From positions 1-64,000 of the forward strand of contig JAODAQ010000037.1 of assembly GCA_025463515.1 (NCBI GenBank): 64,000 bases of DNA, given 5' to 3'. The translations under genes were made by a program, and so were the position numbers. Shown here in pieces: positions 1 through 64,000 of the stretch. Origin of the DNA: Rhodoglobus sp. Lineage in GTDB: Bacteria; Actinomycetota; Actinomycetes; Actinomycetales; Microbacteriaceae. Each line of letters begins with the position of its first letter. Within the stretch, counting starts at the first letter, position 1. The notes beneath the pieces are model-generated. The model was not told the DNA's origin and searched no databases. It saw nothing but the letters and a program-made list of their open reading frames with translations.

Positions 1-1
1 G

Positions 2-124
2 CCTGTCGCGACGACGCCGCCGCCCGCGGCGCCCCCGGTCACCCCTCCCGCTCCGCCGGCCCCGAACCAGCCGTCGCCCGGCATCCTGCTCAACGGCAAG
101 CCGATCGACCCCAAGCAGAAGTAG
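2..124 (+). CDS. C-terminal end of a Pro/Ala-rich protein (5' truncated by window)
   Basis: Open frame from base 2 ends ...NQPSPGILLNGKPIDPKQK-TAG at 122-124. Confidence 0.6.
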   Translation, partial: PVATTPPPAAPPVTPPAPPAPNQPSPGILLNGKPIDPKQK

Positions 125-144
125 CGCCGCAGTATCCTCGTCGC

Positions 145-543
145 GTGGACAGCGGCTACTCCGGCACACCCCAGCTCAAGAAGCTCGGCATCGCGCCGGG
201 GGTGCGCCTCGACGTGGTCGGGGCGCCCGAGGGCTGGCGGTTCGAGAGCGATCCCGTCGGCGTCGAACAGGCGGCGCCGGATGCCCCCGCCGACGTGATC
301 GTCGCGTTCTGCCGTAGCGCCGCCGAGGTGCGGCACGCCGTCGAGGCGCACGAGCCGCGCATCCGGCCCGCTGGCGCACTGTGGATCGTGTGGCCCCGCA
401 AGGCCGCCGGCCACGTGAGCGACGTCACCGAGAACCTGCTCAGGGAGGTCGCGCTGCCCCGCGGGCTCGTCGATGTGAAGGTCGCGGCCGTCGACGCGGA
501 CTGGTCCGGCGTCAAGCTCGTGTGGCGGCGGGAGAACCGCTAG
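145..543 (+). CDS. DUF3052 family protein
   Basis: GTG start; YSGTPQLKKLGI...GVRLDVVGAPEGW and WIVWPRK...WSGVKLVWRR pattern of DUF3052. Confidence 0.8.
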   Translation: MDSGYSGTPQLKKLGIAPGVRLDVVGAPEGWRFESDPVGVEQAAPDAPADVIVAFCRSAAEVRHAVEAHEPRIRPAGALWIVWPRKAAGHVSDVTENLLREVALPRGLVDVKVAAVDADWSGVKLVWRRENR

Positions 544-956
544 GGGCGATCCCGGCGGACCGCGAGCAGGAAGAGCAGGCCCACACCCGTCGCGAGGCCG
601 AGCACCAGGACGAGCGGCGCCGCGTACATGAGCACCTGGAGCGTGGTGTAGTCGATCGCCGACGTGGACTGCGTGTCGGAGAACAGGTCGCGGAGTCGGG
701 AGACGAGGTACAGGCCGCCGCCGATGAAGACGATCGCGGCGACTCCGATAGCGATCAGGAACGGGTTCGCGCGACGGGGCGACGGGTCGTCCTCGACCTC
801 GGGCTCGGCCTGCCGAGGGGGCTGCACCACGGGGAGTGCCTCGGGCACCGTGGCTGCCGGCCGTGCCTTGGCGGGCAGGGCCTCCGCGATCGGCCCGTCA
901 TAGCCGGGCTGGAATGCGGGGTCGAACCGGGGGTCGAACCGGGCGTCGTCGCTCAT
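540..956 (-). CDS. Small membrane protein, hypothetical
   Basis: 138 aa ORF with two hydrophobic segments; convergent with DUF3052 gene. Confidence 0.65.
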   Translation of the reverse strand: MSDDARFDPRFDPAFQPGYDGPIAEALPAKARPAATVPEALPVVQPPRQAEPEVEDDPSPRRANPFLIAIGVAAIVFIGGGLYLVSRLRDLFSDTQSTSAIDYTTLQVLMYAAPLVLVLGLATGVGLLFLLAVRRDRP

Positions 957-1016
957 GCTTCACGGTATCACCGCGGCCCGGACCGGTTCCCAGCCCGGTC
1001 TGGGATACTGGTGGAG

Positions 1017-2114
1017 ATGCGTGCCGTGCGATTCCTCACCAAGAACTCGCCCATCATCGTGCCCGTTCTCGCGATCGTCGTGCTGGCAATCGCCTGGAAC
1101 GTGAAGGAGCTGCCGCTCGTCGCGGTCATCCTCATCGCCCTCGTGCTCGGCGGCACCGTGCTCGCGGCGGTGCACCACGCCGAGGTCATCGCGCACAAGG
1201 TCGGCGAGCCGTTCGGGTCGCTCATCCTCGCGGTGGCGGTCACGGTCATCGAGGTCGCGCTCATCATCACGCTCGTGATCTCGGGCGGGCCGGATGCCGC
1301 TACCCTCGCCCGCGACACCGTCTTCGCCGCCGTGATGATCACGACGAACGGCATCGTCGGCGTCTCGCTCCTGGTCGGCGCGCTCCGGCACCGGATCGTG
1401 AACTTCAACGCCGAGGGCGCCGGCGCCCTGCTCGCGACAGTGACCGCGCTGGCCGTCCTCACCCTGGTGCTGCCCACGTTCACCTCGGCGCCCGGGCAGC
1501 AGTTCTCCCCCAGCCAGCTCGCGTTCGTCGCCGTCGCATCCCTCGCTCTGTACGGCCTGTTCGTGGCCACGCAGACGCGCGTGCACCGCGACTTCTTCCT
1601 CCCGGTCACGAAGGCCGGCAAGCCTGTCGAGCCGGATGAGCACGCCGAGGCGCCCACGAAGCGCGCAGCGCTCATCAGCCTCGGGCTGCTCATCGTCGCC
1701 CTCGTCTCGGTCGTGGGGCTCGCCAAGATCGAGTCGCCGTCGATCGAGGCCGGGGTGGTGGCCGTGGGCTTCCCGCCCTCGTTCGTCGGTGTCGTGATCG
1801 CGCTGCTCGTGCTCCTGCCGGAGAGCATCGCCGCGATCCGCGCTGCTCGCGCCGACCGCATCCAGACCAGCCTCAATCTCGCCCTCGGCTCGGCGATGGC
1901 GAGCATCGGCCTCACGATCCCCGCGATCGCCCTCGCCTCGGTCTTCCTCGCGGGGCCGCTCGTACTCGGCCTGGGCTCCACGCAGATCGTGCTGCTTCTG
2001 CTCACCGTCGTCGTGAGCATCCTGACCCTCGCACCGGGCCGCGCAACGCGCCTGCAGGGCGGGGTTCACCTGGTTCTGTTCGGCGCCTTCATCTTCCTGT
2101 CGATCGCGCCCTAG
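1017..2114 (+). CDS. Ca2+/H+ antiporter family protein (ChaA-like)
   Basis: MRAVRFLTKNSPIIVPVLAIV; multi-TM protein with EVIAHKVGEPFGSLILAVAVTVIEVALI and LLPESIAAIRAARADRIQTSLNLALGSAMASIGLTIP motifs. Confidence 0.85.
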   Translation: MRAVRFLTKNSPIIVPVLAIVVLAIAWNVKELPLVAVILIALVLGGTVLAAVHHAEVIAHKVGEPFGSLILAVAVTVIEVALIITLVISGGPDAATLARDTVFAAVMITTNGIVGVSLLVGALRHRIVNFNAEGAGALLATVTALAVLTLVLPTFTSAPGQQFSPSQLAFVAVASLALYGLFVATQTRVHRDFFLPVTKAGKPVEPDEHAEAPTKRAALISLGLLIVALVSVVGLAKIESPSIEAGVVAVGFPPSFVGVVIALLVLLPESIAAIRAARADRIQTSLNLALGSAMASIGLTIPAIALASVFLAGPLVLGLGSTQIVLLLLTVVVSILTLAPGRATRLQGGVHLVLFGAFIFLSIAP

Positions 2115-2214
2115 GGGCCCACTTCGACGTCGCCGACGCTCGGGCCGAGCGGTGCGGTACCCGGTCGTCCGTGCCTACGCCCAAGTCGAACCAGCCACAC
2201 GGCATACTGTCGAC

Positions 2215-2492
2215 ACCGAATTCAGGACAGTTCAGCCCAGCCGCGCGGGCGGTCGCTGAGACAGTCGGACCCAGCCGCGCAACAGACTCGCGACGCTCAC
2301 CGAATTCAGGACAGTTCAGCCCAGCCGCGCGGGCGGGCATTGAGACACGGACCCAGCCGCGCAGCAGACTCGCGACGCTCACCGTTTTCAGGACGTTGGG
2401 GCCCGCCGAGACGCGCAGCACGGGACGTCGCGAACCGCGCCTGAACGTCCTGAACGTCCTGAACGTCCTGAACGTCCTGAATACGGTGAGCG
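2215..2492. repeat. Intergenic tandem and inverted repeat block: ~83-bp unit in 2 copies plus a partial third, followed by an inverted copy of its core
   Basis: Units 2215-2298 and 2299-2380 (ACCGAATTCAGGACAGTTCAGCCCAGCCGCGCGGGCGG...GACTCGCGACGCTC), partial at 2381; CGCTCACCGAATTCAGGAC at 2294-2312 matches revcomp of 2474-2492 at 18/19. Confidence 0.85.
2441..2476. repeat. Four perfect copies of 9-bp tandem repeat CTGAACGTC
   Basis: CTGAACGTC x4 followed by CTGAATACGG. Confidence 0.95.
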
Positions 2493-2583
2493 AATTGCAT
2501 CCGGGCCGGCAGGCCCGCGGCGGCGCGACAGGGCTGGCCCCGACAGGGCTGGCTCGACAGGTGCGGCGGGGCCGAGTGCCGCC

Positions 2584-2949
2584 CTAGACGCGAGGCTCGT
2601 CCACGATGCCGATGAACCGGCTGCCGATGCCGTCGATCTCACCGCGCACGAACCCGTCAGGCAGAGCCGGCAGTTCGGAGGCGGCGTGCTCTTCGCAGCT
2701 GAGCCACGTGAATGCCGGCCACCACTTCTTGGGGCGGGCGGCCTCCGTGAATCCGCAGACGTCGCAGGTGAGCTGCACCCACACGGGCTTCTTCCCGGTG
2801 CGGTTCGCCCACGACTGCGCCAGCCAGGCGGGAGGGTCGGCGCGCATGGCGTCGAGCTCCTGCTCGCTCATGCGCGCGGGAAGGCCGTGGCGGTTGGCCA
2901 TCTCGAGCGGGATGTCGAGGCGAAGTGCGGCCTCCCTGCGCGAGATCAT
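2584..2949 (-). CDS. Hypothetical protein with CxxC motif
   Basis: 121 aa; LTCDVCGFTEAARPKKWWPAFTWLSCEEH. Confidence 0.6.
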   Translation of the reverse strand: MISRREAALRLDIPLEMANRHGLPARMSEQELDAMRADPPAWLAQSWANRTGKKPVWVQLTCDVCGFTEAARPKKWWPAFTWLSCEEHAASELPALPDGFVRGEIDGIGSRFIGIVDEPRV

Positions 2950-2965
2950 CCCGCAAGCCTAGGCG

Positions 2966-3319
2966 CTAGCTCCGGTCGTGCCGCTTGACGCTGTTGTCTT
3001 CCGAGACCACGGGCTCCCCGGTATCCGGCTCCTGGGTGAGGACGAGCCCCGCGCTGCTGCCCGCCGCGAGGATCATCGCCTCCACCCACGGGCGGTTCAG
3101 CCGGTGCTGCGCGGTCGTGGTGAAGCGGAAGGCGAGCGGGATCTCGGGGGCGATCCAGGCCGCGCTGCGACCGTCGCCGACGGCCCTGGTGTCGAACCAG
3201 CTCAGGAAGAAGCGCTCGTTGCGGCGCACCTTCACGCCGACCACAGCCTGGATGTGCGCGAGCACCCGGTCGTCGAACTCGACCCGGAGGTTGCCAGACC
3301 CGTACACGAGTGTGCCCAT
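2966..3319 (-). CDS. DUF7882-like small protein (paralog 1)
   Basis: MGTLVYGSGNLRVEFDDRVLAHIQAVVGVKVRRNERFFLSW; aligns along its length with the next ORF. Confidence 0.65.
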   Translation of the reverse strand: MGTLVYGSGNLRVEFDDRVLAHIQAVVGVKVRRNERFFLSWFDTRAVGDGRSAAWIAPEIPLAFRFTTTAQHRLNRPWVEAMILAAGSSAGLVLTQEPDTGEPVVSEDNSVKRHDRS

Positions 3320-3633
3320 CAGCTCTTCCCGTTCCCGTGGGGCTCATCGCGCAGCACGAGCCCGGCGCTGCTGTTGATCGACCGTGCCATCTCCTCGAGC
3401 CAGGCGGAGTTGAGCGACGGCACGCGGCTGCCCGCGTAGCGGAAGTACAGCGGGATGGCCGGATGCACCCACACGGTGCTCCGGCCCCCGCCCAGCAGGT
3501 CGCTGTCAGCCCAGCTGAAGTGGAACGCCTCGTTGCGCCGCAGCTTGTCCGAGAACACGACCTGCAGGTGCGAGAGCACGCGGTCCTCGAGCTTGATATC
3601 GATCGAGGGATGCCCGTAGATCAGCGAGCCCAC
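3319..3633 (-). CDS. DUF7882-like small protein (paralog 2)
   Basis: MGSLIYGHPSIDIKLEDRVLSHLQVVFSDKLRRNEAFHFSW; tandem paralog of the previous ORF. Confidence 0.65.
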   Translation of the reverse strand: MGSLIYGHPSIDIKLEDRVLSHLQVVFSDKLRRNEAFHFSWADSDLLGGGRSTVWVHPAIPLYFRYAGSRVPSLNSAWLEEMARSINSSAGLVLRDEPHGNGKS

Positions 3634-3634
3634 A

Positions 3635-3967
3635 TCACACCTCGTCCTCGTAGCCCTGCAGGTCGAAGCCGTCGAGCCCGTGCGCGAGGGGCGGCGTCTT
3701 GATCAGGCCGATCTGCTCCTTGAGGTAGGCCTCTGCACTGTCGTTGTCCGGCTCCGGGAACGGCGATCGAGCGGTCTCCGCCACCATGATCGTGGCGGGC
3801 CCGATGAGGAAGGTGGCCGTGACCTGGTCACCATCGGTACCGATTGCCTCGACATCCACGCTGTCCGCCGAGCTCTGCCGCGCCAGGAGCACGGCGTACT
3901 CCATCATCAGGTCGACGACCTCGTCGCCGAGCAGGAGCGACTTCTCGGCGTACATGACGTGCTTCAT
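3635..3967 (-). CDS. Hypothetical protein
   Basis: 110 aa; same strand and tightly spaced with the DUF7882-like pair. Confidence 0.6.
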   Translation of the reverse strand: MKHVMYAEKSLLLGDEVVDLMMEYAVLLARQSSADSVDVEAIGTDGDQVTATFLIGPATIMVAETARSPFPEPDNDSAEAYLKEQIGLIKTPPLAHGLDGFDLQGYEDEV

Positions 3968-4037
3968 ACCTCGACGGTACGGATGCCCGCGCCCGCCCGT
4001 AACGCCTTGACTGGTCAGACGTTTGGCGGTACGGAGC

Positions 4038-4277
4038 TCAGCAGTCGGGCAGGTCTACGAGGTTGTTGCGCCCCTGGCCGTCCCAGTTGGTGCGGAGGTA
4101 CTTGCCGAGCGGCCCGTTGGACACCTCGACTATCGAACCGGCCCCGCCGTCGAGCGGGACGTAGTACAGGTCGACGCCGCGCTCGATGCTGAGGATGGCA
4201 TCCGGATGACTGATCACGCCGAACTCGCCGCCGAGCGCGACGATGTTTCCCCACGGGTCTTTGCGGGTTCGGTACAC
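4038..4277 (-). CDS. DUF3892-like domain protein
   Basis: 79 aa; HPDAILSIERGVDLYYVPLDGGAGSIVEVSNGPLGKYLRT. Confidence 0.6.
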   Translation of the reverse strand: MYRTRKDPWGNIVALGGEFGVISHPDAILSIERGVDLYYVPLDGGAGSIVEVSNGPLGKYLRTNWDGQGRNNLVDLPDC

Positions 4278-4341
4278 GGGTAGCTCGGACAGGGCAGGTC
4301 CTCTTGCTCGATGTGTTATCGGTGCGGCAATTCTCGCACGA

Positions 4342-5091
4342 TCACCAGGTGCCGTCGGGCGATTTCACCACGGGAACTTCGACGTACGACCAGTGGCCGC
4401 CGTTGTCGTAGTGCCCGGTCGCCCACGGCGAGGCCCAGATCGCGGCTTCCGTGACGCTCGTCTCCGCCGAGGAGGCGAAGGCGGCGGCGATCTGCGAGTA
4501 CCCGCCGTTCTGCAGCAGGGCCTCCGCGGCATTCTGCGCGGCGATGTCGAGGGAGTCGTACGTGCCGGTTCCGCCGCCGCCGCCCGAGCCCCAGCCGTTG
4601 TTGAGGGGGTTGTTGCGGTTCCACCAGTCGTCGACGCCGTTCTCCTGGCGCATCCAGCGGGTGAAGACCGTGATGTTGTTGTCGCTCTGCGGCCAGCCCG
4701 CGTACAGCATCACGAGCTTCGCGAAGTCGTAGTTGGTGCCGCTGGCCTTGAGGCTGTCGATGCCGGGGGTGGCCGCGTAGGCGTCGCGCGGAACCACGGT
4801 GATCTCGGCCTTCGGCGAGACCGTCAGGGTCTGCGCGTTCGCGTCGATGTACGCGGTGAGCTGCTCGTCGACGCTCGGGCCCTTGGGCACTGAGACGACG
4901 GTGACGGCGATGAGCGCGACGACGACGGCTCCGACGCCGGCACCGATCACGAGCCGGCGCGGCGACCGGCGAGCGGCGTCAGCGAGCTGCCTCGGCGCGC
5001 GCTGGGCGCCGTCGAGAGCTGACGCGAGGACGGTGCGGGCCGAGGGCTTCGCTGTTTCGAGGCGGCGGCGCGGGGAGTGTGTAGGTCTCAT
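4342..5091 (-). CDS. Membrane-anchored extracytoplasmic protein, possible lysozyme-like fold
   Basis: MRPTHSPRRR; one TM segment then soluble domain WMRQENGVDDWWNRNNPLNNGWGSGGGGG. Confidence 0.6.
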   Translation of the reverse strand: MRPTHSPRRRLETAKPSARTVLASALDGAQRAPRQLADAARRSPRRLVIGAGVGAVVVALIAVTVVSVPKGPSVDEQLTAYIDANAQTLTVSPKAEITVVPRDAYAATPGIDSLKASGTNYDFAKLVMLYAGWPQSDNNITVFTRWMRQENGVDDWWNRNNPLNNGWGSGGGGGTGTYDSLDIAAQNAAEALLQNGGYSQIAAAFASSAETSVTEAAIWASPWATGHYDNGGHWSYVEVPVVKSPDGTW

Positions 5092-5175
5092 AGCAGTAGG
5101 GGCGCTGATGGCCGTCGGCCAGCGTAGGCGACGACCTTGGGCGTTCCCTGAGTGACCGGCGGCTAGGCTCGCAGC

Positions 5176-6171
5176 GTGACGGGAAATGCCACGCTCTACG
5201 ACGTCGCCCGGGCCGCGGGCGTCTCGCTCGCGACCGCGTCCCGATCCCTCAACGGCAGCACGCGCAAGGTCAACGAGGAGTACCGCCAGCGGGTCCTCGC
5301 CGCCGCTGAGCAGCTCGGCTACACCGCCAACGTCTCCGCCCAGGCCGTCGCCCGCGGCACCTCGGCGACCGTCGCCCTTCTCGTGAGCGACATCGCCGAC
5401 CCCTACTTCTCCGCGATCGCGGCCGGGGTCATCCGTGCCTCCGAGGAGCAGGGCCTCAATGTCACGATGGCGGTGACCGAGCGGGACGCGCAGCGCGAGC
5501 TCGAGCTGGTGCGCCTGCTGCGCGGCCAGCGGCCCCGGGTGCTCGTGCTCGCCGGGTCGCGCTTCACGGACGGCGCGGGCGACGAGCCACTCAGCGCCGA
5601 GCTGGAGTCTTTCACGGCGTCGGGCGGCCACGTGGTGCTCATCAGCCGTCACCGGCTCGCGTTCGACACCGTGGCGATCGACAACACGGGCGGGGCCGCT
5701 GCGCTCGCGGCATCCCTGGTCGATCTGGGCTACCGCGGGTTCGCGGTGCTGGCGGGCCCCGCGAACCTGGTGACAGCGCAGGACCGCGCCGCCGCCTTCA
5801 CCGGGGCACTCCCCGCCCCACCGGTGGCCGTCGTGCACGGCGCCTTCTCCCGTGACGCGGGCTACGCGGGGATGCTCGAGCTCATCGACCGGGGACTCGA
5901 CACCGTCGACCTGGTCTTCGCGGTCAACGACGTCATGGCCATCGGCGCCCTCGCCGCCCTCCGCGACCGGGGTATCGACGTCCCGGGGCGCATCGCCGTC
6001 GCCGGTTACGACGACATCTCCACCGCACGGGACGTGACCCCGGCCCTCACCACCGTGCGCGTCGACCTCGAGAGCGCGGGAGCCGCAGCCGTGGCGCTCG
6101 CGCTCGGCGACGGCGGCACCGTGCAGGTCGGCGCCGAGGTGGTCCTCCGCGCAAGCACCCCGCGGCGGTAG
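5176..6171 (+). CDS. LacI family transcriptional regulator
   Basis: GTG start; N-terminal HTH TLYDVARAAGVSLATASRSLNG, periplasmic-binding-like C-terminus. Confidence 0.93.
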   Translation: MTGNATLYDVARAAGVSLATASRSLNGSTRKVNEEYRQRVLAAAEQLGYTANVSAQAVARGTSATVALLVSDIADPYFSAIAAGVIRASEEQGLNVTMAVTERDAQRELELVRLLRGQRPRVLVLAGSRFTDGAGDEPLSAELESFTASGGHVVLISRHRLAFDTVAIDNTGGAAALAASLVDLGYRGFAVLAGPANLVTAQDRAAAFTGALPAPPVAVVHGAFSRDAGYAGMLELIDRGLDTVDLVFAVNDVMAIGALAALRDRGIDVPGRIAVAGYDDISTARDVTPALTTVRVDLESAGAAAVALALGDGGTVQVGAEVVLRASTPRR

Positions 6172-6217
6172 CGGCCGCGCCACCGCGCCGGCTCGCCCCG
6201 CCACGGACCAACGCCGT

Positions 6218-6275
6218 CGAGAGTGCAGTTTGACGGGGTGGAGTCGAGGGCGCACCCCGTCAAACTGCACTCTCG
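6218..6275. repeat. Large perfect inverted repeat (23-bp arms, 12-bp loop)
   Basis: CGAGAGTGCAGTTTGACGGGGTG (6218-6240) / CACCCCGTCAAACTGCACTCTCG (6253-6275). Confidence 0.95.
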
Positions 6276-6377
6276 GCGACGGGAGGGGGCCGGGCGAGCC
6301 CGGGCGAGGGGGGGCGGAAGAGGGCGGGGCGAAAGGGACAGGCCATTGCGGGCGGGATGCGCTTTCCGTACACTCCT

Positions 6378-6393
6378 TGGTAAGCGCTTTCCG
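6378..6393. promoter_or_regulatory. Putative LacI-family operator upstream of the oxidoreductase operon
   Basis: TGGTAAGCGCTTTCCG contains the AAGCGCTT palindrome, 26 bp before the GTG start. Confidence 0.55.
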
Positions 6394-6418
6394 GCGCGAC
6401 CACGATCGAGGAGCACGC

Positions 6419-7564
6419 GTGACCAGCATCGGCATCATCATGAACGGCGTCTCGGGGCGCATGGGCTACCGGCAGCACCTGCTGCGGTCGATCCTCGCGA
6501 TCCGCGAGCAGGGCGGCGTTCTGCTCTCCGACGGCACGCGCGTGCAGCTCGAGCCGATGCTCGTCGGCCGGAGCATCCCGAAGCTCAAGGAGCTCGCCGA
6601 CAAGCACGGCCTCACCCACTACACGAACGACCTCGACGAGGCGCTGGCCAACCCCGACTTCCCGATCTACTTCGACGCGCTCGTGACCCAGGCGCGCGTG
6701 CCCGCGATCAAGAAGGCGATCGCGGCGGGCAAGCACATCTACACCGAGAAGCCGACAGCCGAGAGCTTCGAGGACGCGCTCGAGCTGGCGCGCCTCGCGA
6801 CCGCGGCGGGCGTAAAGAACGGCGTCGTGCACGACAAGCTCTACCTGCCGGGCTTCCTGAAGCTGCGGCGCCTGATCGACTCCGGATTCTTCGGCGAGAT
6901 CCTCTCCGTGCGCGGCGAGTTCGGCTACTGGGTGTTCGAGGGCGACTGGCAGCCCGCCCAGCGCCCGAGCTGGAACTACCGCAGTGAGGACGGCGGCGGA
7001 ATCGTGAGCGACATGTTCGCCCACTGGAACTACGTGATCGAGAACCTGTTCGGCCGCATCGAGAGCGTCTACGCGCGGGCGGTCACGCACATCCCGACTC
7101 GCGTCGACGAGAACGACAAGCCCTACACGGCTACGGCGGATGACGCGGCCTACGGCATCTTCGAGGTCGAGAACGGCATCGTGGTGCAGCTGAACTCGAG
7201 CTGGGCGGTCCGGGTGAACCGGAAGGAGCTGGTCGAGTTCCAGGTGGACGGCACGCTCGGCTCGGCTGTCGTCGGACTGTTCGGCGCGCGCATCCAGCCC
7301 CGCAATGCCACCCCGAAGCCGGTGTGGAACCCCGACCTGCGCGAGACGCACGACTACTTCGCCGACTGGATCGAGGTTCCCGACAACGACGTCTTCGAGA
7401 ACGGCTTCAAGGTGCAGTGGGAGCAGTTCCTGCGGTACGTGCTCGAGGATGCGCCCTACGAGTTCGACCTGCTGGCCGGCGCCCGCGGGGTACGGCTGAG
7501 CGAGGAGGGGCTGCGCAGCTCCGCCGAGGGCCGCCGTATTGACCTGCCCCCGGTGACGCTGTGA
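6419..7564 (+). CDS. Gfo/Idh/MocA family oxidoreductase
   Basis: GIIMNGVSGRMGYRQHLLRSI nucleotide-binding N-terminus; AIAAGKHIYTEKPTA motif. Confidence 0.88.
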   Translation: MTSIGIIMNGVSGRMGYRQHLLRSILAIREQGGVLLSDGTRVQLEPMLVGRSIPKLKELADKHGLTHYTNDLDEALANPDFPIYFDALVTQARVPAIKKAIAAGKHIYTEKPTAESFEDALELARLATAAGVKNGVVHDKLYLPGFLKLRRLIDSGFFGEILSVRGEFGYWVFEGDWQPAQRPSWNYRSEDGGGIVSDMFAHWNYVIENLFGRIESVYARAVTHIPTRVDENDKPYTATADDAAYGIFEVENGIVVQLNSSWAVRVNRKELVEFQVDGTLGSAVVGLFGARIQPRNATPKPVWNPDLRETHDYFADWIEVPDNDVFENGFKVQWEQFLRYVLEDAPYEFDLLAGARGVRLSEEGLRSSAEGRRIDLPPVTL

Positions 7565-8664
7565 GGCTCGTTCCGTCTGCGGCGCCGGCGTTCACGAAGC
7601 CCGCCGCTCCCTTCACGGGCCGCGTGGCCTATGCCGCAGCGCACGTCGTCCCGCGCACCCTCGCCGAGAACGTGCCCGGCGCCCCAGCGGACATCGACTG
7701 GGACGCGACTCTGGCGTTCCGGCACCACGTGTGGTCCTGGGGCCTCGGGGTCGCCGACGCCATGGACACGGCCCAGCGCAACATGGGGCTCGACTGGGCG
7801 GCGTGCACCGAGCTGATCCGGCGCAGCGCTGCGGAGGCGGCATCCGTGGGCGGCGCTCTCGTCGTCGGCGTCAACACCGATCACGTCGCCGAGCCCGTCA
7901 TCTCGCTCGATGCCGTGATCGCGGCCTACCTCGAACAGCTGGAAGTCGCCGAGGATGCCGGCGCCGGCGTGGTGCTCATGGCCTCCCGGCACCTGGCTCG
8001 GGCCGCCACCACCGCCGCGGACTACGAGCGCGTGTACGGCGCAGTGCTCGAGCGCGCCGGATCCCCCGTGGTGCTGCACTGGCTCGGCGAGGCGTTCGAC
8101 GCGAACCTGGCGGGGTACTGGGGCTCGGGAGTGGTTTCGACAAGCTCAACCAGCGTGCTCCGCATCATCGAAGACAACGTCACTAAGGTCAGCGGCATCA
8201 AGATGTCGCTGCTCGACGCCGACGCCGAGATCGCGCTGCGATCGCGGCTGCCCGAGGGCGTGCGCATGTTCACCGGCGACGACTTCAACTTCGTGGGCCT
8301 GATCGAGAGCGGGTCGGATGCCCTCCTGGGCGCCTTCGCCGCGGTGGCGCCCAACGCCTCGGCGGCGATCCAGCGGCTCGACGCAGGCGACGTGGACGGC
8401 TACCGCGCCATCCTGGCCCCGACCGAGGCCCTCTCCCGGCAGGTGTTCGCCGCCCCCACGCAGTTCTACAAGACCGGGGTCGCCTTCCTCTCGTGGCTCA
8501 ACGGCCACCAGCCGTCGTTCACGATGGTGGGCGGTCTGCACTCCGCGCGCAGCCTCCCGCACCTCGCCGAGATCGTCCGGCTGGCCGACGCGGCGGGAGC
8601 ACTCGAGCTGCCCGAGCTGGCCGCCCAGCGCTGGAACGACCTGCTGAAGGTGAACTCGCTGTGA
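7561..8664 (+). CDS. DUF993 family protein (dihydrodipicolinate-synthase-like)
   Basis: 367 aa; HHVWSWGLGVADAMDTAQRNMGLDW and LHSARSLPHLAEIVRLADAAG; 4-bp overlap with upstream gene. Confidence 0.8.
   Translation: MRLVPSAAPAFTKPAAPFTGRVAYAAAHVVPRTLAENVPGAPADIDWDATLAFRHHVWSWGLGVADAMDTAQRNMGLDWAACTELIRRSAAEAASVGGALVVGVNTDHVAEPVISLDAVIAAYLEQLEVAEDAGAGVVLMASRHLARAATTAADYERVYGAVLERAGSPVVLHWLGEAFDANLAGYWGSGVVSTSSTSVLRIIEDNVTKVSGIKMSLLDADAEIALRSRLPEGVRMFTGDDFNFVGLIESGSDALLGAFAAVAPNASAAIQRLDAGDVDGYRAILAPTEALSRQVFAAPTQFYKTGVAFLSWLNGHQPSFTMVGGLHSARSLPHLAEIVRLADAAGALELPELAAQRWNDLLKVNSL
8132..8152. repeat. REP-like motif TGGTTTCGACAAGCTCAACCA inside the DUF993 gene
   Basis: 21-bp sequence read directly; encodes GVVSTSSTS in frame. 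Confidence 0.6.
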
Positions 8665-9485
8665 GCCGGTTCTCGCTCAACCAGGCGTCGATCAAGTACG
8701 CCACCGTGCCGGAGGCGATCGCGGCGACCGTCGGCTCGGGCATCCCGGCGATCGGGCTGTGGCGCGAGCCGGTCGGGGAGTTCGGGCTCGAGGCGAGCGC
8801 CGCCGCGGTCCGCGACGCCGGGCTCCGGGTGTCGAGCCTGTGCCGCGCAGGGTTCTTCACGGTGCCCGAGGGACCCGCGCGGCGGGCATCTCTCGACGAC
8901 AACCGCCGCGCGATCGAGGAGACGGCGGCGCTCGGCGCGCCCACCCTCGTGCTCGTCGCCGGCGGGCTGCCGGAGGGCTCCCGCGACCTCGTCGGCGCTC
9001 GCGAGCGCGTGCGGGACGCGATCGGCGAGCTCGAGCCGCACGCCCTCGCCGCCGGTGTCAGCCTCGCGATCGAGGCGCTGCACCCGATGTACGTGACCGA
9101 CCGCGCCGTCGTCTCGACGCTCGGGCAGGCGCTCGACCTCGCCGAGCAGTTCGACGCGCGAGCGGTAGGAGTCGTAGTCGATACCTTCCACGTGTTCTGG
9201 GACCCGGCAGTGCTTCCGACCATCGCCCGCGCCGCGGGACGCATCGCGAGCTACCAGGTCTGCGACTGGAACATGCCGATCGCGGCCGACCCGCTGCTCA
9301 GCCGTGGATACCCGGGCGACGGGTTCATCGACTTCGAGTCGATCACCCGCGCGGTCGTCGACGCCGGGTACGAGGGCGACATCGAGTGCGAGATCTTCAA
9401 CCAGGAGATCTGGGACACGGACTACGCCACGGTCGCCGCGACCACCATGGCGCGCTACCGGGAGCGTATCGAGCCGCATCTCTGA
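8661..9485 (+). CDS. Sugar phosphate isomerase/epimerase (xylose-isomerase-like TIM barrel)
   Basis: MSRFSLNQASIKYATVPEAIAATVGSGIPAIGLWREPV...VVVDTFHVFWDP...GDGFIDFESI. Confidence 0.85.
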   Translation: MSRFSLNQASIKYATVPEAIAATVGSGIPAIGLWREPVGEFGLEASAAAVRDAGLRVSSLCRAGFFTVPEGPARRASLDDNRRAIEETAALGAPTLVLVAGGLPEGSRDLVGARERVRDAIGELEPHALAAGVSLAIEALHPMYVTDRAVVSTLGQALDLAEQFDARAVGVVVDTFHVFWDPAVLPTIARAAGRIASYQVCDWNMPIAADPLLSRGYPGDGFIDFESITRAVVDAGYEGDIECEIFNQEIWDTDYATVAATTMARYRERIEPHL

Positions 9486-9525
9486 GTAGTACGCGCGGAC
9501 CGGGCTGCAGTGCCAGCATCGGACC

Positions 9526-9975
9526 ATGGACATCCTCACGATCGCGAGCGTCTTCCTCGCCGGCCTGCTCGCGGGCGAAGAGCTCATCGTGCGCTACGGC
9601 GTGCACCCCGCGCTGGTCGCGCTCGACGACACCACGCAGATCCGGGCGCGCCAGTCGCTGATCTACAAGCTGCGCGTGCTCGTGCCGGTGATCTTCTTCG
9701 CGGCGCTCGGCACGGCGGTGGCGGCCCTCGTCGTGGGCGGAACGGATGCCGGCTTCGCCTTCCGCGTCGCGTCGGTGATCGCCCTCGTGGCCTGGTTGGG
9801 CACGACGTTCGGCGGAACGGTGATCATCAACTCGGCGGTCATCGAATGGGATGCTGCGGCTCCCCCGGCCGACTGGCGCGCCATGATCGTGCGGTGGGGG
9901 CGGGTCGACGTGGTGCGCTCGGCCGCGGCCATCCTCGCGTTCGCGGCGGTGGCAGTCGCCGCGGTCCTCGCCTAG
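9526..9975 (+). CDS. DUF1772-like membrane protein
   Basis: 149 aa, four TM segments; FLAGLLAGEELIVRYGVHPAL, GGTVIINSAVIEWD. Confidence 0.6.
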   Translation: MDILTIASVFLAGLLAGEELIVRYGVHPALVALDDTTQIRARQSLIYKLRVLVPVIFFAALGTAVAALVVGGTDAGFAFRVASVIALVAWLGTTFGGTVIINSAVIEWDAAAPPADWRAMIVRWGRVDVVRSAAAILAFAAVAVAAVLA

Positions 9976-10613
9976 CGGCGCCTCTTCGTCGCCGAGAGGG
10001 CGGCCCCGATGGACTCCACCGGCATCGCCGTGACGGGCAGTGCCGGTTCATCCGTCGCCCGTAGTCCGTCGAGGAGCAGCCACAGGTAGCGGCGCCAGAG
10101 GTCGGGCGAGGTGACCGCGGCCATGTCGAAGACGGGGACGAGCATGCTGAGGATTACGCCCGCATCAGTGGGGTCGGCGTCAGCCCGGATGACCCCCGCG
10201 GCCTTCGCCCGGGCGAACAGGGTGGTCACGGAGTCCACGAGCTGCTGCCGCACGAGCACCTCGTGCGAGGCCCGGGGGATCGCGAGGCTCTCGTGCAGCC
10301 CGCGGTTGACCGCCGCCCGGCCCATGATGGTCTCGAAGAACGTCGTGATGCCGAGCCAGGGATCGTCGATCGCGAGCGCGTCGAGGGCGTCCTGCGTCAT
10401 CGACTCCGACGCCTGGCCCAGCACCTCGGCCGCGATCTCCTGCTTGTTCGCGAAGTGCCGGTACGCCGTGCCGGTGCCGACGCCCGCGTGCTTCGCGATG
10501 TCGTCGAGGGTCGCGTCGAGGCCCTGCTCCGCGAACACCACCTTGGCGGAGGCGAGGAGCAGGGCCCGGTTGCGCGCGACGTCCTTGCGGACGGGCTTGG
10601 CGTCTGGACTCAT
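9972..10613 (-). CDS. TetR family transcriptional regulator
   Basis: LDATLDDIAKHAGVGTGTAYRHFANKQEI HTH; ATGA overlap with the MFS gene. Confidence 0.92.
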   Translation of the reverse strand: MSPDAKPVRKDVARNRALLLASAKVVFAEQGLDATLDDIAKHAGVGTGTAYRHFANKQEIAAEVLGQASESMTQDALDALAIDDPWLGITTFFETIMGRAAVNRGLHESLAIPRASHEVLVRQQLVDSVTTLFARAKAAGVIRADADPTDAGVILSMLVPVFDMAAVTSPDLWRRYLWLLLDGLRATDEPALPVTAMPVESIGAALSATKRRR

Positions 10614-12088
10614 AGGTCGATTATCGCTGCCTCCGGCTCGGGCTGCGGGTCGCGGAGGCCGGCGGGCACTCCCGAGCGGGAGAGGGCCGCGACCACGATG
10701 GCTCCGGCAAAGAACAGTCCGGCGGCCCACCAGTAGCCGATGACGTAGCTGTGCACGGCGGCATCGGCGACCACGGCCGGGGTGACGGCCTTGCCCACGA
10801 GGAATGCCGTGGCGGCAGTCGTCGCGATGGTGTTGAGCGCCGCGACCGAGATCGACCCGCCCACCTGCTGCGTCGTGTTGACGAGGGCGGATGCCACTCC
10901 CGCATCCTCGGGCTTCACGCCGAGTGTGGAGTTGCTGGTGCTCGGCGGGAACGCGAGCCCGTTGCCGAGGCCGAGGAGCACGAGGGTCGGCAGCAGGTAG
11001 AGCGCGTAGTTGTCGTCGACCCCGATGCGGGTCATGAGCAGCACGGAGATGCCGCTGATGGCGAGCCCCACGGGAACGATCAGCCGCGGGCCGAACCGGC
11101 GGCTCAGGCGCGGGCCGATCACCACCGCGGTCGCGATCAGCGTGAGGGGCAGCGGCAGGAACGCGATGCCGCTCTGGAGGGCCGTGTATCCGAGGACGCC
11201 CTGCACGTAGTACACGGTGAAGAACACGACGGCGAACATGCCCGCGGCCGCGAAGAACATGCCGAGCAGGCCGGCGCCGCGACCGCGGTCGAGCACGACC
11301 CGCAACGGGAGCAGCGGGTTGGCGATCCGGGCCTGCATCACGACGAAGACGGCGAGGAGGACGACGCCACCGGCGAGGAAGCCGAACGTGAGGGGCGAGT
11401 CCCAGCCGTCCTCGGCCGCGTTCGAGATGCCGAACACGATGCCGAACAGCGCCGCCGAGACGAGCACGGCACCGGGGACGTCGATGCGGGATGTCGCGCG
11501 CACCTGGTGAGAGCTGCGCAGGAAGATGAACGCGCCGGCGACCGCCACGAGCGCGAAGATCACGTTGATGTACATGGTCCACCGCCAGGACAGGTACTCG
11601 GTGAGCACTCCGCCGAGCAGCAGGCCGATCGCCGAGCCGCCGATGCCGATCGACGCGTAGATGCCGAACGCGCGGGCGCGCTCGCGGCCGCCGGAGAAGG
11701 TCGTGGTGAGCAGCGACAGGGCCGCCGGGGCCAGGAGGGCCGCGAACGCTCCCTGCACGGCGCGGCTTGCCACGAGCATCCCGAAGCTGTCTGCGGCCCC
11801 GCCCACGCCCGAGGCGATCGCGAACCCGATCAGGCCGATGATGAAGACGTTCTTGCGGCCGAAGCGGTCGGCGAGCCGTCCGCTCAGCAGGAGAAGGCTG
11901 CCGAAGGCGAGCGTGTACGCCGTGATGATCCAGGTGCGGCTGCCGTCGGTGAAGTCGAGCTCGGACTGCACCGACGGCAGCGCGACGTTCATCACGGTGC
12001 TGTCGAGGGCGACCATGAGCTGTGCGATCGCGATCGTGGCGAGGATCCACCAGCGCCGTGGCGGCGCCGCCGTTTCGGTGTTTGCCAT
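10610..12088 (-). CDS. MFS multidrug efflux transporter (DHA2/EmrB-QacA type)
   Basis: IAQLMVALDSTVMNVALPSVQ, SGRLADRFGRKNVFIIGL; 14-TM-type hydrophobicity. Confidence 0.92.
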   Translation of the reverse strand: MANTETAAPPRRWWILATIAIAQLMVALDSTVMNVALPSVQSELDFTDGSRTWIITAYTLAFGSLLLLSGRLADRFGRKNVFIIGLIGFAIASGVGGAADSFGMLVASRAVQGAFAALLAPAALSLLTTTFSGGRERARAFGIYASIGIGGSAIGLLLGGVLTEYLSWRWTMYINVIFALVAVAGAFIFLRSSHQVRATSRIDVPGAVLVSAALFGIVFGISNAAEDGWDSPLTFGFLAGGVVLLAVFVVMQARIANPLLPLRVVLDRGRGAGLLGMFFAAAGMFAVVFFTVYYVQGVLGYTALQSGIAFLPLPLTLIATAVVIGPRLSRRFGPRLIVPVGLAISGISVLLMTRIGVDDNYALYLLPTLVLLGLGNGLAFPPSTSNSTLGVKPEDAGVASALVNTTQQVGGSISVAALNTIATTAATAFLVGKAVTPAVVADAAVHSYVIGYWWAAGLFFAGAIVVAALSRSGVPAGLRDPQPEPEAAIIDL

Positions 12089-12113
12089 GCTGTACTCCCT
12101 GTGTGAAGATTGC

Positions 12114-12165
12114 GGAGATACCTTCTCCGTTTCACACGGTAGCACAATATGGAGACGCCGTCTCC
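12114..12165. promoter_or_regulatory. Two palindromic operator-like boxes upstream of the MFS-tetR operon
   Basis: GGAGATACCTTCTCC (12114-12128) and GGAGACGCCGTCTCC (12151-12165). Confidence 0.7.
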
Positions 12166-12175
12166 GTTTCCCTCC

Positions 12176-12952
12176 CTACTCGTACAGGTGCTGGTGCGAG
12201 TCGTCGAACTCGATGCGGTCTGCCGTGCATCCCACGAGGCCGAGGGTCACGCGGAGCAGCTGCGGCGGCAGCTCGGGCCCGGGCGGGGGTGTCGGGGCCA
12301 GCAGGCTGATCCCTCCGCCGCCGAGCAGGCTGCCCGTGACCGAGTCGACGTAGACGACGGCATTGCCCGTGAGCCGCATCTGCGTCGAGGTCGACACGAG
12401 CGACGGGCTCGTCGAGTTGCGCACGTCGAGCACGAAGTCGTCGATCACGAACTGGTCGGCCTCGATCTTGAAGACTGTCGCGCGCGAGCCGTCCGCGAGG
12501 GGAACCGTCACGAGCGAGAGCGACTTCAGCCCGTTGATCGCCAGCGACGAGCCGCCCAACTGCGCGGCAGGCAGGGTCATGACGGGCGCGTTCGGATCCT
12601 CTACCGGCTGGATGAGCGGGGCGCCGAGGCCCGAGTCGGTCTCGTCGCCCTGCCCGAGGAGGTTGCCGAGCGTGTCGCCGAGGTCGGTGAGCGGGTCCGA
12701 CGGGCCGGCCGGGTCGTCCGGGGTGGCGGGCGCGCACGACATCAGCAGCGGGATGCACAGGCTTTCCTCCGCCTGGGCGCTCGTGGCCCCCACCGCGGTG
12801 AGCGCGAGGCTGAGCACCGTCACAGCGGCGACGCTCTTGCGGGTCTTGCGCTTGCCGGTTACGACCGGCTCGGCACTAAAGGGAGTGCCCGCTTCTTCGG
12901 CGCCGCCGGGGGCTCCTCGATCGCGGCGACCTCCGCCTTCTTGGGCATCCAC
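12176..12952 (-). CDS. Secreted protein linked to DUF6230/DUF6114 genes (start uncertain)
   Basis: Hydrophobic signal-like segment KSVAAVTVLSLALTAVGATSAQAEE; no clear ATG after the DUF6114 stop, so a GTG inside the upstream gene is proposed. Confidence 0.55.
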   Translation of the reverse strand: MDAQEGGGRRDRGAPGGAEEAGTPFSAEPVVTGKRKTRKSVAAVTVLSLALTAVGATSAQAEESLCIPLLMSCAPATPDDPAGPSDPLTDLGDTLGNLLGQGDETDSGLGAPLIQPVEDPNAPVMTLPAAQLGGSSLAINGLKSLSLVTVPLADGSRATVFKIEADQFVIDDFVLDVRNSTSPSLVSTSTQMRLTGNAVVYVDSVTGSLLGGGGISLLAPTPPPGPELPPQLLRVTLGLVGCTADRIEFDDSHQHLYE

Positions 12953-13311
12953 GCGACGACGAGCACTCCGCCGACCGCGCCGAGCAGCATCCCGACGAAG
13001 AATCCGCCCAGGTTCACGCCGATGATCGAGTACACGGCCAGCACGAGCGCCAGCACTCCGTAGAAGATCCGATGGGCGGGCATGAGCACCGCGAGGACGC
13101 CGAGCAGCACCATCCCGACCGGGATGACCGTCGCCTGGAACCCCTCGATACCCAGCTGGACATGGATGTTGCCGATGTCGAGCTGCCCCGAGAAGAACAT
13201 CTCGATGCCGGCGAGGATGACGAGCAGCCCGCCCACGAAGGGGCGCTGCCGGGCCCACGCGCCGAAGGCGGACTGACGGATGCTGGCGATGGCCTTCCTC
13301 ATCAGAAGCAC
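12859..13311 (-). CDS. DUF6114 membrane protein
   Basis: RPFVGGLLVILAGIEMFFSGQLDIGNIHVQLGIEGFQATVIPVGMVLLGVLAVLMPAHRIFYGV. Confidence 0.8.
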   Translation of the reverse strand: MLLMRKAIASIRQSAFGAWARQRPFVGGLLVILAGIEMFFSGQLDIGNIHVQLGIEGFQATVIPVGMVLLGVLAVLMPAHRIFYGVLALVLAVYSIIGVNLGGFFVGMLLGAVGGVLVVAWMPKKAEVAAIEEPPAAPKKRALPLVPSRS

Positions 13312-13901
13312 GTCTTCGTGCCGTCGGTCAGCTCGACGTGCATGCCGTTGAGTGTGAAGACCGAGGCCTGAGTGCTCCAGGCCGTCTGCTGCAGGCCCGC
13401 GATGGAGATCGTGTCGGAGTCCTGAGCGAACGTGCCGGCCTCGCCCTTCGCGGCGGTGTTCACCGTCGAGGCATCCACGCCGATGCGGATATTGCCGAAG
13501 GTCGAGTCGCCCTTGAGGTCGGTCATGCCGATCTGCAGGTCGGTCGCGGTCGCGGGGTTGCCGCCGCCGCCCGCCGTGATCATGAGCCCGACGGTGCCCA
13601 TCGGGGTCTCGGTGACGACCGACTGGCAGAGGTCGGAGAGGCTCGCGGAGCCGATGTTCGCGATCGCGACCTGGTGCGGGTTGCCCGCCGTGTCGTTCGC
13701 GACGCCCGCATACTGCGAGAAGCCCGTGCCCTCGAGCTGCGAGGCGCTGATCTGGAACTGGCTGCCGGAGATGGCGAACGAGACCGGCACGGCGCCCTGG
13801 GCGACGCCGCCGAGAAGCACTGTGGAGACGAGCGCGACGGGTACCGCGGCGATGACAATGCGTCCTGCGTGACTGCCTGTGAATTTCTTGAAACTCGGCA
13901 T
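13302..13901 (-). CDS. DUF6230 secreted protein
   Basis: MPSFKKFTGSHAGRIVIAAVPVALVSTVLLGGVAQGAVPVSFAISGSQFQISASQLEGTGF. Confidence 0.8.
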   Translation of the reverse strand: MPSFKKFTGSHAGRIVIAAVPVALVSTVLLGGVAQGAVPVSFAISGSQFQISASQLEGTGFSQYAGVANDTAGNPHQVAIANIGSASLSDLCQSVVTETPMGTVGLMITAGGGGNPATATDLQIGMTDLKGDSTFGNIRIGVDASTVNTAAKGEAGTFAQDSDTISIAGLQQTAWSTQASVFTLNGMHVELTDGTKTCF

Positions 13902-14024
13902 TCTGATCCTCCTTGATCGGGCGGGTGCGACCGCTATTGACAACGGTCCCAATAGGAGGGACTGGGATACGGGTGAGTTATGACGCCGTTTTGCGAACTT
14001 TTTTTGGCGTGCTTAGGTGGTCGC

Positions 14025-14609
14025 ATGGAGGTCGCCCGCAGGACCAGGCTGAGCCCCGATGAGCGCCGTGCACAGCTCATCGCGCTCGGCGTCGGCGCGC
14101 TCGCATCCGGACCGCTCGAATCGCTCACCATCGAGAGCCTCGCGGCGGCGGCGGGCGTCTCGCGCGGGCTCGTGATCCACTACTTCGACACGAAGGACGG
14201 CCTGCACCGCGAGGTCGTCCGCACCGCCTGCGACGCCATGCTGCACGCCACCCAGCCGGACGACGAGCTCGAGCCCCTCGACCGGCTGCACGACACGCTC
14301 ACCCGCCTGGTGCGGTTCGTGCGCGACCACCGGCTCACCTTCCACTCCCTCGTGCGCGGCGCAGCCAGTGGCGACCCCGAGGTGCGCGAGCTCGTAGAGG
14401 AGACGCGGGCAGTGCAGACCGGATGGCTCGTTCGCGCGTTCCTCGAACTCGGCACGCCCGACTCCGAGCGGCTCCGCATCGCGCTGCGCTCGTGGGTGGC
14501 GTTCGCCGAGCAGACGCTCGTCGACGGGGCGCTGCATTCGGAGCTCTCGTCCGACGAGCTCGTGCTGTTCCTCGACCGCACTGCGAAAGCGGTCGTGGCC
14601 GCGGTCTAG
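14025..14609 (+). CDS. TetR family transcriptional regulator
   Basis: LESLTIESLAAAAGVSRGLVIHYFDTKDGL HTH. Confidence 0.9.
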   Translation: MEVARRTRLSPDERRAQLIALGVGALASGPLESLTIESLAAAAGVSRGLVIHYFDTKDGLHREVVRTACDAMLHATQPDDELEPLDRLHDTLTRLVRFVRDHRLTFHSLVRGAASGDPEVRELVEETRAVQTGWLVRAFLELGTPDSERLRIALRSWVAFAEQTLVDGALHSELSSDELVLFLDRTAKAVVAAV

Positions 14610-15064
14610 CTGAGGGCCTTCCAGTCGACTTCGACCCCGGCAGCCTCGAGCTCTCGGAGCAACTCCGACTTCCAAGCGCCATTGGCGTCGAACTTCGTGT
14701 ACAGCACGCCGTCGAAGTCAGTGGGCAGGGTGACGCCGTCAACGTACAGCGCACACACCCGGCTCCTGCCGAGCTTGCCGGTGAACCAGCCGAGTTCCAT
14801 GATTACGTTCTGTCTTGCGCGAGCCTCGCTGGCGCCGCCACTGAGCTGTACCTCGTCATCACCCGTGAGCAGGACCACAGCGTAGGAGACGTCGGAATAC
14901 CGCTCCAGTTTCTCGATGATCACCATGCCCTGGTTGGGCTGCTCGTGAAGGATGATCACTCGCTCATGGACAACGCTGCGCTCCAAAAATCGTGCGACAG
15001 TCTCTTTCACGCCCGAATTCCTACCGTGCACGAGAAATATTCCGTTGCTAGCCACCTCAACCAA
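14606..15064 (-). CDS. Stand-alone TIR-like nucleotide-binding protein (PF10137/Cap12-type)
   Basis: GIFLVHGRNSGVKETVARFLER...YSDVSYAVVLLTGDDE...ARARQNVIMELGWFTGKLGRSRVCALYVDGVTLPTDFDGVLYTKFD; TTG start inferred. Confidence 0.8.
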   Translation of the reverse strand: MVEVASNGIFLVHGRNSGVKETVARFLERSVVHERVIILHEQPNQGMVIIEKLERYSDVSYAVVLLTGDDEVQLSGGASEARARQNVIMELGWFTGKLGRSRVCALYVDGVTLPTDFDGVLYTKFDANGAWKSELLRELEAAGVEVDWKALS

Positions 15065-15677
15065 CCCTTGCCTCGTCTCCGCCGATCAGCCGCGACCTCA
15101 CCTGCGCCACCAGCTCCTCGAGCGGCGATGTACCGTCCAGTATCAGATCAGCATGGCGCATTGACGGATTCACGTACTGGTGGTGCATCGGCAAGACGGA
15201 CGCCGCCCAATGCCTACGCACCCAGGCCTCGTCGCGGCCTCGCTCACGAATATCTCGATCGAGCCGCCTCTCGAGACGTGTTCGATCATCGACGTCGAGA
15301 AAGACCCGGAGGCGGCTCGCGTCCCGAACGAGGTCGAGATGCAGTGCCAGATTGCCTTCCAGGACGAGAAGTGGTGCGACGGCGACCGCGTAGTAGCCCG
15401 ACCTCACCTGCTGAGTGAAGTCATAGGTCGGCACTCTGATCGACTCCTGGCTCTCTGCCGACACAAGAGCATAATTCAGCTCCGTGACATCGATGGCCTC
15501 GGGCGAGTCGAAGTTGATGTGCCGCCGCGATTCCCGATCCATGTGCTGGTTGTCGTTGAAGAACTGGTCCAAGGACAATACGAACGCTGTCGGAGCGAGC
15601 GTCTCCTCCAGGCGCCTCGCCAAGGAGGATTTTCCCGAGCAGGAACCACCCGCAACTGCGACGATATCGATGGGCAC
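15057..15677 (-). CDS. Uridine-kinase-like P-loop kinase
   Basis: MPIDIVAVAGGSCSGKSSLARRLEE Walker A; FNDNQHMDRESRRHINFDSPEAIDVTEL; overlaps TIR gene by 8 bp; GTG start. Confidence 0.8.
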   Translation of the reverse strand: MPIDIVAVAGGSCSGKSSLARRLEETLAPTAFVLSLDQFFNDNQHMDRESRRHINFDSPEAIDVTELNYALVSAESQESIRVPTYDFTQQVRSGYYAVAVAPLLVLEGNLALHLDLVRDASRLRVFLDVDDRTRLERRLDRDIRERGRDEAWVRRHWAASVLPMHHQYVNPSMRHADLILDGTSPLEELVAQVRSRLIGGDEARVG

Positions 15678-15728
15678 GCGTGCACAATAGCAAGGAAGAC
15701 TCGCCAACGATTGCTTGAGGAGAACATC

Positions 15729-18209
15729 GTGGTTGAACCTCTCGAGGTTGCCGCGATTTTCGCCATGTCCGAGCACCTCGTAGGCGCCTCTTGGTGGTCG
15801 AGCCACGACCTCGGAATGCGGCTCAGTGCAGAGTGGAACCGGGCGATCGGCCGTGCCGTGACGGTTGAGCGGCAGCACGTCGCCGACGAGGAGCGCACGG
15901 AAACTGCCCTGGAGGCTGCCGCCGTCTACCTGCGTGCGCACGGCCTGCGGCCAGAGTTCCTATTGGACATGGACATCGCGAGGGAATGGAAGTACGGGCT
16001 CGTGCGCCATATCGAATCCGAGACCGGGTACAGGCTGGCAGAGGTCCAGTTGGAAGCGGCGCGGCATGAGATGGTCAAGGCGATCCTCGAGCTCTACGTT
16101 CTGGATGCCCGCTTGACCTCGCCGGTCGCGCGGTGGGCGGAACGGCAGACCTCCGATCGTCTGACCACGCTGCTTCAGGGGCTGACGCGTGTGGACCAAC
16201 TCTCGCGGGCGATGCGCGAAGATCTCGCCACGGGTGCGTGGAACGAAGATGACCCACGACTCCGCCATCGCAGCATCCCTCGTCGGGCGGCGAAGACCAT
16301 CGGCCGCATCGACGAGCTTGATGCCTTGAGAACCCTTCTGCGACTCCACCGAACGCAAGGCCTTGTCGCAGCCGTGGCTGGACCATCCGGGGCGGGGAAG
16401 ACCCACATCGTCCGGGATCTGGTTGAGCGGTGCGCCGACGACTATGACGTTGTGTGGTGGTTGCCGCAAAAGACCGCAGACGGGTATTCGTTCGAGCTGC
16501 TGCGACTGGCGGAGAGCCTGGGGATCGAAGAGTCGGCCTCCACCATCCTCATGACCCTGTCCCGAGTGAAGAACCACCTTGATCGCCTGAGGTATCGATA
16601 CCTCATCGTCGTGGACGATGCGTACGACGAGAGCGTCGCCCACCTCCTCGGCGACAACGCGTGGGGGCACGTCCTTGTGACCACCCAGCGGTTGGACTTC
16701 CGCGCGGACGTGAGCTTCCCCCTAAGCGGGATCAGCATCGACGAGCTCGCCGGCCATCCCGAGTTCAATGACACCCAGCGTGAGCGGCTCGCCGTTCGAC
16801 GGCAGCCTGACGACACCATTCTCCCCATCGAGCTCATCCCGCTCATGGCCGCTCGGCCGACTCACCTCGAAGCCTTCGTCGGCCGGGGAGACGTTCTCAG
16901 CGGCCTCCGCCGCGCGGATGCTGATGCGGCTTTTCTCGCCTGCACTCTCTCTTTGCTCGCGACAGAGCAGGTGTCCCTCATGACGTTTCTGAGCACCCGG
17001 GCCTTTCGGAAGAGGTTCGGCCTCGGCTCGTTCGAGGTCCGCCGACGGGCTCGGGAGCTCTCGGCGATCCTCCACGCCTTCGGTCTTTCGAGATCTGTCG
17101 AGTCCGCGACCGTGAGCATGCACGACACCACTCGGTTGCGGATTCAGGAGCGAATGGACGACGCGACGGTCTCAGCCGCGACGGGCCTGCTCCTCGAGAG
17201 CCTCGTTGAGGTGCTGCCGTCCTCGGACTGGTTCGGGACCTCAGACGAGCGAATAGCTGCATTCGCGCTCCACGCCGAGCGAGTATTCGAACTCTCCCGG
17301 GAGTCGGCGCCGTCAAACAACTCGCTTCGAGCGGCCCTCGGATTGCGCCTCGGCGCTCACCTGAACGCGAAGGCAGACAGGACGTCGGCCCTTGTGGTTC
17401 TCGCTGAAACGGGCCGGCTGCTCGATTCGAGTGGCGTGGAGGGAATCCTCTGTCAGTTGGAGATAGCGCGAGCGACCCGGCACGTAGGCCGGCTCAAGGA
17501 CGCCTTCGACCAATACGTCTCACTGAGCACGAGGATCGACTGGGCGCATGACCCCGTGAATACTCTCAAGTTCATCGCCGGATTCGGGAAGGTCCTTCTC
17601 GACAGAGGAGACCACGGCCTCGCTCGCACCCTATGCGGCGCGCTGGTCCGCAGACTGGGCGACGACCACCCGAGTGCGCTGCCGGTGGTGAGCATCCTCG
17701 GGCGCGCTCAAGCACCGCGGCGACCCAGAGAGGCGCACACCACCTTTGCTAACGCCCTGGACGTGGCGGTACGGGAGCTGGGGGCGGACAATCAGGCCAC
17801 CGGATGGGCGCTCGATGATCTGGGCGCAATCACGGTAATGCTTAAGAAGGCACCGCAGGGAGAGAGCCTCCTCACGCAGGCGCTTGCCATCGAGACCGCC
17901 TCCAGTGGAACCCTCCATCCCAGGCGCGCCTGGACTCTGATGAACCTGGCGGTGGCGTCCCGCGGGACGAATCCCAGATTCTCGAGCGAATGCGCCGAGG
18001 AGGCCATCCAGCTGCAGCGGAGCGCCGTCCCCACCTCCAACCCCGATTTCATCAGGTTCGTCGCAGCGAATACTCTCCTCGACGGCTCGTCGCCACTGCC
18101 GCTGCAGGGTCTCAAAGGCTCCATGTCGTCGAGGGCGAATTCGACAGCGACCCGGTTCGCTGCCGCGCGCACGGTACGTCAGGTTTCACGTGAGATCGGA
18201 GTCAGATGA
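15729..18209 (+). CDS. STAND/NB-ARC-like NTPase with TPR-like C-terminus
   Basis: GTG start after GAGGAG; Walker A VAGPSGAGKTHIV, Walker B-like RYLIVVDDAYD; helical repeat C-terminus with ELGADNQATGWALDDLGAI and LHPRRAWTLMNLAVASR. Confidence 0.8.
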   Translation: MVEPLEVAAIFAMSEHLVGASWWSSHDLGMRLSAEWNRAIGRAVTVERQHVADEERTETALEAAAVYLRAHGLRPEFLLDMDIAREWKYGLVRHIESETGYRLAEVQLEAARHEMVKAILELYVLDARLTSPVARWAERQTSDRLTTLLQGLTRVDQLSRAMREDLATGAWNEDDPRLRHRSIPRRAAKTIGRIDELDALRTLLRLHRTQGLVAAVAGPSGAGKTHIVRDLVERCADDYDVVWWLPQKTADGYSFELLRLAESLGIEESASTILMTLSRVKNHLDRLRYRYLIVVDDAYDESVAHLLGDNAWGHVLVTTQRLDFRADVSFPLSGISIDELAGHPEFNDTQRERLAVRRQPDDTILPIELIPLMAARPTHLEAFVGRGDVLSGLRRADADAAFLACTLSLLATEQVSLMTFLSTRAFRKRFGLGSFEVRRRARELSAILHAFGLSRSVESATVSMHDTTRLRIQERMDDATVSAATGLLLESLVEVLPSSDWFGTSDERIAAFALHAERVFELSRESAPSNNSLRAALGLRLGAHLNAKADRTSALVVLAETGRLLDSSGVEGILCQLEIARATRHVGRLKDAFDQYVSLSTRIDWAHDPVNTLKFIAGFGKVLLDRGDHGLARTLCGALVRRLGDDHPSALPVVSILGRAQAPRRPREAHTTFANALDVAVRELGADNQATGWALDDLGAITVMLKKAPQGESLLTQALAIETASSGTLHPRRAWTLMNLAVASRGTNPRFSSECAEEAIQLQRSAVPTSNPDFIRFVAANTLLDGSSPLPLQGLKGSMSSRANSTATRFAAARTVRQVSREIGVR

Positions 18210-19084
18210 AGGTCGTGTATCTCGGGAGCGCCAAAATCGACATCGAGACCGCCATCCCCTCCAACTTTCCCACCCTCGGCGATGTCTACGAGCTCGGGCA
18301 CATCAAGGTCGCGGTGGGCGGCACCGCGGGAGGCTTCGCCGAGTCGGCCGGCCACCTGTTCGAGGAGTTCGAAGCGATTGCGGCGATTGGTGACGACCGT
18401 TGGTCCGATGAGATCGAGGCCCACCTCCGCCGTCACAGCGCCCGCGCTCATCTGCACACGATCGAGGGGACGCCGAATGCCACGGTGCTCGTGGTGAGAT
18501 CCCAGGATGGAGGCGGCGCGCCGTCCCGCCGGCTCCTCGTCTCGTCCCTTGTCTCCCCGCACAGGCATCTCACCGCCGACATTGTCCGGGAGTACGCCGA
18601 TGTCATCCATAGCGCCGACGTCTTCATCACCGACACCTATTTCCTTCAATCGCTCACGGCCACCGAGGGGCTTCGGGCGGCGTTGGAGATCGCCCGGCCT
18701 AGCGCCGCAGTGTCCGTGCTAGACCTGTTGCCCCATTCGCTCCCTGATACGCACACCCTCGCGCAGGTCGAGCCGCTCATCGAGCTTGCCGACGTGATCG
18801 TCTCCGAGGCACGCACACTCGTCGGGCTCGGCGCGGGCAGGTGGGATCCCGCCCCGCAAGATCAGGAGGACCTGATCGCTCGCGCTCGCGAGATCGTCCA
18901 CCGATACGGGGACTCGAGCACGTGGATAATCCGTTACGGGGCGAGCCATATTGAGAACACCGCGGTCAAGCAGCCCGGCCGCGACTGGATCGAATACTGC
19001 TCGCTATACCGCCACGCGGACAAGCGCGGCTACGGAGACAAACTTCTTGCCTCAGACCTTCGCGCCTTCATCAAGAGCGACTAA
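18206..19084 (+). CDS. PfkB/ribokinase-like carbohydrate or nucleoside kinase
   Basis: VAVGGTAGGFAESAGHLFEEF; C-terminal RGYGDKLLA in place of the usual DTTGAGD; ATGA overlap with STAND gene. Confidence 0.75.
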   Translation: MKVVYLGSAKIDIETAIPSNFPTLGDVYELGHIKVAVGGTAGGFAESAGHLFEEFEAIAAIGDDRWSDEIEAHLRRHSARAHLHTIEGTPNATVLVVRSQDGGGAPSRRLLVSSLVSPHRHLTADIVREYADVIHSADVFITDTYFLQSLTATEGLRAALEIARPSAAVSVLDLLPHSLPDTHTLAQVEPLIELADVIVSEARTLVGLGAGRWDPAPQDQEDLIARAREIVHRYGDSSTWIIRYGASHIENTAVKQPGRDWIEYCSLYRHADKRGYGDKLLASDLRAFIKSD

Positions 19085-19117
19085 CCGAGGCGGCTCGAGA
19101 GATCATAGGATGCACCC

Positions 19118-19582
19118 GTGGACCCAATTCATGTAGCTGTGCTCTGGTTCGTAGCGGAAGACGGAAGCCTGCTCATCGCGCAGCGCGCGTTCGACAAGAA
19201 GCAGGACCCGGGCGTCTGGGGGCCGTCCGTAACCGGCAAGCGCGAGCCCGGCGAGACCATCAATGAAACGCTCGCGCGCGAGGTGAGCGAGGAGCTGGGC
19301 ATCACCGCCGATGCCTATTCTCCTGCGCACCTGTTCGACCTGTCTTTCGATCATCCGGACGGGAGGGGACGCCTCTTCTCCATCTATGCGGCAAGCTTCG
19401 CCAAGTCGCAATCCGGGCTCGTCCGACTCGCCGACGGGGAGGTCGAGTCGTTCGGGTGGAGCTCGCTCGAGACACTCGAACGGTGGGTGGCCGCCCAGCC
19501 CGAGACTCTGGTCCCGTCAGCCGCCAAGATCTGGCCGGCGACATTCCAGTCGCTTCGAACCGGCGCCTGGAGAGCGATCTAG
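19118..19582 (+). CDS. NUDIX hydrolase
   Basis: GTG start; GKREPGETINETLAREVSEELGI Nudix box. Confidence 0.92.
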   Translation: MDPIHVAVLWFVAEDGSLLIAQRAFDKKQDPGVWGPSVTGKREPGETINETLAREVSEELGITADAYSPAHLFDLSFDHPDGRGRLFSIYAASFAKSQSGLVRLADGEVESFGWSSLETLERWVAAQPETLVPSAAKIWPATFQSLRTGAWRAI

Positions 19583-20058
19583 GCCTCGCCCTTGTTGCGC
19601 TTGCGCGCCACTCGCGGCGCTCGGGCACCCAGGAACGAGCGGCTCGACGAGACGTCGAAGCCCTGCGCCAGCGCCTCGCGGCCGATGAGCATCCGGAATC
19701 CCATCTGGTCGCGGTTGGTGAGAGTGACCTCGGCGACGACCTCGCGGCCGACGAGCACGAGCCTCATGAGCACGACGAAGCGCTCCTCGACGTGGCCGGA
19801 GGAACTGCGCACCTTGCGGATGTCGTGCACCGGGCTCTCTACGACGATCGCGTCCTCGGTGGAGCGCTGCCAGGGCCGCACCGTGAACCTCGCCCACGCG
19901 GCGCCGTCACGGTCGAACGCCTCGATGTCGTAGGCGTGGATCGAGGAGGTCTGGGCGCCGGTGTCGAGCTTCGCCTTGATCCAGGGCACCCCGATCTCGG
20001 GCAGCTGCACCCACTCGCGCCACCCGGCGAGGGTGCTTGAATGGGAGCGCTCGTTCAC
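19579..20058 (-). CDS. Retropepsin-like aspartic protease/ATP-dependent zinc protease family (RimK-associated)
   Basis: REWVQLPEIGVPWIKAKLDTGAQTSSIHA; NRDQMGFRMLIGREAL. Confidence 0.85.
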   Translation of the reverse strand: MNERSHSSTLAGWREWVQLPEIGVPWIKAKLDTGAQTSSIHAYDIEAFDRDGAAWARFTVRPWQRSTEDAIVVESPVHDIRKVRSSSGHVEERFVVLMRLVLVGREVVAEVTLTNRDQMGFRMLIGREALAQGFDVSSSRSFLGARAPRVARKRNKGEA

Positions 20059-20084
20059 TGCTCCATCTTGTCAGGGCCCACACC

Positions 20085-21284
<1,200 letters not shown>

Positions 21285-21382
21285 CAGCCCTAGCGCTCGC
21301 GACGAGGGCGCCGACCGGTGCCAACCGTCGCCCCGCCAACCGGCGTCGGCCGGCGCCCCGCGATGTCGCTCGCGACCCCCAG

Positions 21383-21518
21383 CCCGTCGGGCCCAGCCAC
21401 TCCGCCCGCTCCGCCCGCTGCCCGTCGGGCCCAGCCGCCCCGCCAGCTCAGGACACGGGCCCGGCCGCTCCGCCAGTTCAGGACGTTTGTCAGGCGTCCT
21501 CACCAATGTCCTGAGTTG
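21383..21518. repeat. Intergenic GC-rich direct and inverted repeats
   Basis: CCCGTCGGGCCCAGCC at 21383 and 21421; CGCCAG(C/T)TCAGGAC at 21441 and 21471; inverted GTCCTGAGTTG at 21508. Confidence 0.8.
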
Positions 21519-21663
21519 ACGGAACAGCGCGCGGACGCGGCGCTCGGCCAGCCGCCGCCGCGAGCGGGGACGAGCCGCGAGGAGCAGTCGGCGGTTCGAC
21601 ATGAGGGATAATCGGCGGGCTGGGCATACGATCGGAGAACCAGCAACGAACAGGGGAGTTCTC

Positions 21664-21933
21664 ATGGCGGACAAGGGTTTTGATCTCGGGGACATCGGCG
21701 ACGTCGTGGGCGGCCTCATCCAGGGCAAGGGCCTGGATGTGAAGCAGCTCGAGCCGATCTGGGAGGGCATCCGCCCCACGCTCGCGGGCCTGCCGACAGA
21801 CGACATCCTCGACAACATCAGCAAGTGGGCAGCCGATCTCGACCTGCCGCTGATCAAGAACATCCCGGATGCGACGCTCAAGCAGCTCGCCGATGGCGCC
21901 AAGGTGCCGCTGAGCAAGCTGCTCAAGGGCTAG
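21664..21933 (+). CDS. Small conserved hypothetical protein
   Basis: MADKGFDLGDIGDVVGGLIQGKGLDVKQLEPIWEGI; 89 aa. Confidence 0.6.
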   Translation: MADKGFDLGDIGDVVGGLIQGKGLDVKQLEPIWEGIRPTLAGLPTDDILDNISKWAADLDLPLIKNIPDATLKQLADGAKVPLSKLLKG

Positions 21934-21962
21934 CGCCGCCCCGGGCTGACTAAGCTCGGCAC

Positions 21963-22754
21963 ATGACGACCACGGAGGCCACGCGCTACCTGGAGGAGCC
22001 GCTGCTGACCTCTCCGGGACAGCCGCTCCGGGTCGCGGTCTACTCGCGCATCTCGCAGGGGATCCGGTCGGGAACGCTGCTCTCGGGCGCACTTCTGCCG
22101 CGCGAGACGGAGCTGGGCACCGCCCTCGGCGTGAGCCGCACCGTGGTGCGCGAGGCGCTGATGCTCCTCGAGGAGGACGGCCTCATCGTCACCAAGCGCG
22201 GAGTGGGCCGGTTCGTCTCCGACTCGCTGCCGCACGAGGGGCTGGAGGAGTTCCAGTCGCTCGAGAGCCTGCTCGCCGAGCCCGGGTCCACGCTCGAAGT
22301 GCAGCGGCTCGAGTTCACCCTGCAGGCCACGACCGATTTTGTCTCCGACCACCTGGGGGCGGGCGTCGGCGATGAGTTCTGGTTCCGCGAGTGCATCCTG
22401 AGCCGCGACGGCCAGCCGGTCGCGCTCGTGCAGGAGTACATGCCGGACGAGGAGCGCCTGCGCGTCTTGGACGAGCGGATCGGCTCCCAGCTCCGCGCGG
22501 CCGCCGACGAGGCATCCACGCTCCTGGAGGCTCTGAACCGGCGGGCCGGCCAGCCGTTCGCCGCCGGCGTGTGCCGCATCGCAGCGAACGTCGCCGGGCC
22601 GACTCGCGCCGCCCTGCTCGGCATCAAAGCGAGCGACCCCCTGCTCGTGCTCACGCAGACCGCGGAGCTCGGCGGCACCCCCGCCTACGTGTCGAAGTGC
22701 GCTCTGCCGCCGGCCTTCGGGCACCTCGCGGTGACCCAGTGGAAACGGGCCTAG
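21963..22754 (+). CDS. GntR family transcriptional regulator
   Basis: YSRISQGIRSGTLLSGALLPRETELGTALGVSRTVVREALMLLEEDGLI wHTH. Confidence 0.92.
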   Translation: MTTTEATRYLEEPLLTSPGQPLRVAVYSRISQGIRSGTLLSGALLPRETELGTALGVSRTVVREALMLLEEDGLIVTKRGVGRFVSDSLPHEGLEEFQSLESLLAEPGSTLEVQRLEFTLQATTDFVSDHLGAGVGDEFWFRECILSRDGQPVALVQEYMPDEERLRVLDERIGSQLRAAADEASTLLEALNRRAGQPFAAGVCRIAANVAGPTRAALLGIKASDPLLVLTQTAELGGTPAYVSKCALPPAFGHLAVTQWKRA

Positions 22755-23959
22755 CGGAACCGCTTCCCCGAGACGAGCGCCAGCACCGCGAGGAGTGCGG
22801 CGAGCGCACCGGCCACCAGGTAGCCCGCGGTCGCACCGGCGTGCTGCACGAGCAGCCCGCACGCCGCGGTGGCGAGCGCCTGGCCCACGACTAGCGCACT
22901 CTGCAGCGTCGTGAGCACCGTCGTCGCGCGCCCCTCCGGAGCGGAGCGAGCACCGAGGCTGAAGAGCACGACGAGCACCGCCCCGATGCCCGCGCCGGCG
23001 ACGAAGAGGCCGACGACGGCGAGCGGGACCGAGGATGCCGCGGCCAGCACCCCCGCGCCGCCCAGCCCGAGCACGGCGCAGGCCGCCCACCTCGGGACGA
23101 GGCCGAACCCGCTCGGGAGCAGGGCGACGACGATCGCGGCGAGGATGGCGCCGAGGCTCATCGCGCCGTAGGCGATTCCGGTCTGCTCGCCGGCGCCGCG
23201 GAGGCTCATGAACTCGCTGAGGGCGGTCAGCACGGAGCCGAAGATGCCGCCCACGAGCAGCATCGCGAACGCCAGCACGACGACGCGGGGGGAGACGAGC
23301 GGGGCGCTGGGCAGACCCGAGACCTCGCGCGGGAGCGCCGCGGAGGCCGAGGGATGCAGCGCGAACGCCACTACGACCGTGCAGCTCAGGGCCGCGCCGA
23401 AGAGCAACGGGGCCCACGGCGCGACCAGGGTCGTGAGCAGCCCCACGAGCACCGGACCGAGCACGAAGGACGCCTCGTCCGCCACCGACTCGTAGCTCAT
23501 CACCGCGGTCATGGCTCGGGCGCGAGTGCCCTCGGATCGGGGAGTCGAGGCGACACCCGCCAGGCGGGCGCGGGAGAACGGCGCGACCTGCGGGGTGGTC
23601 CCTCCGACGAGGAACGCGAGCAGGACGACGACGGCGATGGGAGCACCGGCCGCCAGCAGCGCCAGAAGCCCCGCCACCGAGAGCACGCTCAGCCCGCAGC
23701 AGGCCAGGAGAACGGCGCGCTGGCTGAAGCGGTCGGCGAGGGCGCCCGCAGTGGGTCCGCACACGGCGGTCCCGATGCCGGTGCACGCCGCAGCGAGCCC
23801 CGCTTCCGCGATCGAGCCGCGCACGGAGACGACCAGCGTCAGCACCCCCACGATCATCATCGCGAAGGGCAGCCGTCCGACGAACGCGACGGGGAAGTAC
23901 CCCCAGCCGGTGAGGCGGGCGAACGCCGTGAGGTCTGCGCGCAGGGGAGGGCGGGACAT
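22751..23959 (-). CDS. MFS transporter
   Basis: 402 aa, 12-TM-type protein; ACTGIGTAVCGPTAGALADRFSQRAVLLACC. Confidence 0.85.
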   Translation of the reverse strand: MSRPPLRADLTAFARLTGWGYFPVAFVGRLPFAMMIVGVLTLVVSVRGSIAEAGLAAACTGIGTAVCGPTAGALADRFSQRAVLLACCGLSVLSVAGLLALLAAGAPIAVVVLLAFLVGGTTPQVAPFSRARLAGVASTPRSEGTRARAMTAVMSYESVADEASFVLGPVLVGLLTTLVAPWAPLLFGAALSCTVVVAFALHPSASAALPREVSGLPSAPLVSPRVVVLAFAMLLVGGIFGSVLTALSEFMSLRGAGEQTGIAYGAMSLGAILAAIVVALLPSGFGLVPRWAACAVLGLGGAGVLAAASSVPLAVVGLFVAGAGIGAVLVVLFSLGARSAPEGRATTVLTTLQSALVVGQALATAACGLLVQHAGATAGYLVAGALAALLAVLALVSGKRFR

Positions 23960-23982
23960 CCCGCCGCTCCCCCGCGACGCGG

Positions 23983-25083
23983 TCAGAGCTTCGGCGACGA
24001 CGGCGAGCTCACGACGAACGCGCCCGAGATGATGTCGGCCTTGAGGGCCTCCACCTCGTCCAGCAGCGCGGGGTCGAGCTTCGACTCCCACTCGTGCGTC
24101 GGCGCGATGCCCACGCCGTCGTTCTCGAGAGTGCCGATGTAGGCCGTGTTGTCGAAGGAGTCGGCGCCCGCGGCGAGCGTGACCTCCTTGGCGGCGGTCG
24201 TCAGGTTCTTGAGCACCGAGGTGAGGTAGTACTCCTTGTACTCCGGAGCGCTCACGAAGGCGTCGGAGTTCACGCCGATGATGGCGCCCTCGCTGCCGCG
24301 GTCCTTCATCGCCTCGATGGACGCCTTGAACAGGGTGCCCGCGACCGGCATGATCACGTCGACGTTCTGGTCGAGCAATCCGGAGGTCACGGTCTTCGCC
24401 TGGTTCTGGTCGTCGAAGCTGCCGACGAAGAGGCCGTTCTGCGTGGCTTTGTCCCAGCCCACAACGGTCACCGAGGCGCCGTGCACCTCGTTGTAGTGCG
24501 CGACGCCGTCGACGAAGCCGTCCATGAAGACGGTGACCGACGGGAAGGGCATCCCGCCGTACGTGCCGACGACACCGGTCTTGGACGCACCGGCCGCGAG
24601 GTAGCCCGCGAGTACCGCGGCCTGCGCGGTGTCGAAGAGCACCGGCTTGACGTTGTCGAGGACGAGCGGGCTGAAGTCGTCGTTGGCGACTGTGCTGTCG
24701 ATCAGCGCGAAGTCGACGTCGGGGTTGGCCTGCGCGGCATCGCGGGTCGCCGTGGCGAGCGCGAAGCCGACCGTGACGATGAAGTCGCAGCCCTCGCCCA
24801 TGAGCGCCTCGATGTTGCCCGAGTACTGGTCCTCCGAGGCGGACTCGGTGGCCTTCGGCTCGACGCCGAGCGTCTCCGCGGCGGCCTTGACGCCGTCGTA
24901 GGTGAGCTCGTTGAAGTCCTTGTCGTCGAATCCGGTGAGGTCGGAGACCGCGCAGGGGAGGAAGTCGCTCGCGGCGGGGCCGCCCGACTCCGCGGGCTCG
25001 GGTGCTGCGCCACAACCGCTCAGGACGAGCGCGGCGAACGCGCCCATCGCGACGAGCGAGGTGACCTTGGTGCTTCGTTGCAT
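23983..25083 (-). CDS. BMP family substrate-binding lipoprotein (nucleoside-type)
   Basis: Lipobox LVLSGCG; DLTGFDDKDFNELTYDGVKAA...GTYGGMPFPSVTVFMDGFVDGVAHYN. Confidence 0.88.
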   Translation of the reverse strand: MQRSTKVTSLVAMGAFAALVLSGCGAAPEPAESGGPAASDFLPCAVSDLTGFDDKDFNELTYDGVKAAAETLGVEPKATESASEDQYSGNIEALMGEGCDFIVTVGFALATATRDAAQANPDVDFALIDSTVANDDFSPLVLDNVKPVLFDTAQAAVLAGYLAAGASKTGVVGTYGGMPFPSVTVFMDGFVDGVAHYNEVHGASVTVVGWDKATQNGLFVGSFDDQNQAKTVTSGLLDQNVDVIMPVAGTLFKASIEAMKDRGSEGAIIGVNSDAFVSAPEYKEYYLTSVLKNLTTAAKEVTLAAGADSFDNTAYIGTLENDGVGIAPTHEWESKLDPALLDEVEALKADIISGAFVVSSPSSPKL

Positions 25084-25094
25084 TGCTGTCTCCG

Positions 25095-26066
25095 TTATCT
25101 CTGGTGCCGTGATTGCAGGTCCCGGCGGGTACCGGGCTCGAGGAAGGCTGAGTCCAGGCTCACGCGGTCGAGTGCCGCGAGGTCTGCGGGGGTGAAGCCC
25201 AGCACGCCGACCAGCACAGCGCGCTCGTCGCGCAGGTCGGTGCCGGTCTGCATGGGGTTGTCGTCGCCGAGCGCGAGGCGCACGCCGGCGTCGCGGAAGA
25301 CGGGGGCCGGATGCTCGGCCACCGCCGCGATCGCACCGGTGTACCAGTTGGAGGTGGGGCAGACCTCGACCACGATGCCCGAATCGGCGGCCCACGCCAG
25401 CACGTCCGGATCGTCCACGATGTGGGCCCCGTGCCCGATGCGCGTCGCGCCGAGCAGTTCGGCGGCCTCGCGGGCCGCGGCTCCCGGCGCGGCCTCCGCG
25501 GCGTGGCAGGTGATGCCGAGGCCCGCCGCCCGGGCGATGCCGAACGCATCCCGGTGCGGCGCGAGCTCGGGGAACAGCAGTTCGTCCCCGGCCAGGTCGA
25601 ACCCGACGACGCCGCTGCCCGCGAACCGTGCGGCGGCCCGGGCCACGGCGAGGTTCGTGTCGCGGTCGTGGTGGCGCAGCGCGGCCACCACGGCGCCGCT
25701 CGGCATGCCGGTCGCCCGGGACGCCTCGCGCATCCCCTCGGCGACCGCCGCGATGACGGCGTCGATCCCCCGCGGGTCGTCGGCATGGGTCGCCGGCCCG
25801 AAGCGCAGCTCGAGGTAGTCGAGGCCGGCGGCCGCGGCATCCTCGACAGCCTCTCGGGCGATCCGGCGCGCAGACTCGGCCGACCGGAAGAACGGGTAGG
25901 TGGAGGCGACCTTCGCGAGGTACACCGTCAGGTCGGCGGGACCGGTCAGCCGGATCGCCTGCTCCCAGCCGCCCGCGGGCTCGGGAACGCCGCCGGCCGC
26001 CGCGAGCTCCGCGGCAGTGGACGGGCGCACTCGGCCCTCGAGATGGCTGTGCAGGTCGATGAGCAT
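25095..26066 (-). CDS. Adenosine deaminase family protein
   Basis: MLIDLHSHLEGRVRPSTAAEL; HAAEAAPG; RIGHGAHI; VEVCPTSNW; LGDDNPMQTGTDLRDE. Confidence 0.9.
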   Translation of the reverse strand: MLIDLHSHLEGRVRPSTAAELAAAGGVPEPAGGWEQAIRLTGPADLTVYLAKVASTYPFFRSAESARRIAREAVEDAAAAGLDYLELRFGPATHADDPRGIDAVIAAVAEGMREASRATGMPSGAVVAALRHHDRDTNLAVARAAARFAGSGVVGFDLAGDELLFPELAPHRDAFGIARAAGLGITCHAAEAAPGAAAREAAELLGATRIGHGAHIVDDPDVLAWAADSGIVVEVCPTSNWYTGAIAAVAEHPAPVFRDAGVRLALGDDNPMQTGTDLRDERAVLVGVLGFTPADLAALDRVSLDSAFLEPGTRRDLQSRHQR

Positions 26067-26833
26067 CAGAGTTCCAGCCGCACCGCTACCTCGAGCGCGG
26101 CCTCGATGCTGCGCATCCAGCCGTCCTTGAGGGCCTTCTCGACGCCCGAGTAGAGGCTGGTGCCGTCGAAGAGGTTGCTCGAGGTGGAGCAGATCATTCC
26201 CGAGCGCACCCCGCGCAGCCGCGCGACAACGTAGAGGGCGGCGCTCTCCATCTCGACATTGAGCACCCCGAGCCGGTTGAGCTCGGCGATCCACTCCGGC
26301 GTCTCCGCGTAGAAGGCGTCGTCGCTGGCGTTGATACCCGAGTGCACGGATGTCTCGGTGCCGGCGGTCAGCTCGCGCGCGACCTTGGCCAGCTCGAGCG
26401 CGATCTCGAGGTCGGGCACAGCGGGAAATCCGTGGTGCGCGTACGCCGCCGTGGTGCCGTCGTTGCGCAGGGCTCCCTCGCTCACGAGCAGGTCGCCGGG
26501 CTTCACGCCGGGCTGGAGCCCCGCGGATGACCCGACGCGGATGAACGAGGTCACCCCTACCCGGATCAGCTCCTCCACCGCGATCGCGGTCGACGGGCAT
26601 CCCATGCCGGTGGACGTCGCGGTGATGAGGCGGCCCTTGTACAGGCCCGTCATGGTCATGTGCTCGCGCTTGTGGGCGACGGTCTTCACGTCGGTGAGGA
26701 ACTCCGCGACGAGCGGCACGCGGAACGGATCCCCCGGCAGCAGCGCCACGGTCGACACCTCGCCGGGCGCGACGCCGATGTGGTACTGGCGCTCGCCAAC
26801 ACCGGCGGAACTCTTGTCTACAGCCTGGCTCAT
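26066..26833 (-). CDS. Uridine phosphorylase / nucleoside phosphorylase
   Basis: VALLPGDPFRVPLVAEFL; VGSSAGLQPGVKPGDLLVSEGALR; LNVEMESAALYVVARLRGVRSGMI. Confidence 0.88.
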   Translation of the reverse strand: MSQAVDKSSAGVGERQYHIGVAPGEVSTVALLPGDPFRVPLVAEFLTDVKTVAHKREHMTMTGLYKGRLITATSTGMGCPSTAIAVEELIRVGVTSFIRVGSSAGLQPGVKPGDLLVSEGALRNDGTTAAYAHHGFPAVPDLEIALELAKVARELTAGTETSVHSGINASDDAFYAETPEWIAELNRLGVLNVEMESAALYVVARLRGVRSGMICSTSSNLFDGTSLYSGVEKALKDGWMRSIEAALEVAVRLEL

Positions 26834-26927
26834 ACCGTCTCCGCAACTCTGGGGATCTACTCGGTACGATGTTATACCTCTCGGGAGGCGAGCGCGACGG
26901 GCGATCGTGGAAGACGGGCCGTCGGCC

Positions 26928-27608
26928 CTACGCCGCCGCCGACCGCGCCTCGTGCACGAGCAGGCCGCGGGGGGAGGACGGGAACCGGTCGAGCATCGCC
27001 TCGACTTCGGCCGCGTCGACGTTGGCGCCGAACAGTTCCGCGCCGGGCTCGAGTCGCGCGCCCTCGGCGAGGGGCCCGGCGACGACGGGGTCGAAGCCGA
27101 GGGCGTCCACGAGGGCTGCGGTCGCGGCGACGTCGGCCGGGGCATCCCCCGCGATTGCCAGCGCCTTGCGCCCGGGGGCGCCGGCCGGCCGTGCCTCCTG
27201 CTCCAGGTCGTGGTAGCCCATGTGGTTGAAGGCCTTCACGACGCGCGCCTCGGGCAGGGAGGACTGCACGAGCTCGCTCGTCGAGGTGCTCGGGTCGTCG
27301 AGGTCGTCGCGGATGCCGTCGATCTCCCACCAGTAGTTCATGGCGTCGAGGACGAGCTTGCCGCGCAGCGCGTCCGCCGGGATGCTGCGGTACTTGCCGA
27401 GCGGGAGCGCCAGGATCACGATGTCGGCCTGCTCCGCCGCATCGGCCGAGGTCGTCGCGATGGCCCCGGGGCTCAGTACCTCGACGATGAGGGCGATCTT
27501 CGACGGATCGCCCGAGCCCGAGACGAGCACTCGGTAGCCGGCCGCGACGGCGAGCCGTGCGAGCACGGTGCCGACCTTGCCGGCACCGAGGATGCCGATC
27601 GTGGTCAT
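26928..27608 (-). CDS. NADPH-dependent F420 reductase-like protein
   Basis: [53 protein letters not shown]. Confidence 0.8.
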
Positions 27609-28648
27609 GCTGCAGCCCTTCCCGCCAGGATGTCGCGGACCATCGGGACCACCTCGGTGCCGTACAGCTCCACGGCCTTCATTCTCGCGCTCGCGGGCAT
27701 GGTGCCGGAGGTGTAGATCAGGTCGAACCGCCCCACGCCCAGCTTCTCGACCGAGGACGCGATCCGCCGGGCGACGGTCTCGGCGGAGCCGACGTACATC
27801 GACCCGTGCGAGACCTCCGCGTCGAACTCCTCCCGGCGCAGCGGCCCCCAGCCGCGCAGTGCGCCGATGCGGTCGCGGATCACCTTGAAGCGCGGGTAGA
27901 ACAGCTCGAGCGCCTCCTCGTCGGTGTCGGCGATGAAGCCGGGAGAGTGCATCCCGACCGGATGCGCGACCGTGCCCGCGGCCTCGGCAGCCTGCTTGTA
28001 GAGGTCGATGTACGGCGCGAACCGCTCGGGGGCGCCGCCGATGATGGCGAGCATGAGCGGCAGACCGTAGTGGGCGGCCCGGATGACCGACTGCGGAGAT
28101 CCGCCGACGCCCACCCACGTGGTGAGGTGGCCCGACTCCGTCTTGGGGAACACGTCCGCGTCCTCGAGCGGGGCGCGCATGGTGCCGCTCCACGTGACGG
28201 GCTTCTCCTCGAGGAGCTTCGCGAACAGCTCGATCTTCTCCTCGAACAGCACGTCGTAGTCGCGGAGGCTGTAGCCGAACAGCGGGAACGACTCCGTGAA
28301 CGAGCCGCGGCCGAGGATGACCTCCGCACGGCCGTTGCTCAGGGCGTCGACGGTCGCGAACCGCTGGAACACCCGCACGGGGTCGTCGGAGCTCAGGACC
28401 GTGACACCCGACCCGAGTCGGATCCGCTCCGTGCGCGCGGCGATCGCGGCGAGCACCGTCTCGGGCGTCGACACGGCGTACTCGGGGCGGTGGTGCTCGC
28501 CGAGGGCGATCGCATCCACGCCGACCTGGTCGGCGAGCACCGCCTCGTCCACGACCTGCCGGATGGCCTGGGCGTAGGAGACCAGCTTGCCCGCGTCATC
28601 CTCGGGGACATCGCCGAAGGTGTCGAGGCCGAAGACGACGTCAGACAT
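27605..28648 (-). CDS. LLM class flavin-dependent oxidoreductase (paralog A)
   Basis: [14 protein letters not shown]...[68 protein letters not shown]. Confidence 0.9.
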
Positions 28649-29690
28649 TCGCGGCCTCCTTGGCGAGGAGCTCCTGCACGCGCGGCGCGACCTCGCTGCC
28701 GAGCAGCTCGATCGTGCGCGCCCGCGCCTCGCGGGGCAGGTGCATGATGTCGTACTTGAGGTCGAAGCGGTCGAGCTGGAGGTCGCGCGCGACGAGGGCG
28801 ATCTTGTTCGCGACGGTCTCGGGCGAGCCGACGAACAGCGCGCCGCCCTCGAGCTCCATGTCGAACCGCTCGCGGGAGGGGGCGTAGAACCCGCGCTCCG
28901 CGGAGATCTGGCGCACCACCGGCTCCCAGTAGCGCCACCAGGTCTCGCGGGCCTCCTCGTCGGTGTCGGCGATGAGGCCGAGCGAGTGCTGGCCGACCGG
29001 CTGGGCGGGGTTGCCGAACTGCTCGAGCGCCCGCTTGTACAGCTCGACGTGGCCGGCGAACCGCTGCGGCTGCCCGCCGATGATGGCGAGCATGAGCGGC
29101 AGGCCGTACCGCGCGGCGCGCACGACCGACTCCGGGCTGCCGCCCACGCCGATCCAGGTCGGGATGCCCCCCTCGCGCATGCGCGGGTGCAGTGCCTGCT
29201 CGGTGAGCGGTGCGCGCACCGAGCCCGACCACGTCACCGACTCCTCGCGCTGCAGGCGCATGAACAGGTCGAGCTTCTCCTCGAAGAGCTGCTCGTAGTC
29301 GGCCAGGTTGTACCCGAAGAGCGGGAACGACTCGGTGGCGGATGCCCGACCGAGGATCAGCTGCGCGCGCCCGTTCGACACCGCGTCGAGCGTGGAGAAC
29401 TCGTGGTACAGCCGCACCGGGTCGTTCGTACTGAGGACGGTGACCGAGGTGCCGAGCTTGATGCGCTCCGTCGCGGTGGCGATCGCGGCGAGCAGCACGG
29501 GCGAGGCCGAGTCGTTGTGGCCCTCGCGGTAGTGCTCGCCGACGCTGAACACGTCGAGTCCCACGGATTCGGCGAGCTTCGCCTCCTCCACGAGCAGGCG
29601 GACGGTCTCGGCGTCGCTGAGCACTCGGCCCGTCGCATCCGTCGCCACCTCCCCGAACGAGTTGAGCCCGAGTTCGAACGTGCCGGTCAT
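28641..29690 (-). CDS. LLM class flavin-dependent oxidoreductase (paralog B)
   Basis: ELGLNSFGEVATDATGR...VGEHYREGHNDSASPVLLAAIATATERIKLGTSVTVLSTNDPVRLYHEFSTLDAVSNGRAQLILGRAS. Confidence 0.9.
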   Translation of the reverse strand: MTGTFELGLNSFGEVATDATGRVLSDAETVRLLVEEAKLAESVGLDVFSVGEHYREGHNDSASPVLLAAIATATERIKLGTSVTVLSTNDPVRLYHEFSTLDAVSNGRAQLILGRASATESFPLFGYNLADYEQLFEEKLDLFMRLQREESVTWSGSVRAPLTEQALHPRMREGGIPTWIGVGGSPESVVRAARYGLPLMLAIIGGQPQRFAGHVELYKRALEQFGNPAQPVGQHSLGLIADTDEEARETWWRYWEPVVRQISAERGFYAPSRERFDMELEGGALFVGSPETVANKIALVARDLQLDRFDLKYDIMHLPREARARTIELLGSEVAPRVQELLAKEAANV

Positions 29691-29705
29691 AGTGTCCTCC
29701 AAGTG

Positions 29706-29746
29706 ATTGACGTATCAATTATCCACGGTATGATTGACATGTCAAT
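29706..29746. promoter_or_regulatory. Paired palindromes in the LLM/marR divergent promoter
   Basis: ATTGACGTATCAATT (29706-29720) and perfect palindrome ATTGACATGTCAAT (29733-29746). Confidence 0.75.
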
Positions 29747-29754
29747 TAGGAGGA

Positions 29755-30225
29755 ATGATGCCGCAAGCGAACACAGCACGGCGCTCGCCCACGTCGGACG
29801 AGCTGCGGGCCTGGCGCCTCTTCATCGAGACCGCCAACCAGCTGGGCAGCGTGCTCAACAGCCGCCTGCAGAGCGAGTCGGCCCTCTCCTCCGCTGACTA
29901 CTCGGTGCTCCTCGCACTCACGGAGGCCGACGGCCGGCACTTGCGGTCCTCCGCCCTCGCCACCCACGTCGGCTGGGAGCGCAGCCGCCTCTCGCACCAC
30001 TTGGGCCGCATGGAGGGGCGCGGGCTGATCCGCCGCGACGACTGCGCGACCGACAACCGCGGAGCGGAGATCGTGCTGACGGATGCCGGCGCCGCCGCCT
30101 TCCGCCGCGCCAGCAGCTCCCACCTGCACGCGGTGCGCGAGCTGTTCGTCGATGCGCTCACACCCGAGCAGATCATCGCCGCCGGAGAGATCGCGGCAGC
30201 CCTCAAGGCACGGCTCGAGAGCTGA
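29755..30225 (+). CDS. MarR family transcriptional regulator
   Basis: LSSADYSVLLALTEADGRHLRSSALATHVGWERSRLSHHLGRMEGRGLIRR wHTH; RBS AGGAGGA. Confidence 0.92.
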   Translation: MMPQANTARRSPTSDELRAWRLFIETANQLGSVLNSRLQSESALSSADYSVLLALTEADGRHLRSSALATHVGWERSRLSHHLGRMEGRGLIRRDDCATDNRGAEIVLTDAGAAAFRRASSSHLHAVRELFVDALTPEQIIAAGEIAAALKARLES

Positions 30226-30278
30226 GCACGCGAGCCTAGGGACGCGCCGCCCGGGGCGTCGCGATTTCTCCACAGGAG

Positions 30279-31664
30279 CTACCAGACGGGAGGGTGCCGC
30301 AGCTCCCGCGTGCTCTCGAGCTGCGCCGCGATGGCGAGCAGCGCGTGCTCCCCGCCGGGACGGCCGACCAGCTGCACCGCGACCGGGTGGCCAGCGGCAT
30401 CCTGCGACACCGGGAGCACGATGGCCGGCAGGCCCGTCGCGTTGGCGAAGCTGCTGTAGGGCGCGTACCGCACCTGCTGGGCGAAGTTCTCCTGGGCGTC
30501 CTCGGCGTCGAACCAGCCGATCGGCCGAGGCCGCTCGCCGAGCGCCGGGGTGAGTACCGCGTCGTACGGGGCGAACGCCGTGATCGTCTCGCGCTCGAAC
30601 ACGGCGGCGGCGGCGAGCGCGTCGGCGAGGTCGCGCGCACCGAGCGCGCGGCCGCTGCGCACGAGCCAGGCGGTGATCGGCTCGAGCAAGTGCAGCCGGT
30701 CCTCCTCCACGGGGATGCGGGCGGCGCTGGCCCGCCACAGCGTCGTGAAGAGCTCGGCGTACCCGCGCGGCCGCCAGTCGAGGGCGTCGACCTCGTGGCC
30801 GAGCCCGGTGAGGGTGCGGATCGCCTCGTCGACCGCCGCGGCCCCGTCGGGATCGGGGACGATCGCGTCGTCCCAGGGCGAGACCGCCGTGACGCCGAGG
30901 CGGTAGCGGCCCTCGAGCGTGAGCGCGCTGGGCAGGAAGGGCCCGGAGTTCGGTGCGCGAAGGGCGAAGGGGTAGGGCCGGCCGGTGGCGAGCGCGTCCA
31001 GCAGCAGCGCGGCATCCGCCACCGTGCGCGCGATGGGCCCGGCGACGGCGAGCCCCGCGAGCCCGTCGAGCCCGGAGCCGACGGGCAGCCTGCCGCGGGA
31101 GGGCTTGAGGCCCACGACCCCGACGGTGGCGGAGGGGATCCGGATGGACCCGCCGCCGTCCGATCCCGGGGCGAACGGCAGCATCCCGGAGGCGACCGCG
31201 ACCGCGGCACCCCCGCTCGATCCGCCGGCGCCCTTCGAGGAGTCCCAGGGGTCTCGGGCGGGCGGGGCGACGAGCGTCTCGGTGTAGCCGGTCATCCCGA
31301 ACTCCGGCGTGTTCGTCTTGCCGAGGCTGATCGCGCCGGCGTCGTCGAGCAGGAGGGCCAGGTCGTCCGACTGCTCGGCCACGTTGTCGGCGAACGCCCG
31401 CGAGCCGTACCGGGTGGCGACGCCGGCGCGCGCGACCAGGTCCTTGTCGGCGAAGGGCATCCCCCACAGCGGGCCGTCGGCCCTCTCCAGGGAGCCCGCC
31501 CGGGCGAGGGCCGCCCCCGCGGTGACCTCGACGAAGGCGCCGAGCACGGGGTTGAGGCGCTCGATGCGCTCGAGGTAGTGGGCCACCAGATCCCGCGGAG
31601 AGATCTCCCCGGAGCGCAGCGCCTCGACCTGGGCGAGCGCCGTCAGCTCGTGCAACTGCGACAT
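30279..31664 (-). CDS. Amidase (amidase signature family)
   Basis: GMPFADKDLVARAG...GKTNTPEFGMTGYTE...SSKGAGGSSGGAAVAVASGMLPFAPGSDGGGSIRIPSA. Confidence 0.93.
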   Translation of the reverse strand: MSQLHELTALAQVEALRSGEISPRDLVAHYLERIERLNPVLGAFVEVTAGAALARAGSLERADGPLWGMPFADKDLVARAGVATRYGSRAFADNVAEQSDDLALLLDDAGAISLGKTNTPEFGMTGYTETLVAPPARDPWDSSKGAGGSSGGAAVAVASGMLPFAPGSDGGGSIRIPSATVGVVGLKPSRGRLPVGSGLDGLAGLAVAGPIARTVADAALLLDALATGRPYPFALRAPNSGPFLPSALTLEGRYRLGVTAVSPWDDAIVPDPDGAAAVDEAIRTLTGLGHEVDALDWRPRGYAELFTTLWRASAARIPVEEDRLHLLEPITAWLVRSGRALGARDLADALAAAAVFERETITAFAPYDAVLTPALGERPRPIGWFDAEDAQENFAQQVRYAPYSSFANATGLPAIVLPVSQDAAGHPVAVQLVGRPGGEHALLAIAAQLESTRELRHPPVW

Positions 31665-31739
31665 GCTGCGAGCCTAGGCGGATGCCGCGCCCTCCGCTCG
31701 CGGCGAGACAGGGCTCTCTGGGAATTCCGTGGGCTGTGA

Positions 31740-33441
<1,702 letters not shown>

Positions 33442-33445
<4 letters not shown>

Positions 33446-33984
33446 CCGCGCTCCCCGACCTCGTAGGCCCTGGAGTCAAGCTGCTCTTCGTCGGCATCAA
33501 CCCCGGCCTGCGCACCGTGGCCGTCGGGGCGCACTTCGCCGGGCGGAGCAACCGGTTCTACCCGGCGCTACTGCGGGCGGGCATCCTCGACCGCCGTGTC
33601 GACAGCACGGACGGACTGCGGCCCGCCGACCTCGAGCACATCCTCGCGCGGGGCGTGGGCATCACGAGCCTCGTCGCCCGCGGCACCGCCAAAGCCTCCG
33701 AGCTCGACGACGGGGAGCTCGTCGCCGCCGTGCCCGACCTGCTCGCGCGGATCGCGGACTACCGGCCGGCGGTCGCGGCCTTCCTCGGGGTCACGGCGTA
33801 CCGCATCGCCTTCCAGCTGCCGAAGGCCGCGGTGGGGGTCCAGGCGCCGATCGGCGGGACAGCGGTCTGGGTGGTACCGAACCCGAGCGGCCTGAACGCG
33901 CACGAGACTGTCGACACCCTCGCCCGGGCGTACCGCGAGGCCGCGATCGCCGCGGGGATCGACGTGTACCCCCAGCCGGACTGA
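33442..33984 (+). CDS. mug: G/U mismatch-specific DNA glycosylase (Mug-like)
   Basis: KLLFVGINPGLRTVAVGAHFAGRSNRFYPALLRAGI; WVVPNPSGLNAH. Confidence 0.88.
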
Positions 33985-34027
33985 CTACGGTTGTAGCGGG
34001 TTCCAACCACCCGGCAGGAAGAGTGGC

Positions 34028-35605
<1,578 letters not shown>

Positions 35606-35638
35606 TGACGGGATGCCCCCAGCGAGTTCTCGGCTCAT

Positions 35639-35650
35639 ATACAGTTGTAT
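35639..35650. promoter_or_regulatory. Operator-like palindrome upstream of gntR
   Basis: ATACAGTTGTAT (ATACA-GT-TGTAT), 22 bp before the ATG. Confidence 0.5.
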
Positions 35651-35671
35651 CCAGAAGCCGAGGGGGTCGTC

Positions 35672-36379
35672 ATGGCCGTGTCACGGGACACGCGGAACAG
35701 TAGGAACGGACAGCGCCCGCCGTCCCCCTACGAGCAGCTCAAGCGCGACATCTCGGCCGGCGATCTGGGCCCCGGCTTCCCTCTCGTGGAGGGCACGCTG
35801 GCGGAGACCTTCGGGGTCAGCCGCACGCCGGTACGGGAGGCTCTCACCCGGCTCGAGCAGGACGGGCTGGTCATCCGGACCGATCGCGGGCTCGTCGTCC
35901 GCGAGCGCAGCCCTGAGGAGATCCTCGACATCTACGAGGTGCGCATCCTCCTGGCCGGCCTCGGCGCGCGCCAGGCGGCAGCGCGGCGGAGCATGCTCGA
36001 CCTCATCCGCATGCGCACGCGCCTCGAGGCGCTGGCCCAGGCAGACCCGCAAGACCTGACCGCCATCCTCCAGGCGAACCGCACGTTCCACCGCTCGGTC
36101 TGGAAAGCGAGCCACAACGCCCCGGTCGAAGAGGTCATGGACCGCCTCAACTACCAGATCTCCGCGCGCTACCCCATGACCACGCTGTCGGTGCCGGGCA
36201 GGCTGGAGAAGACCCTCGAGGAGCACGGCCGCCTGGTCGACGCCATCGAGGCCCAGGACACCGATCTCGCGGGCGAACTGGCCACCGCGCACTTCCGTGC
36301 GACACGGGATGCGCGGCTCAAGATGTGGACCGAGAGCCAGGCCTACCTCTCCGAGTACGGCGACGCGTCCGACTACTAG
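35672..36379 (+). CDS. GntR family transcriptional regulator (FadR/FCD type)
   Basis: YEQLKRDISAGDLGPGFPLVEGTLAETFGVSRTPVREALTRLEQDGLVIRT wHTH plus helical C-terminus. Confidence 0.92.
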   Translation: MAVSRDTRNSRNGQRPPSPYEQLKRDISAGDLGPGFPLVEGTLAETFGVSRTPVREALTRLEQDGLVIRTDRGLVVRERSPEEILDIYEVRILLAGLGARQAAARRSMLDLIRMRTRLEALAQADPQDLTAILQANRTFHRSVWKASHNAPVEEVMDRLNYQISARYPMTTLSVPGRLEKTLEEHGRLVDAIEAQDTDLAGELATAHFRATRDARLKMWTESQAYLSEYGDASDY

Positions 36380-36440
36380 CGCGCAGGAGTGCGGCCCGCC
36401 TCCCGGTGGGAGACGGGCCGCAGCCTGATTCAGCGTGCTA

Positions 36441-37427
36441 CTACTTGAACTCCTTCGCAGCAGCGGCCATGACGCCCTCCTGCTCCTTCCACACCTTCAC
36501 GAAGTCGTCGCTGCCCAGGAACTGGGTCTCGATGGACGCCTTCGCGTTCGTGTCGATGTAGCCCTTGTTGGCGGCGAGCTTGGAGAACACCTTCTCCGCG
36601 GCGGCACGGATGTCGTCAGGGACGCCAGCGGCGAAGCTGACCCCGAGACGGCTGTCGTACGTCACGTCGTAGCCCTCCTCCACGGCGGTGGGCACGTCGG
36701 GCACGAGCGTCGAGCGCTCGGGCCCCCACTGTGCCAGCACGCGGAAGTCGCCGGAGGCGATCTGGCCCGCGACGCCGCCGATCGCTCCGGAGAAGAACTC
36801 CACGTCGCCCGCGAGCAGGCCCTGGATCTTGTCCGGAGTGCCGTCGTAGGTGATGTAGTTGAACTTGACGCCGCCCTCCTTCTCAAGGCCGCCCAGGACG
36901 ATCGCGTCGTCCGCGCCGCCGTTGTAGCCGACGTTCATCTCCTTGGTCTTCGCCGCGGCGATGATGTCGTCGATCGACTTGTATGGCGAGTCCGCCTTCA
37001 CGACGAGGCCGTTCGGCGAGTAGCCGACGCTCGCGATCGGAGCGAAGTCGCTGAGGTCGAACGGCGCGGCATCCCCGGTGTAGATGTAGGTCAGGATCGC
37101 GGGCATGTTGATCATGGAGATCGTGTAGCCGTCCTTGGGGGCGGCGAGCAGGGCCTGCTGCGCCAGCTGGGTGCCGGCGCCCTCCTTGTTGACGACCTGC
37201 ACTCGCGCGCCGGTCTCGGTGGCGAGCTCGTCCGCGAGGGTCCGCGCCCACGTGTCGGAGACGCCGCCGGGGGCGAAGCCGACCACGAGGTCGATCGTCT
37301 TGCCCTTCACGGGCCAGGTGGCCCCGTCAGACGAGGTGCCGCCACCCGGGTTGGCGGGTGCGCTGCAGCCCACGAGCGCAAGAGCGACCGCCGCGGAGAC
37401 CGCGGCCAGGGAAAAGAGCTTTTTCAT
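36441..37427 (-). CDS. Tripartite tricarboxylate transporter (TTT) substrate-binding protein, TctC/Bug-like
   Basis: Lipobox ALVGCSA; KGKTIDLVVGFAPGGVSDTWARTLADEL. Confidence 0.9.
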   Translation of the reverse strand: MKKLFSLAAVSAAVALALVGCSAPANPGGGTSSDGATWPVKGKTIDLVVGFAPGGVSDTWARTLADELATETGARVQVVNKEGAGTQLAQQALLAAPKDGYTISMINMPAILTYIYTGDAAPFDLSDFAPIASVGYSPNGLVVKADSPYKSIDDIIAAAKTKEMNVGYNGGADDAIVLGGLEKEGGVKFNYITYDGTPDKIQGLLAGDVEFFSGAIGGVAGQIASGDFRVLAQWGPERSTLVPDVPTAVEEGYDVTYDSRLGVSFAAGVPDDIRAAAEKVFSKLAANKGYIDTNAKASIETQFLGSDDFVKVWKEQEGVMAAAAKEFK

Positions 37428-37480
37428 CGTTGAAAATCCTTTCGCAATGCAATGAATGTGACTGGGTTGGGGACCGGTGA

Positions 37481-39019
37481 CTACTTCTGCCCCTCCTTCG
37501 CGCGAACAGGCTCGGCGCTCCCGGTGCGGGCGCCCGCCTTCTTGCTGGAGGCTCGGATGGTCGTGAACACCTTGACGAGAAGGAGCACGACGATGAGTCC
37601 GTAGATGACCTGGCACACGGTGCTGCTGAACAGCAGTCCGCCGTAGTTGCCCTGCTCGATCGAGACGGCCCTGCGGAAGTTCTCCTCGAGCAGCGGCCCG
37701 AGCACGAGTGTGAGCGCGAGCGGCGCGAGCGGGAAGCCCAGCCGCTTCATGAGCAGCCCGGCAAGGCCGCCGATCCACATCACCAGGACGTCGAACATGC
37801 TGTTACGAACGCTGTAGGCGCCGATCGTCATGAAGCCGAGGGTCGCGCTGTAGAGGATGAGCGTCGGGATCTTGAGGAACGAGACCCACACCCGTACGAG
37901 CGGCAGGCTCATGATGAACAGCATGATGTTCGCCACGAACAGGCTGGCGATGAGCGTCCACGCCACCTCGGGGTGCTGCGCGAACAGCTGCGGGCCCGGC
38001 TGCAGGCCGTTGATCGTGAAGGCTCCGAGCAGGATCGCCATCGTGGTCGACGACGGGATGCCGAGGGTGAGCAGCGGGATGTAGTTCGACATTCCGAGTG
38101 CGTTGTTGGTCGTCTCCGGTCCGGCAACGCCCTGGATGGCGCCCTTTCCGAAACGCTCCGGATGCTTCGACAGCCGCTTCTCGATCGCGTACGACGTGAA
38201 GGTCGCCGCGGCCGCGGGCGAGCCCGGCAGCAGGCCGTAGAAGAACCCGAGGCCCGTTCCGCGGAAGATCGCGCCGCTGCTGTCCTTCAGGTCCTTCCAC
38301 GTGATCCGGATGGGCCCGACGTTGCCCGAGAAGTCGATGAGCGTCCTGCGGCCGATGCTCTCGAGGATCTCGGAGAGGCCGATGACGCCGATCGCGACGA
38401 TCACGAAGCTGATCCCGTCCGCGAGGTTGAGGTTGCCGGCGGTGAAGCGCGTGATCCCGGTGAACGGATCGAGGCCGACGAATCCCACGAACAGCCCGAT
38501 GCAGGCTGCGATCAGGCCCTTCACGAGGGAGTCGCCCGCGAGGCCGATCACGAGCACCAGCGCGAAGATCGTGATCGCGAACAGCTCGCGCGGGCCGAGC
38601 CCGACCGCGAAGCTCGACAGGTTCGTGGCGAAGACCAGCCCGACGAACGCGATCGTCCCGCCGATGAACGACCCGATGGCCGAGATCGCGAGAGCCTTGC
38701 CGCCCTGGCCGCGCTTGGTCATCGCGTACCCGTCGAGGGTCGTCGCTACCGACGAGATCTCGCCCGGCACGTTGAGCAGCACCGAGGTGATCGTGCCGCC
38801 GTACATCGATCCGTAGTAGATCGCGGCCATCATGATCGTGGACGGCGCCGGGCCGAGGAACAGGGCGAGCGGCAGCAGCAGCGAGGTGGCCGAGGCCGGA
38901 CCGAATCCGGGGATCACGCCGGTGAGCATGCCCAGGGCGCAGCCGATGAAGGCGAACAGCAGGTTCTCAGGGGTGAGGATGTTGGCGAAGCCCGCCAGGA
39001 GCCCTCCGAAGATGTCCAT
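37481..39019 (-). CDS. TTT transporter large membrane subunit, TctA-like
   Basis: [66 protein letters not shown]. Confidence 0.95.
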
Positions 39020-39024
39020 GGTTA

Positions 39025-39711
39025 CTACCAGCCGAAGATTCTGGCAACGATGCCGTAGAGGAAGGGACCGATCCCGATCGGGTCGGGCAGGTAGATGCCG
39101 CCGACGTAGGCGCCGTAGGCCGCGAGCAGCAGCGTCAGTGCCGTGAAGATCATGACCTTCCACCACTTGAGCTGGGCGACGACCACGAACAGGCCGGTGA
39201 GGTAGACGAAGAGGAGCGGGATCATTCCGATCACCTCGACGAACGGGAGGGCCACGGCGCTCCAGACCAGCACGAAGATGAGCCGGATCGGGTGCGAGTC
39301 GGACTCGAGGGCGCCGGTCGCATCGGCGTCGTGAGCCGCAGCCTCGGCGAGTTCCTCCTGGGCCGCGCCCTCCTGGTGCGCGTAGTGGTCGAGGACCTCC
39401 TCACCGGGGGTCTCGTCCTCCACGTCCTTCTTGAGCGGCTTGGCCGTGAAGAGCCAGATCACCGAGAGAACGACGAGCGCGGCCGCAGCCAGGGCCGGGA
39501 AGGTCCCCGGCGCGGCCTGCGCTCCGTCGTTCAGCCCGTACGAGACCGCGACCGAGAGGAAGTACAGCGCGAGCAGCAGGATCACGATCGCAGCGATGCG
39601 CTCCGCGATCAGCCACGGGAACCGGGTCGTGACCCGGTTCACGGTCGCGGCTATCCATTCGCCGGCGGCGCGGGTCCGACGTGCGGACGCCACGCGGTCC
39701 AGGAAGCTCAT
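39025..39711 (-). CDS. TTT transporter small membrane subunit, TctB-like
   Basis: Four TM segments; located in the tct operon order. Confidence 0.85.
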   Translation of the reverse strand: MSFLDRVASARRTRAAGEWIAATVNRVTTRFPWLIAERIAAIVILLLALYFLSVAVSYGLNDGAQAAPGTFPALAAAALVVLSVIWLFTAKPLKKDVEDETPGEEVLDHYAHQEGAAQEELAEAAAHDADATGALESDSHPIRLIFVLVWSAVALPFVEVIGMIPLLFVYLTGLFVVVAQLKWWKVMIFTALTLLLAAYGAYVGGIYLPDPIGIGPFLYGIVARIFGW

Positions 39712-39759
39712 GCCTTCTCCTCTTTGAGTTCGGCTCGACACGATCCACTCGTGCACATC

Positions 39760-39774
39760 TGTATACAGGAGTAT
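39760..39774. promoter_or_regulatory. Operator-like motif upstream of tctB
   Basis: TGTATACAGGAGTAT; ATACAGGAGTAT differs at 2 of 12 positions from the gntR-upstream palindrome. Confidence 0.45.
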
Positions 39775-39816
39775 TGCGTTAGCCGGTTGCAGTGTCAAAT
39801 AACCGGCTTGGCGAGC

Positions 39817-40569
39817 TCAGTACTGATAGCGGCGCAGGCCGCCGTCGACCGAGATGACCACTCCGGTGATGTACCCATTCTTCGGCGACGCGAGGTAGGT
39901 GACCATGTTCGCCATGTCGGCCGGCGTGCCGTAGCGTCCGACCGGGATGTCCTCCGCGGCCTGGCGCTCACGGAACTCCGGGCTGTAGTTGCGCAGGATC
40001 TGCTCGCTCATGATCTTCCCCGGTGCGACGCAGTTGACCGTGATGCCGTGCCCGCCGACCTTCCGCGACACACCCTTGGACCAGGCGTGCACCGCGGCCT
40101 TGGCGCAGACCGCGCCGTTCAGCGCGAGGGTCTCCGACTTGCCCGTGATGTTGATGATCCGGCCCCAGCCCCGCTCGCGCATCCCCGGGATGGCGAGGGT
40201 GCCGATCTGGCGCGGGCGCGTGAAGTTCAGGGTGAAGGCCTCGTCCCACGCCGAATCGGGCGAGTCGAGCTCGAGCGCGCGGCTCGCTCCCGCGTTGTTG
40301 ACGACGATGTCGATGTGGCCGAGTCCGGCCGCGGCCTCGGCGATGATGCGCTGGGGGGCGTCCTCGTCGTGCAGCTCCGCGACGACGATGACGGGCTTCG
40401 CTCCGCCCGCGGCGGCGATCTCCTCCGCGACCTCCTCGAGCTTGTCCTTGCGGCGCCCCTGAATCGCGACGTGCACGCCCTCTCCTGCGAGTGCGAGTGC
40501 GATTCCGCGACCGATTCCTGCGCTGGCCCCGGTGACGAGAGCGGTCTTTCCAGTGAGTTCGAGATCCAT
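39817..40569 (-). CDS. SDR family oxidoreductase
   Basis: KTALVTGASAGIGRGIALAL; VVNNAGAS; LASPKNGYITGVVISVDGG. Confidence 0.92.
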   Translation of the reverse strand: MDLELTGKTALVTGASAGIGRGIALALAGEGVHVAIQGRRKDKLEEVAEEIAAAGGAKPVIVVAELHDEDAPQRIIAEAAAGLGHIDIVVNNAGASRALELDSPDSAWDEAFTLNFTRPRQIGTLAIPGMRERGWGRIINITGKSETLALNGAVCAKAAVHAWSKGVSRKVGGHGITVNCVAPGKIMSEQILRNYSPEFRERQAAEDIPVGRYGTPADMANMVTYLASPKNGYITGVVISVDGGLRRYQY

Positions 40570-40602
40570 GTGAGCCTTTCGATTGAGGGACCGTATGGCC
40601 CG

Positions 40603-40648
40603 GTGTGCGTGTGTATACTAACGCACACGATCATGCACACCAGTGCAT
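40603..40648. promoter_or_regulatory. Two inverted repeats in the SDR / phosphosulfolactate-synthase-like divergent promoter
   Basis: GTGTGCGT-N10-ACGCACAC (40603-40628, N10 contains GTATAC) and ATGCAC-N4-GTGCAT (40633-40648). Confidence 0.6.
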
Positions 40649-40710
40649 CGTTGCCATGGCGTGATCGGGATTACAAGGCGCCGAGATAACGAAGTCGAGG
40701 AGACGTCACC

Positions 40711-41535
40711 ATGCCCACCAATCCACTGTTCTTCGAGCACCTGCCGCAGCGGCCCGCCAAGCCCCGCACGACGGGGCTCACGATGGTCCGTGATGACGGC
40801 CAGCCGCTGAGCGAGATCCAGGCGATCCTGGACAGCTACGGCCATCTCTTCGACTACATGAAGTTCCGCCAGTTCGTCACCTGGTACATGCGGCCGACCG
40901 AGCTCCAGGAGAAGATCGCGGCCTGCACCCGTGCGGACGTCAAGACCTTCCTCGGCGGCACCGTGCTCGAGGTCGCCCACCTCCACAACAAGACCGAGTA
41001 CGCGCTCGAGGTCATGAAGGAGTACGGGCTCAGCGCCGTCGAGGTGTCCAACTCGATGGTCCCGCTGTCGACTGAGCAGCTCTCGAAAGTAGTAGTCCTC
41101 GCCCGGAACGCGGGCTTCGAGGTGCTCTACGAGTACGGCAAGAAGTTCCAGGAGGAGGCCTTCGACGTGACCGGCGCGATCGCCGACATCCGTGCCCTGC
41201 TCGACGCGGGGGCCAGCCGCATCATCGTGGAGCAGTGGCAGCTGGACGCCACGCTGGGCGTCGACGGCAAGGCGGACACGGCGCACCGGATGACCGAGCT
41301 CGCCGAGGGCGTGGGCCTGGAGTTCCTCGTGTTCGAGGCGGCAACGCTGCCCCACCAGGTCTGGCTGCTGCGCAATCTCGGCCCCGAGGTGAACCTCGGC
41401 CCGAACATGGACCCGTTCCACGTGCCCGCGAAGATCGAGCCCTTCCGCCACGGGATCGGCAGCGAGGTCGGCTACAACATCTTCGAGCAGGTCCTCGGCC
41501 GCACCGGCGCGGACGTCGCGTCCCTGCTCGCCTGA
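40711..41535 (+). CDS. Phosphosulfolactate synthase family protein (ComA-like, PF02679)
   Basis: PRTTGLTMVRDDGQPLSEIQAILDSYGHLFDYMKFRQFVTW...FLGGTVLEVA...GLSAVEVSNSMVPLS...NLGPNMDP. Confidence 0.85.
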   Translation: MPTNPLFFEHLPQRPAKPRTTGLTMVRDDGQPLSEIQAILDSYGHLFDYMKFRQFVTWYMRPTELQEKIAACTRADVKTFLGGTVLEVAHLHNKTEYALEVMKEYGLSAVEVSNSMVPLSTEQLSKVVVLARNAGFEVLYEYGKKFQEEAFDVTGAIADIRALLDAGASRIIVEQWQLDATLGVDGKADTAHRMTELAEGVGLEFLVFEAATLPHQVWLLRNLGPEVNLGPNMDPFHVPAKIEPFRHGIGSEVGYNIFEQVLGRTGADVASLLA

Positions 41536-41543
41536 GCGCGACC

Positions 41544-42686
41544 ATGCGTATCCCCTCCGTGATGATGCGCGGCGGCACGAGTCGCGGCCTCTTCTTCCAC
41601 GACAGCGACCTCCCGCAGGACCAGGCCGCGCGCGAGCGCGTCGTCCTCGCGGCGCTCGGCAGCCCCGACCCCAACCGGCGCCAGATCAACGGCGCCGGCG
41701 GTGCCACGTCGAACACGAGCAAGGTGGCGATCATCGCGCCGGGCACCGAGCCCGGGATCGACGTGAACTACACCTTCGGCCAGGTCTCGATCGACAGGCC
41801 GCTCATCGACTGGTCGGGCAACTGCGGGAACATCTCCTCCGCGGTCGGGGGCTTCGCCATCGACGAGGGGCTCGTCGAGGCCACGGGCTCGGAGACCGTC
41901 GTACGGTTCCTCAACACGAACACGAACAAGGTCATCGTCGCGCACGTCCCCACGAAGGACGGCGCGTTCGACCCGGTGGGGGAGCTCGAGATCCCGGGGG
42001 TTCCCGGAACGGGCTCGCCCATCCGGCTCGACTACCTCGATCCGGGCGGCGCCCTCACGGGCAGCGTCCTGCCGACGGGGAGTCCCAGCGACGTGCTGCA
42101 CCTGGGCGAGGGCGACATCACCGTGTCCCTCGTCGACGCCGCGAACCCCCTGGTGTTCGTGCGGTTCTCGGATGTCGGGATGACGGGGCTGGAGTCGGCG
42201 TCGGACATCGACGGCGACCCGTCGCTGCTCGCACGGCTGGAGCGCATCCGGGCCGCGGCCGGGGAGCTTGCCGGGATCGCGCCCTCCGCCGCCGAGATCT
42301 CCGCCTCATACCCCTCGGTGCCGAAGATGGCGCTCGTGGGGCCGCCGATGGCGTACACGCGCTCGGACGGCGTGGAGCTCGGGGCCGCCGACACCAGCCT
42401 GCGCATGACGATGCTCTCGATGGGGCGGGCGCATCCTGCGGTGGCCCTCACGGGGGCGATCTGCACCGCGGTGGCGGCGAAGATCCCCGGCACCCTCGCC
42501 TACGAGGCCGCCGGCTCCCCGGCGTCGGACGAGGTCACCCGTATCGGCCACCTCGCGGGGGTCATGAACGTGACCGCCGAGCCGGAGCAGGTCGACGGCG
42601 TCTGGAGCGTGGAGAGCGTGGCCGTGTTCCGCACGGCCAGGCGCATCTTCGACGGCGGCGTGCACGTGCCCGACTCGGTGCTCTGA
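41544..42686 (+). CDS. PrpF-family aconitate/oxalomesaconate-type isomerase
   Basis: RIPSVMMRGGTSRGLFFHDSDLP; NGAGGATSNTSKVAII; DWSGNCGNISSAVGGFAIDEGLV. Confidence 0.93.
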   Translation: MRIPSVMMRGGTSRGLFFHDSDLPQDQAARERVVLAALGSPDPNRRQINGAGGATSNTSKVAIIAPGTEPGIDVNYTFGQVSIDRPLIDWSGNCGNISSAVGGFAIDEGLVEATGSETVVRFLNTNTNKVIVAHVPTKDGAFDPVGELEIPGVPGTGSPIRLDYLDPGGALTGSVLPTGSPSDVLHLGEGDITVSLVDAANPLVFVRFSDVGMTGLESASDIDGDPSLLARLERIRAAAGELAGIAPSAAEISASYPSVPKMALVGPPMAYTRSDGVELGAADTSLRMTMLSMGRAHPAVALTGAICTAVAAKIPGTLAYEAAGSPASDEVTRIGHLAGVMNVTAEPEQVDGVWSVESVAVFRTARRIFDGGVHVPDSVL

Positions 42687-42693
42687 CCACGGG

Positions 42694-43911
42694 GTGAGCG
42701 TCTCGATCTCCTCAGGGGGGACTCCCTGGCGGGCCGCTCTCTCCGTGCAGGCGACGCTCATGCAGGCCGCATGGGTGGGCGTTCGCCTGATGGCCGGGTA
42801 CCGCGCGCTCGGCGAGGGCGCGAGCCCCGCCATGCTCGGCCTGCTCGCCGCGACGCTCGCCCTCCCCGCCCTCCTGGGCGCCCTGCCGATCGGCCGGATC
42901 AGCGACCGCGTCGGCGGCTCGCTCATCTCCTTCCTCGGCATCGTCGTGATCATCGCCGGCACCCTGCTCATGGTCTGCTTCCGAGATCTCTGGGTGCTGT
43001 TCGTCACGGCGGCCGTCGTCGGCCTCGGCCAGGTGTGCGTGATGGTCGGGCAGCAGACGTTCGTCGCGCACCGGATCGCCGCGGACTCCAGCGACCGGGA
43101 CTTCGGGACCCTCACCTCTGCCGCCTCCCTGGGCCAGCTCATCGGCGCGCCCCTCGTCACTACCGTGGTCGCCCTCCTCGGCGCGCGCGGCGGCGCCCAC
43201 CCCGACACCACCGCCGGCCTGCTCGCGACCATCGCCTGCGCGGTGGTCGCAACGCCGATCTTCTTCCTCCTGCGACGGGTCGACGGCCGGTCGCGGACGG
43301 CGCGACTGGACCCGGGCAGGCCCGCGCGCGACGTGCCGCTCCGGGTGCTCGGCGCACCGGGCCTCTGGCGGGCGCTCGTGGTGAGCGCCGCCGTACTTGT
43401 GACGGCAGACCTCATGTACGCGTTCATGCCGGTGTGGGCCATCGAGCACCACGTAGACATCTCGGCGGTGGGGTGGCTCCTCGCCATCCGCGCGGTCGTG
43501 TCCATGTCCAGCCGGATCGGGCTCTCGCGCCTGGTCGCGCGGTTCGGCCGCAAGGTCCTCCTCGCCGCCGCGATGCTCATCGGCGCCGCATCCCTCATCG
43601 CCCTCCCGTTCGTCGGCGAGGCCGGCGCGATCGTGGCGATGGTCGGCCTCGGCATCGCCCTCGGCCTCCCGCAGCCGCTCACCATGTCGTGGGTGGTCGC
43701 CGTCTCCCGCCCCGAGAACCACGGCGCCGCGCTCGGACTGCGCATCACCGCCAACCGCCTCGCGCAGATCACGATCCCGGTCGCGGTGAGCGCCCTGACG
43801 GCGTCCTTCGGCGTGACCGGGATCTTCTGGGCGAACGCGGCCTTCCTCGCCGGCGCCGTGGCGTTCCTCGCCGGCGCGGACCCCGACCACCGAAGAACCA
43901 CCGACGAATGA
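42694..43911 (+). CDS. MFS transporter
   Basis: 405 aa multi-TM; LPALLGALPIGRISDRVGGSLISFLG; GTG start. Confidence 0.85.
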   Translation: MSVSISSGGTPWRAALSVQATLMQAAWVGVRLMAGYRALGEGASPAMLGLLAATLALPALLGALPIGRISDRVGGSLISFLGIVVIIAGTLLMVCFRDLWVLFVTAAVVGLGQVCVMVGQQTFVAHRIAADSSDRDFGTLTSAASLGQLIGAPLVTTVVALLGARGGAHPDTTAGLLATIACAVVATPIFFLLRRVDGRSRTARLDPGRPARDVPLRVLGAPGLWRALVVSAAVLVTADLMYAFMPVWAIEHHVDISAVGWLLAIRAVVSMSSRIGLSRLVARFGRKVLLAAAMLIGAASLIALPFVGEAGAIVAMVGLGIALGLPQPLTMSWVVAVSRPENHGAALGLRITANRLAQITIPVAVSALTASFGVTGIFWANAAFLAGAVAFLAGADPDHRRTTDE

Positions 43912-43918
43912 GGCAGCT

Positions 43919-44764
43919 ATGACCGCACACCCCCATGACACGCGCAGCATCCCCGCCGAGATCTCGCGGTCCTGGCTGCTCGTCGCAGCCACCAGGCCGG
44001 CCGAGTTCGAGCGCGCACGGGCATCCAGGGCCGATCAGGTCGTCATCGACGTGGAGGACGCGGTCGACCCCGGCCTCAAGGCGGGCGCGCGCGCGGATGT
44101 CGCGGAATGGCTCTCGCACGGCGGTGAGGCATGGGTGCGGATCAACGACCGCGGCTCTGCCTTCTGGTCGGACGACATCGACAGCCTGAAGGACGTTCCG
44201 GGGCTCGCGGGCGTCATGCTCGCCAAGTGCGAGGCCGGCGAGCACGTGACCGAGACCTTCGACCGGCTCGGCGGCAGGACCCCTGTGCTCGCCCTCGTGG
44301 AGTCAGCGCTCGGCATCGAGGAGGCGACGAGCATCGCCCGCGCGCGCGGCGCGTTCCGGCTGGCCTTCGGCAGCGGCGACTACCGACGGGACACCGGCAC
44401 CAGCGCCGACGACACGGCCATGGCGTACCCCCGCTCCCGGCTGGTGGTCTCGAGCCGCATCGGCGGGCTGCCCGGGCCGATCGACGGGCCCACGGTCGGG
44501 ACGAACCACACCATCCTGCGGGAGCAGTCCGCGGTGGCGGTCGCGCTCGGGCTCACGGGCAAGCTGTGCCTCGACACCGACCAGCTCGACGTGATCAATG
44601 AGAGCATCAGCCCCACGGCGTCCGATGTCACGTGGGCGCGCGAGTTCCTCGAGGACTTCGACGCCCGCGGCCGTGTGATCCGCGACGGCAGCGACCTGCC
44701 GCGCCTCGGGCGCGCGGAGAAGATCGACAAGCTCGCCCGGGCGTTCGGGGTGGACAACCACTGA
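43919..44764 (+). CDS. HpcH/HpaI aldolase / citrate lyase beta-like (CitE-like)
   Basis: RSWLLVAATRPAEFERARASRADQVVIDVEDAVDPGLKAGAR...GLTGKLCLDTDQLDVINESISPT. Confidence 0.9.
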   Translation: MTAHPHDTRSIPAEISRSWLLVAATRPAEFERARASRADQVVIDVEDAVDPGLKAGARADVAEWLSHGGEAWVRINDRGSAFWSDDIDSLKDVPGLAGVMLAKCEAGEHVTETFDRLGGRTPVLALVESALGIEEATSIARARGAFRLAFGSGDYRRDTGTSADDTAMAYPRSRLVVSSRIGGLPGPIDGPTVGTNHTILREQSAVAVALGLTGKLCLDTDQLDVINESISPTASDVTWAREFLEDFDARGRVIRDGSDLPRLGRAEKIDKLARAFGVDNH

Positions 44765-44780
44765 GGCCCGGGCGCGCGGC

Positions 44781-46955
44781 TCAGTCCTGGTACGCGAGCG
44801 CGGCCTTCGCCTCGCGGCGACGGCGGTGCAGGATCGGCTCGGTGTACCCGTTCGGCTGGCTGGTCCCCTCGAACACGAGCTCCACGGCGGACTGGAACGC
44901 GACGCTTCCCTCGAGGTCGACGGCCATCGGGCGGTACGCGGCGTCGCCGGCGTTCTGCGCATCGACGACCGCGGCCATGCGGGCCAGGCTCTCGCGCACG
45001 GCCTTCTCGTCGACCACGCCGTGCCGAAGCCAGTTGGTGAGGATCTGGCTGGAGATGCGCAGCGTCGCGCGGTCCTCCATCAGGCCGACGTCGTGGATGT
45101 CCGGCACCTTCGAGCAGCCGATGCCCTGGTCGATCCACCGCACCACGTAGCCCAGGAGCGACTGTACGTTGTTGTCCACCTCCTGAGCCCGCTCGGCATC
45201 CGTCCACGCCGGGACCTCCACGACGGGGATGGTGAGGATGTCGTCGAGCGACCCTCGGCGACCTCCGGCGAGCTCTCGCTGACGGGCCGAGACATCGAAC
45301 CGGTGGTAGTGGATGGCGTGGATCGTCGCCGCAGTGGGCGACGGCACCCACGCCGTCGAGGCGCCGGCCTGCGGGTGCACGATCTTCTGCGCGAGCATGT
45401 CCGCCATCAGGTCGGGCATCGCCCACATCCCCTTGCCGATCTGCGCCTTCCCCGCCATTCCGACCTCGAGACCGACATCGACATTCTGGTCCTCGTAGGC
45501 GGCGATCCAGCGCTGCTGCTTCATCTCCGCCTTGCGCACGGTGGCGCCGGCCTCCATCGAGGTGTGGATCTCGTCGCCCGACCGGTCCAGGAAGCCCGTG
45601 TTGATGAAGACGATCCGCTCGCGCGCCTCCCGGATGCACGCTTTGAGGTTCACGGAGGTGCGCCGCTCCTCGTCCATGAGCCCCAGCTTGATCGTGTTGC
45701 GCGGCAGGCCGAGCAGCCCCTCCACCCGTGCGAACAGGTCGACGGTGAGTGCCACCTCCGCCGGCCCGTGCTGCTTGGGCTTGACGATGTAGATCGAGCG
45801 CTGCGTCCCATTGGGGCGCGGGCTGCTGCCGGCGAACCCCGGGATCGCCGCGAGGCTCGTGACGATCGCATCGAGCACGCCCTCCCCGATCTCGCGGCCG
45901 TCGCGATCGAGGACCGCGTCCGTGGTCATGAGGTGGCCCACGTTGCGCACGAACATGAGGGCCCGACCGGGCAGCACGGCGGCCGTGCCATCCGGAGCGG
46001 TGAACGCGCGGTCGTCCTCGAGGGTGCGCGTGATCTCGCGCCCCGCCTTCTGGAAGGTCTCGCTGAGGACGCCCTGGTTCAGCTGGAGCCAGTTGCGGTA
46101 CGCGGCGGTCTTGTCGTCCGCGTCGACCGCGGCGATCGAGTCCTCGAAGTCGATGATCGTCGTCACGGCAGACTCCAGCTGGACGTCGGCGATCCCGGCA
46201 GCGTCTCCGGCGCCCACGGTGCTCCCGCGGTCGAATCGGATCTCGAGGTGCAGGCCGTTCTGCACGAGTACCGCCGACTCGAGGTCGTCGGCCGCGCCGG
46301 TGTACCCGCGGAACTGGGCGGGGTCGGCAAGGCCCGTCGTCGCGCCGCCGGACAGCGTGACGGCGAGTGCGCCGTCGACGACGGCGTACGCGTCGGCCTC
46401 CGCATGGCTGCCCTGGGCAAGCGGCACGAACTCGTCGAGGAGTGCGCGCACCGCCGCGACTACCGCCGCGCCACGAGCACGGTCGTAGCCCGCCCCACCA
46501 CGATCGCCGGGGATCACGTCGGTGCCGTAGAAGGCGTCGTAGAGGGAGCCCCATCGCGCGTTCGTGGCGTTGAGGGCGTAGCGCGCATTCGTGACCGGCA
46601 CGACGAGCTGGGGGCCGGCGATCCTCGCGATCTCGTCATCCACCCCGCTCGTGGTGATCTGGAAGTCGGCGGGCTCGGCAACCAGATAGCCGATCTCGGA
46701 GAGGAAGGCGCGGTAGGCCGGCAGGTCGTGGTAGCCGCCGGGGTGGGCACGGTGCCACTCGTCGATCTCGCTCTGCAGCCGGTCGCGCTCCGCGAGGAGG
46801 TCCCGGTTGCGGGGCATCAGCTCGTCGACGACCGCCTCGACGCCGGCCCAGAACTGTCCGGCATCGACACCGGCTGCGGGCAGGGCCTCATCGGCGAGGA
46901 AGTCGTGCAGCACGCGCGCGACCTGGAGGCCGCCGATCGGGACGTAGTCGGTCAT
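44781..46955 (-). CDS. glcB: Malate synthase G
   Basis: 724 aa; [81 protein letters not shown]. Confidence 0.96.
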
Positions 46956-48331
46956 GGGGTCTCCTTGATAGGGGCGAAGATGGATCCGGGGTTCAGGATG
47001 TTGTCGGGATCGATGGCCTGCTTGATCCGCCAGGAGAGGTCGAGGGCATCCTCACCGATCTGCTTGACGAGCCAGGGCCGCTTGAGCCTGCCGACGCCGT
47101 GCTCTCCCGTGATGGTGCCCCCGAGCTCCAGCGCGAGGTCCATGATCTCGCCGTACGCCAGGTACGCCCGGGCGGACTCCTCCGGATCGTCCGGGTCGAA
47201 CGCGATAAGGGGGTGCGTGTTGCCGTCGCCCGCGTGGGCGATGAACGCGATGGGCACGCCGCGCGCCGCGGAGATCCGCTCCACGCCCGCGATGAGGTCC
47301 GCGAACTGGCGCGCGCCCACCCCCACGTCTTCGAGGAGGAGGTGCCCCTTCTCCTCCATCGCCGGGATCACCACGCGCCGCGCGTGCACGTACCGCTCGC
47401 CCGTCGCCTCCGGCGCCTCGAAGGCGCTCGTGGCCCCGTTGTCGACGAACGCCTCGAGGATGGTCCTGATCTCGTCGTCCGAGGGATCGAGGCTGTCGGA
47501 GCGGGCGACCAGCAGCGCTGCCGCCTTCCGGTCGAGGCCCAGGTGCAGGCTGTCCTCCACCGCGTTGATGGACGTCCTGTCCATGTACTCCAGCATCGAC
47601 GGGCGGATTGCGGAGACGACCTGCATGATCGCCGCCGCGGCCGCCGCGGTGCTGTCGAACCAGCCCACGACCGTCTTCGCGGGCGGCGGCGCGGGAAGCA
47701 GGCGCAGCGTCACCTCGGTGATGATGCCCAGCGTGCCCTCGCTGCCGATGAAGAGCTTCGAGAGCGAGAGGCCTGCGACATCCTTGAGGCGGGGCCCGCC
47801 GAGCCGGATCGCCCTGCCGTCCGCCAGCACCACCTCCAGGCCCAGCACGTAGTCGGCGGTGACGCCGTACTTCACACAGCAGAGGCCGCCGGCGTTGGTT
47901 GCGACATTGCCTCCGATGGAGCAGATCTCGAAGGAGGCGGGGTCCGGCGGGTACCACAGCCCCAGCTCGGCGACGGCGGCCTTCACCTCCGCGTTCAGCA
48001 GGCCGGGCTGCACCACGGCCATGCGGGTGGGGGCGTCGATGCTGATCCCGCGCATGCGCTCCGTGGTGACGACGATGCCCCCGTCCACGGCGCTCGCCCC
48101 TCCCGAGAGGCCCGTGCCCGCGCCGCGGGGAACCACGGGAACCCGGTGGCGGGTCGCCCAGCGCAGTGCGATCTGCACGTGCTCCGTCGATTCGGCCCGC
48201 ACCACCGCGAGCGGCGCCGGGGCCGACCGGTCGTCAGCCCGGTCGCGGCGGTAGCCCTCCACGTCGGCAGGCTCGGTGAGCACGGCGCCGTCCGGCAGAA
48301 GGGACCGCAGTTCGTCCACGGGCGAGCTCAT
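46952..48331 (-). CDS. FAD-binding oxidase, glycolate/lactate dehydrogenase GlcD-like
   Basis: [82 protein letters not shown]. Confidence 0.94.
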
Positions 48332-49299
48332 GACTTCTCCTTCGGTTCGAGGACTCGAACTGGCGCGCCGTCCAGCCAGGCGAGGATGTCCTCGACCGCG
48401 TCCGCGTACGCGCCACGATAGGCGCGGTCGGCGACGAAGGCCTTGTGCGGGCTGAGGGTGGTGTTCGGCGTCGACAGCAGGGGATGCCCGGCGGGCAGCG
48501 GCTCCGTGCCGAACACGTCGAGGCCGGCTCCGGCGATGGTGCCGGCGCGGAGGGCGGCCACGAGCGCGTCCTCGTCCACGATGGGGCCGCGCGAGGTGTT
48601 GACCAGGTACCCGTTGGGCCCGAGCAGCTCCAGCTCGCGCTGGCCCACGAGCCCGCGCGTGCGGTCCGAGTAGCGGATGTGGAGTGTGACCACGTCGCTG
48701 CGCTCGAACAGCTCGTCCTTGCCCACGGCCTCGGCGCCGAGCTGTGCCGCGACCTCCGCGTCGAGGTTCGGGCTCCACGCGAGCACGGTCATCCCGAAGG
48801 CCTGGGCCCACGACGCGATGACGCTGCCCAGCGAGCCCAGCCCCACGATGCCGATCGTGCTGCCGACCAGTTCGCGGCCGACCGTCGTCTGCCAGTGGCC
48901 TTCGCGCGTCGCCCTGTCCTCGATGGCGATGGACCGCATGGTCGCCATGACGAGCGCCCACGCGAGCTCGGCAGTCTGCCGGTTCGGGAGGCTGGTGCCG
49001 CTCACCACCACTCCCCGCGCCTGGGCCGCGGCGATGTCGATCGAGGGGTTGCGCATGCCCGTCGTGATCAGGAGCTTGAGGCGGGGCAGACGCGCAAGGA
49101 GCGCGGCGGGGAACGGCGTGCGCTCCCGCATCGCGACGATCACGTCGAATCGGGCGAGGCGGGCGGCGAGGGCATCCGCGTTGCTCGCATGGTCTCGGAA
49201 CACCGTGACGTCGGCGCGGACGTCGACGGCGGACCAGTCGGCGAATGACAGTGCAACGTCCTGGTAGTCGTCGAGCACTGCGACGCTCACGCGCGTCAT
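48328..49299 (-). CDS. D-2-hydroxyacid dehydrogenase family protein
   Basis: GSTIGIVGLGSLGSVIASWAQAFGMTVLAWSPN; YLVNTSRGPIVDEDALVAALRAGTIAGAGLDVF. Confidence 0.93.
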   Translation of the reverse strand: MTRVSVAVLDDYQDVALSFADWSAVDVRADVTVFRDHASNADALAARLARFDVIVAMRERTPFPAALLARLPRLKLLITTGMRNPSIDIAAAQARGVVVSGTSLPNRQTAELAWALVMATMRSIAIEDRATREGHWQTTVGRELVGSTIGIVGLGSLGSVIASWAQAFGMTVLAWSPNLDAEVAAQLGAEAVGKDELFERSDVVTLHIRYSDRTRGLVGQRELELLGPNGYLVNTSRGPIVDEDALVAALRAGTIAGAGLDVFGTEPLPAGHPLLSTPNTTLSPHKAFVADRAYRGAYADAVEDILAWLDGAPVRVLEPKEKS

Positions 49300-49365
49300 T
49301 GTTCCGTGAAGCGGTAGGTGTACATCATTGTCCAAACCCGGCAGGCGTATCGATCTGCACACCAC

Positions 49366-49382
49366 TGTATACACAGTTGTAC
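49366..49382. promoter_or_regulatory. Operator-like motif upstream of the hydroxyacid dehydrogenase-glcD-glcB operon
   Basis: TGTATACACAGTTGTAC; shares TGTATACA with 39760 and CAGTTGTA with 35642. Confidence 0.45.
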
Positions 49383-49414
49383 CGAGATGCCAGCCGGGCG
49401 GCCGGCGGGCGCGG

Positions 49415-49762
49415 CTAGCGCCCCTGGCGCGGCCTGCCCGGCTTCTTCTCGCCCTTGACGGCGGGCGCGCGTCCCTTGCCCTTGGAGGCCTTCGCCTTGC
49501 CGCCGGGCTTCGCCACCGACGCGGCCGCCGCCTTCGCCGACGTCGCGAGCTGGCGCTCGGCCTCCACGAGGAACGCCTCGCCCTCAGCGGTCAGCTGCGT
49601 CGAACTCGCCGCGGTGTCGAACAGCGGGTAGCCCAGCTGCGCCTCGATCGACCGGATGCCCGCAATGAGCGTCGACCGCGGGATGCCCAGTGCCCGTGCC
49701 GCGTGCGCGAAGTGCAGGTACCGGGCCGCGGCGACGAACTGCTTGAGCAGGGAGTGGTCCAT
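49415..49762 (-). CDS. LysR-type HTH-only protein with basic C-terminal tail
   Basis: LLKQFVAAARYLHFAHAARALGIPRSTLIAGIRSIEAQLGYPLFDT, then K/A/G-rich tail; no effector-binding domain. Confidence 0.75.
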   Translation of the reverse strand: MDHSLLKQFVAAARYLHFAHAARALGIPRSTLIAGIRSIEAQLGYPLFDTAASSTQLTAEGEAFLVEAERQLATSAKAAAASVAKPGGKAKASKGKGRAPAVKGEKKPGRPRQGR

Positions 49763-49772
49763 TCGGCTCAGG

Positions 49773-50579
49773 CTAGTAGGTCACCGTGATGTTCCCCACA
49801 GTGGTCTGGAAGCGCAGCAGGGTGTCAGACGACGACTGGTTGTCGACGTCGACGCGCACGTCTCCCACGTTCGTGTCGGTCTCGACGCGGTACGAGCCGT
49901 GCGGCAGGCGCACGCGCTGGTCGCCCACGTTCGAGGTGATCGAGAGGGAGCGGGGCACGCTGTCCAGCGCGAGCTCGACATCCCCCGTGCTCGATTCGAT
50001 GGCGAGATCGCCCGAAACGCGGTACCCGTCGGAGACCACGTCTCCGACCGTCGACTCGAAGTCGGCGCTCGTGGCCGAGCCGTCGAGCTTCAGGTCGCCG
50101 GCGGTTCCGACGAAGCTGACGGCGGCGAAGTCCCCGCTGAGCGTGACATCCCCCACGTCGCTGTTCATGACGAGGTCGACCGGCACCGACCCCTGGGGCA
50201 GCACGATGCGCAGTCGCGGCGACAGGGTGAAGGTGAGCGGCATCCACCAGCCGCGGCCGTGGTCGATGACGCTCACGTCGAGGGTCGAGCCCACCACTTG
50301 GGCCTCGAAGGTCATGTCGCGCCGGTCTCCGTTCTGCGCGAACGTGAGCGTGGGGGCGTCTACCGCGCCGTACTCGATGACGACGTCGGTGACCTCGGCT
50401 GTGACCTTGAGGGCGTCGAAGGCGTCGTCGATCACGATCTCGCGCGAGGCATCCGTGCGGTTCGCCCCGGCGATCGCCCCGAACACCAGATAGCCCACGA
50501 AGAGCACGATGACTATCGAGCCGCCGATGAGCAGCGCGGTGCGCAGGGTGCGCGGGCGCACGGAAGTGGGAGTTGACAT
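49773..50579 (-). CDS. DUF4097 family beta-strand repeat membrane-anchored protein
   Basis: N-terminal TM then repeated G/D-VTL/VSGDF beta pattern (NSDVGDVTLSGDFAAVSFVGTAGDLKLDGSATSADFESTVGDV). Confidence 0.8.
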   Translation of the reverse strand: MSTPTSVRPRTLRTALLIGGSIVIVLFVGYLVFGAIAGANRTDASREIVIDDAFDALKVTAEVTDVVIEYGAVDAPTLTFAQNGDRRDMTFEAQVVGSTLDVSVIDHGRGWWMPLTFTLSPRLRIVLPQGSVPVDLVMNSDVGDVTLSGDFAAVSFVGTAGDLKLDGSATSADFESTVGDVVSDGYRVSGDLAIESSTGDVELALDSVPRSLSITSNVGDQRVRLPHGSYRVETDTNVGDVRVDVDNQSSSDTLLRFQTTVGNITVTY

Positions 50580-50588
50580 GGATGTCTC

Positions 50589-51245
50589 CTAGCGGGGTCT
50601 GAGGTCGCTGCCGAGATAGCGCAGCACAGCAAGGACGCGGCGATTGCCGCTGTCCTCTGGGGAGAGTTCGAGCTTGGTGAAGATGGCGGAGATGTGCTTC
50701 TCGACCGAGCCCTCGCTGATCGAGAGCCCCGCCGCGAGGGTGCTGTTCGACTGCCCCTCGGCGACGAGCGCGAGCACCACGAGCTCGCGCTCGGTGAGCC
50801 GCTCGAGGCCGTCCGTGCGGCGGGACCGCACGACGAGCTGGGCGACGACCTCGGGGTCGAGCACCGTGCCGCCCGAGCCGACCTCGGCCACCGCGGCGAG
50901 GAACGACTCGACATCGGCTACGCGGTCTTTCAGCAGGTAGCCGAGGCCGGCCGTGCGGTCGGCGATCAGTTCGGCGGCGTACCTCTCCTCTACGTACTGC
51001 GAGAGGACGAGCACCCGCACAGCGGGGTGCTGGGCGCGGATGAGCACCGCAGCACGGATTCCCTCATCCGTGAAAGTGGGCGGCATCCGCACGTCGACGA
51101 TGACCAGGTCGGGCTCGTGCTCGGCGACTGCCGAGAGCAGCGCCGTCGCGGTATCGACGGACGCCACGACCTCGTGGTCGTCGGCGAGCAGCAGTTCGAG
51201 GCCCGCCCTCAGTAGCACGGAGTCTTCGGCGATCAGGATGCGCAT
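50589..51245 (-). CDS. NarL/LuxR-type response regulator
   Basis: MRILIAEDSVLLRAGLELLL; VIVDVRMPP; LTERELVVLALVAEGQSNSTLAAGLSISEGSVEKHISAIFTKL. Confidence 0.94.
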   Translation of the reverse strand: MRILIAEDSVLLRAGLELLLADDHEVVASVDTATALLSAVAEHEPDLVIVDVRMPPTFTDEGIRAAVLIRAQHPAVRVLVLSQYVEERYAAELIADRTAGLGYLLKDRVADVESFLAAVAEVGSGGTVLDPEVVAQLVVRSRRTDGLERLTERELVVLALVAEGQSNSTLAAGLSISEGSVEKHISAIFTKLELSPEDSGNRRVLAVLRYLGSDLRPR

Positions 51246-52453
51246 GGCAGTTCCATCCCGAGCCGGGTGGGGCCGCCCGCGGGGCTGTCGAGGGTGAAGG
51301 TGCCGCCCGCCGAGCGGATCCGGGCCGCCATCCCGTCCAGACCGCCGCCCTCCTCGATGCGCGCGCCGCCGATGCCGTCGTCGATGACTCCGGCACTCAA
51401 GCGGCCGTCGGCGCAGGTCACGTAGACGCGGCAGGTCGTGGCCCCCGAGTGCTTCGAGACGTTGGTGAGAGCCTCGGCGATCGCGAAGTAGACGACGGCC
51501 TCGACCTCGGCCGAGAGCCTGCCGGGCAGGCTCACCTCGACGCGGGTCGGCACCGTGCATCGCGACGCGAGGGCTGACAGTGCCGCATCCAGCCCCCGGT
51601 CTGTCAGGACTGCCGGGTGGATGCCGCGTGCGAGCTGCCGCAGCTCGGTGATCGCCGCCTTCGCGTCGGTGTGCGCCTGGTCGAGCAGCGCGCGGGCGGC
51701 CGCGGGGTCGGAGTCCAGCTTCGCCTTCGCCATGCCGAGCGTCATCGCGACGGAGACGAGCATCGGCTGCGCGCCGTCGTGCAGGTCGCGCTCGATGCGC
51801 AGGCGCTCGATCGCCGCGGCATCCACTGCCGCCTGCCGCGCTCCGGACAGGGTGTCGATCTCGTGGCGCAGTTCCGCGTTGGCGGGCAGGCCGAGCAGCG
51901 GTGCGAGCACGACCCGGTCGAGCTGCCCCGCGAAGTACACCAGCGGCAGGGCCAGCAGGAAGAGCGCGACCGTGAGAACGGCGCTGGGCCCCACGCCGAG
52001 CACGTCGAGCAGGGGCGACTCGGCGAGGCTGCGCTGGCCGGCCAGCAGTTCGATGCCGGTCTGCAGGGCGGTGTAGACGACTGTGACCACGACGAGGCCG
52101 ATGACCATGCTCAGGAAGTGGTGAAGCAGGATGCGCCACGTCATCACATCCCGGAGGTCGCTGATGCCCTGCGCGAACGGGCGCTTCCAGCCCTCCTGGC
52201 CGGTGTGCGGGCGGATCGGCGCGGCGATCTCGGTTCCGAGGAGGGCGTTCGCCCGCAGGCGCTCGACCTCGCCGGTCAGGCGGGTGAAGGATGCGGCAGC
52301 CCCGAGCACGAGCAGGCCGATGCCCAGTGCCGGCAGGAGCGCGACGCCCGTGACGAGGAGCGCGAGGACGAGGCAGAACCACAGCGTGCCCAGCACGGCG
52401 TCGAGCAGCAGGTCGATCGCCGCCGACCACGTGAACACCAGGACTCTTCGCAT
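51233..52453 (-). CDS. Sensor histidine kinase (HisKA_3 type)
   Basis: IERDLHDGAQPMLVSVAMTLGMAKAKL; YFAIAEALTNVSKHSGAT; IDDGIGGARIEEGGGLDGMAARI. Confidence 0.94.
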   Translation of the reverse strand: MRRVLVFTWSAAIDLLLDAVLGTLWFCLVLALLVTGVALLPALGIGLLVLGAAASFTRLTGEVERLRANALLGTEIAAPIRPHTGQEGWKRPFAQGISDLRDVMTWRILLHHFLSMVIGLVVVTVVYTALQTGIELLAGQRSLAESPLLDVLGVGPSAVLTVALFLLALPLVYFAGQLDRVVLAPLLGLPANAELRHEIDTLSGARQAAVDAAAIERLRIERDLHDGAQPMLVSVAMTLGMAKAKLDSDPAAARALLDQAHTDAKAAITELRQLARGIHPAVLTDRGLDAALSALASRCTVPTRVEVSLPGRLSAEVEAVVYFAIAEALTNVSKHSGATTCRVYVTCADGRLSAGVIDDGIGGARIEEGGGLDGMAARIRSAGGTFTLDSPAGGPTRLGMELPCAS

Positions 52454-52536
52454 GCACTCACCGTAGGGCGTGGGTGCGGCGCGGCTCTGCCCCGCCAGCC
52501 CGAAGATTTCGCGGGGGCTATCCCCCAGTGGCCGGC

Positions 52537-53871
52537 TCAGTGCAGCGGCGTCAGCGCGTCGTCGGCCTGCACCGACTCCTTCTGGCTCAGGTACTGCGCC
52601 GAGATCGTGCGGTACGACTTCGTGAAGAAGGCGGCGACCGCGGCGAGCACCATCACGAGCCCCGCAACGAGGAAGATGAGGGCGATGCCGCGGGCCCTGC
52701 CCTCCCCGAGGAGCCAGCCGAACGCCTCCTGGCCGGGCGTCGAGCTCATGTACGGGATGATGAGGAACTGAGCGATCGGCGCGATGAGGAACGACGTGAT
52801 CGGCGCGGCCGAGGCCTCGAAGGCGCTCGCGAAGCCGAACACCCGGCCCTGCGTCTTGAACGGCACGACCTTCTGGATCACGGTCTGCTCCGAGGCCTCG
52901 ATGGCCGGGATGAGCGTCATGTAGAGCAGGATCCCGAGGGCGTACAGCCACCACGCCTCGCGGATCGTGAACAGGGCGCCGAGCACGCCCATCGCGATCA
53001 CGAGAAGCAGCATCGTGCGGATCGGGTTGCGCCCGAGGCCGAACTTGGCGATCAGCAGGCCGCCGATGATGAACCCGCACGACGTCACGCCGAGCACGAC
53101 GCCCCACAGCTCGACGGGGAACAGCTCGAGCCCGTACGGGTCCATGAGCGCCATGTAGACCCCGCCGATGAGGTTGTTGAACGTCGAGAAGATGATGAGG
53201 GCGAACAGCCCGGTCGCCGCGCGAACGGCGGTGATGCTGCCGCGCAGGTCGACGAGCGGGGCCTTCTCGGCCGACCGCTCGGGCTGCTCCTCCGGGATGC
53301 GCAGGAAGAGGAGGTGCACGAGTGCCGCCGCGGAGAGGAGTATCGCGATGACCAGGGTCCACCCCATTCCGAGCAGGCCGATGGAGAGCCCGCTGAAAAC
53401 GCTGGTGACGAGGAAGGCGAGACCCTGTACGGTGCCGACCAGGCCGTTCGCGTTCGCGTGCCGCTCCTCGGGAACGAGCAGCGTGACCGTGGTCGAGAGC
53501 GCGATGTTGCGCATGTTCTCGATGACCGCGCCGAACAGGATGATCGCCGAGAAGATCCAGAACATCGGTCCGCCGAGGTCGAGCAGCGCCTCCTCCGGGA
53601 AGACCAGGTACAGCCCGCCCGCGAAGCCGAACGCGATGAGGGTGACGACCCCGGCGAAGACCATCACGAGGTGCTTGCGGTGCCTGTCGACGATCGTGCC
53701 GAATATCATCGAGAACAGGGCGACCAGCAGCATGTACGCCCCGCCGACGATCCCGGTCGCCAGCACCGACCGCGTCTCGAGGTAGACCCAGAAGGTCAGT
53801 GCGAACCAGAGGAAGCTCGTTGTCACGTTGGCGACAGCAGTGTTGACGAGGATCTGGCCGAAGGTCCGCAT
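52537..53871 (-). CDS. MFS transporter
   Basis: 444 aa, about 12 TM; FSMIFGTIVDRHRKHLVMVFAGVV. Confidence 0.88.
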   Translation of the reverse strand: MRTFGQILVNTAVANVTTSFLWFALTFWVYLETRSVLATGIVGGAYMLLVALFSMIFGTIVDRHRKHLVMVFAGVVTLIAFGFAGGLYLVFPEEALLDLGGPMFWIFSAIILFGAVIENMRNIALSTTVTLLVPEERHANANGLVGTVQGLAFLVTSVFSGLSIGLLGMGWTLVIAILLSAAALVHLLFLRIPEEQPERSAEKAPLVDLRGSITAVRAATGLFALIIFSTFNNLIGGVYMALMDPYGLELFPVELWGVVLGVTSCGFIIGGLLIAKFGLGRNPIRTMLLLVIAMGVLGALFTIREAWWLYALGILLYMTLIPAIEASEQTVIQKVVPFKTQGRVFGFASAFEASAAPITSFLIAPIAQFLIIPYMSSTPGQEAFGWLLGEGRARGIALIFLVAGLVMVLAAVAAFFTKSYRTISAQYLSQKESVQADDALTPLH

Positions 53872-53911
53872 GGATCTAACCTATGTGTACAACGTCCACA
53901 TGTCGAGGGGG

Positions 53912-55285
53912 TCAGGCCAGAACTCCGGACAGTACTCGGAGCGCGCCCTCCCAGGCGGTGTCGGAGACCGTGGAGTAGTTCACCACGAGGGCGTCGCGGG
54001 CCTCGGGCTCACCGTGCCGGTACTCGGCCAGCCCGCTCACCATGAGTCCCCGCCGGGCCGCAGCCTCGACGGTCGCGCGCTCGGTGCCCGCGGGAAGTTC
54101 GAGAACTGCCTGCAGCCCGGCGGCCATGCCGGTGACCCGCACCGCGGGCGCCGCGAGCGCAAGCGCCGCGATCAGCTCGTCGCGGCGGCGGCGGTAGGTC
54201 TGGCGGCGGGCGCGCAGGTGGCGGTCGAAGCGTCCGGACGCGATGAAGTCGGCGAGGGTCAGCTGGTCGAGGACGCTCACGAGCTCGACCCGGCCCTTGG
54301 CGGCGAGCACATCGGGCACGAGGTCTTCGGGCAGGACTATCCAGCCGACCCGGAGCGCGGGGGCGAGCGACTTGCTCGCGGTGCCGAAGTACACGACACG
54401 CTCGGGGTCGAGGCCCTGCAGTGCACCGACCGGCCTGCGGTCGTACCGGAACTCGCCGTCGTAGTCGTCCTCGAGGATGTACCCGCCGCTCCCGTGCGCC
54501 CACTCGAGCGCGGCGAGCCGCCGTTCGGGCGAGAGCGCCACCCCGGTCGGGAACTGGTGCGCGGGCGTGAGCAGCGCGGCGCCCACGCCGAGTTCGCGGA
54601 GGTCGCCCGTGCGGGCGCCGCCCTCGTCGACGGCGAGCGCCGGGATGCCCAGGCCGAGGTCCGCGAGCAGCGCCCGGTACAGCCCCAGGCCGTAGGACTC
54701 GACGCCGATCGCGCGCACCCCGCGCGCCTGGAGCGCCCGCGCCACGAGACCGAGGCCGTTGTGGAACCCGGAGCACACCACGATCCGCCCGGGCCCCGTC
54801 CGCACGCCGCGCACCCGCGAGAGGTAGTCCGCGAGCGCCACCCGCAGCTCCGGGCTGCCCGCCGGGTCGCCGTAGCCGAATGCGCTGTACGGGGCCGCCG
54901 CCATCGCGCGCCGGGCGGAGGCGAGCCACTGCGCGCGCGGGAAGTCCGCGAACTCCATCGACCCGGGCGTGAGCCCGTGCACGGGAGGCACCGCCGGCAC
55001 GGGCGGGGCCGGCCGCGGCTCGGTCCGGGGCGCGACGGCGGTCCCCGACCCCTGCCGCGCGATGAGCCACCCCTCGGCGACGAGCTCGGCGTAGCACTCG
55101 GTCACCGTGCTGCGCGCGATCCCGAGGTCGGCGGCGAGCGCTCGGGAGGCGGGAAGCCGGGTGCCAGGAGCAAGTCGCCCCGATCGCACGGCCTCGCGGA
55201 GGGCATCCGTCAGCCCGGCGCGCCTGCGCCCCTTGATCTCCAGCAGGAGGTCGAGGGACGCGGAAGTGGTCTGCGTTTTCGCCAT
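53912..55285 (-). CDS. MocR-like regulator (GntR HTH fused to aminotransferase class I domain)
   Basis: GRLAPGTRLPASRALAADLGIARSTVTECYAELVAEGWL; LVVCSGFHNGLGL-type AAT fold, YILEDDYDGEFRYDRRPVGALQGLDPERVVYFGTASKSLAPALRVGW. Confidence 0.93.
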   Translation of the reverse strand: MAKTQTTSASLDLLLEIKGRRRAGLTDALREAVRSGRLAPGTRLPASRALAADLGIARSTVTECYAELVAEGWLIARQGSGTAVAPRTEPRPAPPVPAVPPVHGLTPGSMEFADFPRAQWLASARRAMAAAPYSAFGYGDPAGSPELRVALADYLSRVRGVRTGPGRIVVCSGFHNGLGLVARALQARGVRAIGVESYGLGLYRALLADLGLGIPALAVDEGGARTGDLRELGVGAALLTPAHQFPTGVALSPERRLAALEWAHGSGGYILEDDYDGEFRYDRRPVGALQGLDPERVVYFGTASKSLAPALRVGWIVLPEDLVPDVLAAKGRVELVSVLDQLTLADFIASGRFDRHLRARRQTYRRRRDELIAALALAAPAVRVTGMAAGLQAVLELPAGTERATVEAAARRGLMVSGLAEYRHGEPEARDALVVNYSTVSDTAWEGALRVLSGVLA

Positions 55286-55331
55286 AGAACTGGACCATAC
55301 TCCCCTGCCGCTTGGAACGTACAGTCGAACC

Positions 55332-56519
55332 ATGAACGCACACCGCACCCTCCCGGCCGGCGTCGCCCTAGCCGGCAGCGCTGTCGCCTTCACGAGCCTC
55401 TACCTCGCCGCCGGATCCCTCACGCCGCTGCTCGTGCTCTACCGGCAGCAGTGGCAGTTCGCGCCGTCGATGCTCACCCTCGCCTTCGCCGTCTACGCCG
55501 CCGGATTCCTCGTCGCCGCCCTCACCCTCGGCTCGCTGTCCGACCACCTCGGCCGCCGCCCGGTCCTGATCGGCGCTCTCGTGGTGCAGCTCGCCTCGAA
55601 CGTCGTGTTCCTCGTCGCACCGGACGTCGGCTGGGTCATCGCCGGCCGCATCATCCAGGGCGTCGCGAGCGGGGCGGCCACTGCGGCGTTCACCGCGGCA
55701 CTCGTCGAGCTCGCGCCCGCGCACCTCAAGCGCCTCGGGTCGATCCTCGGCAGCGTGTGCCTCACGGGCGGGCTGGCCGCGGGCTCGCTGCTCGCGGGAC
55801 TCGCCGCGCAACTGAGCCCCTCCGCCACCACGATCGTGTTCGGCATCCTGATCGCGCTCACCGTCGTGGGCGGCGTGACCGTGCTGCTCTCCCCCGAGAC
55901 CATGCCGCGCAACCCCGGCGCCGCGCGCTCCCTCCTCCCGCGCGTGACCGTGCCGCAGGCCGCGCGGGCCGAATTCGCCGCCGCGGCACCCGTCGCCGCC
56001 GCGGTGTGGATGCTCGCCGGCCTCTCCGGCGGACTCGCACCCAGCCTCATCCGGAGCGTCTTCGCACTCGACAGCGGCTTCCTCAACGGGCTCACCGGCT
56101 TCATCGCGCCCGCGGTCTCGACGGTGATCGGGCTCTCCTTCGCCAAGGTCGACCCGCGCCGGGCCATGACGATCGGCATCTGGGCCTCGATCGTCGGCGC
56201 CGTGGGGATCATCGCGGGCGTGCTGCTCGGCAGCCTGCCCCTCATGATCGCCGGCCAGGCTGTCGCCGGCGTGGGCTTCGGCGCCGCGTTCACCGCGACG
56301 CTGCGGCTCGTGCTGCCCCTCGCCGAGCCGCAGAAGCGCGCGGGCGTCGTGGCCGCGATCTACGTCGTCTCCTACGTCGCGTTCGGCCTCCCGATCGTCG
56401 TCGAGGGGCAGCTCGTGGGCGTCGTCGGGGAGATCCCGGCGGTCGTCGGCTACACCGTGCTCGCGGTCGCGCTCACGGTCGTGAGCCTCATCGCCCAGGC
56501 GCGCCTGAAGCGCCGCTAG
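55332..56519 (+). CDS. MFS transporter
   Basis: FAVYAAGFLVAALTLGSLSDHLGRRPVLIGAL; divergent from MocR gene. Confidence 0.9.
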   Translation: MNAHRTLPAGVALAGSAVAFTSLYLAAGSLTPLLVLYRQQWQFAPSMLTLAFAVYAAGFLVAALTLGSLSDHLGRRPVLIGALVVQLASNVVFLVAPDVGWVIAGRIIQGVASGAATAAFTAALVELAPAHLKRLGSILGSVCLTGGLAAGSLLAGLAAQLSPSATTIVFGILIALTVVGGVTVLLSPETMPRNPGAARSLLPRVTVPQAARAEFAAAAPVAAAVWMLAGLSGGLAPSLIRSVFALDSGFLNGLTGFIAPAVSTVIGLSFAKVDPRRAMTIGIWASIVGAVGIIAGVLLGSLPLMIAGQAVAGVGFGAAFTATLRLVLPLAEPQKRAGVVAAIYVVSYVAFGLPIVVEGQLVGVVGEIPAVVGYTVLAVALTVVSLIAQARLKRR

Positions 56520-56551
56520 TTCCACCCCTCAACAGAAAGCAGGTCCATCCC

Positions 56552-57133
56552 ATGTCCCGAATCTTCCTCGCCGGTGCGTCCGGCGTCATCGGCCAGCGCC
56601 TCATCCCGCTGCTCGTCGAGGCCGGCCACGTCGTCGGCGGAATGACCCGGTCCGCCAGCAAGGCCGACCACTTGGCCGAGCTCGGTGCCGAGCCGATCGT
56701 CGTCGACGTCTTCGACCGCGACGCCCTCATCAAGGCCGTCGTCGACTTCAAGCCCGACGTGATCCTGAACGAGCTCACCGACCTCCCCGACGATGTCACC
56801 AAGATCGGCGACCACTCCGAGCTCAACGCCCGCATCCGCACCGAGGGCAACCAGAACATCATCGACGCCGCCCGCGCGGCCGGCTCCCCGAAGATCCTCG
56901 CGCAGACGGTCGCCTGGCAGCTGCCCGACGGCCCGGATGCCCGCGCCGTCGCCTCGCTCGAGCAGGCCGTGCTGGCAGAGGGCGGTGTCGTGCTCAGCTA
57001 CGGCCAGTTCTACGGACCGGGCACCTACAACGAGCAGGCGCCCGCCGACCCGAGGGTGCAGATCGACCGCGCCGCGCAGCGCACCGTCGAGCTGCTCGAC
57101 GCGCCCTCCGGAGTCGTCGTCATCACCGACTGA
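56552..57133 (+). CDS. NAD(P)-dependent epimerase/NAD(P)H-binding protein (short)
   Basis: RIFLAGASGVIGQRLIPLLVEAGHVVGGMTRS Rossmann motif. Confidence 0.82.
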   Translation: MSRIFLAGASGVIGQRLIPLLVEAGHVVGGMTRSASKADHLAELGAEPIVVDVFDRDALIKAVVDFKPDVILNELTDLPDDVTKIGDHSELNARIRTEGNQNIIDAARAAGSPKILAQTVAWQLPDGPDARAVASLEQAVLAEGGVVLSYGQFYGPGTYNEQAPADPRVQIDRAAQRTVELLDAPSGVVVITD

Positions 57134-57138
57134 CGGAA

Positions 57139-57429
57139 TCAGCGCTCTGGCTTGGTGGCCTTGCCGTCGAGCCAGAGCGTCTCCGACTCGTCGCGGTGCA
57201 CGCCATCGGTGCCGACGTGCTTCACGCTGATCGCCGGCCCCTTGGTGATCACGTGAACGAGCGCCATGGCGTGCCCGCGGCCGAGGCCGTAGTCGGCGGC
57301 GAGCCACTCCACGATGGGAGTGGCCTTCGTGCTCGAGTCGAACCCCTTCTCGGCGGCGAGCGCGAGGAACTCCCGCGGCGTCACGCCCGTCTTCTCCTCG
57401 ATGTTGTCGAGATAGGCCTGGAATGACAT
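57139..57429 (-). CDS. DUF4287 domain protein
   Basis: SFQAYLDNIEEKTGVTPREFLALAAEKGF...ATPIVEWLAADYGLGRGHAMALVHVI. Confidence 0.85.
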   Translation of the reverse strand: MSFQAYLDNIEEKTGVTPREFLALAAEKGFDSSTKATPIVEWLAADYGLGRGHAMALVHVITKGPAISVKHVGTDGVHRDESETLWLDGKATKPER

Positions 57430-57444
57430 GGGGTTCCTCCTCCG

Positions 57445-58983
57445 TCAGCTCGTGACGAGCAGCACCCAGTCTTCCGTGTCGGGCTTGGGCGGGACAAGCC
57501 ACGAGCCGCCCTCGGGAACCGCAGCCCCGATCGGCACGTACTCCTCCGCGCGGGGGTTGAACCACGTCGCCGTATACGCCTTCGCGGGGTCCATGCCCGC
57601 CAGCGCGCCCGTCTCGAGCCCGGCGCCGTAGAAGTACGCAACGTATGTCACGTTGCCATACGTCGCCAGCACCGACTCCTCCGGCGCCGCGAACGAGCCG
57701 TACGCCGGGTCGCCGAACCTCGGCACGAGCCGCTGCCAGTCGCCGAGCCCCTCGAAGAACCGGCGCAGGATGCCCATCTGCACCCCGCCCGGGCGGTCGA
57801 GCCCGTCGAACCAGGGCGTGCCGTTCTGGAAGTCGTCCCACCCGGGCACGTCGTAGTCCCACTTGATCGCCCACACGCCCGTGACACCGTAGGTGTAGCC
57901 GTAGCTGCCGCACAGCAGCGCCTTCCACGCCGACTGCCGCGGGGCATCCGGCGGCACGCTCCAGATGCCCTCGTAGTTGGCCTCGGTCTCGAGGAACGGC
58001 TTGCGCGGCTCGAAGTCCCAGTACGACTTGTAGTGCTGCTGCGAACGGACCTCCTCGTGCCCGCCCTGGGTCGGGAACCAGGTGTGCCACGGCTCCTCGC
58101 CGAACGTCTTCGGCTCGCCCACCGAGTACATGTGGGCGCCGAGCGGGTGGTGGTATCCGTCGTTCTCGGCGATGGTCTGCGCGGCCGCGCGCCAGGTGTC
58201 CATCGACGCGTACTCGTTCTCGATGTCGACCTCCTGCCCCGTGATCCAGACGATGGGGTGCGCGGCGTAGCGCGCGGTCACGTACCGGGCGAAGTGGCTG
58301 AGGGCCTCGGCGCCGATCCGGCCGGTCTCGGTGTGCACGCCGAGCCCCAGTGCGATGACGGTGCCGTGGTCGGCGAGGTAGTCCATCATCACGTCGAACT
58401 GCTCGGTGAAGGCCTGCGGGTTGAGGTGCGTGAAGTCCTCGGTCCACCAGTTCACCCGGGAGACGTTGCCGCCGCCGTCGTTGAGCGCGGCATCCGGATA
58501 GGTCTGGTAGACGGTGAAGCCGAGCTCCCGGTCGTGGTCGGCCGTGATGCGGAACTGGCTGTCGCCCGCGATGCGCGGGTGGTTGCTCGCGTCGAGGCGC
58601 TCGTAGTTCGGCGCCTGCCAGTGGGTGTTGCCGAGCCAGAAGAAGGGGGTGCCGTCGGCGTGCTCGAACGCGCGCTCGCTCACCCGCACGAACCCGTGCC
58701 TGTAGATGTCGAGCTCGCCCGAGTACGGCACCGCGCGGATCTCGCCAGTCTCTGCGATGTCGCTGTTCGACGTGACCGCGTAGCTCCACAGCCCGACCTC
58801 GGTCGGGGCGAACCGCACCTTCCAGACGTCCCCGCCGTCCCAGAACCCCGGCAGGGCGATGGTCGCGCCGCTCGGCCCGGTGAAGACGGCGCTGACCCGG
58901 ACGTCGGTATCCGGATGCTCGTAGCGGGCCGAGCTCCGCAGCACGACCTCCACACGGTTCCACTGCTCGACCTCGTGCGTCAT
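57445..58983 (-). CDS. DUF5060/DUF4038 family putative glycoside hydrolase
   Basis: GATIALPGFWDGGDVWKVRFAPTEVGLWSYAVTS; GTPFFWLGNTHWQAPNYE; IVWITGQEVDIEN. Confidence 0.82.
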   Translation of the reverse strand: MTHEVEQWNRVEVVLRSSARYEHPDTDVRVSAVFTGPSGATIALPGFWDGGDVWKVRFAPTEVGLWSYAVTSNSDIAETGEIRAVPYSGELDIYRHGFVRVSERAFEHADGTPFFWLGNTHWQAPNYERLDASNHPRIAGDSQFRITADHDRELGFTVYQTYPDAALNDGGGNVSRVNWWTEDFTHLNPQAFTEQFDVMMDYLADHGTVIALGLGVHTETGRIGAEALSHFARYVTARYAAHPIVWITGQEVDIENEYASMDTWRAAAQTIAENDGYHHPLGAHMYSVGEPKTFGEEPWHTWFPTQGGHEEVRSQQHYKSYWDFEPRKPFLETEANYEGIWSVPPDAPRQSAWKALLCGSYGYTYGVTGVWAIKWDYDVPGWDDFQNGTPWFDGLDRPGGVQMGILRRFFEGLGDWQRLVPRFGDPAYGSFAAPEESVLATYGNVTYVAYFYGAGLETGALAGMDPAKAYTATWFNPRAEEYVPIGAAVPEGGSWLVPPKPDTEDWVLLVTS

Positions 58984-60146
58984 CGTGCTGCCTTCCCGGT
59001 CTCGGCGAAGCGCACGCCGAACACGCTCTTGAGGGCCTCGAGGAACGCGAGCCCGTTGGTCTCGTCCGGAAGCAGGGCCGACCCCTCTGTCCACTCGTTC
59101 CAGGCGTTGATCGTGATGACCGGATGCTCGGTCGGGTGCTCCCGGAGGAACCGCTCGGCGCGGTGCAGGGCCGCCTCGAAGTCCGCCGGCGTCTGGTCGA
59201 ACACCGGCAGGAACGGGTACCGGCCCGGAACGAACGGCACGTCCCGCGAGATGCGCGGCGTCGAGTCCCACCCGACGGTCACGTTCGGGTGGAACGGCAC
59301 GGGCAGGGTCGCCGCGAGGCGCTCGTAGTCGGCGAACGCCTCCTCGCGCAGCCGCGCTGGGTCGCCCGCGGGGAAGTCGAAGGCGTCGAGGTCCGCGTGG
59401 TGGATCCACACGTACGAGGTCGCGTTGTCGAAGCCGAGCGTGGTGAGCAGTGTCGCCGGATCCTCGACCGTGATCGCGGTCGGCAGGACGCCGAAGCCCC
59501 AGACCACGGCATCGAGGTGCAGGCCCGGGAAGCCCGCGTCGACCACCCGCTGCCGGAACCAGGCGAGCGCCTCCCTCGCTTCGTCGACCCCGCCCATGCC
59601 GAGGATGAAGTTGCCGATCTCGTAGAGCGAGAACCACGGCTTGCCGTCGACGGTGAGGTAGTTGGGCTCGCGGAAGTACGCCTCGATGATGTGCTCCACC
59701 ATCTGCTCGAACTCCGGCCTGCCGATCGCGCCGTCCTTCAGGCGGCGGGCGTCGGCGGCGTTCGGGTCGGTGTACGGGAAGATGTCGACGAGCTCGTGGT
59801 TGGCCCACATCAGCGCGAAGGAGACCTCCTCGCGGTTGGGCGCCTTGAGCAGGCCCTTGTCGAGCGCGCCCGAGAGGTAGGGACCGTCGTCGTACCAGTA
59901 GTAGTCGACGAGGAAGCCGTCCACCCCGTGGCTCGCGGCGAGGTCGATCTCGGCGGCCGCGACAGCGGGGTCTGACTCGTCGACGTGGCCCGCGAGCGGC
60001 ACGCGCGGCTGCCGGTGCCCGTCGAAACGGGGGCGCGCGGCATCCAGCAGCTTCCACTCGTCCCAGCCGTCGCCGAACCAGGCGGTGTTGCGGGGGTCGC
60101 TGTGCCAGTCAGGAAAGTAGTAGGCAAGGATCGTGGGGCGGGGCAT
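58980..60146 (-). CDS. WbsX/GH99-like domain protein
   Basis: PTILAYYFPDWHSDPRN; HGVDGFLVDYYWYDDGPYL; VITINAWNEWTEGSALLPD. Confidence 0.85.
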   Translation of the reverse strand: MPRPTILAYYFPDWHSDPRNTAWFGDGWDEWKLLDAARPRFDGHRQPRVPLAGHVDESDPAVAAAEIDLAASHGVDGFLVDYYWYDDGPYLSGALDKGLLKAPNREEVSFALMWANHELVDIFPYTDPNAADARRLKDGAIGRPEFEQMVEHIIEAYFREPNYLTVDGKPWFSLYEIGNFILGMGGVDEAREALAWFRQRVVDAGFPGLHLDAVVWGFGVLPTAITVEDPATLLTTLGFDNATSYVWIHHADLDAFDFPAGDPARLREEAFADYERLAATLPVPFHPNVTVGWDSTPRISRDVPFVPGRYPFLPVFDQTPADFEAALHRAERFLREHPTEHPVITINAWNEWTEGSALLPDETNGLAFLEALKSVFGVRFAETGKAAR

Positions 60147-60165
60147 TTCTCTCCTGGTAGGACGT

Positions 60166-60954
60166 TTACTTGACCGCGCCGGCCGACATGCCCTCGCGGA
60201 ACAGTCGTTGCATGAGTACGTAGGCGAGCACGATCGGAAGGCTGATGAGCACGCCGGCCGCGAAGATCTTCGGGGTGTCGACGAGGCGCTGGCTCTGGAA
60301 GTAGGTGGGCACCTGGGTGAGCACCTGCAGGTCGGTGTTCTGGATGAAGATGAGCGGCAGCGTGTACTCGTTCCACGCCGCGAGGAACGTGAAGATCGTG
60401 ATGACGGCGATGATCGGGCGCGCGACCGGGATGAGGATGCGCACGAAGTACGTCCAGTTGCTCGCGCCGTCGATCCGCGCGGCCTCGTACAGCTCGACCG
60501 GCAGGGCGCGGATGTAGTTGGTGGCCACGAGCGCGCCGAACGGGATCGAGATCGCGGTGAGCGGCACGATCACCGCCCAGTAGGTGTTGAGCAGGCCGAG
60601 CGCCTGGATCACGTAGAACAGCGGCACGATCAGCGCGATGCCGGGCAGCGCCATGCCCGCGAGGATGAGCACCATGAACAGGCGGGAGCCGCGCGGCCGA
60701 AGGGTGGCGATGGCGTACGCCGACGAGATCGAGCAGACGAGCACGAGCAGGACCGTCACGGCGGAGATCACGAGGCTGTTCAGGAAGAACCGCAGGAACG
60801 GCGTCGTGGAGATCACGATGACGTAGTTCTCGGGACCCTGCCCCTGGAAGGAGGTCTGCACGATCATGGCGAGGGGCGCGATCAGCAGCGCGAGCGCGAT
60901 CACGACGAACACCTGGCTGATCGCCCGGCCGAAGAGTCTCTGGTGCTGGAACAT
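60166..60954 (-). CDS. Carbohydrate ABC transporter permease (MalG-like)
   Basis: ELYEAARIDGASNWTYFVRILIPVARP EAA loop; ITIFTFLAAWNEYTLPL. Confidence 0.93.
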   Translation of the reverse strand: MFQHQRLFGRAISQVFVVIALALLIAPLAMIVQTSFQGQGPENYVIVISTTPFLRFFLNSLVISAVTVLLVLVCSISSAYAIATLRPRGSRLFMVLILAGMALPGIALIVPLFYVIQALGLLNTYWAVIVPLTAISIPFGALVATNYIRALPVELYEAARIDGASNWTYFVRILIPVARPIIAVITIFTFLAAWNEYTLPLIFIQNTDLQVLTQVPTYFQSQRLVDTPKIFAAGVLISLPIVLAYVLMQRLFREGMSAGAVK

Positions 60955-60956
60955 TG

Positions 60957-61853
60957 CTACTTCGCCTCCCTGCTCGACAGCCGCACTTGCAGCACGCTGA
61001 AGACCAGCGCGATGGCGACGAGGGCCACCGAGAGCGCCGCGCCGTACCCGGCGTGGAACTGGTCGATCACCTGCTTGTAGATGTAGCCCGTGAGCACTTG
61101 GGTGGTGGTTCCGGGCCCGCCCGCTGTCGTGAGGTAGACGAGGTCGAACGTCTTCAGCGCGCTGATCACACCGAGGACGATCAGCACGAGGTGCGAGCCC
61201 GAGAGCAGCGGCGCGACCACGAGCCGCAGCAGCTGCCCGGTGGAGGCGCCGTCGATGCGCGTCGCCTCGATGACCGAGGTGTCGATCTGGCCCATCGCGG
61301 CGTCGTAGATCAGGAAGCTGTAGCCCGTGTACTGCCAGACGTTGATCAGCACGATCATGAGCAGGGCGGTCGACGGATCCGCCAGCCACGGCTGCTCGAT
61401 GGTCTGCCCGGTCACGGCGGAGAGCAGGCCGTTGATGCTGCCGTCCGGAGTGAGCAGGAACCGGAACGACGTGGCCACGACTGCCGGAGCGAGCACGACC
61501 GGCACGAAGGCGAGCGTGCGAAGCAGCCCGCGGAGGACGGCGCGGGTGCGCACGAGCACCGCGAGCGCGAAGCCGAAGACCATCTGCAGCGCGATGGTGG
61601 CGGCGGCGAAGACGAGGGTGTTGCGCAGCGAGACCCAGAAGGTCGGGTCGTTCAGCAGCTTGAGGTAGTTGTCCCCGCCCACGGGCTTGCCGTTCGGGGA
61701 GATGCCGTTCCAGTCGAGCGTGGAGTACGTGATGTTCGCCACGATCCCGACGTGCACCACGCCCACCACGAGGATGAGGGCCGGTACGAGGTAGAGGTAC
61801 GAGCTCAGCGCGACCCGGCGGCGCGGCCTGCCTGGTATCGACATCGATGACAT
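60957..61853 (-). CDS. Carbohydrate ABC transporter permease (MalF-like)
   Basis: IEATRIDGASTGQLLRLVVAPLL EAA loop; multi-TM. Confidence 0.93.
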   Translation of the reverse strand: MSSMSIPGRPRRRVALSSYLYLVPALILVVGVVHVGIVANITYSTLDWNGISPNGKPVGGDNYLKLLNDPTFWVSLRNTLVFAAATIALQMVFGFALAVLVRTRAVLRGLLRTLAFVPVVLAPAVVATSFRFLLTPDGSINGLLSAVTGQTIEQPWLADPSTALLMIVLINVWQYTGYSFLIYDAAMGQIDTSVIEATRIDGASTGQLLRLVVAPLLSGSHLVLIVLGVISALKTFDLVYLTTAGGPGTTTQVLTGYIYKQVIDQFHAGYGAALSVALVAIALVFSVLQVRLSSREAK

Positions 61854-61916
61854 GGGAGTGCTTTCGGTGGAGGGGCTGGAGGGGCGACCGCCAAGGCCGC
61901 CCCTCCAGATTGTCGC

Positions 61917-63227
61917 CTAGCGGCTGAGCGAGGCGGAGACCGCCTGCACCTGAGCCATGGCATCGGCCGGTGAGAGCGTTCCGGCCGCGACGGCCGAGAG
62001 TGCCTCGCCGAGCGCGGTGGCCAGGTCGCCGTACGGGATCTGGCGGGCGCCGATGAGCTTGCCGAGGTCGGTCTGCTGGCGCTCGATGTCCGCGACCTGC
62101 CGCGGGTCGACGACGTCGTCAGTCGCGACCGAGACGTCGCTCACCGCGGGGATGTTGCCGCCCGCGGCCTGGATCTCCTGGCCTCCGCCGAGGCTCAGGA
62201 AGTCGAGGAACGTGAGCGCGGCATCCTGCGCATCGGACTTGGCCGACACGGCCCAGCCGTTGTCCGGGCCGCCGAACAGGCCGGTCGGGTCGTCGCCCGC
62301 AACGGGAGCGGGGAACGGCGCCGAGAGGTAGGTGCTGTCGATCGTCGCGGTGACGGTCTCCTGCGAGACGGCGATGCCGACCGAGGTCATCGTGCCCGGG
62401 GTGTTCCACGTGCCGAGGGCGATGAACGCCGCCTTCTTCTCGAGGAACGCGCCGAACGCGTCCGGGTACTCGGCTGCGGCAGTCGCCCCGGCGGGGATGA
62501 TCCCGCTGGTGAACAGGTCGCTCCAGCTCTGCATGGCCTGCACGAACGCGGGGTCGGTCCAGTCGGCCTTGCCCTCGATCGCGTCATAGACCTCGCCGGG
62601 CGCGATGCTGTTGATCAGGGCGAGGTAGACGTCGGTGTTGACCCACGCGTCCTTCGCGCCGTGCGCGAGGCAGTCGTAGCCGGCGGCCTCGATCGTCGCG
62701 CAGGCGGTCTCCCACTCGTCGAAGTCGGTCGGCACGGATACCCCGAGCTCGTCGAGGATCGACGCGTTGTAGTAGATCAGGCCGGCGGCGCTCATGTACG
62801 AGGGCAGCGCGACCTGGGTGCCGTCGAGCTGCAGCTGGCTGAGTCCCTCGGGGTTGATGCGGTCGCCGCCGTTCTCGGCGAGGAAGTCGTCGAGCGGCAC
62901 CGCGAGCGGGCCGAAGTTCGTCACGAGCTCGCCCGGCTGCACCTGGAAGACGTCCGGGCCGTCGTTCGAGGTCAGGCCGGTGCGGATCGCCGTGACGTAG
63001 TCGTTGTAGCTGTAGAGCTTGTAGTCGATGGTGATGTTCGGGTTGGCCGCCACGAAGTCGGCGATGGTCTTGTCGGGGTTGAACGCGTTCCACGTCCACC
63101 AGGTGACTGTCTGGTTCTCGCCCTCGGCCGGGGCGGGCGATCCGCCGGAGCATCCGGCCAGCAGGGCGGCGGAAGCCGCGAGGGCGACGAGAGACACTGC
63201 TGCCCTCGATCGATTGCGAAACGTCAT
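61917..63227 (-). CDS. Extracellular sugar-binding lipoprotein (ABC)
   Basis: Lipobox LLAGCSG; TVTWWTWNAFNPDKTIADFVAANPNITIDYK. Confidence 0.93.
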   Translation of the reverse strand: MTFRNRSRAAVSLVALAASAALLAGCSGGSPAPAEGENQTVTWWTWNAFNPDKTIADFVAANPNITIDYKLYSYNDYVTAIRTGLTSNDGPDVFQVQPGELVTNFGPLAVPLDDFLAENGGDRINPEGLSQLQLDGTQVALPSYMSAAGLIYYNASILDELGVSVPTDFDEWETACATIEAAGYDCLAHGAKDAWVNTDVYLALINSIAPGEVYDAIEGKADWTDPAFVQAMQSWSDLFTSGIIPAGATAAAEYPDAFGAFLEKKAAFIALGTWNTPGTMTSVGIAVSQETVTATIDSTYLSAPFPAPVAGDDPTGLFGGPDNGWAVSAKSDAQDAALTFLDFLSLGGGQEIQAAGGNIPAVSDVSVATDDVVDPRQVADIERQQTDLGKLIGARQIPYGDLATALGEALSAVAAGTLSPADAMAQVQAVSASLSR

Positions 63228-63244
63228 TGTCAAGCTCCTTTGCT

Positions 63245-63263
63245 GTGAAATGAAATGGTTCAC
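63245..63263. promoter_or_regulatory. Putative operator upstream of the sugar-binding protein gene
   Basis: GTGAA-N9-TTCAC (GTGAAATGAAATGGTTCAC). Confidence 0.5.
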
Positions 63264-63382
63264 TTCTTGTCGGGGGAAATCTAGACCGGCGATCACAGCC
63301 CTGTCAATAGATCCGAGTTTAGCTGGCTGCGGATCGCCGGAATCATGCGGATGTGTTCCGCCCTTCGCCCTCTCGCAGTAGA

Positions 63383-63396
63383 GTGAACTGCTTCAC
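63383..63396. promoter_or_regulatory. Putative LacI-family operator upstream of lacI-type gene
   Basis: GTGAA-CTGC-TTCAC palindrome, 14 bp before the ATG. Confidence 0.55.
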
Positions 63397-63410
63397 GACG
63401 GAGGGAACCC

Positions 63411-64000
63411 ATGGCGACGCACAGCACGATCCGCGATGTCGCCCGCTCCGCCGACGTCTCCCTCGGCACCGTCTCGAACTACCTGAGCGGCAAGAAGCCG
63501 ATCTCCGACGTGATGCGCGGCCGCATCGAGGCCGCGATCGCCGAGCTGCAGTTCGTGCCCAACGCCGCCGTTCGGGTCATGCAGGGCGGCCGCAGCCACG
63601 TCATCGCCTTCATCGTCCCGGATAGCGGCAACCCGTTCTTCCTCGAAGTCGCGCGCGGCATCGAGGACTTCGCGATCGACAACGGCCACGTCGTCGTCAC
63701 GTGCAACACCGAGGGCGACCTCGAGCGGGAGCGGCACTACGCGAAGGCCCTCTCGGAGATGCGGGTCGGAGCGGTCATCGCCGTCGCGTCGACCTCCAAC
63801 GAGCTCCTGCTGAGCACCCTGCAGAAGTCCGGCGTGCGGGTGGTCACGCTGGGCCGGCAGCTGCCCGGCGGGCTCTTCCCGACCATCGCCGTCGACGACC
63901 TCCGCGGTGGCTTCATCGCCATGAGCCACGTGCTCGAGCGCGGCCACCGGCGCGTGGCGTTCCTGGGCGCGCCGGACGCCGAGTCGCAGATCCGCGAGCG
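63411..64000 (+). CDS. LacI family transcriptional regulator (3' truncated by window)
   Basis: MATHSTIRDVARSADVSLGTVSNYLSGKKPISD HTH; frame open to window end. Confidence 0.92.
   Translation, partial: MATHSTIRDVARSADVSLGTVSNYLSGKKPISDVMRGRIEAAIAELQFVPNAAVRVMQGGRSHVIAFIVPDSGNPFFLEVARGIEDFAIDNGHVVVTCNTEGDLERERHYAKALSEMRVGAVIAVASTSNELLLSTLQKSGVRVVTLGRQLPGGLFPTIAVDDLRGGFIAMSHVLERGHRRVAFLGAPDAESQIRE

Follow-up and report, generated by a model that had tools for sequence, protein, structure and literature searches.

A block of about 5 kb (positions 14606-19582) in one actinobacterial genome carries five intact open reading frames with predicted conflict and nucleotide-enzyme domains, and resembles a phage-defence locus with a gene combination not described before. 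It is read here, tentatively and with chances falling just short of balanced, as an NLR-like NADase defence locus, probably directed against phages, to which enzymes with a putative role on nucleosides and ADP-ribose are attached. A joint function of the five genes is a candidate only, the complete set having been found together at no other inspected locus (12 TIR, 40 STAND and 38 PfkB loci). The source is a single draft assembly in 78 contigs (completeness 95.39, contamination 4), and the window referred to below is the whole stretch of 64,000 nucleotides that was analysed.

Organization of the Island

The five frames and the domains named for them in the original prediction were all recovered by an ORF check and Pfam searches (Table 1); the strength of the profile matches, together with intact motifs and coupled gene overlaps, sets them well apart from chance ORFs.

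Table 1. Genes and intergenic region of the island, with coordinates in the window.
Feature	Position	Strand	Characteristics
TIR	14606..15064	-	Bare PF10137 domain, about 149-152 aa, predicted NADase; start TTG 15064 or GTG 15055
Uridine/cytidine-kinase-like P-loop kinase	15057..15677	-	206 aa; PF00485 2.1e-29; upstream of the TIR gene, translationally close to it
Divergent intergenic region, 51 bp	15678..15728		AGGAG ahead of the STAND GTG; TATTGT ahead of the kinase GTG
STAND	15729..18209	+	826 aa; helical N-terminus, NB-ARC-like NTPase, TPR C-terminus
Divergent PfkB kinase	18206..19084	+	292 aa; PF00294 1.1e-9; GYGD motif
NUDIX	19118..19582	+	154 aa; PF00293 2.6e-16; exact Nudix box GKREPGETINETLAREVSEELGI

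The STAND and PfkB reading frames are joined by an ATGA overlap, and the kinase and TIR genes overlap by 8 nt when TTG 15064 is taken as the TIR start rather than the alternative GTG. For STAND, GTG 15729 is preferred as the start over ATG 15765, since AGGAG lies 6 nt ahead of the GTG. No clear Shine-Dalgarno sequence precedes the kinase GTG; TATTGT, located by eye 6 nt upstream, would be compatible with a leaderless kinase message. No sigma-70-type promoter was found by a consensus scan of the 51-bp divergent region.

Foreign Composition and Distribution in Relatives

The GC content of the island is 0.637 vs 0.701 in the rest of the window. GC3 values are 0.765 for TIR, 0.729 for the kinase, 0.779 for STAND, 0.812 for PfkB and 0.800 for NUDIX, against 0.89-0.955 in the TetR, RimB, RimK, GntR and nearby MFS genes, and an earlier remark, made by eye, that codon usage in the island is less GC3-biased than in its neighbours was thus borne out by measurement. 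The reference mean of 0.904 was calculated over 37 ORFs chosen at GC3 > 0.80 and is therefore biased upward. STAND occurs in 1 of 245 genomes of the family, the host itself, and is missing from the other 244; likewise, the TIR protein was found in the host and in none of its 14 congeners (1/15 genus genomes). On the basis of the low GC and GC3 and of these absences, the island looks horizontally acquired. TIR was present in 7 of 276 sampled genomes and PfkB in 2 of 395 genomes of the class. Close uridine-kinase-type genes are also rare in the class (E < 1e-14 in 2 of 276 sampled genomes); distant kinase relatives occur in the genus at 1e-6 to 1e-9, with a second copy in the host's own genome at 4e-11, so that only the island's form of the kinase is foreign. 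When the island DNA was compared with plasmids, matches were confined to the TIR gene.

The TIR Protein

In a Pfam profile search the TIR protein matched PF10137 with 115.2 bits (E 2.2e-33; curated cut-off 24.7), which agrees with the PF10137/Cap12 type originally proposed and places it in the Cap12/PycTIR family. It contains the motif NVIMELG and, in an alignment with the TIR-STING chain 7un8, retains the four NAD-pocket residues of TIR-STING, R78, N80, E84 and D110, of which E84 is catalytic (PMC9402430). This assignment presumes that the numbering of the chain and that of the paper differ by 8, with which all four residue identities agree. CBASS Cap12 (TIR-STING) and PycTIR share with it the Pfam TIR family and the NAD-pocket residues, but the island has no STING domain, and no CBASS or Pycsar CD-NTase or nucleotide cyclase was found in the five island genes or in ten flanking and nearby genes.

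The TIR domain also matches PDC-S35, a PADLOC candidate single-gene defence system with a PF10137 TIR, at 8.5e-62. This match covers profile positions 117-262 of 264 only, and with 159 codons the open frame is too short to include the N-terminal region, which is about 115 aa in length. Relatives of the protein are common on plasmids (1141 records); plasmid members are 49-57% identical to it, mostly about 300 aa long and preceded by a small ORF, whereas the partner in the island is a udk-like kinase. In Pseudomonas, Azospirillum, Blastomonas and Klebsiella, an ORF of ~95 aa abuts or overlaps the upstream end of the plasmid TIR relative (about 5255-5565 in the locus sequences), and the two are possibly a two-gene unit. 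On the island TIR, a bare domain, no recruiting domain matching described coupling domains was found.

The STAND Protein

A STAND NTPase with helical repeats had been predicted, and Pfam identified an AAA_16/NB-ARC-like NTPase extending from residue about 180-190 to about 330 together with TPR_12 (E 1e-10); Walker A and Walker B motifs are present. Residues about 1-180 are predicted to be helical with low confidence (pLDDT 48.5 when modelled alone), and neither a TIR nor a DNA-binding domain was detected in the protein by Pfam search. Its score against NF040586 (FxSxx_TPR; 2.2e-31, 109.1 bits) is below the cut-off of 300, and PADLOC returned weak matches to DpdH and mad8 only, the Avs (AVAST) models giving no match. 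A scan of viral contigs found no relative, and tblastn against plasmids gave one match, in the NTPase part only.

The relatives of STAND match in the NTPase and TPR parts only. All 34 close relatives carry TPRs, a fused N-terminal TIR_2 is present in 15 and EAD1 in 4. The actinobacterial TIR-(AP-ATPase/NB-ARC)-TPR proteins, including the FxsT type (NF040586; PMC7159879), resemble the island protein in NTPase and TPR homology and in the TIR of those 15 relatives; they differ in that the island TIR matches another TIR family and is encoded by a separate, divergent gene, that the STAND N-terminus is helical (as predicted with low confidence) with no fused TIR, and that PfkB, NUDIX and the kinase are added. 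Because STAND is devoid of the TIR domain that 15 of 34 relatives possess, the adjacent TIR gene is consistent with a split form of the known fusion; TIR and this kind of STAND are a known pairing, here seemingly divided between two genes.

The Kinases and the NUDIX Protein

The kinase on the minus strand belongs to the uridine-kinase family, as originally proposed (PF00485; Table 1). Its matches to udk models (1.2e-44) stay below both equivalog cut-offs (152.3 bits vs 180 and 137.2 vs 220.3), and the closest solved chains are those of T. thermophilus uridine kinase (3.3e-32). An identity as nicotinamide-riboside kinase was rejected (1e-5 vs 3e-32 for uridine kinase). Walker A, the FDSPEAID and YDF segments and the RRLDRDIRERGR lid are kept, and from these motifs the protein would be expected to work as a PRK/URK-family kinase. 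The base-contact Tyr/His of the T. thermophilus sequences (3asy, 3w8r) is Gln in the island kinase, so that its base preference may differ.

The PfkB and NUDIX assignments (PF00294 and PF00293) also held (Table 1). In PfkB the GxGD motif is present as GYGD, and its predicted model (pLDDT 84) has ribokinase, adenosine kinase and pseudouridine kinase as nearest folds, with a TM of about 0.77 for the ribokinase fold; against the ribokinase equivalog it remains below the cut-off (26.9 bits vs 341). The NUDIX protein carries an exact box, GX5EX7REUXEEXGU, at residue 40. Isopentenyl-diphosphate isomerase was considered for it and rejected (61.6 bits vs an equivalog cut-off of 127).

Recurrence of the Gene Set

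Scanning of the whole genome collection was carried out with PfkB only, and TIR, the kinase, STAND and NUDIX were surveyed in genome samples. The PfkB scan retrieved 38 loci, all from the Actinomadura group and with 28-35% identity, and plasmid tblastn with PfkB gave no match. These loci hold the closest PfkB relatives found and, as in the island, a NUDIX gene is adjacent in 38/38, along with a HIT-motif protein (38/38; labelled by eye from HAHWH, with no Pfam match). They differ from the island in gene order (NUDIX then PfkB), in their NUDIX protein, which is 30% identical to that of the island over 66 residues, and in their flanks, where those examined hold no relatives of TIR, the udk-like kinase or STAND. 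One of the clusters adjoins a squalene-hopene-cyclase-like gene. Since the 38 loci are probably one lineage, with another gene order and a NUDIX of 30% identity, the recurrent adjacency is modest evidence for a functional PfkB-NUDIX pair.

PfkB-NUDIX is the only recurrent pair among the inspected loci. No kinase relative was found in 12 TIR loci (six actinomycete, six plasmid), and around the 40 closest STAND NTPases there were no PfkB, NUDIX, kinase or TIR relatives at E < 1e-3. A conserved five-gene system is therefore not supported, TIR-kinase and STAND-PfkB/NUDIX pairs being present at none of the inspected loci. The original prediction had named as evidence against it a lack of co-occurrence among the homologs: this is what was found for the whole set, for kinase-TIR and for STAND-PfkB, but not for PfkB-NUDIX. 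It did not recognise the combination as a named system, and none of the papers searched describes it; nor did they mention any coupling of nucleoside kinases to TIR NADases.

Proposed Mechanism and Alternative Explanations

In the defence model, as suggested by the protein families, the TPR part of STAND would sense an invader or stress and the NTPase would oligomerise, and the helical N-terminus would recruit or activate the separately encoded bare TIR. The latter would cleave NAD+ to ADP-ribose species and nicotinamide, with the result that growth stops or a signal is made, and the island would hold a form of the actinobacterial TIR-(AP-ATPase)-TPR proteins divided over separate genes. NUDIX could cut ADP-ribose or another NDP compound, PfkB could act as a ribose or nucleoside kinase, and both together with the udk-like kinase could process or clear nucleoside and ADP-ribose products; these roles are proposed from the PfkB fold and from the known connection between Nudix domains and conflict systems based on NAD (PMC7159879). 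Such clearing might limit self-damage or keep a phage from rebuilding NAD+, and is the weakest step of the model. It would make sense in view of NARP1, by which phages can rebuild NAD+ from ADP-ribose (PMC12774641). The full scheme, in which a STAND-activated bare TIR NADase is combined with a NUDIX-PfkB-kinase set that denies phages NAD+ rebuilding, or that makes a new nucleoside-derived signal, is considered unlikely. If true, a bacterial TIR-NLR would here be split into separate sensor and NADase genes and have product-handling enzymes of its own, which would make testable whether immune loci encode product-clearing enzymes that block NAD+ rebuilding by phages.

The defence reading is supported by the PF10137/PDC-S35-like TIR with its four NAD-pocket residues, by the TIR_2 or EAD1 domains of STAND relatives and the precedent of actinobacterial TIR-AP-ATPase-TPR effectors (Kaur et al., 2020; PMC7159879), and by the foreign composition, the absence from relatives and the wide occurrence of TIR relatives on plasmids. 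The same work described small domains, helical for the most part, through which core proteins are coupled to the effector products of neighbouring genes (Kaur et al., 2020; PMC7159879). Also in favour of the defence reading are the STAND-PfkB overlap, the divergent starts 51 bp apart, the PfkB-NUDIX adjacency in 38 loci, the nucleoside-kinase-like fold of PfkB and the rebuilding of NAD+ by phages. Against joint defence count the lack of a second locus with the set and of any recurrence of kinase-TIR or STAND-PfkB among the inspected loci, the position of TIR and STAND on opposite strands with no common recruiting domain detected, the matches of the TIRs fused to STAND relatives, which are to TIR_2 (the island TIR matches PF10137), and the lack of defence genes among ten flanking and nearby genes.

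A one-off accretion is a serious rival to joint defence. The kinase-TIR pair (minus strand) and the STAND-PfkB-NUDIX operon (plus strand) would then be independent cassettes that came to adjoin within one acquired block, and the failure of the two units to co-occur at any inspected locus, the Actinomadura PfkB-NUDIX pairs without TIR, udk-like kinase or STAND, and the TIR relatives found without a kinase all fit this account; it is nevertheless doubtful, if of appreciable probability, given divergent starts only 51 bp apart, similar GC3 in both units and the known association of TIR domains with this STAND type. Rather improbable is a regulated metabolic island in which STAND, acting on transcription or on metabolism, controls nucleoside or sugar salvage by PfkB, NUDIX and the kinase and TIR is incidental. 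Small-molecule enzymes make up three of the five genes, STAND is coupled to one of them (PfkB) by ATGA, and bacterial STAND NTPases have been studied mostly as transcriptional regulators (PMC7159879), but this STAND has no detected DNA-binding domain, its nearest relatives bear TIR or EAD1 at the N-terminus, a transporter is missing from the island, and the conserved NADase pocket of TIR fits salvage poorly. A very low probability is assigned to TIR being a truncated, inactive remnant of the PDC-S35 type, with the other genes a passenger block with no immune function: all four pocket residues are retained, the frame has no internal stop, its start adjoins the kinase stop, and amoeba TirC, a small TIR protein, is an active NADase (PMC13142454), even though PDC-S35 profiles match in their C-terminal half only, the frame is too short for the N-terminal part and plasmid relatives are mostly twice as long, at about 300 aa.

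Putative Insertion Site and Flanking Genes

RimB, the right flank, is encoded in 10 of 13 genus genomes, and RimK adjoins it in all 10. Neither island nor left-flank proteins occur beside rimB in four genus genomes inspected more widely. In two of these four, the rimB side away from rimK holds quite different genes, named by eye as cysK in one genome and as an MMPL-type transporter plus a lysozyme-like gene in the second, which suggests a variable site. The island has only short, diverged flanking repeats and no att-like pair, and no tRNA, tmRNA or known RNA family was found within the window. CTAG is present at both island edges (14606-14609 and 19579-19582), where it forms the convergent stop-stop overlaps TetR/TIR and NUDIX/RimB; it was set aside as an insertion footprint because convergent genes elsewhere in the window (9972 and 22751) end in similar overlaps, and may reflect a general tendency of this genome.

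The ten flanking and nearby genes matched no defence family apart from generic cross-matches to oxidoreductases and ABC ATPases; the block thus does not belong to a larger defence island, and an association with such islands, which the original prediction had proposed to look for, was not found. On the left flank, a DUF6114 and DUF6230 gene pair (12859-13952) adjoins the TetR gene, and on the right the RimK-type ATP-grasp protein (20037-21284) bears a C-terminal TrkA_C domain.
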